From contig OX638372.1 in NCBI GenBank assembly GCA_951812925.1, positions 39,058,245-39,122,244 on the forward strand: a stretch of 64,000 nt of DNA, read 5' to 3'. The stretch is from Calliopum simillimum. Lineage: Eukaryota > Arthropoda > Insecta > Diptera > Lauxaniidae. The notes beneath the pieces were generated by a model. That model did not search any database and had not been told where the DNA came from. It saw only the letters and a program-made list of their open reading frames with translations. Both the position numbers and the translations under genes were made by a program. This document shows, in pieces, positions 1 to 64,000 of the stretch (position 1 is the first letter of the stretch; each line of letters starts with the position of its first letter).

Positions 1-2339
1 TGAATTGAAATTGAATTGAAATTGAATTGAAATTGAATTGAAATTGAATTGAAATTGAATTGAAATTGAATTGAAATTGAATTGAAATTGAATTGAAATT
101 GAATTGAAATTGAATTGAAATTGAATTGAAATTGAATTGAAATTGAATTGAAATTGAATTGAAATTGAATTGAAATTGAATTGAAATTGAATTGAAATTG
201 AATTGAAATTGAATTGAAATTGAATTGAAATTGAATTGAAATTGAATTGAAATTGAATTGAAATTGAATTGAAATTGAATTGAAATTGAATTGAAATTGA
301 ATTGAAATTGAATTGAAATTGAATTGAAATTGAATTGAAATTGAATTGAAATTGAATTGAAATTGAATTAAAATTGAATTGAAATTGAATTGAAATTGAA
401 TTGAAATTGAATTGAAATTGAATTGAAATTGAATTGAAATTGAATTGAAATTGAATTGAAATTGAATTGAAATTGAATTGAAATTGAATTGAAATTGAAT
501 TGAAATTGAATTGAAATTGAATTGAAATTGAATTGAAATTGAATTGAAATTGAATTGAAATTGAATTGAAATTGAATTGAAATTGAATTGAAATTGAATT
601 GAAATTGAATTGAAATTGAATTGAAATTGAATTGAAATTGAATTGAAATTGAATTGAAATTGAATTGAAATTGAATTGAAATTGAATTGAAATTGAATTG
701 AAATTGAATTGAAATTGAATTGAAATTGAATTGAAATTGAATTGAAATTGAATTGAAATTGAATTGAAATTGAATTGAAATTGAATTGAAATTGAATTGA
801 AATTGAATTGAAATTGAATTGAAATTGAATTGAAATTGAATTGAAATTGAATTGAAATTGAATTGAAATTGAATTGAAATTGAATTGAAATTGAATTGAA
901 ATTGAATTGAAATTGAATTGAAATTGAATTGAAATTGAATTGAAATTGAATTGAAATTGAATTGAAATTGAATTGAAATTGAATTGAAATTGAATTGAAA
1001 TTGAATTGAAATTGAATTGAAATTGAATTGAAATTGAATTGAAATTGAATTGAAATTGAATTGAAATTGAATTGAAATTGAATTGAAATTGAATTGAAAT
1101 TGAATTGAAATTGAATTGAAATTGAATTGAAATTGAATTGAAATTGAATTGAAATTGAATTGAAATTGAATTGAAATTGAATTGAAATTGAATTGAAATT
1201 GAATTGAAATTGAATTGAAATTGAATTGAAATTGAATTGAAATTGAATTGAAATTGAATTGAAATTGAATTGAAATTGAATTGAAATTGAATTGAAATTG
1301 AATTGAAATTGAATTGAAATTGAATTGAAATTGAATTGAAATTGAATTGAAATTGAATTGAAATTGAATTGAAATTGAATTGAAATTGAATTGAAATTGA
1401 ATTGAAATTGAATTGAAATTGAATTGAAATTGAATTGAAATTGAATTGAAATTGAATTGAAATTGAATTGAAATTGAATTGAAATTGAATTGAAATTGAA
1501 TTGAAATTGAATTGAAATTGAATTGAAATTGAATTGAAATTGAATTGAAATTGAATTGAAATTGAATTGAAATTGAATTGAAATTGAATTGAAATTGAAT
1601 TGAAATTGAATTGAAATTGAATTGAAATTGAATTGAAATTGAATTGAAATTGAATTGAAATTGAATTGAAATTGAATTGAAATTGAATTGAAATTGAATT
1701 AAAACTGAATTGAAACTGAATTGAAATTGAATTGAAATTGAATTGAAATTGAATTGAAATTGAATTGAAATTGAATTGAAATTGAATTGAAATTGAATTG
1801 AAATTGAATTGAAATTGAATTGAAATTGAATTGAAATTGAATTGAAATTGAATTGAAATTGAATTGAAATTGAATTGAAATTGAATTGAAATTGAATTGA
1901 AATTGAATTGAAATTGAATTGAAATTGAATTGAAATTGAATTGAAATTGAATTGAAAATGAATTGAAATTGAATTGAAATTGAATTGAAATTGAATTGAA
2001 ATTGAATTGAAATTGAATTGAAATTGAATTGAAATTGAATTGAAATTGAATTGAAATTGAATTGAAATTGAATTGAAATTGAATTGAAATTGAATTGAAA
2101 TTGAATTGAAATTGAATTGAAATTGAATTGAAATTGAATTGAAATTGAATTGAAATTGAATTGAAATTGAATTGAAATTGAATTGAAATTGAATTGAAAT
2201 TGAATTGAAATTGAATTGAAATTGAATTGAAATTGAATTGAAATTGAATTGAAATTGAATTGAAATTGAATTGAAATTGAATTGAAATTGAATTGAAATT
2301 GAATTGAAATTGAATTGAAATTGAATTGAAATTGAATTG
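1..2339. repeat. 11-bp satellite array, truncated at left edge
   Basis: The sequence is an almost perfect head-to-tail array of the 11-bp unit TTGAATTGAAA, about 212 copies in the window and continuing off the left edge. Only a few interruptions are visible: a G-to-A change near 370, a cluster of changes at 1699-1716 (AAAACTG and GAAACTG variants), and a T-to-A change near 1957. It ends abruptly at 2339 in ordinary AT-rich DNA. The 11-bp period gives an open frame on the minus strand in which 33 bp encode 11 residues, but that is a by-product of the period and not a gene. Confidence 0.97.
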
Positions 2340-3125
2340 TTATTAAATTTTAATTTAATTGCACTACAATTGAATCTCAAATTTGGGTCATTATGCAATT
2401 TAAACCCCTTCATTTTTTTCTACAATTGAAGAGCAACTGTGCATTTAAAGTGATTCTGTTACGTAAGCAGCCTTGAGTAACAAAAGCGCATTCCATCAGC
2501 CTCAACGTCATCAAATGAAGCGTCTACCAGTTACCCCCTCATAATTTCTCATGTAGTTGTTATCTTTATTTTATGAATTCTGCATGATGTTAAGGAGAAC
2601 CCTACATTCTAAGTGCACACGGAATGTTGCCATGAAACAGCATGGCATGGTCTATCTTTGGCGGAAACAACGTCTGCCATTAGGCAGATAATCTCTTAGG
2701 AAACAAAGCGGGTGGACGCTTATCTAAACGAGCGTAGCTACTTTGTACACGCAGCGAAAAATGAGGCCACACCGTAATGCATTCGTATGTTTAAGTGTTC
2801 GAATTTCATCTAATGGAGTTAGTAGAACTTTGACTGATATTCTTGGAAAAATATTTTTTTGCCGCCTTTGCTGCCTTTTTCTTTCTATACTTGTGCACTC
2901 ATTTTCCCCTAAGCGTTTTTATTTTACTTCACAAATAAACGTTAGGTGTCAAATAACGAAATGGGTTACGCAGCGCCACACCCTGCATTATTTAATCAAG
3001 TCAACTTAGCCATAAAGCGTTCTCAGTGTAATAGAAAAATATATAGAAAATAAATTAAATTCATGCAAAATTTAGGATTTTGTATTACAATTTGTGTTGT
3101 ACATAATTGATCTCTCCTTAAAATA
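2340..3125. other. Unassigned non-repetitive DNA
   Basis: This stretch between the satellite and the mariner shows no convincing gene. The longest plus-strand frame (2743-3009, 88 codons) has no recognisable domain and no coding-like composition. No inverted repeat or tandem repeat was seen. Confidence 0.5.
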
Positions 3126-4013
3126 TTGGGTGTACAACTTAAAAGCCGGAATTTTTTAGCGAAATTTGATGCTTTATTGTGGAAAAATGTTACAATATAT
3201 TTTATTCAAAGTATTGTCCATTGGAAGCTACAACATTTCCCCATCTTTCAGGCAATTTATGAATTCCATCCCAAAAAAATTGCGCCGGCTTGGCGGCCAA
3301 AAATGAATCTATCCAATTTTCAATATCTTGAACTTAAGTGAAGCGTATTCCTGATAGGGCATTCTGCATCGATCGGAACAAATGGTAGTCTGATGGTGCA
3401 AGGTCTGGGCTATAAAGCGGGTGAGGCAAAATTTTCCATCCGCTGTTTTCCGTTGTTTTCCAGGTAATTTTCGACTGGGGCAGCAATATGTGGCCGAGCG
3501 TTGTCATGATGAAAAATTATTACTTCGTGTCTGGTCGCATTTTCCGGGCGTTTTTCGATGATGGCACGCTTCAAACGTATTAATTGTGTTCGATAGAGGT
3601 CACCTGTGAGCATTACAGAGCATTACCTTGGCACCATGGATATTTGCCTTTGACTGGGAAGGTCATGGTTGTCCGGGCTTCATATATGAATGTTTGCGTT
3701 TTGGGTTGTCGTAATGGATCCATTTTTCATCCCCAGTCACGATCCGATGAAAAATGACTTTTGGCAGCAGTTTTCTTTGCAAAAAAATGACCCAATAGAA
3801 CCTCCCGCAAATGCTGTCTTTTTCTCCAATTTTCGAAGTTTTTCATCGTGAAAAATAATAATGATGCACACAAGATAAAATTGTTTTGTTGACTGATTTT
3901 GACAGCTGTCAAATGTACCTTCAAAATGACATGTATATAAAGTTCGAGCTTTCACGATATTTGTTAGTACGGACATCCACCGTCAAATTCCGGTTTTTAA
4001 GTTGTACACCCAA
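3126..4013 (-). mobile_element. Internally deleted mariner transposon
   Basis: The element is 888 bp and is flanked by TA on both sides (3124-3125 and 4014-4015), the mariner target duplication. The terminal inverted repeats are about 29 bp: the left end begins TTGGGTGTACAACTTAAAAG and the right end is its reverse complement with one visible mismatch. Full-length mariners are about 1.3 kb, so some 400 bp are missing. The minus strand carries a broken transposase. The termini resemble the GGTGTACAA type of the mauritiana/cecropia group; I did not test the subfamily. The copy is non-autonomous. Confidence 0.93.
3202..3870 (-). pseudogene. mariner transposase remnant
   Basis: Reading the minus strand across several frames gives pieces of a mariner D,D34D transposase in the right order. 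First comes VTGDEKWIHYDNPKRKHSY (about 3755-3690) with the first catalytic Asp. Then FHHDNARPH (near 3510) with the second Asp. Then HPLYSPDLAPSDYHLF (about 3430-3375) with the third. Last is PAQFFWDGIHKLPERWGN (about 3295-3240), ending at a stop at 3204-3202. Frameshifts and in-frame stops separate the pieces, and the N-terminal helix-turn-helix region is largely missing. All three catalytic Asp motifs are still recognisable, but no intact protein can be made. Confidence 0.9.
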
Positions 4014-6793
4014 TAATAATCCGAAGTAATTATTTTCATGACTCCACTTTGGTCAAAGAAAATTAAAAAAAATCCATGCTAACGTTCTGCCATTTCACGC
4101 TAATACTAGAAATTTTAGATGCTGTCTACAAAAGCTTATGCAAAAATTATAGCAAAATAAACTTCAATGCACCCTGTACTAATAAACAAAACAACTTCGA
4201 AGCATATACACGAACCAAAAACTATGAGGTGAGTTTGGCATGTGGTGAAACAGCAACTGCTAGAATCATGGAAAAAATTCTTTCAATTCCGTTAAGAATA
4301 TGCTAAAATTTCGTCCATTGTGGAGTTCGCATTTAAAATAATATCTTTGCAGCTTACATTTAATTTCATATTTGTATAAGATAAGAGGTGCGAACGATTT
4401 ACATACAACCTATTCATACATTTCTGTTGAAAGCAGCCCTAAGCAGTGTGTATTGTTCACGTGCATTGCCCTCTTTAAAAAAGAAACTTAGCGAATGGAA
4501 TAATTTCTTTGTGCTGTAACGAGTTCATTTTTTTATATCATTGTTGTCATATTACTACATTTGTCAGAATTACAAAATGATTACAATTACAACTGTCAAT
4601 TGACAACACTCAACTGTCAAATTGACCTCCATAATTTCAAGTTCGTATTGAAGTGTCTTTAGCAGTAGACTTCAGAGCGCAGTAATTACCGCACAGTAAC
4701 AAAAATTACAAGAACCATCATTGCAAATGCTGACAGTTTCGCACTGCCATCAATTGGTCTCCACTCAAGTTGACTGCGTAGAACAAAGATTTCATTATTC
4801 ATTAATAAAATAAAAATAAATTCATGCAACACAACTAAATGCAAATCGACTGACAACGTGCGAGGACCATTCAACATGGCGGACACCGACAGCGAGATAC
4901 TCTACCATGTTGTTTGTTTGACAAGACCACCCAACAAGAAAAGGGTTCCTTCTCCTGCTTTAAAGAACAACGATGGACTTTGACAGCAGAGTGGGCTTCT
5001 TCTTCGTTATTCGTTTGGTTGGTTGAGTTGAATTGATCGAAAAATGCGGGTGTTGTTTTGTTACTAGAATGCATAGAAATCCTGTTCCAGGGGACAGACA
5101 ATAACAGCAAGAGAAAAAGTGACAGGCACCAACAACAATTTCGAACTCTATTAAAGAATTTTATTGTTGAATGAAACTCGCAGCGCACTTAATATGCAGG
5201 GCACAATGAATCAGGAGAAATTAAAAAAAAAAATAAAAATCAGAGTTTTATCAGGAAATGTCAATCTGTTGCAGAATGTCAAATTAGTTAACCAAAGTTT
5301 GAACAGTAACGACCATAATGAAAGGTTGGTGACCTCATGGGAGACATTGATTTGTTTTGCTGTTTTTTCTAGAAGTTTTCCATTAAAAGTTTAATTTTAG
5401 ATTTCCCCTGTTTAGTTACAATTCAATATGACACTTTTTCCACAGGAATATTAAATTCTTTTAAAGAGGCAAGCAAAATTAATATCATTTCAATGAAATG
5501 CTCAAACTAAAAGCAACAGTTTTTATTTACTACAATATTGTCAATATTTATTGCCAGCAACTGCCATAATTATTCATGGTTCAATGCATTTAATCGAACC
5601 ATAAAACGTTGATACCCAAAGACAAAACAGCGTTGCTCTTCATCACAATGATGACGTTGGCATCACAAGTAATTGATCCAACTGCTTGATGTGATATATA
5701 AGAAGGCGTTAACCCTAACTCACACGATTTCGATCTTGATCACAAATCCCATTCGCGATCGCTTTAAAGATTATGATCTTGGTCTAAAATTCAGCACCAA
5801 TCTCTCAGTTACCACCATGTTGATGATCTATGCCATACGATGATCATCACACGATCGCGGCTGTGTGTGATGTGCGGTAGGTCGCGCCGAATGTTTTTTG
5901 TATGCCTCTTATGCTCAGAGCATAAAGTACAAAACAAAGCGATACATTCATAAAAATGTCGTTCAAATGTATTTTATATGTTTGTTGTATTATTTATGAG
6001 AAAATATTTCTTAACTTGGCTAAAAAAGAGAAACAACAAAAACAGAATTGAATAAAAGAAATCGTATAGAGACGGTGCGGGTGCATAAACGTGTTTTTAC
6101 TTTACTTACACTAAATAACCCCAACTGGCCCAGTTTGTCTAAGAGGCAGGAGAAAAAATGCATCATAAAAGTTTGTGGTACTGTGCGGTAGAACGATTGA
6201 CTGGTTGAAAACGAAACGAATTATTAAAAAAAAGGGAACAGCGCCGTGACCAAATCAGACATCAACAGCAGCTGAGCCATGTTGGCCTTAGGTGGATTGC
6301 TTTTTTTAACTCTGTTCATGGATACGGGAATTGCAGGAAGAAGTATATAATTTAATTTTATTATATCTGCTGCAGGTGATCCAATGAGTGCAGTAAATAT
6401 GCAGAAAATATTTGTAAACCAATTGAGGTAATTTTTGTCTGCTTTAATCCCTACAGAATTTACTTGTAGTACGTATAGTGGCTATGATGATATCGCAAAT
6501 TTATCTCGAAATAGTCCTTTGAAATTAAAACAGGAAAAGGTGGAATTTCTTAATAAAAGGCCAAATTTTAAAGTATTTGCGTTTTATAAAAAAAAAAAAA
6601 AATATATTTTTGAAAGCAATGATTGAATTTGAAGTTACAAGTTTCTAGAATAAACTCGTAGAAGCAATATCAAATGATAAAACTAATGTGTAATAGAATC
6701 TACGCGAAACATAACGAACTATTAGGTCGATCATCACTGATCGCACTTAAATTTTAAAGCATGGTCATGTTTGTCTTGAAGAGACGATAAGTA
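4014..6793. other. Low-repeat AT-rich DNA, possible regulatory or UTR material
   Basis: About 2.8 kb without clear mobile elements. The part from about 4640 to 5190 is less AT-rich and less repetitive than its surroundings and contains the small ORF listed separately. Around 5720-5880 lies a GATC/CGATC-rich stretch with several GATCTTGATC-like words. A TATATAAG word occurs near 5695 but no initiator is seen at the expected distance. I see no conserved protein domain on either strand. Confidence 0.4.
4876..4983 (+). CDS. Candidate 35-codon small ORF (MADTDSEI...)
   Basis: An ATG in the context CAACATGG, close to the fly Kozak consensus (C/A AAAATG), opens a 35-residue frame beginning MADTDSEILYHVV and ending at TGA 4981-4983. 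The first codons are GC-rich (GCG GAC ACC GAC AGC GAG), unlike the surrounding DNA. Upstream DNA (about 4660-4875) is A-rich and UTR-like. There is no strong splice donor within the next 300 bases, so I cannot show that it is a first coding exon, and I do not recognise the peptide. It could equally be a chance frame or an upstream ORF in a UTR. Confidence 0.22.
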   Translation: MADTDSEILYHVVCLTRPPNKKRVPSPALKNNDGL

Positions 6794-7652
6794 GTGGAGA
6801 CTGGGACACATTTGACACTAAATTTTCAAGGACCTGTATCTTTGAAAATAATTGCACGATCTTAATACTCTTTACTGTTTCTAAAACATTGATTATTTAG
6901 GATTAAAACTAAGAAAAAAAATTTTTTAAAAAAACTGCATTAAGAGTTTTTTTTTAAACTTTTTCAAAAAAAGTCATTTTGTCAAATGTGCCCCTGGTAC
7001 GGGTACAAAATATTAATATATATATTTTTTTCATATAAATACAAATAATAAGTATGTATGTATTAACGAAGACTTATTATTATTATTATTTATTGTATAT
7101 AAAGGTGTGAGAAGTCGATGTCAAATACGTATTTAGTGCATGAACGTGAAGTTGAGGCTGGATTTGTTGAAGTTGGTAGCTTAAACTCAATTGACCTCCT
7201 CAAAGTCCACTTCCGGTTTAATATAAACCCAATTTAATTTAAAATACACAAACACATATGCATGGATGAATGTCAAATGTGCCCCAGAATCTCTTGAAGA
7301 ATAAAAAATATTTTAAAATTTAAACTATTTGACCTTGATAAAAACCACTTTTATTCTATTTATTATAAAAGTTAGTGCTACCAAATTTGCATACTTACTT
7401 TTAAAAAACAATACAACTTTATTTGCAAAACCCTTAGAACAAGATGCCGAAAATTACAAAAAGAAAACACAAAAAGTTAAAAAAGCGTATTAGAGCGGGA
7501 GGAGTTGAAAGAGAACTGCCAAAGTTCATTACGTTGCTTTCACTCTAATAAGTTATGATTTTGCATTTCAGGTTTTTGGTTCGAAATGCGTGTTCACACC
7601 GAAAATGGCAAAGTCAAATGTCCCCCGGTGTCAAATGTACCCCAGCTTACCC
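6794..7652. mobile_element. 859-bp TIR element with TA target duplication
   Basis: The left end (GTGGAGACTGGGACACATTT) and the reverse complement of the right end (GGGTAAGCTGGGGTACATTT) match over about 25 bp, and both sides are flanked by TA (6792-6793 and 7653-7654). The word TCAAATGTGCCCC and close variants recur inside (near 6985, 7271, 7607, 7628) as subterminal repeats. TA duplication places it with the Tc1/mariner/pogo group. A 34-codon frame at 7444 starting MPKITKRKHKK resembles the start of pogo-type transposases but stops early, so the copy looks non-autonomous. Confidence 0.65.
7444..7548 (+). pseudogene. Possible N-terminal scrap of a pogo-like transposase
   Basis: A 34-residue frame, MPKITKRKHKKLKKRIRAGG followed by 14 residues, lies inside the TA-flanked TIR element. 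Pogo/Tigger-type transposases often begin MPR.YKRKT, so the basic start is suggestive. The rest of the family's helix-turn-helix is not visible and the frame ends at TAA 7546-7548. This is a weak resemblance only. Confidence 0.2.
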
Positions 7653-7778
7653 TAATATGAAAATTTGGAAAAATTCGGCTTTCGGGGTTTTATTCATACT
7701 AGTAATCAAAATCATACAAATCCCGAAATCGTAGCTGATCGAAATATTCCATATAAAATAACAAAAACTAACATATCT

Positions 7779-8664
7779 CACGGCCCGCTTGAAAAAAATT
7801 AACTGAAAGGTTCGAGGACGATGGAGTTTTTTGTCGGGTTCTTTTCAGGACATCATCCGAAGACAATCCTAACAAGAATTCAAATCGTAACACGTGCCGA
7901 TTTTGAAAACCGACAGTTCTTGCTATTTTGAAACGAATACTTTCAAATGGTTGCACTAAATACCGTTTATGTGTGCATATATCGACTTCGGCTACACCCC
8001 TATGTAAAAGCTCATTCAATTCTATGAATATTTGCCCAAGAAACTATACCTCTGCGTTCAACTTTAGTTCGGCGCATTTTCGATCGAAAATTTTACCTTT
8101 CATTTAATATTTTTTTTTTTTATTTTCATACTAAATTTTTAAAATTCTTATAGAGACAAAAGTAATGTCATAATATGATTTGGCTGGTATTCCCTCAGTA
8201 ATCAATTAGATTGGGTTCTGTTTGCATAAAAAGTTCACTTGATGGTGTTGAATTGATGATATTTATTCCAACAAATTATGTCGGTTAAATAATTTTATAT
8301 TTTTACATGGATTTTTGGTATATTGTTCTGTAAAATTAAAAAAAGCGGCAAATTTATTTCATAAAATGCGCCGAACAAAAGTTGAACGCAGAGGTATGGT
8401 TTCTTGGACAAATATTCATAAAATGAAATGAGCTTTCACATTGGAGTGTAGCCGAGGTCAATATATACTCAAATAAACGGTATTTAGTGCAAACATTTTA
8501 AAACATTCATTTAAAAATAGCAAAAACTGTCCGTTTTCAAAAACGGCATGTGTTACGATTTGAATTCTTGTCAGGATTGTCTTCGAATGATGTTCTGAAA
8601 AGAACCCAACAAAAAACTCCGTCGTCCTCGAACCTTTCAGTTAAATTTTTTCAAGTGGGCCGTG
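7779..8664. repeat. Foldback element with 300-bp inverted arms
   Basis: The left arm (7779-8080) and the right arm (8362-8664) are reverse complements with scattered mismatches, separated by about 280 bp. Both arms carry the same reading frame, minus strand on the left and plus strand on the right, including FEFLLGLSSDDVLKRT on the left and FEFLSGLSSNDVLKRT on the right. I do not recognise the peptide. The spacer at about 8150-8232 resembles the left half of the small TIR element at 23488-23744. No clear target duplication was found. Confidence 0.85.
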
Positions 8665-11600
8665 ATCTCACACAAATTTCAGCCGATTTCTGTTTTCAAC
8701 AGTACATTTCTTATGGTTTTAAGGTATATCGTCTCTCGTACTAAAAAAAAAAAACTTTTTGACTAAAATTGAAAAATTTTCCAATTTTCATTCTGAAATT
8801 CGCAAGAAAATTACAAACCGATTTTGAATTTATTGGCCTTGAAAGTTGACTTATCTATCACGCTTTAACTTAAAGTAGCACACTTGAAAAAATTTTAAGT
8901 TGTGGAAGCAAAAAAAAATACCTTAAAATCATGCCTTTGCAAAAAATTAAATACTTGCTGTTTTACCCGGCGTTGCTCGGGTTTTGATAAAAAGCAAGAA
9001 AGCACTAAAAAAACTAATAACGAAAAATTTTTATTAAAATAATGTGGAACAAACAGACGCTCCAATATATTTATTTTATTTCTTTCCATAAAGTTATCAT
9101 ATCTAACATATCGGTAAAAGATCAAATATATCGAAAAATATTAAAATACACCGATTTCTCCGGTGAAAGTCCGAAAGTATCAAAAATATCGGTAAAACTC
9201 CAAAAATATCAAAAAAGTTTTAATTGATTTTCGAAGTATGTCCCGACCAACAGTCCCGATTGCTCAAGTATTGCTGTATAATTTTATGAACTAGAACCCA
9301 GAGCTTCCAGAAATTTAGTTTCTCAAGGTTCTCAGAAACTAGATTTGAGTTAACCTGATAAGGTTTGAGATCTTAAAACCGCTAGAGAGCCAGCTTAAAT
9401 CGTCATACACAAGTTTTTGCAGTTCCGCTTCAGGTTGTTGTAAGCATATTTGTCGATTGGGTATATTCCTACCTGAAGTTTAATGACACATTTAGCAGTC
9501 CGCCTTAATTATTTTGCCCTCGGCCCAAAAAAATCTGCCGCTCCTTTAGTTTGAAATCCATATAGTATATACACCATGTTATTATCAATTCGGATAGCCC
9601 CATTCAACTTTTCTCATCTTAGTTCAGTTTCAAACATTTTGATGAAGCTAAACTTTTGTGTCATATTTCCTCTAGGTACATATTTGCAACAAACAGCCTT
9701 CTTTCGATTTGGACAACAACTCGATCTGATAGGTTCTTCAGTCATTCGAAAAATTACAGTTAAATTACATACAAATATGATAATGAAGAGGCTAAGGTGA
9801 AATCGTGAGATGTGGATGGAAAGTTTGGTAGTATAGTCTTAATACCATGCTTCTAAAACTTTTCAGAATTTGTCATTCAAAAGGTGTTCATTTGCAGTTA
9901 AGTAAATTTGTTGCAATGTTACAAACGAACCATTGTGCATTATACAATGAAATAAAAAAATTATTAATAATTCCATAAAAAAAGTGAAAGATGTGGAAGC
10001 TTCTATATTAAAGTATACACGTATCATTGAGAATTTATTTGACATTATTTTTGCTTATTTTGTTCAAAGTATGTGCGCAATACTCAAAATCAATCAACTT
10101 ATCTTCTTCTTTTGAATTTGCTACGTGCCTAACACCATATCTTTACACTGGTCGCACTTATCAAACCCTTTTACTTTGTTAACATCATACACTTGTACAG
10201 CTGGTGACTTTTAGCTTAATGTTTTCACGCCCCGGGTCATTGTTTGTACTTTTCCATTTCCATTTTCACTGTAACCCAGACTACTGCGTACGATATGTGC
10301 CCTCTTAAGTTTTATGTGAATTCCTGAGTGGATTATGATGTCTTTTATGGTATTTTTGAAGTGTTCGGCTTCAAATGGCCACAAATTTTGATAGAACGCA
10401 GATCGAATTCTTTACTGTCTGAACATATTGAAAGTTGACTGAATGAATGAATTGATGCGTGTATTGTATAGAAAAGTTGAATGAATTGAATAGCTATGCA
10501 ATCATACTTAAGATTCTAATCATATATTCGAAACTAATTTGAATGCTATTAATAATGCACTCATTATGTAGTTTTCTGGATATCGTATTTTATTGGATGT
10601 TTTGTATCAGCTACTTTGCATAAAATTGAAATAAAAAGAAAATGTATAATAAATAAAATATAAAGAATTTTACAAATGTTAACATAAAAGAAAAACGATG
10701 TCACACGCTTCAACACTTTTAGCACTTTAAAAGTTTTGATAAATTTTTTTATTCTAAACTACGAGATATTGTGGATGTTGAAAAAAATGGCATTAACGGT
10801 TATGCTAAATGTTAATGGTGTTTTAAATGTATGTCAAATAATTTTTTATATAATCGTATATTTTGGCTATATATTTATATTATTATTCATATTTAAAAAG
10901 TTATACTTTTTGTGAAATTTACGCGCTGCGCTGCCTGCCGGAGCATTGACCGTTCAAAAAGTTTCCTCAGTGTTGCTGTTTATTGTCCTCACGGAAGAAA
11001 GTTTTGACAATTATTCACATTAGTTTATTCATTTCGTCTGTTATAGTAGGTCAAAGGTTAAAGACATTTATGCCTACCAAATCAAAATGCAATTAAGTAT
11101 TATAGCGACGCATTATTTTGAAGTTACAACTTAAAGTTTAAATTTTATAATTGAGTACGTTGCCTTTTGTTGAAATTGAGATTTTAATTGATTTTGGATG
11201 TTCGGGAATAAAATATTTATTGATTTTTTTGTGTTTACATGTATTTTTTGATTTTAAATTTTACTTATCATTAAAGATTTAACTATTTCAATTCGTTCGC
11301 TATATTGTTTACTGACCATAAAATATGCATTTAAAGTCGTTTGTCTCTTTTATTATCTCATAAAATGAACCTCTCGATTTTTATAATTTTTTTAAGACTA
11401 AAATCATTTTATTACCTCCTTTATACATAGCTATATGTATAGCTGTCAACTGTGGAAATAACTCATTTTTCTATTGATAACTTAGGGAACATTTTCATAT
11501 TCGTTATAAATTATTGTCTAACAATAGCAATTAATAAATCTTTTGCCGAACAAGTTCTTAAATTAAGTTCTTTTGTCATTGAAATATAATATTTTCTTAC

Positions 11601-12385
11601 ATTCATTTCCTTTTGTGTGTAAATTTTTATGTTTTCGGCGCGTTTTAACTTTCAATTTAAAATATTGTTCTTTTTTAAACAAAAGTTTTTGTCACACCAT
11701 GCAGTGCCTATCATTATGGAATCATTATTTCTGTGAGGAAAATATTTTTTTTTTCCAGATTTAAAAAAATTCTTATTGTTTAAAATAAACTGGTACCTTG
11801 AAGTGTTAAAATAGAAACATTTTGATTTCATTCCAAAAAAGTCACATAGAACAATATTATGTTCAAATTAGGAAAATCCGAAAAAAAGGAAAATACTATC
11901 GCCCAATTACAGCAGTTTTTTAAAAATATTCCAAGCGTTTGCCATTGGAATCATCTTTATACGGGTTGTAACGCATAAGGTTACGAAACTTCTGGGAGGT
12001 GATAAAAGAGGCCTAGATCAACAAAAAATTTCACTTCAGAGGGAGGTCTAAAATGTACCCCTGAGGAATTAAAGGGTTAAAACTGATTTTCTGATTTGTT
12101 TTAGAAATAAAATTTACTTAGGTCACCCTAGCATTTAAGATAAAACTTCATTTCATAAATCTTTAGCTAATTGCATAAGTTTTCTAAAAGTATTTGGTTT
12201 ATAGGGTTTATAAGGATTTTGCAAAGTTCTGAACCTTTAAAGTTGATATTTAACTTTTTTTCACTAAGTTTTGAATTTGATGGTCATTTTAGTATGAAGA
12301 AGGTTCTATCAACATACTCTTTTATAATTTTTTTTTTGAATCATCGTTAAATTTCCTTTAATTCCGTAGTACATTAGTTTTACCA
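8665..12385. other. Unassigned AT-rich DNA
   Basis: About 3.7 kb with no supported gene. Short frames (9042-9227, 9576-9800, 11573-11764) have no recognisable domain. Around 9080-9220 there is a degenerate run of AAAATATCGGTAAAA-like words. A slightly GC-richer patch lies at 10920-11000. I found no TIR element or tandem array here. Confidence 0.4.
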
Positions 12386-12492
12386 AATTTTTAATTTGAG
12401 GTCGGAATAAAATACTTTTCTTTATAACACACGCCTTCAAACGGATTGTTCGCGAAAAGTATTTTTTTCTGACCTCAATTAAAAAAAATATT
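12386..12492. repeat. Short hairpin (inverted repeat about 35-40 bp)
   Basis: AATTTGAGGTCGGAATAAAA at the left is repeated in inverted orientation at the right (TTTTTTTCTGACCTCAATTA), separated by about 40 bp. The structure is MITE-like but too short and degenerate to classify. No target duplication is obvious. Confidence 0.55.
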
Positions 12493-13711
12493 ACCTATGT
12501 CCCGAAATGAGGAAAATTTAACTAGGATTCCAAAAAAAAAAAAATATACAGAAAGATATCGAGCCCTAACCGCAATAGTAGCGTATGCGCCAAAAAGCAA
12601 ATTTTACAGGAGAGAGTTTTTTTCATTTTTTTTCGAACAGGCATGGCGGATTTTGTTAAAACGTTAAATGTAGTCTATATTAGACCTCATATAAATAATA
12701 GCCGCGTTTTTAAATTGATTTTGTGCATATTTCAATCATTTATGGCGCATACGACATTTTCGCAGTCACTCTTGGCGAAGATTGAATTTGAATTGAACGA
12801 TTGAAATTGCACCAACCCACAAAAACGGTCAGATTGACTGTAATATTGTTAATTTACAGTACTATTTAGTATTAAAAACTTACAAAATATCACACACACA
12901 CGTCGTTTGAACTTGGTTTTACTCCGATGTAATCCCACTCCAGGTCTTTTTTTGGAAAGTTTTTCATAGAGGTCCAAATATACAGAAATTTTTTTTTTTT
13001 TTTAAATCGGTCACCGAGCTAATCGATTTTCCGAGTCGAATTCAGGTTACCAAATGGTCTTTACATTGTTTCTGCATTAAAGAAAAAAGTTTGACAAAAA
13101 CTAACTAAAAACTGGGTGTGCAGTTAATTTTCTGTTTATTTGTAGATTCAAAAATATTGTTTTTAAAAGATTTAACTGATCGCGTTAACGAGATATTGTA
13201 TTTTTAACAACTTTTTTTTTAAATTTTTTTGTTAAAAAAAATGAACTTTCGCGTTTTTTTAGAAAATTAGCAACGGACGAAAACAAAAAAATCATTTTCA
13301 ATTTAAATTTTGATGTTGAATCCGAATCTGGTTTTAGAATTGATATATCTAAAATGGTTTGAGAGAAATCCTAGCCTAAAGACTAATTTTCCATCCATTT
13401 TGTGAAAAGTTAAAATAACATTTTTTTTATTCTTTTGAGGCTATATAGTAGAACAAGGAAATCTTAAGCCATTAAACATTAAAAAACACCTTGAAGCCCT
13501 ATTATTTTACTTCAAATCCCAGCTTAAATTATATCGATATATTTTTTCTTCTTCGAATTATTCTAACCTGAAACGGTGAAAAAAGGAAAAATCCACGTTT
13601 TTTTGATATTTCAGCTTACGATATTTCGAAGACAAAAAAAGCTATCGATATAATTCAAACTGATTTTCAAAGTAAAAGACTGGGGCTTCAAGCTTCATTT
13701 TCAAGACCAAG
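12493..13711. other. Unassigned AT-rich DNA with runs of T and A
   Basis: Homopolymer-rich sequence without genes. A short inverted pair (GTATGCGCCA near 12585, TGGCGCATAC near 12742) may be the ends of another small degenerate element, but internal support is lacking. Confidence 0.35.
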
Positions 13712-13903
13712 TTGGTCTTGGTCTTGGTCTTGGTCTTGGTCTTGGTCTTGGTCTTGGTCTTGGTCTTGGTCTTGGTCTTGGTCTTGGTCTTGGTCTTGGT
13801 CTTGGTCTTGGTCTTGGTCTTGGTCTTGGTCTTGGTCTTGGTCTTGGTCTTGGTCTTGGTCTTGGTCTTGGTCTTGGTCTTGTTCTTGGTCTTGGTCTTG
13901 GTT
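13712..13903. repeat. Hexamer microsatellite (TTGGTC)n, about 32 copies
   Basis: Perfect TTGGTC tandem repeat of about 192 bp with a single G-to-T change near 13883. Open frames cross it on both strands (Val-Leu, Asp-Gln and Lys-Thr dipeptide repeats); these follow from the 6-bp period and are not evidence of a gene. Confidence 0.97.
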
Positions 13904-14261
13904 TGTACCATGTATGCAGCTAAATTGCGATACTGAATTGTTCGAGTAAAATCTCGAAATTTCATAAATGTATATGCATTCAACCACAAGCTGTATTCGC
14001 ATAACATCAGCTGTTCTCGTTGTTTCTTTTCATCACATTCACGAAATAAGCTTTGCATGATTTAAGGCTTTTATTACATTGGGTTTTCGACACAATACTT
14101 TTATTGTACTTGATTTTATGAATGTGTTAAAACTTTTGTTGGTGAAATATTTGAAGGACTGGTGGACTGAGGCATATTATGATACATAGCTACATTGGAT
14201 TAAAATAAATAATTTCTCTAATAATCCAGATACTCTAAAACTTATCTATCTTAATTCTATA

Positions 14262-14303
14262 TAATATTTCTAATATAATTTGTCCTTTCTTTTCAGGTAA
14301 GTC
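14262..14303 (+). promoter_or_regulatory. Recursive splice site (ratchet point) 1
   Basis: A branch-point-like TTCTAAT (near 14266) and a pyrimidine tract (TTTGTCCTTTCTTTTCAG) end in a 3' splice site at 14296. It is fused directly to a perfect donor GTAAGT beginning at 14297. The juxtaposed (Y)nCAG|GTAAGT is the known form of Drosophila zero-nucleotide-exon ratchet points, which remove very long introns stepwise. The orientation implies a plus-strand host gene. Function is inferred from sequence only. Confidence 0.72.
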
Positions 14304-14356
14304 ATTCAATAACATGTACCATCACATCTTGATCATTCTTTGAAGACTTAGAGGAG
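14297..14356 (+). other. Candidate cryptic recursive-splicing exon, 60 nt
   Basis: Downstream of ratchet point 1 a second donor, GAG|GTAACT at 14357, would define a 60-nt exon. Short cryptic exons of this kind are known to help define ratchet points in flies. The donor is good but not perfect, and no transcript evidence is available. Confidence 0.4.
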
Positions 14357-15016
14357 GTAACTTTATAATTGTCCATAGCTTCGCATGAAATGAAAGAGTT
14401 AAGAACTCCAACTCAAAACATTTAATTTATTTCGAATTTTGCCATTGTTTCCCAAATGAGAATAAGTGAATTAAATACTTTCAACTGATTATAGTGCAAC
14501 ATTGTTGAGAAAGTTTCGTAGAAGTTATACGAGATTCCACATGCACAAGATACGGTTATTTACGGATAGGAATAAAGCAATAGTTCATTCTATAAATTGT
14601 AAAGGTTGCCAGAGCAGCATTTATTTCTGATATTTCAATATGTTGCAAATGAATTGAATCGTTGGCTTTGCAAGTGGGTGTGTACACGTGTGTAATTGTG
14701 TGTGTGTGCGAGTGAGTGCATTCAATCGCATTTCAATTTGTTCCGTTTGCTTGCATTGCTAAACATGCAAATCGCCGGGTTCAAAACATTTAGCAGCTCA
14801 ACTTCCGGTGTCGGGCAGAAGCATTAACAACAAAAACAACAATAAAAAAATCACTAAAAATTGGCACAATTCGCCCTCGCACAATATTGCGAGTATTCAC
14901 TACTACGTAGTATGTTCCCTCATCTTATTTAATTTACAATTACTCGGAAAAGAACGCCAACAAAAACATAAAAATGTTTGAATACAAATGAAAACTCTTG
15001 CACAGTGGTAGAATTA
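14304..15016. other. Intronic-type DNA with GT-rich patch
   Basis: Beyond the candidate cryptic exon I see no gene. A GT-rich microsatellite patch lies at about 14686-14720. The segment is otherwise low in recognisable repeats. Confidence 0.4.
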
Positions 15017-15164
15017 AGTGAAATATTAAATAAAATAAGGGATTTGCACAAACAAGTTGAATGAATGCAAAACTTGCATCTCCGATAGGGAGTGAAATAT
15101 TAAATAAAATAAGGGATTTGCACAAACAAGTTGAATGAATGCAAAACTTGCATCTCCGATAGGG
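15017..15164. repeat. Perfect 74-bp tandem duplication
   Basis: The segment 15017-15090 is repeated without visible change at 15091-15164. The identity implies a recent duplication, or an assembly artefact. Frames crossing it show a duplicated peptide only because of the repeat. Confidence 0.95.
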
Positions 15165-15545
15165 AGCATGTTTATAGGAAATTTTGTGGGACTCGTAATA
15201 AACATATCCTAAGCTATCGATTCCCAAATAAATTTCCTCTACACCGAGTTTTTCCACTTTGTCGTGATCAGCTCTCTGTTTATTGGGGCTTGGAGCACGC
15301 TTTTTATTTTTTTTTTAATTATTTTTATTTAAAAGTTAATTTTATTATAATTATTTCGCAACCATCAAAATCGTGGTGTCGTATACAGTTTTCACGTTAT
15401 TAATTTTTTAACTTTAATGTTGTGTTTATCGTGAGTCGTTGGTGCACGTGCGCTTCCATATAGGGTTGCCACCGTTCGGACGTTATCTTTTTTTCAGTGA
15501 CTTCTAGTGAAATTTTTCCTAGAACATTTTTAAAATGATTTTTAA

Positions 15546-15609
15546 CCCATTATAACCAAGTTTTTGGGAAAAGGGGTCAAAAAAATCCATAAAAATGGGA
15601 TATAATGGG
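15546..15609. mobile_element. 64-bp miniature TTAA element
   Basis: A tiny element with near-palindromic ends (CCCATTATAACC ... GGGATATAATGGG) is flanked by TTAA on both sides (15542-15545 and 15610-15613). TTAA target duplication with CCC...GGG ends is typical of piggyBac-type elements. A second, diverged copy in opposite orientation is at 29943-30005, which supports a dispersed family. Confidence 0.7.
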
Positions 15610-16204
15610 TTAAGATGTTCTAGAAAATTGTTTCTTGCTTGGTTTTATGTTAATTTGCATGAAAAACTTAACTCTGACTGATTTTTCTCATCACTACTTT
15701 TAGAGCATTAGTGCAGAGTTCACAGTCATATGGGGAACTTGTTTTAGTCGCATTCATTAGCTGGTTTCCTTAGATAGGGGTTGGCCCGCCGATAGAACTG
15801 CTTTTCTGTATTTTTGCTGATTGTGATGTTTTAATGCCACTGTGCGTGACGCTGTAGTTTAAATTTTATCGGTGCATTTTCATAGCTATAATATCTAGAT
15901 ATGTTTGTGTGTAGCTATGTGAGCACTTGTATATCTGAGAGCGCGCATAAATGTATCTGAATAAGAAACAAAAACAAAAAAAATGCGAATTTCAATCTGC
16001 TACAAACAAACAACGCAGAGACAACAACAATAACATTGAAAACAATTCTTTTTAATTCGCGATGCGATGCCACTGTTCCAACATTCTGTGCTCCTGTTCC
16101 AATTCGATGTTGTTGTATTCGTCAGCTTCTTTAAACGGCGTGTGTGTGTGTAAAAAGTGATAAAAGTGTATGCGAGAATACGTGTGTGTTTGTATGTATG
16201 CATA

Positions 16205-16470
16205 CCCAAGAGGAAAAATTTCAAGCGTTGCTGAAGCAAGCACTTTAAAAGCGCTTGCACTTACACAATGATTTCATGTAAGGCTGCTGTAAGAAACACA
16301 TGGGTTGGAACCCAGCGCGGGTGACTTTTATTTTTTATTTTTTTTGTTTTTTTTTTTATTAAAATATATTTTTTATACATTTTTGTATTTCACTTTTCTA
16401 TTTTGCTTTCTCTTATATATTTATTTTTGTTTAATTGACTTGAAACTGATCACTCAATGATTCTATGTAA
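16205..16470 (+). repeat. tRNA-like dispersed repeat, family 2, copy 1
   Basis: The unit contains GGGTTGGAACCCAGCGCGGGTGAC, given here in two parts: GGGTTGGAACCC then AGCGCGGGTGAC (about 16301-16325). This is close to a tRNA T-arm/B box (GGTTCGANNCC). A T-rich body follows, then CACTTTTCTATTTTGC, then TTTAATTGACTTGAAACTGA. The same order occurs on the minus strand at 34790-35840. Here the body is uninterrupted at TTAA 16431-16434, so this copy gives the empty site for the insertion in the other copy. GTAAGG words at 16276 and 16468 mark a periodic unit. Confidence 0.6.
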
Positions 16471-16655
16471 GGCATGTAGGAAGCAAATTCTGTTTGGACA
16501 GCATTTGCTTAATATACGAATTTAATACCTCTTTATATCATCGGGCATTGGTGTAGCGGTCTAACGAGTTGGTAAATGTAAGGCAAGTAATATGTTTCTA
16601 TCTATCACACTGTCGGTCCGCGCTTCAAATCCTGGTGCTGACAGTTTTTTTTTTT
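16471..16655 (+). repeat. tRNA-like composite repeat, family 1, partial copy
   Basis: This shares with the copies at 38.5, 41.4 and 58.6 kb the order TTYGGACAGCATTTGCTTAATATAC, written here as TTTGGACAGC then ATTTGCTTAATATAC. Next come TTAATACCTCTTTAT, an A-box-like TTGGTGTAGCGG (16549-16560), TTTCTATC...CACAC, and the B-box-like GCTTCAAATCC (16622-16632). It ends in an oligo-T run near 16645. The left end and the 3' body of family 1 are absent. It directly abuts the family 2 copy, so the two families are joined here. Confidence 0.6.
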
Positions 16656-17785
16656 TTTTTTTCATTTTATTGAAAGAACGCTTACCGCCGCATTACAAAT
16701 AAGCGCTTCAAAAGGCCTTTTTTGTAAGGCTGCCGTAAGCGCCTACAACATAGAACATGCAATGTTAAAAAGAAAGAATAGTTCTTACAGAGCGGAAGCG
16801 CTTATTGGTGAAAAAGATGCACTTCACAAGGCTTTTTGAATCACTTCTTTTCCCCTTGGGAATGCAAAAGATACACAACACGCTTGTGTTCATTCTATTT
16901 GCCAAATACAAAAGGCACAAAAACAACAACAACAACAGAAACAAAAAACAAAAACAAATTTTGTAGATACAAAACAAAAACAAAAATTGAATTAAAATAC
17001 AGAGAGGAAAAAAACAACAAAAAAAAAACCTCTCTGTCTGAAACGGGCGCGCGTTTCATTCATGCAACAGGTTCATCATCAAAGTTGGAGATACACAGCA
17101 ACAACAACAGCAGCTTCAGATTCTGATATAACACACAGATACTATACTTTTACCCACATATTCAAAAGCATCGGTCGTAGGTACTCGTATATGGGGGTAG
17201 GTTAGGTAACTTTGCTGCTGTTGTTGTCGCCGCCGCCGCCACCGCTTACCATTATTAAAATGTCATCTCCGTTTTGACATGGGTTGCTTACGACTAAGAT
17301 GCTGCTTTTCTTTAGTTTGAGATTTTTATCTTTTATCTTTTTTTCATTTTCTATAGATAGATTTTTTTACCTGTTGATATTTTAATTAGAATAATTAATT
17401 TTGTTTCTGTTTTTCCATTGAATTCAGTTTGATAAAGAAAAAATAATAACTTGTAATATCGGCAAATACTGCATGTCCGACGTTTCATTAAGACGATTGT
17501 TTTAAGATATGTCCATAAGATATAGTTGTCGAAAAGCTATATTTTCGTACAACAAACTCGAGTTGAAATATTTTCAACTTACAAAAAATTTTGTGCTCGG
17601 ATGTTCCACAAAACTGTAGTCGTTTTGAGATAAACGTCAAACTAAGTGGTGTTCTGTGAATCAGCAGTCACCTCCGGAATAGAAGTTTTCGATACTTGAG
17701 ACTTTAACAAATTTTGAAAAAAAAAAACCTTATCTCAAAGGCCACAGTGTACAGTTTTATTTATACAATAAGAAAAAAAAAAAAA
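16656..17785. other. Unassigned DNA with CAA-rich and GCC-rich patches
   Basis: AAGCGCTT words at 16700 mirror one near 16249 and may be ends of the composite repeat. CAA/ACAAAAA-rich sequence lies at 16920-16990. A CAACAACAACAGCAGC patch is at 17098-17113 and (GCC)n at 17228-17243. The 17040-17290 segment is less repetitive and could hold regulatory DNA, but nothing specific is recognisable. Confidence 0.35.
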
Positions 17786-18128
17786 TAGTACACTTTATTT
17801 CTCATAAATTTTGCCAAAATTTCAAGTCAGAATAGTGAAAACTCTCCACTGAAGTAAAGTTTACCTTATTGTTTTAGTCAATTCAGAATTTTCGAATCTA
17901 GTAATTTTTTTGAAAAAATTTAAGTGATATTTACCTTACTGTAAAGTTCAAAAAATAAAAAAACCAATTGACCGCACTAGGGTTTGAACCATAGTCCGTT
18001 CGTGTGATAGGTATAAGCTTATCCTCTGTGCTACTGGCGCATATGGCAAAGAGGTTTAAAATTTGTTTATAAACCAAATGTCCGTCTATTTTTACTAGAA
18101 TCTTAAAGTTAGAATGGCTTTATATTCT
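17786..18128 (-). mobile_element. tRNA-like composite repeat, family 1, complete copy on minus strand
   Basis: Read on the minus strand the order is: TTCTAGTAAAAATAGACGGACA, written as TTCTAGTAAAAATA then GACGGACA; an A box GTAGCACAGAGG (18034-18023); and CACACGAACGGACTAT. The B box GGTTCAAACCC (17990-17980) follows, then TAGTGCGGTCA, a T run, CAGTAAGGTAAATATCACTT, and a 3' end GAGAAATAAAGTGTACTATT plus oligo-T. The spacing between A and B boxes is about the canonical tRNA distance, making this the most tRNA-like copy. About 100 bp of conserved repeat lies upstream of the A box, so the RNA polymerase III-like module is internal, unlike an ordinary SINE. Confidence 0.72.
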
Positions 18129-19521
18129 TATGATATTTACCTAATAGTCAGGGAGCCGGCAATACTAAAAGTGCCGTCGTCGCGGATTCTGAAATTTTTA
18201 ATGAGAGAAGAGAATTTCCAAAAATACGATTAAGAAAAGCTTGGTCGGCGTGGTTTTAATTGGGCCAAAATATTTTTAAATGATTTTTGAATTATTAAAT
18301 TTTCGGAATGTTTTCCTGTCATCGCGGATTTTGATCAATCTTATGTTAATCGATGCTAAATTTCATAACTATTCAGAAAAAATCCTTCCGACCAAATTTT
18401 ATTGGCCGAAAATGACCGGCAGACCTATTTTAATGGTGGGTACAATTTCTTTGTTATTACGGAAATTTGTTATTTTTTTTTTTTTTTAATTTTAGTTAAC
18501 AAACTTCTGTATAAACAAAATATGTAGTACTAGAGATATGGTTCATTCAAGATGGAAAATAAAGAGTTTTTTTTTTAATTTTCCACATTGAATGGACAAA
18601 ATCTCCAAAACTAAAGAAATTGCGGAGAACCAAATTGCAGATTCGGATTAAGTGACGTAAAATCCATATAAAATATTGAACAATTCAAACTTTCAACCAA
18701 ATAATTTTTTTTCATTTTTAGGAGCATTCTTCAGTTTTCAAAATGGTTTCGGATTCATCAAGTGCTATCCGATATTTACTTACTCCACAACGAAACTTTT
18801 TTATATACCTCGAACGAAATTCCGTGCTAATGATCACACAAAACAGCCCCTAAATGTATATTTTTGAAACCCGCGCAGTCATACCATCATTTTATTTTTA
18901 AACATCGACGAAGCGAACGGACGATTTCAACTTTGCTTTGCCAGACAACCCCTCCATTTGCAGCGTTTCTGATGTTTATCTGCTGCGAGCTCGGCAGCAA
19001 TGTCATCCCTCTTGGTTCGAGTTCTCAAGAGTGAATCTCCTCTTCTGAGCATTTTGTTTAGATTTGCGCTGCTTGTTGCTCAAGCGGCGTTTGACAACAA
19101 AAACAAAAATCCATCTTCAGATAAAAAATGTTGAATTAAAAATAATAAAAAAAGGGAAATTCAAATAAAATATAAACACCACAAACGCAGGCGGATAAAA
19201 CATAGACCAAACCAAAATAATCAAAGAAATATAAAATAAATAAAAAACAAAATAAAAACCAAAACAACAACAGATGCAATAATTTCCGGTTCTGTTACTG
19301 CTGGTGCTCTCAGATGTTCAGTTTGATAGGCCAGTTTAGTAAAATAACCAAGGCTGCCGATTTTAGGTTTAAATTTACAAAAAACAATGAAAAAAAATCA
19401 AATACAAATTCATATTTTTGCAAGCTAAATTTTTAATTCTTTAAAAATAATTTTTCTCCGATGTATAGTTTTTTGAGTTAACTCAGATTCAAAAAGGTTT
19501 TTAAATACTTTTAGTATGATT
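18129..19521. other. Unassigned DNA
   Basis: No supported gene. The segment 18900-19130 is GC-richer and non-repetitive, with CTGCTGCGAGCTCGGCAGCA near 18980, and may be regulatory or untranslated exon DNA; no motif decides this. Frames at 18280-18489 and 18676-18867 show no known domain. Confidence 0.35.
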
Positions 19522-19680
19522 CAGTGGCGGATCCAGGATTCGACTATGGGGGGACTAAAGTCGGATTATAGAACGATTTTGAAATCTAATTGATCATTTT
19601 CCCTTTTATATCCAGTCACAACTTATAGCTTATGGAGGGAGGCTTTAGCCCCATTAGCCCACCTCCTGGATCCGCCACTG
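19522..19680. mobile_element. hAT-type MITE, 159 bp
   Basis: Terminal inverted repeats CAGTGGCGGATCCAGGA and TCCTGGATCCGCCACTG bound the element. The 8-bp target duplication GTATGATT is perfect (19514-19521 and 19681-19688). An 8-bp duplication and CAGTGG termini are diagnostic of the hAT superfamily. There is no coding capacity. Confidence 0.95.
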
Positions 19681-20338
19681 GTATGATTTGTTTGGCCGAA
19701 TTGACTCATTCTCCAGATATTTTCATCTAGATATCATAGCAAAAATAGCGGTTTTGAGGCATATACATATATGTACATTACTCACACTGCTCATTTTGAA
19801 AAAAAAAAAAGAAGAAGATGTATTCAACAGAAAAAAGCTTACAAATTTTGTGCGTCCTTTTGTTTTCGCCTGCTGGCACATCTTATAACGCAGCTAAAAC
19901 TTTAAAATAAAAAAATTACCAATTCGACAATTTGTGGTAAGAAGAAATTATTATTCAAATGAAATCACTTCAGCACTTCACTTCATTTTATGGCTTCAAA
20001 CAAATTATGAGGAATCGAACGGAAATAAATGTTTTCCCCATTAACTTTCATGCAAACACCAATGAATTAGTCATGAATATACCTAAGGAAGTCTTTATTT
20101 CACAGATTCATTTCAATCATTTTGCGCGCAGCATCGATGTTTTTGGGAAAAACAAGTGTATTTTTTTGGAATACAACGCTAAAAAAAGCTCGACCACAAT
20201 GCAATAACTCGTGGCTATTGTAAACAGTCCGTGTATTTCCACTGAAAACCAAAGAATTAAACCATCAAATCTCTGAAACCATTTAACGTACACCGATGAT
20301 ACCTATCGCAGGAAATTGGACGAAAAAAGAGCTGCTGT

Positions 20339-20478
20339 GCGAAAAAATTCCAAGTGGATATTTTTCACCGAAATTGTCTTTATTTATGCATGAAACGAAT
20401 AGACTTTTCACACTTTGCTTATCGTGCACATAAATAAAGACAGTTCCGGTGAAAAATATCCACTTGGAATTTTTTCGC
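20339..20478. repeat. Hairpin with 52-54-bp arms
   Basis: Left arm 20339-20390 and right arm 20425-20478 are nearly perfect inverted copies (CCAAGTGGATATTTTTCACC and its complement), with a 34-bp loop. No target duplication was identified. Confidence 0.85.
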
Positions 20479-20554
20479 AGAAAAATTCAAATTTTCCTGG
20501 GCTATGAGATTTGGTACATATGTAAAAAGCACTAAAGTAGTGTATATGTTTGAG

Positions 20555-20645
20555 AGGAAATAGATAGAAAATGGAAAGGACAAAAAGAGATGGATAGATT
20601 TTTGACTACGCAATTGTGCTATAGAATGCCGACTATTGCACTAAA
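20555..20645. mobile_element. Truncated hAT MITE related to the 62.6-kb copy
   Basis: The sequence GATAGATTTTTGACTACGCA followed by ATTGTGCTATAGAATGCCGA closely matches the right part of the hAT MITE at 62554-62678. The left terminus is not recognisable here, so this is a truncated or diverged copy. Confidence 0.6.
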
Positions 20646-20974
20646 GTAAATAATGTGCACTGGGTAAAATGGCGGTACCATGCCCCCACAAAAAACACTT
20701 CATCATATCTCTGAAAATATTTAACGCACATAAATGAGATTTGTTAAATGTGTATAGAAAGAGCGCCGAGAAAAATTGCCCAAAATCAACCTTAGCACCA
20801 ATTATAGAGCCAATTAAAAGCTATAAGTTAAATAAAAATCCGTTTTATTTTGATTTATTTTTTTATTTTAAATGTGTTCGATGGTCACGTGCTATACGAT
20901 AGAAATGCCCATATGTATTTTCAAAACAATTAACAAATTTTGGAAAGTAAATAGATAATATTTCTTAAAACTTT

Positions 20975-21126
20975 ACAAAAAGTTTACCACATTATGTGAA
21001 ATTGATGGCGTTATGTTTAAAAAATAGTATCGGGCAATAAAACCGATTATTACGGCCTATAATGTGAATGATATTACTTTTGCCCCGAAATGGACTTAGG
21101 TCACTTTCAAAATAAATGGCTCATAT
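20975..21126. mobile_element. Partial copy of the 23.5-kb TIR element
   Basis: AAAAGTTTACCACATTATGT through GCCCCGAAATGGACTTAGGT parallels the right two thirds of the element at 23488-23744 with moderate divergence. The left terminus is missing. The pair shows that this is a dispersed family. Confidence 0.7.
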
Positions 21127-21192
21127 CTCAAAACTTCAAAAAGTTACTCAGCACTTTTCACTTGTTTAAGGACTATATCAGGCCTGTTCCGA

Positions 21193-21501
21193 AATCCGTG
21201 TGATTTCAATTACTTTTCATTTAGGAGGCTTTTTGATGAAAACGGTGAGTCGAACGATAAAAAGTATTAGAATCTCTTTTGTGGAGAATTACAGGTTCTA
21301 CAAATATTATTGATTTGCATTAACGAAAAAGTATTCGTTTAGAGATGTTCTTAAAAAATCGCAAAAAGTCGAATAATTCAATTTTATTGAATATTTCCTA
21401 AACGATTATATTTTCGTAAATACAAACCAATATTATTTGTAACACTCACCGTTTTCATCTAAAAGTCTCCTAAATGAAAAGTAATTGAAACCACACGGAT
21501 T
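21193..21501. mobile_element. MITE with long TIRs, 309 bp
   Basis: The left end AATCCGTGTGATTTCAATTA and the inverted right end AATCCGTGTGGTTTCAATTA continue to match for about 60 bp (through GATGAAAACGGTGAGT) and more weakly beyond, so most of the element folds back on itself. No clear target duplication is visible, and the superfamily is undetermined. It abuts a LINE fragment on its right. Confidence 0.8.
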
Positions 21502-21714
21502 GTGGAAATTATGGAAATCTTTCCAACATGGGAATTTTGTAGATTCTGCAATGAAGAAGAAATTACAGAAGAATATATTCTCTATTACCGTGACAGAATA
21601 TCAAGACACAGACTTTGTTACTTTTTCGTCGCGTACCTCTCCACTTCTGAGCTGGGTGACTTACCCTCAAAAGACTTACTGGCATTCATGAATGCCATTC
21701 TATCTAATTAAGTC
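21502..21714 (+). pseudogene. 3' fragment of a LINE-type reverse transcriptase ORF
   Basis: The frame reads IFPTWEFCRFCNEEEITEEY near the start and ends LSTSELGDLPSKDLLAFMNA...*. A CRFC-x-EEE-E..(E/Y) zinc-finger-like motif followed by a stretch ending in LSEL.DLP.KDLL.F is the usual C-terminus of ORF2 in Jockey/I/R1-like non-LTR retrotransposons of flies. Only about 70 codons remain; the reverse transcriptase core is absent. It is a dead 5'-truncated fragment. Confidence 0.65.
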
Positions 21715-23487
21715 TTATCAGGGTTAGCACAATAGGTTACGGTAATATTTGGTGACTAGATCCCAAACTTTTTCTAATTCTAATTGTAATGCCTGGCATT
21801 GAGAGCTTAAGCATTGCTTATTGGACTGCATATTATATTTACTTGAGAGGATTTATAAAGCAAATCTCATTTATCTGCGTTAAATAGTTCCAAGGATATG
21901 AGTTTTGTTTTTGGAGGCGTGGAACTGCCCATTATTCCAGCGCATTTTATGCATACTATCCATCTACGTCAAATAGTGTCAGAGATATAATGAATTCTGT
22001 TATTGAGGGACATACCGCTACCTAAAGAAAACCGCAGAAGAGCTCAAATTTAATCTATGATGATTTTTTTCTATCAGCATGGTATCCCTGGAAGAACAGA
22101 TCAAAGAAGCAACAGCAGCGACGACAACAGCAGTCGATGAGTTACTACAAAACGTTTGTCATCGACAGCATTGTTGTTATCACTGTCTCTGCTTTTGACG
22201 TTTCTTTTGGTTTTTGTTTTTGTTTTCTGTGTTTTTGTTTTTGTTCACTTTGCTTTTTTATTTTAATGCAGAATTGTTTTTATTCAAAAATTTTATGTTG
22301 AAAATTGCTCTGCGCTCAATGCAGTGCATTCGAATGTCGAATTTATAGCATGCGTGATGCATCTGATTCTCTCTCTCTTGTTCTGCTCATTTCAAATGCA
22401 GTTTACAGTCGCTGCTGCATAATTATGGCGAAGTCTTTTTTAATGAAAATTTTTTCATATTAAATAATACAAACTAAAACACGTAAATAAATAAATTCGA
22501 TTTACATATTCTCTTTTGTTTCATTACATTCTCTTAAAATATTCTCTAAAATGATTGCAGAATCTCTTTGTTTATTGTTTGTTAAAATTCATTCATAAAT
22601 GTATGAGTTGTTACTTGATCATTGTTGTTGATTGAAAAATGACTATGTATTTAATGTTGACCGTATCCAAGTTTTTTTCCGAATTTATCTGAAAAAATCT
22701 CCGAATAAGTTCAATTAATATTTTTTATTTATATGTTTATTGATTTTACGGTATGTAGATACTTTGTTTTGAATATGCCAACATTTTAATGTCTGTGCTG
22801 TCGGAAAAACAAAAATTGCTTCGTTGCCTTACAATTTATTCGCTTAAACAGGAAATTATCGATTGAATTATTATTTTTTTTTAATAATTTCGTAAAAAAT
22901 AGATTGGGTTTAGTATGATGATAGGATGTTTACACAGGTGCAAGGTATGCGAATTTTTTAATTATTTAACCTTTTCGAAAAATAATTATTTAAAATAAAC
23001 ACAAATCATTATTTATAATTAATACTGATGAAATTAAATTTAAAAATCAAGTTCAACGTTTGTCTGGGAAAGTGTCTCTGAAATCATCATCTAGATTGCG
23101 TGTGAAGAAAATGATTCATACAATTATACAATTAAAAAGCGATAAACTCAAATGTAGAAGAGAAAATTAAAGTGTTGATACTTACTAGCCACCATGTGCT
23201 TATTCTGAGAATTCGGTCCCAATGGCCCATGTACGCTTAGAATTGTTCACTCCCATTTTTAAAGAAATTTTAAACTTTATCTTTATTAACTTATGCAATT
23301 TTAGAAAATTATTTTAAATTTAAACCACCGTTTTATCATTAGTGTACGGCTTATTATAAATATAATTTGTCTCTATTTACAATTTTTACGTTTTTAGAAT
23401 GGCTTTAAGTGGATTCACATAACCAACGTGTTTTGATTTTTACATCAGCCAAATTATATTTTTCTTACTAGCTTTGGAACACAAATA
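21715..23487. other. Unassigned DNA, partly inverted relative to 20.65 kb
   Basis: The stretch 21845-21950 resembles the reverse complement of 20650-20760 (CAAATCTCATTTAT..GCGTTAAATA), suggesting two diverged copies of an older repeat in opposite orientation around the MITE and LINE scrap. At 22080-22330 the DNA is CAG/GTTTTT-rich and less repeated. No gene is supported. Confidence 0.4.
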
Positions 23488-23744
23488 TGTGCCCTTGATT
23501 TTGAAAGTGGTATAAGTCAATTTCGGAGCAAAAGTAATGTCATAATATGAATTAGGTGGCATTTTGTTCAGAACGAATAATATTGAATTCTGTTCTTACA
23601 GAAAGTTTACCACATTATGTGAAATTAATGGCGTTATGTTTAAAAAATAGTATCGGAAAAAAACCGATTATTACAGCACATAATGTGAATGACATTACTT
23701 TTGCCCCGAAATTGACTTATACCACTTTCAAAATCAAGGGCACA
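23488..23744. mobile_element. TIR element, 257 bp, TA target
   Basis: The ends TGTGCCCTTGATTTTGAAAG and its inverted copy match for about 55 bp (through GGGGCAAAAGTAATGTCAT with one mismatch). TA flanks both ends (23486-23487 and 23745-23746), consistent with Tc1/mariner-type MITEs; the flanking ATAT makes the exact ends ambiguous by 1-2 bp. Related partial copies lie at 20975-21126 and 8150-8232. Confidence 0.82.
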
Positions 23745-23939
23745 TATAGTATTCATTTTACTTTTTATTAAATGAATTATTTTTTTAAAAAGACAAAGGC
23801 CATATATATGTAGGCATATGGAATGTGGTAATTGCGCAATATACGAATTTCGCGTCAGTGAATCAAATAGATGATTCGTAAGTTATAAAATATACATACC
23901 TATATAATATTTTCCTTAATTTAAAAAGTTAGTAATTTT

Positions 23940-24385
23940 TAAGAGTTACAACTAGTAGTTGTGTTACCTTTCGCCTGATCAAAATTTTAATACCTTACCA
24001 TGCAGTATTTTGAACATGGTTATATCATTTTTAGGGGCTGTCCATAATCTCCGTGACGCTAAAATTCGCTATATTGAACCCCCCCCTATGTGGCGGTAGA
24101 TTCATATAAAAAATAAATAAAATACACCAAGCGTGACGCTTGCTCGAACCACCCCCCCCCCCCCCTAGGAGTGTCACGGATTTTATGGACAGCCCCTTAT
24201 TTCATATCTTTTTTTTTAAATATTCATTGCAAAATGCTACAAGCATATTTATCTTATAAATAAGCATACAAAATAAGACCAAGAGGTCAAGCTGATTAGC
24301 AATAAATAAATAGTTACACTTTTCCATACCTGCCACGCCTCCTTCTCTGCATTATAAAAGGAAGGACAGTAAAAGTTCGAAGACA
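23940..24385 (+). repeat. Diverged copy of the 28-kb dispersed repeat, split by a MITE
   Basis: AAAATTTTAATACCTTACCATGCAG, given as TTTTAATACCTTACC then ATGCAGTATTTT, parallels the start of the repeat at 28.0 kb. CCTGCCACGCCTCCTTCTCT at about 24330 matches its 3' end. Between them the PIF/Harbinger-like MITE at 24034-24196 has inserted. Confidence 0.55.
24034..24196. mobile_element. PIF/Harbinger-like MITE, 163 bp
   Basis: Terminal inverted repeats GGGGCTGTCCATAATCTCCG and GGGGCTGTCCATAAAATCCG, with 3-bp flanks TTA on both sides (24031-24033 and 24197-24199). A TTA/TWA duplication and GG-starting termini fit PIF/Harbinger. Inside are C runs of 7 and about 15 bases. It is non-coding. Confidence 0.8.
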
Positions 24386-24731
24386 CCCGGTCACACGTAA
24401 TTCTCGACTAAGTTTTCATCTTATTAGTGTCATAACTTCCGTCTTAATCATACTATCTTTAAAATTTTAATTGAATGAAAAAGCAATTATCATAAATTCA
24501 ATACATAAAGTCGGTTAGCTTACTTCTTTCATGTTTTACACTTTAATTTTTTTCATCTTTGTACCCGCCGCGTCTGAAAAGGCCGAGATTCAAAAACCAA
24601 AACTAATTTAACAAGTGAACAGTGCAGTTTATATGTGAAGCCTGATTATCATAAGCGAGCACCCAGATTTTGCCGTTGATGGCTAAAAGTACTTAATAAT
24701 TTTTTTCTGTATTGTTTAGGTTTTCTTATTT

Positions 24732-25023
24732 AGGCCAATCACTGAATCCATCGTAGATACTTAATTTGTAAGAACTGCGAAAGTGCTATTATTGAATTCG
24801 AATCGCGACGAACATTTATTCGAAATTCTTAAAGCTTGAAGCACTTCTTAAATAAAATTACAATACTTCTCTGATAGCTCAATCTAATCGTCTAAAATTA
24901 AAAAAAATTTCGGTTTCGGATGGAGTAAATAATCCCAAGCTACGAGTTTTGATTCAATTTTAATAATAGCACTATCGTAGCTCTTAGGAAATTCGTATCT
25001 ACGATGGATTCAGTGATTGGCCT
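24732..25023. mobile_element. TIR element, 292 bp
   Basis: The left end AGGCCAATCACTGAATCCAT and the inverted right end agree over about 32 bp (to CGTAGATAC) and again at GTGCTATTATT further in. No matching target duplication is obvious, so the superfamily is left open. It lies 130 bp upstream of the piggyBac remnant but does not belong to it on present evidence. Confidence 0.75.
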
Positions 25024-25149
25024 GACTGTTTTAGCTCTATAGCAAGTGTTAATAATGATTAACATAAAATTTTGCCATTTTTGTAATCCTCTTTGTAAGA
25101 CGTCTGTGGAATCCGAGTTTTAAAATCCTCTTTTTCTTTCTGTTTCGTT

Positions 25150-25610
25150 GCAAGAAATTTTGGAAGTTTTGTATGAAAATGCTGATGCAATTGGTTATAG
25201 AGGGGTTGATGTTGCTTTATTACCAAATAATGACGATCAAAATTTTACTCAGGGGATTGATTCCAGTATATGGTTGGCAGTGACCGTTTTACCAAGGTTC
25301 AACCTCTTCTGAAGGAGGGATGACATGCTTTCACGCTCCTTTCTCGAAAACACCCAGTCGATGAAAGTGTGGTCCCATAGTTTGAAAGTCATGGAACCAA
25401 ACAGTTCACTAGAGGAAAGCCGCCGATTACGTATGGTTACAAATTTTAGCTGGTAAATCTTCATCACCTGATTGAAACTATGTATATCGAATCGGTTGTA
25501 AGCACTCTTAAAGTTGATTTGGCAATGAGATACTCATTGCATTTGGGACAATTTGATAAGACTTGTCCCCTTCAGAATACAAAAGAATTGAAGAAGTTAT
25601 AGTGAGAAAA
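25150..25610 (+). pseudogene. piggyBac-type transposase relic
   Basis: In the plus strand, with stops, 25278-25446 reads SDRFTKVQPLLKEG, then HPVDESVVP*FESHGTKQF, then TRGKPPITYGYKF. This matches the conserved piggyBac/PGBD block (.KVRPLI, SVDESMVPY.G.H..KQFIRGKPIRFGYK) carrying a catalytic Asp. Upstream, 25175-25250 reads ADAIGYRGVDVALLPNNDD, which resembles the acidic N-terminal region of these proteins. The roughly 250 residues normally between the two pieces are missing, so the gene is internally deleted as well as interrupted by stop codons. No TTAA-flanked ends were located. Confidence 0.72.
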
Positions 25611-26019
25611 GTACGTTTTCGGCTGAGATCTTAAGAAAAAAATCTATATTCGGAAAGTAAACAGCTTGAAGCTGAACTATCATTTTCAGCATTCCAAAAG
25701 TCAACCATGCTATAAGTTTTGTTTTTGTTATTCTTCTAGACGTGATAAAATAGGACATTACGATAAAATTCGGGACTATCTAGGTTAAGTGAGTTTTTGT
25801 TACATGTAAATACAAAAAAAATAAACATTGCACACTATCATCGGCCCTTGTTTTTGTTTGAATTTTTTCTAGCCACTACTGTTTAGTTAAGAGAGCGCAT
25901 GCCAGCAAACAGTTGAAATATTTCTCTTTGTTGTTAAGAAAGAGCGAAACAAATTTCGAATTTCGAACATGATGTCAAAGTCAATAGCGCGAAGAACAAC
26001 ACACAGCAGACAAAACGGA

Positions 26020-26066
26020 AAACCAGTTCGAACAGTTTGAAAACGACGTCTACGCTGAACGGTGCT
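26020..26066 (+). promoter_or_regulatory. Candidate core promoter (Inr plus MTE/DPE-like)
   Basis: AACAGTTTG at 26031-26039 resembles the fly initiator TCA(G/T)TY with A+1 at 26034. At the exact +18 to +29 position lies TACGCTGAACGG, sharing the GAACGG core of the motif ten element (about 8 of 12 positions). GGTGC at +28 matches 4 of 5 of the DPE. Downstream sequence is A-rich with GTGAA/AACAA words typical of fly 5' UTRs. There is no TATA box. This is a pattern match by eye. Confidence 0.35.
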
Positions 26067-27512
26067 ACCATTGCGACGTTAACGGAAGTTGTGAAGAAAA
26101 ATAAAAGAAAACAAACCGAAATTCAAATGAAATGAAAAATGTGAACAAGTGAATTAAAACAAAAGAAATAAATTACAATTGAAGTGAAATTACGCGCTAT
26201 ATAAATAATTAGTATTCATTTGAGAATTCTGCCAATTTTACTGGCGGCAAATTTTTCAAAATTAACGCACATTTTAGTGTTGCATATGTTAAGGCGCAGA
26301 AGCCTATGGGGAAGAAATCTCTCAAGTGTTAATCGCCTGTTGAATGTTAGTCTATCACTATAGTGTGGTGATTATTAGTGAAATAATTACTTAGGCAGAT
26401 TGGAAAAAAAAAATAAAAAAAAATTTTTAAAATAAAGATATTAAAAATAAAAGTTCTGAAAAAAAAATTTAAATTAAAAAAAAAACAAAAAATTTAAAAC
26501 AAAAATAAAACATATGGTGTAATAAAATAATGCTGTTTTGATAAAGAAAGTGACAAACTTAAAAAAAAAAAAAATTTTACCAAATAAAATATTTTGTCCT
26601 TCACATTAAAAGTTTCCCCACTGTCAAGTTTAAAAATTCTAAACAGTGGCGTCTATTAAATTACGAAAACGTGTTTAAAGTTTACAGATGTTATGAAATT
26701 TTAGAAAAAGTGAAAAAACAAAAAATTTGTTCAATTGTTACAACAACAATAATAACAAAAGTGCAACGACTTTAACGCGAAAATTCTTACCAAAGCATAG
26801 GAAAAAAGAAGAAACAACGTACAAAAAGAAAATCTAAAAAAACACCGTCTGCTGTTGAATACACAGTGAAAACAAAAAAATAAAAAACAAAGAAAACCTT
26901 TTTGTCCGTCTCCCTTGATTTTATTTTGTGCAGCGTTTGTGCCCCTGACTTCAAAAAAATTGAACCGACTGCAATACTAGCAACAACTACAAAAACAACA
27001 ACAACAGTAGTAAACCGCTCGTCGTCATACAAATGTTCTTTCATTGTTGTTGTAATTTTTCACTATTCGTCGACTTAATTCGTGCCCTCTCTCCCTGCCA
27101 TCCAACATACTCTTTCTTGAATTGAAACTCGCGTTTCCTTTTGCTTGAACGCCTGGCTTCTACGTTTCTGGTTGCGCCCCTCCTTCTTCAGTGGTAACAC
27201 TGCAACTCCAGAGCAACAGTCTGTTTTGTCTTTTTTTTTTACTTGATTTCGCTGTTGTTGGTGTTTTCCTGGAAGCAACAAATTGTATAAGTAAAATAAA
27301 TACAAAAAAAACAACAAAAGAAATAAAAGTGATTAAAAACAATACACAAAGTGAAAAAGTTGCCTGCCTGCCTGCACCGTCATCTGACGCCGAATTGGAT
27401 TCTTCTTCCTTCTTCATCAGCAGCTCAAGAAATTCTACATTTTGTACTCTTTCTCTTGGAATTGAACTTTGGATATCGTCGTGTCTTTAATATTAAATTT
27501 AAATTATTGAAG
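26034..27512 (+). other. UTR-like region ending in a possible splice donor
   Basis: The segment is rich in AAACAAAA, GTGAAAAA and CAACAACA words, low in transposon sequence, and has no long coding frame, as in long fly 5' UTRs. It ends with GAAG|GTATGTT at 27511-27519, a plausible donor, so it might be an alternative untranslated first exon or exons. Another TTCAGTGG initiator-like word lies at 27187-27194. No transcript evidence is available; ordinary intron is the alternative. Confidence 0.28.
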
Positions 27513-27999
27513 GTATGTTATATATTCAGCATTTAAATAATTAACCCTTTAAGGGATAACGGGTATAAATGTCTTAATTTTCTGGGTATCTAAAAATAGG
27601 AATGATAAAGTTATGTATAGATAAATTGCGCACATAAGGTTGATCAGATGTCTCGCATGCTATGGACATCAGTTCTACTGAATGTCCTTTCTTCTTAAAT
27701 AACTTTAATTAAGGCTAATCTTTATATTCTTTGCCCAATCTGGGTTTATTGTGTCAAATAATTTGGATGCTTAAATAACCAATTTAAACATTTGATGTCT
27801 GTTTGCAAAAGAGCAAGATTTACACGGCTATGTGGAATTGATTTTAATTCGACACGCGCGCTTTCTTCGTGATTGGTATCTGTGGACCTTCATGTACCAT
27901 AATTAATCCATTTTTCTATAAAATCGTATGTGGTGCCGTTTTTAAGAAATCCCAATTTTAATAAAATTTTTCATATTAAACGAAAAAACCTAAAAAAAG
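27513..27999. other. Unassigned DNA
   Basis: AT-rich sequence following the possible donor. TTAACCCTTTAAGGG at 27541 resembles TTAA-element ends, but no partner end is found. No gene is seen. Confidence 0.35.
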
Positions 28000-28059
28000 A
28001 CTAAAACTAGTAAGGGTGTTAAATTTGGCCTGGCCAAACATTAAATACCCTACACTGCA

Positions 28060-28650
28060 GTATTTTTAAAATTTTGCTCATATGGGTGGAGCTACTACGC
28101 TCTCTTGTCCGAGTTCACCCAGTTTTTGTCCAGAGCTTGGATTTATAGTTTTTAGTGTCTGAGTGAAAAACGTTTTCAGTACAGTGTTTTGAAGCTTTTG
28201 CTTATATAGGAGGTGCCACGACCTCTTGTCCGAGTTCGTCTAGTTTTAGCTTAGAGCGTGCATTTATAGTCTTAAGTATTTGAGTGAAGTTTGGTTGGAT
28301 TATCTCAAAAAACTCTTTCAGTATAGCATTTTGAAACTTCTGCTTATATGGGAGGAGCCACGCCCCCTTGTCCGATTGCACCCAATTTTTGTCGAGAGCT
28401 TTCATTTATGATACTTAGTGTCTGAGTCGAATTTGGTTCGAATATCTCAAAAAACGCTTTCAGTATAGCGTTTTGAAGCTTTTGCTTATATGGGAGGTGC
28501 CACGCCCTCTTGTCCGAATTCGTTAAATTTTTTCTCAGAGCTTGCGCTTACAATTCTTAGTATTTATGCGTATTTTGGTTGCATTGTCATGAAAAATACT
28601 CCTAAAATTGCATTTTGAATATATTTTTTGTATGGGCGGTAGGCGTGTCC
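28060..28650 (+). repeat. Diverged tandem repeat, period about 142 bp, about 5 units
   Basis: The marker GCTTATATGGGAGGTGCCAC followed by CTCTTGTCCGA recurs near 28076, 28200, 28341, 28484 and, more weakly, 28626. Each unit also has GCATTTTGAAGCTTTTGC and GTTTGGTT-like segments. Units differ at many positions, so the array is old. Confidence 0.85.
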
Positions 28651-28765
28651 GTTGACCGATTTCGCTCATTTTCAATCCCCCGAGCTATCTTTGACGACGG
28701 AGGCAGTGTACCAAATTGCATTGAATTATCTTACTCAGTTTTCCCAAAAAGTGTATTTCAACACA

Positions 28766-28828
28766 CAGCCAGCCAGCAAGCCACCCAGCCAGCCACCCAG
28801 CCAGCCAGCCAGCCAGCCAGACAGACGG
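28766..28828. repeat. Tetranucleotide (CCAG)n microsatellite
   Basis: An imperfect CCAG/CCAC run of about 63 bp leads into GACAGACGGACATGG. It is part of the dispersed repeat. Confidence 0.9.
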
Positions 28829-28945
28829 ACATGGCTATATCGACTCAGGAGGTGACGGTGATCAAGAATATATATACTTTTCTATATCTGCCACGCCTCC
28901 TTCTCTGCGTTACAAACGGAAGGACAAAGTGAATATACCCTGGGT

Positions 28946-29507
28946 GTAGGCTATAACAACAAAAAATAGCAAGAATAGTTACCTGTTTTAGATGTATTTT
29001 TCTATGCTGAATCCGGATCCGGTACCAGAATTGCGCTGGCTTATCTGTATTTTGCAAAAAATACCGAAGTACCGGCACCCCATACGATTTTATGAATAAT
29101 GGATTATGGCACCTGAAAGTCTCCACATACAAATTCAAGTATTTGTTTAATCTTCCCATTAATATTGGGGTTATCGTGAATAAATATTCCCGGGGAATTT
29201 GCTCAGACTGCCGTACATTCTCTACTATAGTTTAAGAAAATTTCCTGGGAATCTTGACTCATGATAACCCCCATTAAGTCCGGATAGTGTGTGTTCCAAA
29301 ACTATATTTATTAAATACAACAGTTTTAAGTCCCGAACTTATTTAAGATATGTTTGAATCCGGAACAACATATCGCAATGCAGATATGTCTCAAAAAATA
29401 TAGGACGGTTCATAGGGTAACCGAAAAAAATCTAAATTTGAAGTTTTCTGTTGGAAACCACTTAAAAGTTATCGAATGTTGTTTCAACTCGATTGGATAA
29501 TGTTGAG
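28946..29507. other. Unassigned DNA
   Basis: No gene or repeat recognised. The words TTCCCGGGGAATTTGCTCAG (29188) and TTTCCTGGGAATCTTGACTC (29239) with nearby GGGGTTATCGTGAAT (29167) and TCATGATAACCCCC (29259) form a small inverted pair of about 110 bp. Confidence 0.4.
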
Positions 29508-30436
29508 ACCAAAAATACCGCATTCTTGTGTTAAATCGATGAATTTAACTATATGATTCTTACATTTGAGGTGTATCATGTGTTCAGCAAACTTATGCAG
29601 GATATTGCGGAAAATATTTTTGTATAAAATTTTAATCCTGTTTAACCCCTTTGCCCTTTTCTTAAAAAGGTACAAAAATGTCACCTAAAACAAGGGAATA
29701 TTGAGTCAGTATGTACCACAGAAATATTTGCTGTACAATTCCACTACTAGTTGCTGAACGCTAAAAAAGCAAAATTTTATCCCGAAAGCAAAAAAATCGT
29801 TAAAATCAGTAAGCACTTCTTACAATAAACATTTTCCAAATTTCACCCCACTGTAAAACTCTAAATCTACATTTTGGACAAAACTCGTTCTCACAAGATC
29901 ATAACCAAATCACACAAGAACCATTTTCCTAAAATACATTTACCTATTATATCCTGTTTTTATGGGTCTTTTTGACCCCTTTTTCTAAAACTGAGCCACA
30001 ATGGGTTAAAAAATTTTGCAAAAATATCCTACAAAAAACTTCACTTAGAGTTACCAAAGACGAAAAATTCTTAAAACTTAAGGTAAGCGCGTTAGGGATG
30101 TAATTAATATGCAATGTGAAAAGTCCTAATTGATTTTAACGATTTTTTTAGTTTCGGGCTCAAATTTCAACCTTTACGTGTTTAAAAACTAGTAATGAAA
30201 TTTTATAGCGAATATTTCTCTAGTACATACTGACTCAATATTTCCCTGTTTTGGGTGTAATTTTTGTAAAATTAAATTAAATTACCCACTTGTGGGGGTT
30301 AAACAGGGTAAAAATATTATACAAAAATATTCCCCGCAATATTCTGCATAACTTTGCTCAACACATGATACTCCTCAGATGTAAGGGTCATATAGTTAAA
30401 TTCATCGATTTAACACAAGAATGCGGTATTTTTGGT
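29508..30436. repeat. Foldback element with about 310-bp arms
   Basis: The left arm starts ACCAAAAATACCGCATTCTT and the right arm ends in its inverted copy. The arms match over roughly 29508-29820 and 30115-30436 with moderate divergence and small indels; GAATATTGAGTCAGTATGTA (29697) pairs with its complement near 30225. The spacer holds the 63-bp TTAA-type miniature element. No target duplication is apparent. It is non-coding. Confidence 0.82.
29943..30005. mobile_element. Second copy of the 64-bp TTAA miniature element
   Basis: Read on the minus strand it gives CCCATTGTGGCTCAGTTTTA..AAAAAGGGGTCAAAAA..CCCATAAAAA..GGATATAATAGG, colinear with 15546-15609. The right flank is TTAA (30006-30009); the left flank is TTTA, a decayed copy. 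It lies inside the spacer of the foldback element. Confidence 0.65.
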
Positions 30437-30501
30437 TTTTTCATGTACAGTGGATAAAAAAACTTCAAAAATCGATTAAAAAAAATGTGACGTGCTGGGG
30501 A

Positions 30502-30740
30502 AACGTCTACTTTAAGAATTTTTTGGATTTTCTCATGTGTTTTTTTTTTGTGTCGAATAGTGTTATCAGTCCACTTCAAGGGCAAAGAAGACATTCTAGC
30601 CCAGCTATTCAACCTTTTCGGCCGAATTAGGATTCAGAACAATCACGAGAAACGGGTACTTTTTTTAACGTCTACTTTAAGAATTTTTTTGGATTTTCTA
30701 ATGTGTTTTACAAAAAGTTCGAAATTGTCGAACAGTGTAG
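30502..30740. repeat. Direct repeat of about 65 bp, 165 bp apart
   Basis: AACGTCTACTTTAAGAATTT..GGATTTTCT occurs at 30502 and again at 30667, each followed by ATGTGTTTT and GTCGAA-AGTGT. The copies are nearly identical over the first 35 bp. Frames in and after this part (to 31031) have no recognisable domain. Confidence 0.8.
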
Positions 30741-31368
30741 TTAAGGGAAATAGTGGAAGATTTGGATGTTACTAGTAAGTACATCGTGCCACCACATTAA
30801 AAGAAGTTTGTGCGTCATTTTCTAAAAAGAGGCGAGTGCTGCGTGAGTGAGGTACCACAATTTGGGCAAAGAAAGTTGGACAAAAGCAGCGCAATAGCTG
30901 AAATGCATGGTATGAAAGGTGTCAAAGTTTGGAAGGGGAATTTATGTCTCACTCCGGGGAATAAAAGCAGATTCCGCCAGTTAAAGACATTTTCAAAAAA
31001 ATACTTAGAACAATTTACCCATAATATTTAAAAGTAAAATCCATTGAGTTGATAACAATAACATTTGACAAAATAACTATAATGCGGGCTATTTCATTAA
31101 GATACCCAGAAACGCAAATTTTTTTCGCTCATAACTATTTAAAAAAATTTATTTGCGTCTCATTCAGAAATTCCAATAAAAGATTAATTCGAACTTGTTT
31201 AGTTTGGACCAAATTCTAAGCAATTTTCCTTCTCTCAACAATGCGCTAAACAATAACTTTTCTCAAAATATTTTCGCCAAATAAGAATTCCTCTCGAACG
31301 AAAGCCAAACAAAAACAATTTTCATCGAATCCGTATACGTATTATTATTCTTTGTAAGCAAAACTAAA
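30741..31368. other. Unassigned DNA with one 73-codon frame
   Basis: The plus frame 30810-31031 (MRHFLKRGECCVSEV...) has mixed composition and no recognised domain. It might be an old transposon fragment; I cannot support a gene. Confidence 0.3.
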
Positions 31369-31590
31369 ATGAAGAAGTCCCTGGTGCTTGTGATACCTTG
31401 TAGATGCTATCACGCACAGATCGATGGAAGATACTCCTCACTCATTTCACTATTTTTGCGGGCGCATCACTCATCCACAGCCAGGCAGTCAGTCAGCCAG
31501 CTAGTCAGTCAGCCACCATTGAAAAAGCAAAGGAAGCCAGCAGTAGCACCAGTACCAGCACACCAGAATAACAACAGGAAGTTGCTTTAA
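31369..31590 (+). CDS. Doubtful 73-codon ORF
   Basis: An ATG in the context CTAAAATG opens a frame starting MKKSLVLVIPCRCYHAQIDG, followed by a Ser/Gln-rich and Pro/Ala-rich tail derived from CAG/CAGT-rich DNA. The first residues are hydrophobic like a signal peptide, but the composition of the tail follows the simple repeats. I do not recognise it; it is more likely a chance frame in UTR-like or regulatory DNA. Confidence 0.12.
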   Translation: MKKSLVLVIPCRCYHAQIDGRYSSLISLFLRAHHSSTARQSVSQLVSQPPLKKQRKPAVAPVPAHQNNNRKLL

Positions 31591-32427
31591 TTTACGCCAT
31601 ATTTTTCGTTTTTGTTTTGTGTGTGTGTGTGTGGTGTTTCCTTTGAAGTACGAAAAATTTATGCAAAAATTAACTTAAACAGCAAAAACGAAAAGAAACA
31701 ACAAAATAAAATGAAAATCTGTTAAAAACAGACATACGCTCTGCGCTCATCGTAAAAAAGAAAATATTTTGCTTTGAAAATGCTACTTTGGACGGTCGGA
31801 TGGGTTGGTATCTTGGAGTGTTAATACATTTGTTGAGAATAAAACTGAAAAAAAAAAAAAAACATTTCGACAGCATGACTTTTTTGATTTAAGCAAACCA
31901 CACGTTAACTTTCTGGGAGGGAGGGGTTAGCCGAATTTATATATTAATATATATTTCATCAGCATTAGTTTCAATAAGCCCCATCAACAAAAATATTAAC
32001 CAAACGTTTGCTTTTGGTAACAAAAACAACACATCCAAAAAGCGCCGTCTGTTTCTATTTTGCAAAAGTCAACCGCAAGACAGGTCTCTTTCAAGTGTGC
32101 GTTTCACCAACGACGACGACGACGAAAACGACGCTGTTTAAATGTTGATGGTGTCCCGACCTAATGAGATAATTAAAAAGATACTGCTCACTGACTTTGG
32201 CTAATTTATGCACAATAAAACAAGTTATTTTTATCCGTTCTCGTACTCGTATTTAAAGTACTGGTTTAATATGCAAAATTTTATCAGATCCGTACCAATT
32301 ATGATGTCAGCTGAGTGAAATAGAAACCAAAGTTTAAAGTTAAACTGAAATTGAAATAACTTTTTTTTTTGTTTTAGCTTATTAATTTTGTTAGTTGATT
32401 TTAGTCACATGCCTTGTATTTACATGT
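31591..32427. other. Unassigned DNA
   Basis: Contains a short (GT)n at 31617-31634 and a GAC/GACGAC run at 32110-32127. Sequence of this style (AACAAAAACAACAC...) suggests intron or UTR DNA. No gene. Confidence 0.35.
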
Positions 32428-32807
32428 CTGTGGACTTTTGACAAAACAACCTAACTCGAAATTGGCAACTTTTCAGGAGAGCCTAAAAACTGTTTACCTA
32501 ATTTTCAATAATGTGGCTCAATTTCGTTGATGCAGTGCTGAATCTCCTCTTTTCATACATTTTTTCCAATCTTAAAGTGTCAGCTGTCAAATTATTTTTT
32601 TTTTTTTTGGTTTATAACACTTCACCGCACGAATAGCGTCAAGTTCAAATCTTGCGTGAACTATGGGCCACCCTTATACCTCTGGAACAAGAAATCATAG
32701 AGACATGGCGATTACACCAAAGGAGCGTATTTAAATTCTATATTTAGGACTAAAATCCTGTGGAATTGTCTTATCTCAACTTAGGTTGTTTTGTCAAAAG
32801 TCCACAG
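32428..32807. mobile_element. TIR element, 380 bp, with tRNA B-box-like word
   Basis: Termini CTGTGGACTTTTGACAAAAC and its inverted copy agree over about 28 bp. Near 32645 the interior has AGTTCAAATCTTGCGTGAAC, loosely B-box-like. No clear target duplication is visible. It is non-coding. Confidence 0.72.
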
Positions 32808-33312
32808 ATATACATATTTACATACAATATTGTCATAATATTTCCGTACAATCTCAGGTTATTAAACCAAAATTTCAATTAAGTCAAAAACCATAAGAAT
32901 CAAATAAGATTTTCGAAAATAACCAGATGGCAATCCTAAAAACTTATGATAAATTTTTGAAAAGTTTATTTAAGTGTCTTTTAAGACACTTTTAAGACAC
33001 TTAAATAAATGGTTTAAAAAAAGCTGGCAAAAAAAAAAATCGGGTCGCAACACCGAAAGTTTTGTACAATTTAAAAAAAGTTTATCTCAGCGTTTCTGAA
33101 ACCAAAAATTTCAATCGTATCAAAAAAAGTAAGAAATAGCCAATCCTAAAAATTTATGCTGAATTTTTGAAAAGTATATTAAAGTGTTAGACTAAATTTA
33201 AATTATACTAATTTTATGAACTTTAGTCAATGTTTTTTGCAAGAATCGAAAATTCCATGCATTTTCCAACTTAGAATATTATGACAATTAGGAGAAGAGA
33301 AAAAACTACTGA

Positions 33313-33377
33313 ACATGGCTATGGTGACATATGTTTCGGTTACCGCCACGTAACCATCATCAGACCAATTTATGTTT
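33313..33377 (-). ncRNA. Hammerhead-ribozyme-like motif, copy 1
   Basis: On the minus strand: stem I strand AACAU...UGGU, core CUGAUGA, one extra U, stem II GGUUAC/GUAACC closed by GUGGCG, core GAAA, a very short stem III (AC/GU around AUAU), then GUC at the expected cleavage point (between 33327 and 33326). The returning stem I strand is ACCA...AUGUU. All catalytic core bases are present. The single unpaired U before stem II deviates from the textbook form. The palindrome ACAUAUGU would allow the dimeric stem III seen in Penelope-type hammerheads. Confidence 0.65.
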
Positions 33378-33842
33378 TATTTAATTTATTTTAAATTAAA
33401 TGAAATAACAATTGAAAAATTTTTGAACTTTTTGTCTGAGGCCGGGATCGATCTATGAACCTTTCGAAATCAATCTCTCTACATAGCGCATTTATCAACG
33501 GACTGCGCTGTGTGCCCTCGGAAAATTGGTAGCTTAAGTGCCTGTATGCATGTAGCGTGGTTTCATTCTCTATACTCCTTTGTCATCATTCATGTTGTGT
33601 TTGTTTGGTAAGGCTCAGCCATTGGCTGAGAATCAATACCGTTATATTATATGACTGACAAGTGTTGCCAGTTGCACATATTTGGCGTGTTCCCCATGAT
33701 TACTTAAAATGGTTTATGTTGACTATATGAAAATTATACTAATTTTATGAACTTTAGTCAATGTTTTTTGCAAGAATCGAAAATTCCATGCATTTTCCAA
33801 CTTAGAATATTATGACAATTAGGAGAAGAGAAAAAACTACTG

Positions 33843-33907
33843 AACATGGCTATGGTGACATATGTTTCGGTTACCGCCACGTAACCATCATCAGACCAAT
33901 TTATGTT
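33843..33907 (-). ncRNA. Hammerhead-ribozyme-like motif, copy 2
   Basis: Identical to copy 1 and in the same orientation, 530 bp away. Predicted cleavage lies between 33857 and 33856. A minus-strand transcript across both copies would, if both cleave, release a 530-nt unit. Confidence 0.65.
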
Positions 33908-34304
33908 TTATTTAATTTATTTTAAATTAAATGAAAAAACAATTGAAAAATTTTTGAACTTTTTGTCTGAGGCCGGGATCGATCTATGAACCTTTCGAAA
34001 TCAATCTCTCTACATAGCGCATTTATCAACGGACTGCGCTGTGTGCCCTCGGAAAATTGGTAGCTTAAGTGCCTGTATGCATGTAGCGTGGTTTCATTCT
34101 CTATACTCCTTTGTCATCATTCACGCTACATGCATACAGGCACTTAAGCTACCAATTTTCCGAGGGCACACAGCGCAGTCCGTTGATAAATGCGCTATGT
34201 AGAGAGATTGATTTCGAAAGGTTCATAGATCGATCCCGGCCTCAGACAAAAAGTTCAAAAATTTTTCAATTGTTATTTCATTTAATTTAAAATAAATTAA
34301 ATAA

Positions 34305-34369
34305 AACATAAATTGGTCTGATGATGGTTACGTGGCGGTAACCGAAACATATGTCACCATAGCCATGTT
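34305..34369 (+). ncRNA. Hammerhead-ribozyme-like motif, copy 3 (inverted)
   Basis: Same sequence on the plus strand, with predicted cleavage after C 34355. It faces copy 2 across a large palindrome, so a long transcript could form a hairpin that masks both ribozymes. Confidence 0.65.
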
Positions 34370-34789
34370 CAGTAGTTTTTTCTCTTCTCCTAATTGTCAT
34401 AATATTCTAAGTTGGAAAATGCATGGAATTTTCGATTCTTGCAAAAAACATTGACTAAAGTTCATAAAATTAGTATAATTTTCATATAGTCAACATAAAC
34501 CATTTTAACTAAATTTAAATTTTTTAAATAAATGGATTAAGCAAAACTATCAAAAAAAACTAGGTGGACAGTTATTAAACGGAGAGTGACAAAATGTTAA
34601 AAAAAACGCACGGAGAATGACTGAACGGAGAATAACGAAATGTTGCAAATACAGTAATATCACGATGAAAATCGCAATTATTTTTATAAAAATTGAAACT
34701 GGTGGATAGCTCCTCTAATTGTTTATTGATTTAATTATATAAAGATAAAATAATATTTTTAGTAATATAAAAAAGACTTACGCGGAGAA

Positions 34790-35840
34790 TGACACACACT
34801 TGAATAAAAAATATTTTAATAAAAAAAAAAAAAAAAGGATGAAAAAAAAAAATCACTCGGGCTGGGTTCGAACTCACTGCAAACCTTACATAGAATCTTT
34901 GTGCAATCAGTTTCAATTCAATTAAGGGGGGCTTCTCATGTAACACGTCAAAAAGTAGTTGTTTTTCGGGATTTTTTTTCACTCGGAAAATAAAAACACA
35001 CACAAATAATTTTTTGCATGTATTTAAGAACATGTTTGAACTATAAAAAAAGCATTTTTTCAAAAACTAAAATGACAATATGGCGGACTTATTAAATGTC
35101 GCGTGGGGCGTGACGTGGCTGACGGATTTATCGCGGTACATTGTGGAGCCCAAAGTTTTTATCTGAAACATAAAACAAAATTTTTGTATTATTCAGCAGG
35201 GTTCCCCTGAGTGTATGATTGTCTGCAACTCCAAAAAATTGGATTCTACAATATTGAAATCACGTCTTGAAAAAAAAGTGCTATTTTTTCGTCATTTTTT
35301 GTCGCTAAATGGGGCTTAAAAGTGTATAAAATAACTTTTTTCCCACAATTTCAGACATTCATACACTCGTTCAATTTATAATCTGCAAAACACTTTTTAG
35401 AAATCAAAAATCGGTTAAGTAGCTTTTTCGCAATCGTGTACCGCGATTTTAAAACTATAGTTTTGAGAAAAAACGATTTAAAGTTTGCACCGCGCGCCAA
35501 ATCGCACAGCGCGCTGGTTCAATTTATTCAATTATTTTCCATAATATTTAGAGTTGAGTCATGAAACTTTGGGAATATACTCCCAAGACGTTATTCTATC
35601 AACCTATGAAAAAAAAAAAAAAATCGATTTTTTGAAAATTTTACATGAGAAGCCCCCCTTAAGCAAAAGTAAATTAATAAGAGAAAGGAATTTAGAAAAG
35701 TGAAATAAAAGATGTTGAATAAAAAATATTTTAGTAACAAAAAAAAAATAAAAAAAAATAATTCAACAAAAAAATAAAAAAAAAATCACTCGGGCTAGGT
35801 TCGAACCCATGTTGTTCTTACTGCAGCTTTATAAAAAATC
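34790..35840 (-). repeat. tRNA-like dispersed repeat, family 2, copy 2, split by an insertion
   Basis: Read on the minus strand from 35840: TGCAGTAAGAACAACATGGG, the B-box-like GGGTTCGAACCTAGCCCGAG, T-rich body, CACTTTTCTAAATTCC, CTCTTATTAATTTACTTTTG, then the insertion at TTAA. It continues TTGAATTGAAACTGATTGCA, TTCTATGTAAGG and a second head GAGTTCGAACCCAGCCCGAG (34870-34851). The order is colinear with 16205-16480 and shows at least two head units in tandem. Confidence 0.62.
34926..35658. mobile_element. 733-bp TTAA-target DNA element
   Basis: Termini GGGGGGCTTCTCATGTAA and TTACATGAGAAGCCCCCC are perfect 18-bp inverted repeats, flanked by TTAA on both sides (34922-34925 and 35659-35662). 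It interrupts the family 2 repeat exactly where the 16.4-kb copy has a single TTAA, which proves the duplication. TTAA targets occur in piggyBac and Kolobok; with no transposase present I cannot choose. The interior is AT-rich with CGCG/GCGCGC patches near 35485-35515 and no long frame. Confidence 0.85.
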
Positions 35841-38539
35841 ATTGTAAAATGACAAGGGCTTTTGAAGTGCTTGGATCAGAAGCGCTAGAAATTTTTCCTC
35901 TTGTGTTTTTTAAACTTTTAAAAAAAAAAGCACACGAACACTCACTTTTAAAAAAACCAAAACTGACTGAGTTGAAAATACACTGAATCTCCTCGTTCTC
36001 TTCACTTTCAGTTCTCTTTTTGAGCAATATTTTAAAAATTTACAGTTAGAATAAGAAAAAATGTGCGGAGATAGTCTAAAATGAAGACCCATCTTCTATG
36101 TATGCCATTTCTGTATAAAAAATTTTTTTTCGAAGAGTTTACACAGAAAAACAGTAACTGAAATGCATATACAAACAATGTCGTATAAGTTTTTTTAGAA
36201 AATAATGTAATATGCGTAACGGGCAAATCAAGTGCACTAAGAAGAATGACCTTTTAACACTTTATGCTATAATTTCATAGAAAGATATTAATTTTATTAT
36301 ATTATATTATTTCGATCCTGCAATACAATAAATCCTTTCAGTTTTAGAGTACATTATGGCCCTTATGAAAAAAAATTTTAAATTTAAAAAATATATATTA
36401 TTAATCAAAAGTTTTCCGTCTATTTACTTAACCCAAAAATCTTTGTATGCTTCAATGTTTTCATAAAATCATTTTACTAATGCAACATTTCGAAAGTTTA
36501 ATTTAACTTCGTAGTTGTGCACTTTTTTCACTACAACAATCATCATATCTGAATTACAAAAAACAAAAAAAAAAAAAAAATCATTTTCTTATAAATTGTA
36601 GTTTCCCATTATTATTTCACAAGAGTGATTTCGTTAACAATGCGAAACCGAAAACCAATCTATAAATCAAGAATTTTTTATTACTCACTTTCATATAAAA
36701 TGCACTGTGGATTACAACTTGCAGGAAGAGAGAAAAACCAAAAAATAAAATGAAAAATCAAAACGAAGGAAATTTCGAAAGCATGTTGCCAACATGTGTT
36801 ACGTATTTTCCCACATTTTCAAGAAATGACAACGAGAAAAAAAAGAACACAACATCAACAATGGATGAGGTTTTTCATTTCAACAAATGAATAATAAAAA
36901 TTGAACTGAATCGATGTTTCTTACAAAATATTTCTATAAAAGAAAAAGAAAGAGAAAACAAAAAAAGAAAGAGATAAAAAAGGGTTAACAGTTTTGTTAT
37001 TGAAAATTGCGCAACATGTTTCAGTGCAGCAGTGCAACAATAGAAATAATGTCAACAGCATAAATCTCTTTATATGGAAAATTTAGTAAAATTTAGTATT
37101 TTTGTTGCTGTTGTTGTTGGCAACAAAATGCTCGTTGACAATAAATGAATGCATGACACGCATCCGTCATGCATTACTTACAAATAACATTAAATAGAAG
37201 ATAAACAACCGAAACAACAACATCGTAAATAGAGAGATTTCATTCATTTAAAGCAGCCGTTTTACTTGAAAAACAAATTTCGTTTAGGTTTTTATTTTTG
37301 GAAATAAATCGAAGAAGAAAAAACATGAAAAATTAAACAAACAATAAAACAAATGAGTTTTCGTAGAAAGAAATTTGAGAGTGAAAGTGAAATTTCGGCC
37401 TTTTTATGTCGTTGTTTTTCAAACGCTTTGTCTAAAGAAGATTTTTTTTCATTTGCTGGCTGTGTATCAATTAGGGGACCATATAAATGTCATGTATCTA
37501 TCGTACATCAAAAAATACTTTAAATTACAGAATCTCACGTACTTCAATTTCATTTTCAATTTTGAACTTTTTTTATTACACTTAAATTTAATAACATCAA
37601 ATACTAAATACACAAGGTATCATATAAAATAAACTAATCAAAATTAAAAGTTATTTACTATGTTTTAATTATCTACTTTTCTTCCAGCTTGGGGTCTTAA
37701 TAAAAATTCCAATATTCCCTTCCGAAATGTTGGGAATCACCACTGCTTTTTAAGCGATGCTATTGATTTTTTTATTCAGAAAAATATCTGCATCTTAACA
37801 AAAAGTGCGCTACTAAGTCCCTCAACTCTTACTGTAGGTTGCATTAGATACAGGACCAGCGGCAAACATTCTAAAAATCTAGGTATATAGTTCAATTCCT
37901 TCTTCATGCAGGTAGTCAGTCATGATGGAATGAATCTTTTTGACTTTTTCTCTGCAACTGCTCTTCTTCAGCTAGAGCTAGGCTTAGATCTCTACGAAAA
38001 TCCTTCTTGAGTAATCCCAGTAAAAATACTGATATTGCATCTACACTCAAAAAAGAACATTAAATTCAAATGTTTAATGTACCCCCAATGCTTAATAATA
38101 GGATGTGTATCAAACAGATTTTCTTATTAAAACAATACTTTTTCTATAAATTGAATAATTTGCGTACCATTATTTTAATAATATCGTTACTCTATTTATT
38201 ATAATCAATGAATTTTACCAAAAATTTGACTCATTTATGTATAAGATGCATTTCATTACAAACCAAAGCGTTAAATCTAAGTATATACCATTCATATAAT
38301 ATCTTTTATATTATTATTTCAAAAGTACGGAACTCATTAACTTATTTTAACAGTACACGGAGATAACTCAGTGCCATAATTTTAACTCCAATCGAGAAGT
38401 CAAATTCTAAAAAAAACGTTTATATTTTTTTCATTAACTCGCTCACGGAGAAAATGAGTCATCATTTTTACTTCACTGGAGTAGTAAAAAAGTAAAGCAA
38501 TTAACACTAAATTTCAAACATAAATTACCTTACCTCATA
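35841..38539. other. Unassigned AT-rich DNA
   Basis: About 2.7 kb with A/T runs and short frames but no gene. The 36590-37330 part is relatively low in recognisable repeats, with CAACAACAT and TTGTTGCTGTTGTTG words and ATTTCATTCATTTAAAGCAG at about 37239, and could hold regulatory DNA. The words ACACGGAG at 38354 and CACGGAGAAAA at 38453 resemble the outer flank of family 1 tRNA-like repeats. Confidence 0.35.
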
Positions 38540-40130
38540 AAGCCATTTCTACTTTATAATTCTAGTAAAAATATCTATGTTCGGGCAGACATTTGCTTAA
38601 CCCGTTCGTAGCGGACACCTAATTTTCCGAATTTTTTAATGAAAATTAACTAAGCTAATTTTATGCTCCTAAACATGAAAATAATTTTTTTTGGGCCACC
38701 CTAAAAACTTTTCAAATATGAAGTGGTTCCATACGATACCATCGCCTTGAAGCACTACCAAACTTTGAAAAAATAAATTAAATTAACTACATAGAACACC
38801 AAAACTTTCTTTGGAATTCGATGAAAATTTCATAGTTTTGGGCGGAAAATTGATTTATTTTTGTTATTTTATGAAAAAAAACTTATAACAACTGAAAAAT
38901 AAAGAAAAGAATAATCGAAAAACTAAAAAATCGCAAAAAATATGTTAATTTTTGAAGTATGACCAACGTTCAAATAAAACATGAGCCCCTGCTGAACAAT
39001 CTAACTAATTTGGAGCTAAAAAAACCGGTTAAGTAGCTAGCATTATACAAACCCCATGACCATTTAAATTTATTCTTCAGTTGAGGAACTGATGTTGGAA
39101 AATCGATTGTTGGGCCAACATAACGCCATGGAACAGGTGGAATAGGTGCCACATGAGAAGACATTTCTGCATCGAACAATTTCCCTATCCTCTATTTGTT
39201 TCCCGTACCGTAATCATGTGGGCCCGGAACGAACTCGATTTCTACCAATTGATGTAGCTGATTGTAATGTTAGTTAGCAATGGTGAATCCTTTATCTTAA
39301 TTTGGATCATCTTCTGCAGGATCGTAACCTGCATCTGGTGCCTGTATTTATATTGTATATAGCTGCAACTTTTCCTCTTCCGATTCGTCAGCTTACAAGA
39401 ACTGTATATAGTATTGTACTACATGTAATTTCATATTACCAAAAAAAAAAAAAAACCGGATCCTTTAGAAACAATTCAACAGAAATTCTACACAAACAAA
39501 TTTATAAACAGAAATTTCGAAAAGCAAGTGTTTTCCGTATAAAATGCATGAAATTTGAGTAATTTTTTTTTGTGATTTTGTAGTGTGTCGAAGCGACGGT
39601 CCCATATAGAACCGCTTTTTTTCCACTTAAAAATCCGCTTACAAAACATAGTAATTATTACAAATATTTCAAAAATTCACTTACAACTTGCAACCAAAAA
39701 AGAAAAAACGTAGCTTACTTTTGACGTCCTCCCTCAACAATAACTGTAATTCAACTGAAAAAACCAAAGCACAGAAATATAGCGGGAAATATTTTCAAGC
39801 AGAATAGTGGCATAGCAACCTTTTCGAATGATATTTGTAGGATTTGGCGATACCACTTCTGAAACATTCCAAATGGTTCCAATTGGAACCGTTGCTTTCA
39901 TTGGGTTAATATAAAAATTTTATACCTCTTCACCATAAAGAACATTTTTCTATCTTTCACACGGACGGACCACGATTCGAATCCAAGCGCAGTCAGTTCG
40001 AACCTTGAAAGGTAAATATCACTTAAATTTTTACAAAAAAATATATAAACAGTAAGGTTATTCGAAAGTTCTGAATTTACCTAAATAGTAAGGTTAAATT
40101 TATTTTATTTGAGATTAGAGATTTTTTAAG
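38540..40130 (+). mobile_element. tRNA-like composite repeat, family 1, split by a TTAA insertion
   Basis: The left part reads AAGCCATTTCTACTTTATAA, TTCTAGTAAAAATATCTATG, TTCGGGCAGACATTTGCTTAA (in pieces) up to 38601. The rest resumes at 39906 with TTAATATAAAAATTTTATAC, CTCTTCACC, CACACGGACGGACCACG, the B-box-like GATTCGAATCC (about 39973-39983), AAGCGCAGTCAG, GTAAATATCACTT, AACAGTAAGGTTATTCGAAA and so on to about 40130. The A-box part is degraded in this copy. The insertion 38602-39905 separates the two parts. Confidence 0.7.
38602..39905 (-). mobile_element. 1304-bp TTAA-flanked element, probably piggyBac-like
   Basis: CCCGTTCGTAGCGG at the left and CCGTTGCTTTCATTGGG at the right are bounded by TTAA (38598-38601 and 39906-39909). 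In the 16.5-kb copy of the same host repeat the site reads GCTTAATATAC with one TTAA, confirming insertion. CCC/GGG ends and TTAA are the piggyBac signature, although the inverted repeats match only partly. A minus frame (39179-38970) reads VPWRYVGPTIDFPTSVPQ then NASYLTGFFSSKLVRLF. The latter recalls the T.LELFF..EL..LI segment of piggyBac proteins, weakly. The copy is dead and probably internally deleted. Confidence 0.68.
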
Positions 40131-41370
40131 TTTAATAAACTTTTTGGGTACTTCATATTAAAAATTCTTGAACTCTTACGGAACAGTAAATGATTCTATG
40201 GCAATATTAATGGCTTGTATACATTTTTTCGATGCTACTGATAGTTTTCAGTTTTCTGGCTACATTTGCATTTTAGGCATAAATTGATAGTTTACGAAAT
40301 TGTCGGATATTCTTCGTTACATTTCTATTCACTTTTTCATTATTAAACATATGTACTTATTTATGTACCTACGTATATAAGTATATCTTCGAGGATATCC
40401 TCATGATAAATTAATTCATTATCAGTTGTTGAACTAAATAATTTCAGTTATCACACAGTGATATTATTTAAATAAGATGTTATCTCTGATAGTTGTCAAG
40501 TGTTAGATAAAATTGTTATTAGAGTCAACAAAAAAAATTATTAGAATTCAAAATAAGCAACTTGCATTTAGAGTCAGATCGAAATTATGTCAAGTGTTAG
40601 CATTGTGCTACTTATATGATCAGAGTAGCGCTTGTGATAAACTCAAGACCCCCCATAGATAAGACGCTACATAAATTGTGCTGCATGATGTTGACAATTA
40701 AAGTGATATATGCGCGATTGGTTGTGATAAGTCAAGAAAACTATTATTGACAACGATTGTTTGCAAACAAATTGTCAGAATATCAATTTAAAAGTAAACT
40801 ACTAAAAAAAGCGACCATATGCATCTGCAATATAAAGTTATATTCCATCATAGGCAATCAAGTTAAAGTTTTATGTTTCCGGATATTAATTAAGAATAAT
40901 TTTCGATCATTTCTTTTAAATTATTAAATATGTACTAAGATTTCTCCATCTGCGCAAGCATATGAAAGATATTAAACAATATACCTTGGAGTGACGTCAA
41001 TATAATCTGTTTTACTACATCGCAATAACGAGTACGGACACAACATTTAAATTAAATTTTATTAGCTGTTTATCGTCAATTTCAATTAACGCACAGAAGC
41101 TGTGGCAGCGTATTTTATAGATAGTTGGCGCATTTTTTTTTTTTTTTCTTGACAGTAATTAAAACACATTTAGCATAATTTATACAGAAGTATTTCATTC
41201 AAATAGTAATATTAAAGTTATAAAGTACACGCTTAATTAAAGATTTGCTTAGACGGCGCATTTTACACTGACTACGCAATGCAAAAATGTTTTTAAAGCG
41301 ACTTGTATATCTACATATATTGTTTTTAAGAATTCGACTTCTTCCCGCCAGAAAAATATATCACAATTTT
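40131..41370. other. Unassigned AT-rich DNA
   Basis: No gene or repeat family recognised; mostly AT-rich with TTGACAA/TGATAA words. Confidence 0.35.
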
Positions 41371-41731
41371 TACTTTCTAATTCTAGTAAAAAAAAAATAT
41401 ATATGTTCGGACAGACTTTTGCATAATATACAAGTTTTATACCTCTTCATCATATAATTCAGTTGAGTAGAGGTTCAACAAGTATGTTATTGTAAATAAA
41501 AATAATATGCTTTTATCATCGCACGGACGGACCCCGGTTCGAATCCTGGTGCGGTCAGTCCTTTTTTTTTACTTTACAGTAAGGTAAATATTACTTAATT
41601 TTTTTCAAAAAAAATTACTATACTGTAAGATTATTCGAAAATACTGAATTTACTAAAACAGTAATGTAAAATTTATTTTATTGTCTAGAAATTCTACTAA
41701 AATTTACCAGAAATAAAGTAGTACATACTAT
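41371..41731 (+). mobile_element. tRNA-like composite repeat, family 1, complete copy
   Basis: Order: TACTTTCTAATTCTAGTAAA, ATGTTCGGACAGACTTTTGC, ATAATATACAAGTTTTATAC, CTCTTCATCATA, a degraded A box GTTGAGTAGAGG (41463-41474), CGCACGGACGGACCCC. Then the perfect B box GGTTCGAATCC (41536-41546), TGGTGCGGTCAG, a T run, ACAGTAAGGTAAATATTACT, and a 3' end ACCAGAAATAAAGTAGTACA-TACTA. The A-to-B spacing is about 60 bp, longer than in the 18.0-kb copy. About 90 bp of shared sequence precedes the A box. Confidence 0.75.
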
Positions 41732-44714
41732 TGTGTTTACTCTCAACGACTAAAAAACCTTCTCATAAAAAGGAACCTCTTTTACCATACACGTAGCAAT
41801 CGCTTTGCACTGCACGAATCATCTCGTCGCATCTTTTAGTTGCTTTTGTTTATTTCTGTACTCGTTTAACGTGGTTTGCTTGTTTCTTTTTAAAAACACG
41901 TAAAATTTGCGTCTTATGTTACGTTACTTAGATTATTTTTTATTAGATGGCGCTGTGATTTCGTAATTTTCTTTGGTAAAACCACACTAGATGGCGTTTG
42001 TCATAGAGGGGCGATATGAATTCTTATTTTTCTTGCTTATATTAATATATTTTTGTACTTACTAAACATTATCCTCATATAAATATCTTTAAAGTGGCAA
42101 ATTCCATTACTCATTTATATAAAAAACAGCACATATTAATGAAATATTAAGAAACAGAAATCTACAAACAAAATGCGTTTTTATCGCTCAAGTAACAAAT
42201 ATGCAGTTATCTGCTTGTGTATTCATACAGAAAAACTCAGAAAAAAAAACCTTCAAATGAATGCCTGCATTTAAGAAGCGATAAGAAAGCCGTCAAAGCC
42301 ATCAGCTCCAGTCGTGTTTGACCACAATATTTTTTGTTCGCCCTCTTTTTAATCTTCTTTTGAATTTACCCAATTTCTGATAAAAAAAAACTTTCCAGAA
42401 TTGAAGTGAAGCAGAAAATGCATTGACTTTCAACAGAAATTACATAAAACTCAGTTGGGAGCATTTAATTGGGATTATCTCATTATATAACTATGGAAAT
42501 ATAATATTTTTTTTTTTTTTTTTTTTCATTTCAAGGGTCATTAGCACAATTTTTGAATTGAAATATTTTTTCGTAATAAACATTTTGTCTGGAAGATTAA
42601 TGTAGAAATTTTTGAAAACAACAGAGACCAATGCGCTTTTTACAAGTCATATTTTATTGCTATGTTTGCCGGCAATATTTGTGGGGAAATTTCATGAAAA
42701 AGTTTTAAATGATACATATAACTATGTAACACTGAAATACGGTTAATCCAAAAAACGAACATTAAACTACTACGGGTGTTATATCTGGTGTTGTCAAAAA
42801 TTAAATGTTCTGAATCGAATACAATAAAGATAAGTAATAAAGAATAAATCTTACAGAACGAATTTTAAAGAAAACAAATATAATTTTTTAGAGAACTGAA
42901 TTTTAAATAGCCCCTCGTGAAATAATAAATATAACCTGTCTAGGGTAAAAAAACTAGTTTATAATAAATTTATATTGCTCTGATCAAATATGGAAAATGA
43001 CAAAATGGGTCCCTAGTCTTTTCAAAAATTTTCTGATTTCAATTAAGGCCGAGAGTATTATAGTTAGAAAAGATTATTACTGATTTGCTAAAAACTTATT
43101 GTGCCGCTAAGAGGAAAAAACTATCAACTTTTAAAATGCCACCGTAAAATTTCAATTGATGCAATGCGATTGATTGATTGAGAAGCAAAAAGGTACCTAC
43201 ATTATGAATAATTTGTTTTCTCACTCATAGAATTACTCGTACTATTTCAATATTTATCATACAGCATTTTCAGTTATATAATAATGATAATTGAGCTTAA
43301 GTATCTTACAGATCAAGGTCAGCTTTTATTATGAATGCAGCTTGCGTTTAGCAATACATACGAGTATGACGACAACGACGACGACGAACACTTTCAAGTA
43401 TGCAAGTACACTTAAACCCCAGAAAAGCTAAGTCTACCGCTTATCTGGCAGCAATTAAATGAAGATTAAAAGCATCTCGTCGCTGACAGGGGCGTCAAGA
43501 TAGCGAGCGCTGCATAAGCGCACACTCATAGATACACACTCAACGAAAATAATAATCTGATACTCTGCTGCAATTGCAGTTATAACCTCAATATAATTTT
43601 TAATGATTACAAAATGCGGGCACACACTCGTCGGTTTGCCATCCATCTACATATCTAATTCCTTATTCCCACTTCATATGTACAATACACTCATTCGTAC
43701 ATCCGCAGTTGTTTTATAATTTACGCTTTAATTTATTGTTATTTAATTTTCATTAATTTATTATGTACATCGCATTGTTTAAAAACGCATCATTCCATTT
43801 AAGTAACTGTCTTTCTAGCTGTATCTCATTTGGTTGCCATTTTACTTGGCATTCTTCGCCTACTTTAGAATTGAATGGGTGCGGGCATATACTTAAAAGG
43901 ATGGCGGCGGCTACTTGATTGTGGAAAAAGTTTTTGTGGCTATAGTACGTTAGGATTGCTATAAGTTGCACTTTAAAGTTTACTTAAGCATTTATCATAT
44001 CAAGTGAAATTGCTATCTAAAGACTTCAAACACTTGTGTATATGCACTGAAAAATCTTTCTATCATAACGTAAGTTTAATACTAACCATCTAAATTTTTG
44101 TTGATTTGAGTTAAGTACACATAAACATGGCAAAAAATAGCTTTACATCCCAGTCTAGTCGGTTTTTTTAAATGAAGTCCCCGTCCAATTTTATACAAAA
44201 AAGAAAATGTAGAAAACTTCGGAATCCTAGATATATGTACAAAAAACGAATTTCACAAAAGTTATAACACTTTTTTCCCAATACATTTCGTGTTTTCCAT
44301 GGGAAGTTTTGGTTAATTTTTGAGTTTCTCAGATCCACTTAAGCCCCATATAACTATAATAAAATTTTTTGTAAAAAAATTAGCAAATACAGGCAGAAAT
44401 GTCATAACTGTCCCTGTCCTATTATCAATATTGTACCTTTTCCTTTAAATACAGAAAACAATATCACCACTCTCCCTGTTTCAGTTTTCTGGTTGAATTT
44501 CAGCAATTACTATATTTTAATTTTAAGCCTGAGTAGTCAAAAAAAATTTGAAAAAAGTGGTAGGCGTCTTCTTTTTATTAAATCGTGTTTCCGACAAAAA
44601 GATGCCAGTATTCAAAAGGTGCCAACTTTTTAAAAATTTGATTTTAAAACTACTGAGAAGATTTCTGGTTTTTGATTTAAGTCACTTTGTTACGTTTTGT
44701 ATTGCTGAAGAGAT
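41732..44714. other. Unassigned DNA
   Basis: About 3 kb without a supported gene. ACTACTACGGGTGTTATATC with ATTAAATGTTCTGAATCGAA at 42767-42825 resembles the start of the 28-kb dispersed repeat. A GAC/GACGAC run is at 43370-43388. Long T run at 42507-42526. Confidence 0.35.
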
Positions 44715-45055
44715 TAAGGCCCGGACTCATTGTCATTAGTTAACTAATGACAACAATTTATTTTTAGTCGTTAATCAATCATTAGTTTAACTCCAAAATT
44801 CCATTGGTTAGCCAATAGTTAACCAACAGCTGATGAACAGCCACACAACAAACATATTTTTCACCAGCCGTAACAGTGTCGTTTTTTTTCTTTCTTTGCC
44901 ATTCCATTAAATTGATCAGAAAATTCACTTGCTGCCATATTTTTTTTTTGTTTTGTTCATTATTTTAGCTAACCAAAACACTGTGAATATGAAACATTAG
45001 TTAAACTCTTGTCATCATTTTAGTTAAGTAATTGCTAACATCAGTTATTTCATTT
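44715..45055 (+). mobile_element. MITE-like repeat (GGCCCG family), copy 1
   Basis: It starts AAGGCCCGGACTCATTGTCA and shares with the copy at 58096 the order GTTAACTA, AAACTCCAAAATTCCATTGG, TTAGCCAATAGTTAACCAAC, AGCTG. The first 40 bp include a perfect 24-bp palindrome (44730-44753) centred on AGTTAACT. The right terminus expected from the other copy is not clear here. Confidence 0.55.
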
Positions 45056-45079
45056 CAATGAAGGGTTTCTATTTCGAAG

Positions 45080-45480
45080 GGTTCCTCTTGACAATTGATA
45101 CTTTCCGAATATTGTCGATTTTTTTCTGATAATTTTTGTCATTTTGGCAACAAGTTGTATGCTTCGATGTTATTAGTTATTTTTCGAAGATTTCAATATT
45201 CTAGACTTTCTCTACGTTTTTTGATACTTAACGCCATTTCCCGAAAATTTCGATACTTTTTGATGATTTTCTATAATTTTGGAAATTTTCTTAGCTTTTT
45301 GATAAATTTCAACAACACATTTTCAATTAAACTTTTTAACTGTTTTGCTATTGTATACATTTTTAGGTGTTTTTCAATACTTTTAGATTTTGTTAAGGTT
45401 TGACAATACTTTTTGAAACGTTTCAAGTTTTTTCGATGATTTTTGAACGTGCACATGTCATTCCATTTTCTCCATCGATT
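45080..45480. repeat. Degenerate T-rich repeat (TTTCGATACTTTT-like words)
   Basis: TTTCGA, GATACTTTT and GATGATTTT words recur irregularly for about 400 bp with no fixed period. The 102-codon frame across it is a consequence of T-rich composition (Phe/Leu/Ile-rich). Confidence 0.5.
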
Positions 45481-46609
45481 TAAAATTATCGAATCAGGCT
45501 ATTGACCGATCAGGGATCGATCTCCAGCTACTATTTTCCATAAATAGATATAATTCTTAAATTTTACATCCTGAATTTTAGGACCACGCTAATTTGATAT
45601 TAATTCAAATCTAAAAATTTTGAAAAATTGTTCTTCTGCTTTTAAAGTTACCACTTTTATATCATTGATGCTTGTAATTTAATTCTAAATGTTGTGTTCT
45701 ACCACCATCATCACTAAACAAACTAACCACTTAATTGTGGTTGCTGATGAAAATAAATGAATCCAACTGTTGCAACATGAGGGTGAGAAAATTATTGTGT
45801 TTGATTGTGCGTTGTATGTGTACATTTTTCATTATCTTCTCACAGACCATACAGCATATGTATCTAATTTATTTCCAAGTTCTTAATGAAAAATCCCACG
45901 ATCTATGTTTTTGTGGGAGTTTCTTGAACTCTTGACCAATTAAATTAAATCCGGTCGGTAGTGTCTATCCAAAAAAAAAAAAAAAAAAAAAACCCGTAAT
46001 AAAATGAAATCTATGAACCTACATAAAATCATAAAATTTTATCACAAAGGGTTGATTTTTGTTTCGTTTTCTACAATATCCCACTATCAAACAGTAAATA
46101 TCTTTAACATTCACTTAAAATTCCAGCAGGTTTTTCACATTACAACTCTTGAATTAAATGCAAAAAAGCGCAAAAAACTTTTTATTTTGCTACACAAATG
46201 CAATAAATCTTTTGAGAATTGGTTTTTCCTTTTGCGTTGAAACTTTATCTTAAGTACATCGCTGCATAGTCAGCGGCAGTCAGTTTAAAAAGACGTGATC
46301 CTGATGCATAATTAAAATTTACGTTATGGTATTTCACAAAATAAATAAATGTAATGCAAAAATTTTTAATGAAAAAAGTTGCGTAATCTATAGTTTATAT
46401 TTTATAGAAGCGAAAAAGAAAAAGTCGGGTTTAATCTTTTTAAAAGCATCGATGTTTCACTTGTTAACTTATTGTCACTTATATATAGAATTCTTATTAT
46501 ATTGCTTTAACTGTATGGTAAAAATAATTTGTTTATATAGTTATAACAAAATTTGGTAATATTTACCAAGTGGTATATTTGATATAGGCGAGTTAAATAT
46601 TTGATAGTA

Positions 46610-46974
46610 CAGGGTGTTCCATCTTTTATGTCGGTATGTAAACATTGAATTACTTTGAGAAAAAACAACCGATTTCTATAAGTGATGTATTTTTATTCAG
46701 TTTGGTTCTTTACAAATTTTTTGGGCTAGTTTTTAAAAACAATATCAATTAAGTGGCCACCTTTATTACAATTACAAAATTACTCCTTTTTTCTGCGTTT
46801 GCCATTACCTTTCCGAGCATCTCGGGTGTTATAGCGTCGATTCGGTGTGAAGCGATCCATGGCAAAAATTGTACTGAATTGACGTTTCCAAAACATATCT
46901 GATGCAATCAATCGGTTGGTAAATGTGAAAGTTATTCAGCGTTTACATACCGACATAAAAGATGGAGCACCCTG
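46610..46974 (-). mobile_element. Short Tc1/mariner-group element, 365 bp
   Basis: Termini CAGGGTGTTCCATCTTTTAT and CAGGGTGCTCCATCTTTTAT (right end inverted) match for about 34 bp (to GTCGGTATGTAAAC) with one mismatch. TA flanks both sides (46608-46609, 46975-46976). The interior retains the C-terminus of a transposase on the minus strand, so it is an internal-deletion derivative of an autonomous element. Confidence 0.88.
46726..46840 (-). pseudogene. C-terminal transposase remnant (Tc1/mariner group)
   Basis: The minus strand reads AITPEMLGKVMANAEKRSNF and, after one frameshift, CNKGGHLIDIVFKN followed by a stop. The pattern I..EML..VM.N...R...C....GGHL.DI.FK* is the typical end of mariner-related transposases. 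The catalytic domain is missing. Confidence 0.72.
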
Positions 46975-47075
46975 TATATACTTAATAATATTGTTTATGC
47001 AATTTTATTAGATCAATTATACATTTTTCGAATTATAAAATGATGTGTTACTTAAAAGAATAGATCGATTTTCTT
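46975..47075. other. Short AT-rich spacer
   Basis: About 100 bp of AT-rich sequence between two mobile elements; nothing recognised. Confidence 0.4.
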
Positions 47076-47622
47076 ACTCATGTGAAGTTGGCTCCTGAAT
47101 TTTTGCAAACCGAATTTTTTTTTAGAGTCCTGGGAGTCCGTTGGCAATATTTCTGGAGTCACTTTACAAAACTCAAAATATAGTAGTTATGTGAAATTGG
47201 ACCAAAAATCGGAGAAAAAAATTTGCAAAAAAATAGTTCTGATGAGAGATCTGGATAGCGCTCGAAGAGTTCTAAAGAAACTCCTGGTAACATTTTTCCA
47301 GAATATTCGTAGTTTCCATAATAGTCGAAAAATCAATAAAATTTCGGTTTTTTTTTAGTACTAACATTTTGAAAAAATGTTGCTATGATTTTCTTTAGAA
47401 CTCTTCGAGCGCTATCCAGTTCTCTTCTACGATAAAATTTTAATTTTCGAATACTTCGAAAAAAGCTAAAATTATTCTAATTTTTCAATTAAAATAAAAA
47501 CTATAAATATTTCGGAAAAATGGAACACCACCGATTTTTGATCCAATTTCATAAAACTATTTCGAAATTTGTGAAAGAACTCCAGAGCTATTTCCAACGG
47601 AACCAGAACTCATCACATGAGT
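47076..47622. repeat. Foldback element, 547 bp
   Basis: Outer ends ACTCATGTGA and TCACATGAGT are inverted copies. Inner blocks GGATAGCGCTCGAAGAGTTC and TAAAGAAA (47253-47281) pair with 47390-47420. TCCGTTGGCAATATTTCTGG (47130) pairs imperfectly with the complement near 47590. Overall arm identity is moderate. It is non-coding and has no clear target duplication. Confidence 0.75.
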
Positions 47623-49134
47623 GATATTCTTCTGTGTTGTTATTCAATTAAATTGGAATATACCAAAAAGCCATTGTTTAATGCCCACACACACAATAAA
47701 AAGTTCTGTTTCGACCAGACCAATATATTCCTAAGTACTTTTCAACACTGAAGCCGAAATCAAAATCGCTATTTTACGTTAGAGTTTTGAAATATCTGTG
47801 TTTGAAAAGCACAGCAGTTGATATTTTCAAGCATATCGCCCACTTCCAGAAAAAAATATAAGTTGGACTTGTCATACTTTTGAGACCTTATTACAAAAAG
47901 GTGCAGTTTTTAATTCAACATTTAGATTCTGCACATACCAAACAAATTTCATTTTGTAATCCAAGCACTTAAATCATTTAGTCACTCAAACATAAATTAA
48001 CACAAATCCCAAGTAAAAACAAACAAATGATATCATCATTAACTCTAAAACTTTGCTTAAATTTTAAAGTTTACCCTCAATAGGCTTTTGCAAATATTTG
48101 CCGTAAGTAAATGAACTTTTAATAAACCGAAAACAATTTACCTACTTTTTTTTCTGGTTTTCTCCATAAAAACAAAAACCACAAAAAGTGCTGCCTTTCT
48201 ACTTACCGCCACAACAGAGGCAGTCAAATTTTTCACACTATTCTCATGACTTTTTACGAGTACGTAGTACGTACATTACCTATGATCGATCAGTTTGTTA
48301 CTTCAGCAGGAGGTAAACAGAGTCATAATGACCTTTTAAAAAGCTGCTGCTGGCTACCAAAAAGAACAAAATTTTTACCATTAAAAAAAAAAGTATTACA
48401 AAAACAAAAGCACAATGTACATACTCGTACATGTTAAGATCTCTTTTCACAAAACAGTTTAAGTGTTCTTTAACGCCGCTCGCAACTGCTTACATAAAAC
48501 ATGAAAATCAGTTAATGATTGCGCTACCCGTCAGCTACCTATTGTTGTTGTTGCTGTTGTAATCGTTTGGTAACTTGGTTATATCCAACAACTAGAATTA
48601 ATTTATCTGGTTTTTTAGATCAGTTGAAACATGAAGAAAAGCAAAGGAAAAAAATTAAAAGAAAAACACTGCGGCAATTTACAGAGTCTTGAAAAGATCC
48701 ACTGATAGCATTTAACAAATCCATCAAATAACGATCGTTCATTTTAAATAGCGGTAAAACAGATCGATCGATGACTTGATCTTTGTTGTCATATTGTTGT
48801 TCTTTTTTTGTTTTTTGTTAAGTTTTGCTGTCATATCAGTAGAACATTAATAAATGACAAGTCGTTCGTGCTTAGAAGTTTTACTTAGGAAATGACGTAT
48901 TTATTTGTTTTATGTTTATATGCCTGTAGTAGCATATATTGACATAATGACAAGTTGAGATTTTCTTAAGAATTGTGACTTTTAACAACTTGTAGCGCTT
49001 AGAGAGCTTAATTTGTAGATATCTTTGAAATAGTTCTGCAAGTATTGTGTTTCGGAGCTTAGCCATAATTATGAAAACACAAATCATGCATTTAAGTCGT
49101 TAAATGCAAGGTCATGATGGATGATTGACAATCG
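47623..49134. other. Unassigned DNA
   Basis: No supported gene. 48180-48850 is less repetitive, with TTGTTGTTGTTGCTGTTG at about 48543 and CGATCGATGACTTGATC near 48765; it could be regulatory, but no specific site is identified. Confidence 0.35.
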
Positions 49135-49401
49135 CACACTGGTTCAAAATCCTAAAAAGCTGGCCAAAAGTCGAAAAAAAAGTTTTTTTAAACTAACTTT
49201 TTATGGACCATATTGTCTAACAGATATTCATAGACCTCAAAAAATGTATAAGAAAGATCCTGGTATTCCTAAAATGCTCTTGGGATCTCTCCAAAAGCAC
49301 GCTTCTCAGACGAAAAATTCTGTGGATTAAAAGTAAAAATTTAATGTTCACTGTAAAAATTGCGTGGTTACTGTAAAACTGAACCGATTTCAATGTTAGA
49401 A

Positions 49402-49591
49402 CCCAGTGTGCCAGACGGTTCATATCTTCGCTTTTTTACCCGTTACGGATCCGTTACTGATCCGTTTGCGGGAGAAATTCCAAAAAAAAAAAACGATTCG
49501 CTTTTTTTTTTGGAATCTCTCCCGCCAACGGATCAGTAACGGATCCGTAACGGATAAAAAAGCGAAGGTTTGAACCGTCTGGCACACTGGG
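49402..49591. mobile_element. Palindromic MITE, 190 bp, hAT-like ends
   Basis: CCCAGTGTGCCAGACGGTTC and its inverted copy bound two arms of about 88 bp that pair almost throughout (TTCGCTTTTTTA.CCGTTACG, GATCCGTTACTGATCCGTT, GCGGGAGA.ATTCC). CAGTGTG ends recall hAT, but no 8-bp duplication is found. As RNA or single-stranded DNA it would form one long hairpin. Confidence 0.85.
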
Positions 49592-50097
49592 AATGTAGTA
49601 TCTCTTTGTAAAAGAAATTACTATTGAACCTCTATATTGAAAACTTGCAATAATTTATACTTTTCCGATAATTGTGATTAACTTAGAATCAAATCATTTC
49701 ACAAAATCAGTTTGCAGTGGTTATGAAAAAAGCACAGAACTAATTTATACCACGTCATACCACCAAGATTTTTTGGATTTAAGAAGATTGAAACCCTTTC
49801 TAACACATATAAAAAAATTGAGGTGCCTTTTTTTGCCCTATTTGTTTGACGCGGTTTTTTCTGAAGCAACCAGAGGAAAATTTAACTCATATTGCTGGCC
49901 AAGTGTCAATATGTGAAACTCGCCCGAAATGATAAAATTTTTATATTATTATACAGCTTATACTCCATGATAAAGGAATCTAAAACCCATTCTTATGTAG
50001 ATCAATTTAACGTTGCACACAACTCTATCAAAGTTAAAGTTTTGAAATAAATGTTTAAATTAGATATAAAAATTGTGCAAGTGTTGTTTTTTGAAAT

Positions 50098-50300
50098 TTC
50101 GAATCCGCCATTTTGTTTTTTAATAATCTAATACCAGATTCGGAATCAGTGACCCCAAAAACCCCCGAGTAAATTTTTTTTGTCTGATCTGATTGAATAT
50201 TTAAGCAAATCGTGCGCCATTTTGAATCCGCCATCTTCTTTTTTAAAAATCTAACATCAAATTCGTAATCAGCGACCTCAAAAACCCCCAGGTAAAAAAT
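50098..50300. repeat. Diverged tandem duplication, period about 122 bp
   Basis: GAATCCGCCATTTTGTTTTT...GAATCAGTGACCCCAAAAACCCCC is followed by GAATCCGCCATCTTCTTTTT...TAATCAGCGACCTCAAAAACCCCC (each quoted in parts). The copies differ at several positions. It is internal to the 1229-bp element. Confidence 0.85.
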
Positions 50301-50410
50301 TTCGCCTCGAAACTTTAATGATTTCGACTTTTGGCCAGCTTTTAGTGATTTTGAACCAGTGTGAATCGGGTCAAAATGATTATAAAAATTTTATCCCTGT
50401 TTTCTCATTT

Positions 50411-53400
50411 ATTAATTCATTTATTCATTTATTCATTTATTCATTTATTGATTTATTGATTTATTCATTTATTCATTTATTCATTTATTCATTTATTCAT
50501 TTATTCATTTATTCATTTATTCATTTATTCATTTATTCATTTATTCATTTATTCATTTATTCATTTATTCATTTATTCATTTATTCATTTATTCATTTAT
50601 TCATTTATTCATTTATTCATTTATTCATTTATTCATTTATTCATTTATTCATTTATTCATTTATTCATTTCTTCATTTATTCATTTATTCATTTATTCAT
50701 TTATTCATTTATTCATTTATTCATTTATTCATTTATTCATTTATTCATTTATTCATTTATTCATTTATTCATTTATTCATTTATTCATTTATTCATTTAT
50801 TCATTTATTCATTTATTCATTTATTCATTTATTCATTTATTCATTTATTCATTTATTCATTTATTCATTTATTCATTTATTCATTTATTCATTTATTCAT
50901 TTATTCATTTATTCATTTATTCATTTATTCATTTATTCATTTATTCATTTATTCATTTATTCATTTATTCATTTATTCATTTATTCATTTATTCATTTAT
51001 TCATTTATTCATTTATTCATTTATTCATTTATTCATTTATTCATTTATTCATTTATTCATTTATTCATTTATTCATTTATTCATTTATTCATTTATTCAT
51101 TTATTCATTTATTCATTTATTCATTTATTCATTTATTCATTTATTCATTTATTCATTTATTCATTTATTCATTTATTCATTTATTCATTTATTTATTTAT
51201 TCATTTATTCATTTATTCATTTATTCATTTATTCATTTATTCATTTATTCATTTATTCATTTATTCATTTATTCATTTATTCATTTATTCATTTATTCAT
51301 TTATTCATTTATTCATTTATTCATTTATTCATTTATTCATTTATTCATTTATTCATTTATTCATTTATTCATTTATTCATTTATTCATTTATTCATTTAT
51401 TCATTTATTCATTTATTCATTTATTCATTTATTCATTTATTCATTTATTCCTTTATTCATTTATTCATTTATTCATTTATTCATTTATTCATTTATTCAT
51501 TTATTCATTTATTCATTTATTCATTTATTCATTTATTCATTTATTCATTTATTCATTTATTCATTTATTCATTTATTCATTTATTCATTTATTCATTTAT
51601 TCATTTATTCATTTATTCATTTATTCATTTATTCATTTATTCATTTATTCATTTATTCATTTATTCATTTATTCATTTATTCATTTATTCATTTATTCAT
51701 TTATTCATTTATTCATTTATTCATTTATTCATTTATTCATTTATTCATTTATTCATTTATTCATTTATTCATTTATTCATTTATTCATTTATTCATTTAT
51801 TCATTTATTCATTTATTCATTTATTCATTTATTCATTTATTCATTTATTCATTTATTCATTTATTCATTTATTCATTTATTCATTTATACATTTATTCAT
51901 TTATTCATTTATTCATTTATTCATTTATTCATTTATTCATTTATTCATTTATTCATTTATTCATTTATTCATTTATTCATTTATTCATTTATTCATTTAT
52001 TCATTTATTCATTTATTCATTTATTCATTTATTCATTTATTCATTTATTCATTTATTCATTTATTCATTTATTCATTTATTCATTTATTCATTTATTCAT
52101 TTATTCATTTATTCATTTATTCATTTATTCATTTATTCATTTATTCATTTATTCATTTATTCATTTATTCATTTATTCATTTATTCATTTATTCATTTAT
52201 TCATTTATTCATTTATTCATTTATTCATTTATTCATTTATTCATTTATTCATTTATTCATTTATTCATTTATTCATTTATTCATTTATTCATTTATTCAT
52301 TTATTCATTTATTCATTTATTCATTTATTCATTTATTCATTTATTCATTTATTCATTTATTCATTTATTCATTTATTCATTTATTCATTTATTCATTTAT
52401 TCATTTATTCATTTATTCATTTATTCATTTATTCATTTATTCATTTATTCATTTATTCATTTATTCATTTATTCATTTATTCATTTATTCATTTATTCAT
52501 TTATTCATTTATTCATTTATTCATTTATTCATTTATTCATTTATTCATTTATTCATTTATTCATTTATTCATTTATTCATTTATTCATTTATTCATTTAT
52601 TCATTTATTCATTTATTCATTTATTCATTTATTCATTTATTCATTTATTCATTTATTCATTTATTCATTTATTCATTTATTCATTTATTGATTTATTGAT
52701 TTATTCATTTATTGATTTATTCATTTGTTCATTTATTCATTTATTCATTTATTCATTTATTCATTTATTCATTTATTCATTTATTCATTTATTCATCTAT
52801 TCATTTATTCATTTATTCATTTATTCATTTATTCATTTGTTCATTTATTCATTTATTCATTTATTCATTTATTCATTTATTCATTTATTCATTTATTCAT
52901 TTATTCATTTATTCATTTATTCATTTATTCATTTATTCATTTATTCATTTATTCATTTATTCATTTATTCATTTATTCATTTATTCATTTATTCATTTAT
53001 TCATTTATTCATTTATTCATTTATTCATTTATTCATTTATTCATTTATTCATTTATTCATTTATTCATTTATTCATTTATTCATTTATTCATTTATTCAT
53101 TTATTCATTTATTCATTTATTCATTTATTCATTTATTCATTTATTCATTTATTCATTTATTCATTTATTCATTTATTCATTTATTCATTTATTCATTTAT
53201 TCATTTATTCATTTATTCATTTATTCATTCATTCATTTATTCATTTATTCATTTATTCATTTATTCATTTATTCATTTATTCATTTATTCATTTATTCAT
53301 TTATTCATTTATTCATTTATTCATTTATTCATTTATTCATTTATTCATTTATTCATTTATTCATTTATTCATTTATTCATTTATTCATTTATTCATTTAT

Positions 53401-54330
53401 TCATTTATTCATTTATTCATTTATTCATTTATTCATTTATTCATTTATTCATTTATTCATTTATTCATTTATTCATTTACTCATTTACTCATTTATTCAT
53501 TTATTCATTTATTCATTTATTCATTTATTCATTTATTCATTTATTCATTTATTCATTTATTCATTTATTCATTTATTCATTTATTCATTTATTCATTTAT
53601 TCATTTATTCATTTATTCATTTATTCATTTATTCATTTCTTCATTTATTCATTTATTCATTTATTCATTTATTCATTTATTCATTTATTCATTTATTCAT
53701 TTATTCATTTATTCATTTATTCATTTATTCATTTATTCATTTATTCATTTATTCATTTATTCATTTATTCATTTATTCATTATTCATTTATTCATTTATT
53801 CATTTATTCATTTATTCATTTATTCATTTATTCATTTATTCATTTATTCATTTATTCATTTTTTCATTTATTCATTTATTCATTTATTCATTTATTCATT
53901 TATTCATTTATTCATTTATTCATTTATTCATTTATTCATTTATTCATTTATTCATTTATTCATTTATTCATTTATTCATTTATTCATTTATTCATTTATT
54001 CATTTATTCATTTATTCATTTATTCATTTATTCATTTATTCATTTATTCATTTATTCATTTATTCATTTATTCATTTATTCATTTATTCATTTATTCATT
54101 TATTCATTTATTCATTTATTCATTTATTCATTTATTCATTTATTCATTTATTCATTTATTCATTTATTCATTTATTCATTTATTCATTTATTCATTTATT
54201 CATTTATTCATTTATTCATTTATTCATTTATTCATTTATTCATTTATTCATTTATTCATTTATTCATTTATTCATTTATTCATTTATTCATTTATTCATT
54301 TATTCATTTATTCATTTATTCATTTATTCA
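50411..54330. repeat. 8-bp satellite (ATTCATTT)n, about 490 copies
   Basis: A nearly homogeneous array of about 3.9 kb. Rare variants are scattered: ATTGATTT at 50448-50463 and again at 52688-52713, GTTCATTT near 52728 and 52838, and single changes near 50670, 51194, 51451, 51889 and 53640. A 1-bp deletion at about 53781 shifts the phase. Because 8 bp is not a multiple of 3, all three plus frames read the same IHLFIYSF octapeptide. These frames are artefacts. The array starts about 45 bp after the end of the 1229-bp TIR element. Confidence 0.97.
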
Positions 54331-57300
54331 GTTATTTTTTATTCATAAATTTAGTGATTTTGTTAGTACATACATATATTAAATTATTGACTTATTTCTT
54401 GGTTGGCTTATAACTTTTTGAATTTATTAATTTTTTGTATAAAAATTTTAATTTGTTTATGTATCAAGTTTGTAATTTATTGAATAATTAACAAATTTCT
54501 TAATTTATTGATTCGTTTATTTAATTTTTTATTTATTCATTTATTTACACATTTAATTGACTACATCCGTAACAAAAGAAAACTATTTCTGTTTTGTTTT
54601 ATAAAATGCTATTCCATTAGATGTTTTTAGTGATCTAGCCCATATGGATTTTCTTTTCCTGTTATTATTTTCAAATCAATCACTTGAATGTCCAACATTA
54701 ATAAGCCATAAAATCCCTTCCGTTTTATACCTTTATTGTTCTCAATTAGTTTTCTCATAGAATCATAATGTACTTAAGTACGTGCATACCTACCTGTATC
54801 TTAAAATAATCCAAAATAACATTTTGTGTAATTTATCTTTTTTTTTGTATTAATGCATCATCAGTGGAGTCATTCATCAATCTTTATTTTTAGTCAAAGT
54901 TTGAGACAGGTTTCTTTTTTTTGCTTCGTCTTGCTTCTAAATGCAGTATCCAATTATTTCTTTTAACGTCTTAGCTTTACCGCCACCATGGATTGCCACC
55001 GGGTTTCCTCTAATTTCAGATATATTTTACACTTTATTTTAATCATATCAATCATTTCGTTGTTTTTGTTTTTTTACATTATGATTACAATAATATGTAT
55101 TTTTTTTTTTTTTTTTTTGTTTTCTTTACAAGTTCAAGTTTAATTTTGTTTGTGAAAATACATGTAATAAATTATATTTAGCTTATTGTAAGTTTTGTTT
55201 AGGCTTTGTTTTACTTAGCTGTTTTTTATTAAGTATTTTGAGTGAAATATTTTAATCTACAATAAATTTCTTGTATTGTATTGTTTTAGTATTTACTTGT
55301 TAGTGTTTTTGTTGTCTAGCTAGGGTACCCTTGAAATTTTATTATTATTTAAAATAGACTTTAAGACTGCATGATGTCATGTTGTGGATTAGCATTTATA
55401 AAGCTAAAGTTTTATTTGTTTTGATATAACTTTAACGAAAATTAACAAATAAAAAAAATTTTTATTACATTTTGCGTACAATGAACTTTGACATGTTGTT
55501 TCAACACAAAAGATAATTTAAGTCAAACACAAGATATGAAGTTTACAAAAATTTAAAAGCCTTAAATGCATAAAGTCATAATTTCGAAATACAAAAGTTC
55601 GGTGCACTGTTTTCAAAAAAAAAAAAACATATAACGCCTATGACTTCTTAATGCTTTTGAACGCAATGAATATCTTCAAAGCAATAGTTTCATCCAAAAA
55701 TTGATACCTTCGACCTCATTTAAAAAAAAAAAAAAAAAAAATTTTGAGGACCTAAACTTTATTGTTTCCACGTTTTTTCGACAATATCAGATGAATATTA
55801 ATATTCGAATGGATTACAGCAATGAAAATACGAAAACTAATATATGGATACGAGAATAAAAGAGTAATGATAACACTGGAACAGCGTTTTGTGCTTTTCT
55901 CTAAATCCTGACTTCAGATTCAGTATGACATTGTTTTTAGTGCATAGGTAAATATTAATTTCAAGAATCGAAGAAATAACACTCGAAAAACCAACCTACC
56001 AAATTTTTTGGTTTTTTTACCCATGCATTTTGCCTTGTTTTTGTAATGTTGGTGTTTTTTTACTCAAATGCATAGAACAGCTCACAACCCAATACCACTT
56101 GACACGTGATTTGCTGGTAGCTAGTTAATGTAAATCATTATCTGTAGGTACAAAAAAAAAAAATTTGATGAATATAATATTCATGTTTTTTTTGATAAAA
56201 TTTTAATCATGTCGAATACATTTTATGCTTCCTGTGTGGGCGTTATCAATAACAATCATTTTGGCATATAATCTCATTGTTTCTGAAGGAGAATACAATA
56301 ATATAATTTATAGATCTTTATTACAAAGTGCGCATTGTATATTGGCATAATAAGCTATTAATTGTAATGCAAAAAATCCATCATCATATCATTTCCATTT
56401 AAGAAACCTATACGCATTGTATTTCGATCCAATTCCTTTTGTTTATTTTTCTTAATTCTTAATCAATTTTTTGTTTCTTTTCCATAGATTTATTCGTTCA
56501 ATTAATTTCCAAGGCAAACCAACATTTTCATATTCTACTTATACATCTGACATCTTTCTACATACCATGTATTCCGTATATTTTGTTCTCATCGTAAACA
56601 GAGCTCTAATCTTCTACTTTATTGTTTGGCTCTTTATCAGGTCGGTCGGTCTTTCCCATCGAATGCCATGTCATCTCTTATTTTTTTGCAAACCAAGTTG
56701 CTATTTCGCTTCTTCATTGAGTTATGTGCAAAAATTATGGGGGATTTTGTACGCTTTTTAAGCGTTTGATTGATGTTGCTCTCTGTCGTTTTATTTTTCA
56801 TTTTCATTTTTATTGCAGTCTGTCTTGATATTGATATTTCTGCTTTAGCATTTTGCGGTCTATCTATACATAAGTGCAAAGTCTGGATTAGTCTGATTGT
56901 CTAGTTGTTTATTGTTTATATATATGCTTATTATATATATGCTTGATTCGTCGATAGTCATGTAGTTTTTTTGCAATATTTGTCGAGTATATGATAATGT
57001 TATAGACACATATGTCTAATTATATTGCATGTATTATTTTCCACCTTTTCGTCAAATAATTGCTGGCTTTAGTTGGTATCAATTGATTATACTTTTTGTT
57101 GTTATTATTTTGGTTGTTATTTCATTCCTGGCTCAATTTTAAGTGGCACAACGTGTTTGTGCTAATTTTATTGCCATATTTTATTTATTAAGGAAAATTG
57201 TATTATCTTTTAAAAAAAAATTTGAGGGTTGACCGGTAATCAATCTTTAAAAGCTGTAATTCGAATAACCCATAAAGTGCAAAGGTACCACGGTTTTTTA

Positions 57301-57369
57301 ATTTTTAGCCTTGTTTTCTTGAGTCAGATTCTGAAATTTGGGCCATGTAGGATCTTTTTAGGTAGGCAC
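54331..57369. other. Unassigned T-rich DNA
   Basis: The first 200 bp (to 54545) contain decayed ATTTATT/TTTATTCATTTATTT words, a degraded edge of the array. The rest is AT-rich with long T or A runs (55095-55118, 55722-55740). Frames at 56471-56761 and on the minus strand at 56637-56879 show no domain. No gene is supported. Confidence 0.4.
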
Positions 57370-57720
57370 GGCTATCTTCAAGCAAAGGCAAGTTTTCTAA
57401 AATGGATCCACCTAATTTTAACGTATATTTTTTAAAAATTGTCTTCAGATTTCAGATTTGCAAAAAAACCAGTTTACATATCTATATATAATCTTGCATA
57501 ACGAGACTACAATACTGCCATATTTGAGCGAAATCGGTGACAAAAAAATGTTCAGCTGGTACACTTGGAGTGTATTTAAAAAGTTTTTTTTTTTTAAAAA
57601 AAGCACCTCAGGTACGATTTTCCGGATTGCAGATCTGAAATCTGGAGACAATTTTGCAATGCTCTACGTTAAATTTGGGTGCACTCATTTTAGAAAACCT
57701 GCTTTTGCTTGGAGACAGCC
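57370..57720. repeat. Inverted repeat with 94-bp imperfect arms
   Basis: 57370-57463 (GGCTATCTTCAAGCAAAGGC, GTTTTCTAAAATG, TTGTCTTCAGATTTCAGATT) pairs with 57627-57720. The arms are imperfect and the loop is about 160 bp. No target duplication seen. Confidence 0.72.
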
Positions 57721-58095
57721 ATATAGGCTCTTTCATGTTCTTAACTCGAAGAATATAGGAAATCTTAATGCATCCAATGATTCATTTACTTATGTTTTTC
57801 ACAATTAATTAACAAAAATATATTAATTGGTTATTATTAAAGCTAATACGTAAAATTTATTTCTTAGTCAGTGGGAATTTCTTTTACTGTACACTTAAAA
57901 AAAAAAATTAAATTCTTTAACCTAGCAATTGTACAGAAACAGCTTGAAAGAGCAATTTTTGATAAGCTAAATTAGCTTTAAGAAAAGTCACATCACATCT
58001 TAAGCCTTAAAGTCTCAATGTACTATTTTATTTGTTCGGACGTTTCATATTTTTCCACTAAATAAAATCGAATTTCTTTTTCAGTCTATTACTTA
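57721..58095. other. Unassigned AT-rich DNA
   Basis: No repeat or gene recognised; TTAAGCCTTAA-like words near 58005. Confidence 0.35.
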
Positions 58096-58417
58096 GGCCC
58101 GAATTCACAGTCATAGGATGCTTAATGAGAAGAGCTTAACCAACAAAATTTTATTTTTTGTCATAAGTTAACTAGAAGTTAAACTCCCAAGTTCTACTGG
58201 TTAACCATAAGTCAACTAACAGCTGGAGATGCAAAACACATAGCTTTTGTGATGTAGATACTGATGAAATTTGCAATACATTATGTGGTTGATCGTCGGC
58301 AACAAACTCACTGCACTTTTTCCAAAATTACGACGCCAAGTAATATCGTGGCAGATTTCGCTCGTGCCCGTTTTCATCGTTAACTAATTAGTTAATTAAT
58401 GATTGTGAATCCAGACC
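58096..58417 (+). mobile_element. MITE-like repeat (GGCCCG family), copy 2
   Basis: The left end GGCCCGAATTCACAGTCATA and the inverted right end GGTCTGGATTCACAATCATT form a TIR of about 20 bp. The interior shares AGTTAACTAGAAGTTAAACT, CCCAAGTTCTACTGGTTAAC and CAACTAACAGCTG with the copy at 44715. Target duplication is unclear. Non-coding. Confidence 0.7.
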
Positions 58418-58569
58418 ATAGAGATATAACTAATCGATGATTTCTCAGCAAAAATACATTTTTTTTTTTTGTGATATCAACACAATAAAAGCACTGATAC
58501 ACAGAAAAACCAGAACTTAATTCGTCTAAATTTTAATTAAATGCAACTCGTACGTCAAGCTGCCAAGAA

Positions 58570-58752
58570 ATAAATGATTATATACCTCTTCCTCATATAG
58601 GTCGGTGGTGTAGAAGTCTAACAAGTTTGTAATTCTAAATAAAAATAATATATTTCTATCACACGGACGAACCTCGGTTCGAATCCTAGTGCGGCCAGTT
58701 AGATTTTTTTTTTTTTTGTTTGAACTTAACAGTTAGGTAAATAATAGCTAAG

Positions 58753-58789
<37 letters not shown>

Positions 58790-58886
58790 ATTTATTTTAT
58801 TGTTGACCATTGTTACTATATTGACCTAAAATTCTAGTAAAATTTACTAGAAATAAAGCAGTACGAACTATTTTTTTTTCTCCGTG
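58570..58886 (+). mobile_element. tRNA-like composite repeat, family 1, nearly complete copy
   Basis: Order: ATTATATACCTCTTCCTCAT, A-box-like GGTGGTGTAGAAGTCTAACA (58604-58623), TTTCTATCACACGGACGAAC, perfect B box GGTTCGAATCC (58676-58686), TAGTGCGGCCAG, T run, AACAGTTAGGTAAATA, a 30-base A run, TTCTAGTAAAATTTACTAGA and AATAAAGCAGTACGAACTAT, ending T(9)CTCCGTG. The left conserved block seen in other copies is mostly missing. Confidence 0.75.
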
Positions 58887-61277
58887 TTGGTAAAACTTTT
58901 TCAGGCTTTGTGAATATGCATGTATTTGCACCAAAACTAAAATAATAAAAAATAAATTCCTGAAACACTTATTTCACCATTTGTATATTTTCACTATTTC
59001 CAAGAAAAATTCAGTTAACGTTCAAAGTGTGTTTATTCTACATTTTTTAAGTGTAGTATGAGTCACATAAGTGCCTACTTGTAATTTATGTGTTGTCTTT
59101 TTTTCTTTCTTTTTTTTCAAATATTTCATCTAGGTATCAACAACCGTGAATACATCTCTGTGTGAATGTTTTCTTTATTGTATTCTTAAACACTTTAACT
59201 ATTGCGTATTCATTTGCGGCAAAGCATCATCTTGTATTCTGCAGTCTTTTCTTTTTTTTTGCAGCATTAAATTTCTTATGCGTCCCATAGAGTGGCACTT
59301 AAGTAATGAAGTAAAATAACAAAAAAAAAGTGTTAGCAACGCATGATGTGAGTATTAACTATGCTGCATTTGAGTATGGCCAATCATATTTCTGAAAGAG
59401 GAATATATCGCCTGTAGTAATAGACGCAATTAGCGGTTTAAGCTTTAAGTGAGATATGCCTCCCCAAATATGCTTACAATAGAACTTAATGTTCTTGTCT
59501 GACAAAGGGAATTTTAATAACTAAGACTCGCCATTTTTAAATCTTTTTCAGTTTTCAAAGCTCTTTTAGCTGTCGTGTGGAGATCTAGGCCGTGCAGACT
59601 TCAGTTTTCTTTTCCATATTTTTGCTTTTAAACATTTTGTACCATGCCATTTTTCGTGCATTTAAACTTTTTTCGATGTCTCATCATTGAAGTCTTCTAT
59701 TTGTTTTCTTCGAATATTAAACAGCAACCCTGAACTTTGTACAAAACTTTACCGAATGACTGCGTTTTATAGCATTTTTACTATAATAACTTAAAGACAG
59801 GCGAGTAGTCATGTCAGTAACTGTTAAAAGTAGAATATAAATAAAATAAAATTTATTTGCATTCCTGGGCGTAAATTGGGTATAACTCAAATGAACATGG
59901 AACAAACTTCAAATGTTCAACCTTTTGCATATAAAAATTGCTTTATTTCATAGCTGTCACAACAACCAATCGCTGCTGCTGTTATTGTGGAAAATTCACA
60001 ATGAAAGAAAAACATTGACCCGATTTTTCTTTGTCTACACATTGCGTCGTATATACAAATGTACAGCCGTATGCATATGGCTTTACATCGAAGTTACCAC
60101 GAAGAAGCCAAAAGTGACGCCAGTGTTAGCTGCGTAAAAAAGGTAGTAAGTAGCTGAATTAAATAGAAAATCAAAAATAAAATAAAATGTGATTATATCG
60201 TCAACGACGACGACCTTTGAAGAACCCATCCCCCCTCTTCACCTGAATATGTTGATAATAAAAATAAAAGAAACAATGGAAAAACAAAAAAACTTCAACA
60301 AAACATGACAATTTGTTGCGCCAAACCAACGAACCATAACTAAGGGGCGAGGCACTTGCACTGTGAGAACTTGGGCAATTTTTTTTGAGAAAAATACAGA
60401 AAACGAAAAAAAAAAAAAATTATTACTGAATCTAAAAACTTCAAATATTACTCAGAGGGAGTATAAGCTAAAATCATAATATTCTACCAAGTTAGATATA
60501 AGAGATGGTACTTGAAATTTGTTCCCAAGCGTCGGGAAAAATGTGTTTATCTATTGCAAAGGACTGTCCACGTAATATCCAATTTTTTAAGTTAAACTTC
60601 ATTGGCTGAGTTAGGTGTAAAAATTCAAGGCTGCGATTGAATTCCAGTGCATTTCAATTTTGAAGCGACCATTTCATATTTTACTTTCTAAATATATCCA
60701 AAATTTGGACTAGAAATTAAAGAAGAAATCAGGAACTTTCGAACATATTCTGTAGAATAGAAATCGGCAGAAATTCGTATGATATATCAGTGTTATAAGA
60801 GAGAGATATTTTTTTTTTTTTGTAAATTTATGATTTTGGGTTTTCTTGTATCACATAGTACGTAAGAACTGTCATATCTCGGACAAATTTTAATCTATTT
60901 CTATTCTAAAGACTGTGTTCGAAAGCGTTCGACCTTTTTTTTAGTTTTTCATACAAATTTTGAAATAATTTTGAAACTAAAATGGATGCTTCGAAATTTA
61001 AAGTCTGGATCTGAACAAAAATACGCACATATCAAGTCCATGCTATTGAAATTTTTGCATTCATTATTTCCTCTAATAAAAACCACTGCTTGATGGAATG
61101 ATCTTTTATAAATTTTGCCAAAAAATATATTTCGTTTTTCAGTGTATATGACCAGATATGGATGGTTCAATAGAAAACTCCTCTTCATTGAATCTCGTTG
61201 CACGAGCAGCAAATGAGCATGAAAATGAAATAATAGAATAACCATTTATATACAAATACTTGCTGATAAAAACAAGA
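58887..61277. other. Unassigned DNA
   Basis: About 2.4 kb without recognisable genes or complete repeats. 59880-60140 is less AT-rich; the frame 59913-60137 has no known domain. A run of A near 60406-60419 and T near 60811-60821. Confidence 0.35.
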
Positions 61278-61370
61278 AAATAGTAACAACAACAACAACA
61301 ACAATAACAACAATAACAACAGTAACAACAACAACATAACAATAATATCAACAACAATATTACAACAATG
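61278..61370. repeat. Imperfect (AAC)n microsatellite
   Basis: AACAACAATAACAACAGTAAC-type trinucleotides continue for about 90 bp. The Cys/Tyr-rich minus-strand frame over it is not a gene. Confidence 0.9.
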
Positions 61371-61959
61371 AAAAGCTTAAACTATTGACAACTGTTTGGT
61401 TTGGGGAGATGTTCAAATCTCACAATAGAGCAAATAAAATTGAATGGGGGGAGTTTGGCGAGTTACCAGACCAGAAACGTAATATGAGAAAAATACAAAA
61501 TAAATAAATGAACAATACAATGTCATCGTCATAGATGCTTTGGTTTTTTTATGAATAACAAAAACAACAAACAATATGTTTTTCATCAACAATTCATTAG
61601 TTGTCAATTTTTCGTGTTCTTTTGCTGATGTTGTTCAATTTTGCATTGCAATCTTTATAATGTGTTGTCAATTTGAAGAGAATGATATAAGTATAAATTG
61701 TTGACTTGATTACTTTTATGTTTCACACTGAATTTTTTCCCGATATGAAATTCTTATCTGTAGATAACCTGCTCTCGAAAGAATTTATAAGGTTTGAAAA
61801 TTAGTTTTGCTGTTACGCTCATCAAAAATCCGAGAATATTCTATCATGTTCAGTATAATATACAGTTTAACTGTAAAATAACAAGCTAAAATAGGCCATT
61901 CTCTAATTGGCTCAATCCGGGACAAGAAAAAAATTATTTTATACAGGTGGGGCAAAGGT
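61371..61959. other. Unassigned DNA
   Basis: AT-rich; no repeat or gene recognised. Confidence 0.35.
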
Positions 61960-62250
61960 AATAATCCATAATATATGTTCTACGAGCTGCCCTTTATGCT
62001 GTATGATCCATGATATATGGTCTATGATCTGTCCTTTATAGTTTATGGTCTATGGTCAAAAGGATTACGTCGGTTAAGAATTAAAACTCATTAAATGCTT
62101 CGGAATTGTTGAGCACTTAATGAAATGTACCTTTTAACTGATCAATGATCGGTCCTTTATGATCTATGATCCTTTATTTATGGTCTATGATCTGTCCTTA
62201 TGGTTCATAATATGTGGTCTTTGATCTATTTTTTATGGTAGTTTTTATCA

Positions 62251-62513
62251 ACAATATCAAAAAAAAAAAAAAAACATCCAATCAAAAATATCCAAAAAAA
62301 AACATCCAAAAAAAAACATCCAAAAAAAAAAACATCCAAAAATAAAAACAAAAAACATCCTGAAATAAAAGCATCCAAAAAAAAAAAAAAATGCATTAAA
62401 AAAATTTCGAAATATTTTTAGAAGTTTTTATATTTGGATGTTTTTTCTTTGGATGTTTTTTTTTTTTTTTGGATGCTTTTTTTGGATGTTTTTTTTTTGA
62501 TATTTTTGAGTGG
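62251..62513. repeat. Hairpin built of AAAAAAAACATCC tandem repeats
   Basis: The left side has about seven CATCC words separated by 8-11 A residues. The right side has the complementary GGATG words separated by T runs, with a centre near 62410. The whole can fold into one A:T-rich hairpin in which the CATCC/GGATG words pair. Its edges (ATCAACAATATCAAAAAA, TTTTTTGATATTTTTGAG) are also inverted. Confidence 0.82.
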
Positions 62514-62553
62514 AATCCTTTATGGCTTATGATACATAATCTGTGGTCTATGA

Positions 62554-62678
62554 CAGTGGTCGGCAAATTAATGAGTGAGAATTTAAGTTTGAGAGATGAT
62601 AAATTGAAGAAAGAAAAGGATAGAGAGAGCTAGGCAGATTTTTGATTGCACAATTGTGCTATATAATGCCGATCACTG
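62554..62678. mobile_element. hAT-type MITE, 125 bp
   Basis: Termini CAGTGGTCGGCA and TGCCGATCACTG are inverted with one mismatch. The flanking 8 bp GTCTATGA (62546-62553 and 62679-62686) are identical, the size expected for hAT. Because GTCTATGA is also a word of the surrounding array, the duplication alone would be weak; the termini make the call. A truncated relative is at 20555-20645. Confidence 0.85.
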
Positions 62679-62945
62679 GTCTATGATCTGTCAATTATGG
62701 TCTATGTAAATGGTCATAAAATAAGTATGATTTATGATCTGTCCTTGTATTCCATGGTGTATAATAAATGATCTTTGATCTGTTTTTCATAGTCTATGGT
62801 CAATAATAGGTCTATGTTCTGTCCTTTATAGACTAATGTGCATAATCCATAGTTAATGATCTTTCCTTTATTGCTTTTGGTCCATACTCTTTAGTCTATG
62901 GTCCATAACCTTTGATCTATGATGAGTCCTTTATGGTCCATAAAC

Positions 62946-63339
62946 TAAAATTGTTGTAGAATAAAATATAAAAAAAATACACAATTCAACATGCATACAT
63001 CTCAAATCCGACCCGACTTTGGGACAAATATGAAAATCCGGAACATTTCCGGGGCATTTTCGAATCCGGGACGAGAGAGCGAAATCCAGAACTGTCCCGC
63101 AAAATCAGAGGTCATTCAAAACTGAAGTTTAAAGCTTAGAAGTGTTCTATGGGGAATATCTGCTTAAAATTTTTTGTTTGAACTTTACTGTTAATTTATG
63201 TAAAGAATTATTCTATATATATAACAAACTTTCTTAAACATTATCAAATTAGCGCATTACGTAAGCATAACGTAAAAGCCATCAATTGTTCAGATTTCTT
63301 AAGTAATTTTCTTATTAGCAATTTTATCACACAATCAAC
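62946..63339. other. Unassigned DNA upstream of ratchet point 2
   Basis: AT-rich, with a CCGGAACATTTCCGG palindrome at about 63038. No gene. Confidence 0.35.
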
Positions 63340-63394
63340 TCATTTGGCTCAATCATTAATCAATTTGTTTCTTCTTTTTTCTTTACAGGTAAGT
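63340..63394 (+). promoter_or_regulatory. Recursive splice site (ratchet point) 2
   Basis: Branch-like CTCAATCATTAATC (63349-63362), a long pyrimidine tract (TTTGTTTCTTCTTTTTTC) and TTTACAG ending at 63388 are joined directly to GTAAGT at 63389. This is an even closer match than site 1 to the fly ratchet-point consensus, in the same orientation and 49,092 bp downstream. Together they argue that the DNA between them is one segment of a giant plus-strand intron. Confidence 0.78.
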
Positions 63395-63451
63395 CAGCCG
63401 GTCCGAAATGACACAATTTTTCGTCGACTAAATTAATCTCTTCTTTGAGAG
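63389..63451 (+). other. Candidate cryptic recursive-splicing exon, 63 nt
   Basis: A second donor-like GAGAG|GTAGAT at 63452 would define a 63-nt exon after ratchet point 2, matching the 60-nt arrangement at site 1. The donor is weaker than GTAAGT. Confidence 0.35.
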
Positions 63452-64000
63452 GTAGATAAATTAATCCCTTTGATTATAGCAGCAGCAGCAGCTACAGATT
63501 TGGGTAAGAAAGCAAGAAACTCCAGAAGAATTCCAGCACTTGTGCCATTTCTTCTCAGCATTTTAAATTCAAAGAATTCTGCAAAATAAAAAAAACTCCT
63601 AAATAAAACGCATAAATCACGTTGTTGTTGATTACTCATGCTAAGACGCCGCGCCGCGTACTACATTCTCCTCTATACACATCATGGTAGATAGATAGCC
63701 CAACCAGCCAGGCCGTCATTCTGTTGCTGGTTGCTATTGCCATTGCCGCCGCCGTCATTCTTCTTCATTCATGTTGCACGCAGCAACGTGCGGCGCATTG
63801 AGCGTTGCCAATTATTTGCTTTCTTTGTGAAAATCGTGATTTTCTACTTTTTATTAAAGTTTTTTCTTGTTTTTTTTTTTTATTCTCTTTCCAATTTCTT
63901 TTGCTTCGTTTGTGTTTATTAATTTTTCACCTGATACCAATTATCTGACTATTGCTACTGCTGTTGAGAGTTACCTCTTCTGCGTCATATTTCGTTGATG
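63452..64000. other. Low-repeat DNA at the right edge
   Basis: GC-richer than most of the window, with AGCAGCAGCAGC at 63479, GCCGCGCCGCG near 63650 and GCCATTGCCGCCGCCG at 63740. It could be conserved intronic regulatory DNA. No coding frame is convincing. Confidence 0.35.

Follow-up and report, generated by a model that had tools for sequence, protein, structure and literature searches.

What kind of element has carried three hammerhead-like motifs into a block of a fly genome, and which enzyme moves it, are the questions raised by positions 33205-34507 of the window, that is, of the whole stretch of 64,000 nucleotides analyzed here. An earlier note on this DNA had proposed a non-autonomous, retrozyme-like element with affinity to Penelope. 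We consider it likely that the element is a metazoan (non-LTR) retrozyme mobilized by the machinery of Penelope-like elements (PLEs), in which a single repeated, probably circular RNA serves as the template for reverse transcription from both target strands, each strand using its own start site.

Structure of the insertion

The insertion measures 1303 bp (33205-34507) and carries on both sides a perfect 14-bp duplication, ACTAAATTTAAATT, at 33191-33204 and 34508-34521, the block lying exactly where the earlier note had placed it. It consists of a 531-nt unit present in 1.73 direct copies and 0.73 inverted copy, each with the same hammerhead core. The two direct copies, which share 300 nt at 99% identity, lie head to tail on the minus strand as had been claimed, although their spacing is 531 bp and not 530 bp; the inverted third copy gives arms of 391 nt at 99% identity, and over the compared parts the unit copies differ by a single base. 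The A arm (33205..34123, 919 nt, 1.73 units) has the ribozyme sense on the minus strand, and its outer end at 33205, here called site A, lies 121 nt past the predicted ribozyme cut. The B arm (34122..34507, 386 nt), an inverted partial unit with the ribozyme sense on the plus strand, has its outer end at 34507 (site B), which lies 152 nt beyond the predicted cut, and the excess of the B end over the A end constitutes a 31-nt tail (34477..34507, plus strand). Mapping to the unit shows that the arms meet head to head with a 2-nt overlap (34122..34123). Double self-cleavage of a minus-strand transcript would release a 531-nt monomer corresponding to 33326..33856 (minus strand; GC 34.8%).

That no protein is encoded was correctly stated: the longest stop-free stretch of the insertion comprises 70 codons, no reverse transcriptase (RT), GIY-YIG or transposase ORF was found in it, and a protein search with six ORFs of the window returned no Pfam family. 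Possible RNA polymerase III box remains occur on the plus strand at 34172..34236 (AGCGCAGTCCG at 34172 and GATCGATCC at 34228), a weak resemblance by eye to the box motifs of such transcription units. Considered as a tRNA-derived SINE, the element offers box-like motifs by eye only, clearer by eye in a sister copy (L243, see below); ARAGORN found no tRNA, and no tRNA model was among the covariance-model hits either. Matches to miRNA models at 34051-34161 were discarded, as they score below gathering and reflect the head-to-head junction acting as a hairpin. A read-through transcript of 33205-34507 could fold its arms into a hairpin of ~390 bp, a possible source of small RNAs. Elsewhere, the window contains long low-complexity tandem repeats that are open in several frames (368-2419, 13572-14061, and 50255-54413) and a 303-nt inverted repeat at 90% identity (7778-8080 and 8363-8665), perhaps another mobile element.

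Hammerhead motifs

The claim of three complete hammerhead cores held. Hammerhead 1 (33310..33376, minus strand) has its predicted cut between 33326 and 33325, hammerhead 2 (33841..33907, minus strand) between 33857 and 33856, and hammerhead 3 (34305..34371, plus strand) between 34355 and 34356. In every copy, stem I pairs UGGU/ACCA and AACAU/AUGUU, the core CUGAUGA is followed by an extra U before stem II (GGUUAC/GUAACC, loop GUGGCG), and then come GAAAC, AUAU and GUC; the window thus contains the CUGANGA, GAAA and UH core elements and the stems I, II and III of a type I hammerhead. The stretch CTGATGATGGTTACGTGGCGGTAACCGAAACATATGTC is present at 33326-33363(-), 33857-33894(-), and 34318-34355(+), and the pattern by which it was found had no match in 100 shuffles. 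A loose hammerhead descriptor returned only these three sites in the window against 0.097 matches per window in 300 shuffled windows, 11 of these chance matches equaling the real sites in number of pairs, so that a single loosely defined site is not striking by itself; a stricter descriptor found the three sites against 1 match in 3000 shuffles.

Loop II can form a 4-bp contact, UGGC with GCCA, with the strand just 3' of stem I, and a loop II pseudoknot of this kind is reported for ~40% of hammerheads (PMC3088659). Stem III consists of no more than AC/GU capped by an AUAU loop. However, ACAUAUGU, found at 3 further places in the window as well, is palindromic over 8 nt and suited to dimerization, so that a double hammerhead could arise from tandem copies, calculated as drawn at -31.6 kcal/mol vs. 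-34.2 kcal/mol for the dimer optimum. In the folding check suggested earlier, the hammerhead was not the minimum-energy fold in 74- and 86-nt contexts, and the folding energy was unremarkable (z -1.5 and -1.8). For the 67-nt segment, the hammerhead as drawn reaches -9.9 vs. -14.7 for an optimum that retains stems I and II. Slow or assisted cleavage therefore appears likely from the folding models, because another fold is more stable in the 74- and 86-nt contexts.

An Rfam search had been named beforehand as a possible refutation, and its outcome went against the motif: nothing in the window reached the gathering score, and no hammerhead appeared at 33150-34560 even at E 10. We searched IMG/VR for the extra-U core and obtained 97 sites in 88 stretches (L001-L088), 67 of them well-formed (at least 5 pairs in stem II and at least 4 in stem I). 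The same stem criteria were satisfied by 0 of 118 sites in prokaryote genome contigs, among the matches listed, and by 2 of the 18 viral sites in which the extra nucleotide is A or C. At gathering, Rfam gave no hammerhead in 7 viral loci, well-formed extra-U sites being present in 6 of them, and a relaxed search of one viral locus gave RAGATH-1-hammerhead at 20.2 and 19 bits, below gathering. The silence of Rfam on the window therefore says little, because well-formed extra-U viral sites are missed equally. Over 52 distinct well-formed viral sites, the loop II contact with the strand just 3' of stem I has a mean run of 4.27 bp, compared with 2.98 bp for shuffled partners (maximum over 1000 shuffles 3.48); the viral sites had been selected for stems I and II, so only this contact and the inner pairs of stem III are independent evidence. 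A scan of the viral contigs for the window element's own stem II found nothing. Some of the viral contigs carry two or three extra-U hammerheads, which in one case (L063) are located between small ORFs.

A covariance model (R1) built from 50 of the viral sites, a training set that was picked by a window-derived pattern and had to form stems I and II, reported exactly the three sites in the window, at 36.3 bits, while in the prokaryote control the pattern matches, taken from 80 of the 118 loci, scored at most 31.7 bits. Chance resemblance to a hammerhead was rejected on the shuffle, descriptor and prokaryote-control tests, and the motif is by its structure a predicted type I ribozyme.

The family in the host genome

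The search for further copies suggested in the earlier note succeeded. In the 690-Mb host assembly, 1359 candidate places were found, 40 of which were scored, yielding 292 matches, so all counts are lower bounds. The sample consists of the window and 38 other places that could be grouped among the matches listed, which represent the best-matching copies and leave out more divergent ones. These 39 loci hold 161 unit copies, and the hammerhead is identical to that of the window in 132 of the 147 copies that cover it; two relatives are decayed in the core, namely a 79% relic of the family with the broken core TTGAAGA that ends near site A (L234:4842-5053(-)) and a copy with a broken hammerhead core (L286, 475-621(+)). 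Strong purifying selection on the ribozyme was considered and rejected: minor alleles amount to 5/1929 in the core, 27/8038 in the other hammerhead positions and 435/61796 beyond the hammerhead. We do not lean on these figures, since the copies are young and a homopolymer length difference (rotated positions 354/355) contributes to the last one.

A sister copy at 70% identity (L243:5235-5417(-)) lacks the extra U and shows compensatory changes in stem II (GUCUUU/AAAGAC vs. GGUUAC/GUAACC) and stem I (UAGU/ACUA vs. UGGU/ACCA), while loop II, stem III and UAGCC are retained. This comparison, with one sister copy, suggests that the hammerhead structure was kept through compensatory changes. Its best Rfam family is Hammerhead_3, at 22.7 bits and below gathering. 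The copies in L243 and L286 represent a sister family, perhaps a SINE, whose head resembles a tRNA by its A and B box motifs (recognized by eye), and in L243 a hammerhead with a canonical core stands behind the head. A genome search with the sister copy as query returned 0 candidates even though the query comes from the same genome, its words having perhaps been skipped as common.

With tandem, non-coding units of low GC (34.8%), a type I hammerhead and many copies, the family resembles metazoan retrozymes, and its duplications likewise exceed 4 bp, measuring 11-16 bp in 28 head-to-head insertions.

Ends of the insertions

Ends were mapped in unit coordinates counted from the predicted ribozyme cut, with A at 105-135 and B at 140-165. 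Among 30 head-to-head insertions sampled, 28 have an exact duplication of 11-16 bp, 13 or 14 bp long in 22 of them, and in 28/28 one end lies at A (107-122, mode 121) and the other at B (148-154, mode 151). Such an outcome would have a probability of 4e-9 if A and B were equally likely at every end and the two ends of an insertion were independent. Another insertion (L255), with a 14-bp duplication, is the 29th with one A and one B end, and in the remaining one (L256) an end is lost next to N. The 28 insertions look like independent events, since their arm lengths vary (44-4290 nt) and their duplications are all different from each other. This pairing is the main new observation of the study, and we found no statement of such a rule in the open-licence papers searched.

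The single-ended copies (n=10) terminate at B in 8 cases (L246, L252, L254 twice, L260, L262, L263, and L268) and at or near A in 2 (L238, and L267 at 135); a clear duplication is present in L246 only, and the two copies in L254 may be one duplicated event. The GC content of the target duplications is 14%, and T is the last primer base in 20/28 insertions at A and in 17/28 at B. The arms overlap by at least 2 nt in 17/26 junctions of the family, compared with 18.5% expected.

Variants shared within insertions

In loci with at least 3 covering units, 23 substitutions are shared by all units and 4 by some of them, and 104 are confined to a single unit. Where a variant is fixed in one arm (at least 2 units), the other arm has it too in 12 of 14 locus-site pairs, and 8 of these 12 shared variants are absent from the other 38 loci. 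Both failures come from one locus (L253), whose arms differ at both informative sites. Two further loci (L239 and L242) each have one variant in 2/5 units, a distribution simply explained by neither a single circle nor later private mutation. A count over six sites gave 152 of 206 homogeneous, with the arms the same in 59 cases and different in 41, which counts against a one-template reading; as two of these six sites are indel columns that vary with the alignment, the final counts were limited to substitutions. The shared variants suggest that the two arms as a rule derive from a single template sequence that was read repeatedly. A circle is probably the template and offers the simplest explanation, while a uniform linear multimer transcript would give the same identity within arrays.

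Relationship with Penelope-like elements

The host genome yielded 51 GIY-YIG matches from the 150 of 209 candidates that were scored, and PLEs with both RT and GIY-YIG domains are present in it (L271, L272, and L273). Among 16 of the 51 matches that were examined, a hammerhead core lies nearby in 9 and none was detected by the descriptor in 7. The cores beside GIY-YIG matches have an extra T in 8/9 and an extra G in 1/9 (5 and 1 of 6 sequence groups), so the extra U, which the earlier note had regarded as the one flaw of the motif, is a recurrent feature. The core with the extra G (L281, about 498) has it before a 6-bp stem II (GTCAAC/GTTGAC). Model R1 gave 24.4 bits for L271 and 15.1-18.1 bits, within the control range, for L272, L276, L277, L278, and L279; it made no report for L281-L283 or the sister copy. 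In the host PLE copies compared, the distance from the predicted hammerhead cut to the end is about 107, 114-128, and 137 nt, next to the modes of 121 and 151 for the present family. No partner PLE sharing the unit sequence emerged from the 16 loci examined, in which the hits were short AT-rich stretches or a sister copy.

A typical Penelope insert, according to PMC3846280, consists of two direct pLTRs and one inverted, is accompanied by a short duplication and may bear a 31-bp tail at one inverted pLTR, such as that of Pen2a_Av. The window element has this layout without the ORF, which, together with the PLEs present in the same genome, agrees with the Penelope affinity proposed at the outset. 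In addition to direct and inverted terminal copies, a tail in the 30-40 bp range and a duplication, it has a hammerhead of PLE type shortly upstream of its end. An ORF with RT and GIY-YIG was not found, so the element is not an autonomous PLE; ORF-less units with hammerheads in a PLE-like layout support the description as a non-autonomous, retrozyme-like element.

The PLE tail of 30-40 bp has been shown to correspond to the stretch between two RT start sites (PMC11167929), and the 30-nt gap between sites A and B matches it. Both target strands are cut and then extended by the purified PLE protein, which has a preference for AT-rich ATT (PMC11167929). In the Anolis PLE, start sites were alike on both strands in vitro, the ribozyme was not required, and ribozyme cleavage needed protein (PMC11167929). 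The start codon of this PLE follows C3 and G8, at the start of stem II (PMC11167929), from which we infer that its hammerhead likewise reads A-U-G at this point and so has the extra U too. The A/B rule departs from the in vitro report, perhaps owing to a sharing of one RNA by both enzymes in vivo.

Discussion

The two fixed ends, their pairing, the duplications, the shared variants and the structure of the ribozyme are directly visible in the DNA, and the mechanism that we favor connects them as follows. Transcripts of tandem units would be cut at the hammerheads into 531-nt monomers, which may become circles. A PLE protein would nick the two strands of an AT-rich target, in most cases with 13-14 nt between the nicks, and one target 3' end would prime RT at site B of the RNA and the other at site A, 30 nt closer to the ribozyme cut. 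Both cDNAs would run around this one repeated template, for as many as about eight rounds, before being joined head to head, in many cases through 1-3 nt of microhomology, and filling of the overhangs would give the target duplication. We infer catalysis, the circularity of the RNA and which PLE supplies the enzyme. Against this reading stand the differing arms of L253, the variants in 2/5 units of L239 and L242, the 2/10 single ends at or near A, the folding results, the in vitro behavior of the Anolis PLE and the failure to find a PLE related to the unit among the 16 loci examined, as well as a sample made up of the best-matching copies. A more specific proposal, which we hold to be evenly balanced between right and wrong, is that two PLE RTs occupy one circular RNA at start sites that are 30 nt apart and mutually exclusive, each extending one target strand; there would hence be one A and one B end and the same sequence in both arms, the PLE tail would mark coordinated two-strand initiation, and non-autonomous retrozymes would be passengers of PLEs.

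An element that is simply a degenerate PLE without ORF would owe its arms to ordinary pLTRs copied from a linear, PLE-derived multimer RNA, with the ribozyme as a passenger and no circle. Extra-U hammerheads are indeed shared with PLEs, and the Anolis PLE works in vitro without ribozyme cleavage (PMC11167929); nevertheless, arrays of up to eight units that are mostly uniform per insertion imply a monomeric template at some step, and the unit has no sequence match to the PLEs examined (16 loci). Moreover, no ORF-bearing form was noticed in the 39 loci, which were sampled by likeness to an ORF-less element and whose interiors were not scanned for ORFs. We regard this origin as improbable. Somewhat less probable still is that one cDNA, primed at one end, snapped back and primed itself to produce the inverted arm. 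Self-priming was proposed for inverted Penelope pLTRs (PMC3846280), identical variants in both arms would follow from it naturally, and the inner arm ends in the window are just 33 nt apart in the unit. However, it predicts a second outer end anywhere in the unit, where the partner site is found in 28/28, and a tight turn, where the inner arm ends lie hundreds of nt apart in many loci (80 and 365 in L239; 95 and 442 in L245); the differing arms of L253 also speak against it. Unequal arm lengths fail as an argument here, because the A arm is not always the longer one (12/28).

We give very little credence to a fold-back DNA transposon or satellite block with a chance hammerhead-like sequence, to which the inverted arms, the duplication and the silence of Rfam would conform. 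Its ends should match as terminal inverted repeats but differ by 31 nt, on which ground a DNA transposon of this type was rejected, and the block has no transposase ORF; in addition, the compensatory changes in stems II and I of the sister copy, model R1 and the descriptor tests favor a real hammerhead.

According to a 2020 review, no motif was known in the repeats of metazoan retrozymes that tells which autonomous element moves them, although PLEs are named there as likely candidates (PMC7761336). If a PLE-mobilized retrozyme is the correct reading, the A and B ends are a mark of the mobilizing enzyme that can be read from any assembly, and the rule of one A and one B end makes the PLE tail a mechanistic observable. 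Likewise, the shared variants would constitute evidence at the genome level that a monomeric template, probably a circular one, was copied repeatedly.

The element itself is of a known kind. Plant LTR retrozymes are likewise non-autonomous and have a monomer bounded by hammerheads, but they are described with ribozymes of type III, LTRs that have PBS and PPT, and duplications of 4 bp (PMC4918200), whereas the window element has a type I core order and a 14-bp duplication. The hammerhead of the CChMVd viroid also has one extra core nucleotide. This nucleotide is an A, and the window element differs from the viroid in its extra U, its type I motif and its base-paired loop II contact. With metazoan non-LTR retrozymes, which have insects among their named hosts, it shares a type I hammerhead, low GC, the lack of an ORF, tandem units from dimers up, duplications >4 bp and many copies; units there are of ~150-450 bp and circles of 170-400 nt, against a unit of 531 nt here, and the inverted second arm, the fixed A and B ends and the extra U set the window element apart (Cervera and de la Pena, 2020, PMC7229834). 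From Penelope/Poseidon-like elements it differs in having no RT/GIY-YIG ORF and a unit unrelated in sequence to the PLEs examined, while it shares with them (PMC3846280; PMC11167929) two direct copies and one inverted, a 31-nt tail at one end and a variable duplication, together with AT-rich sites, a hammerhead 107-152 nt before the ends and an extra nucleotide before stem II.
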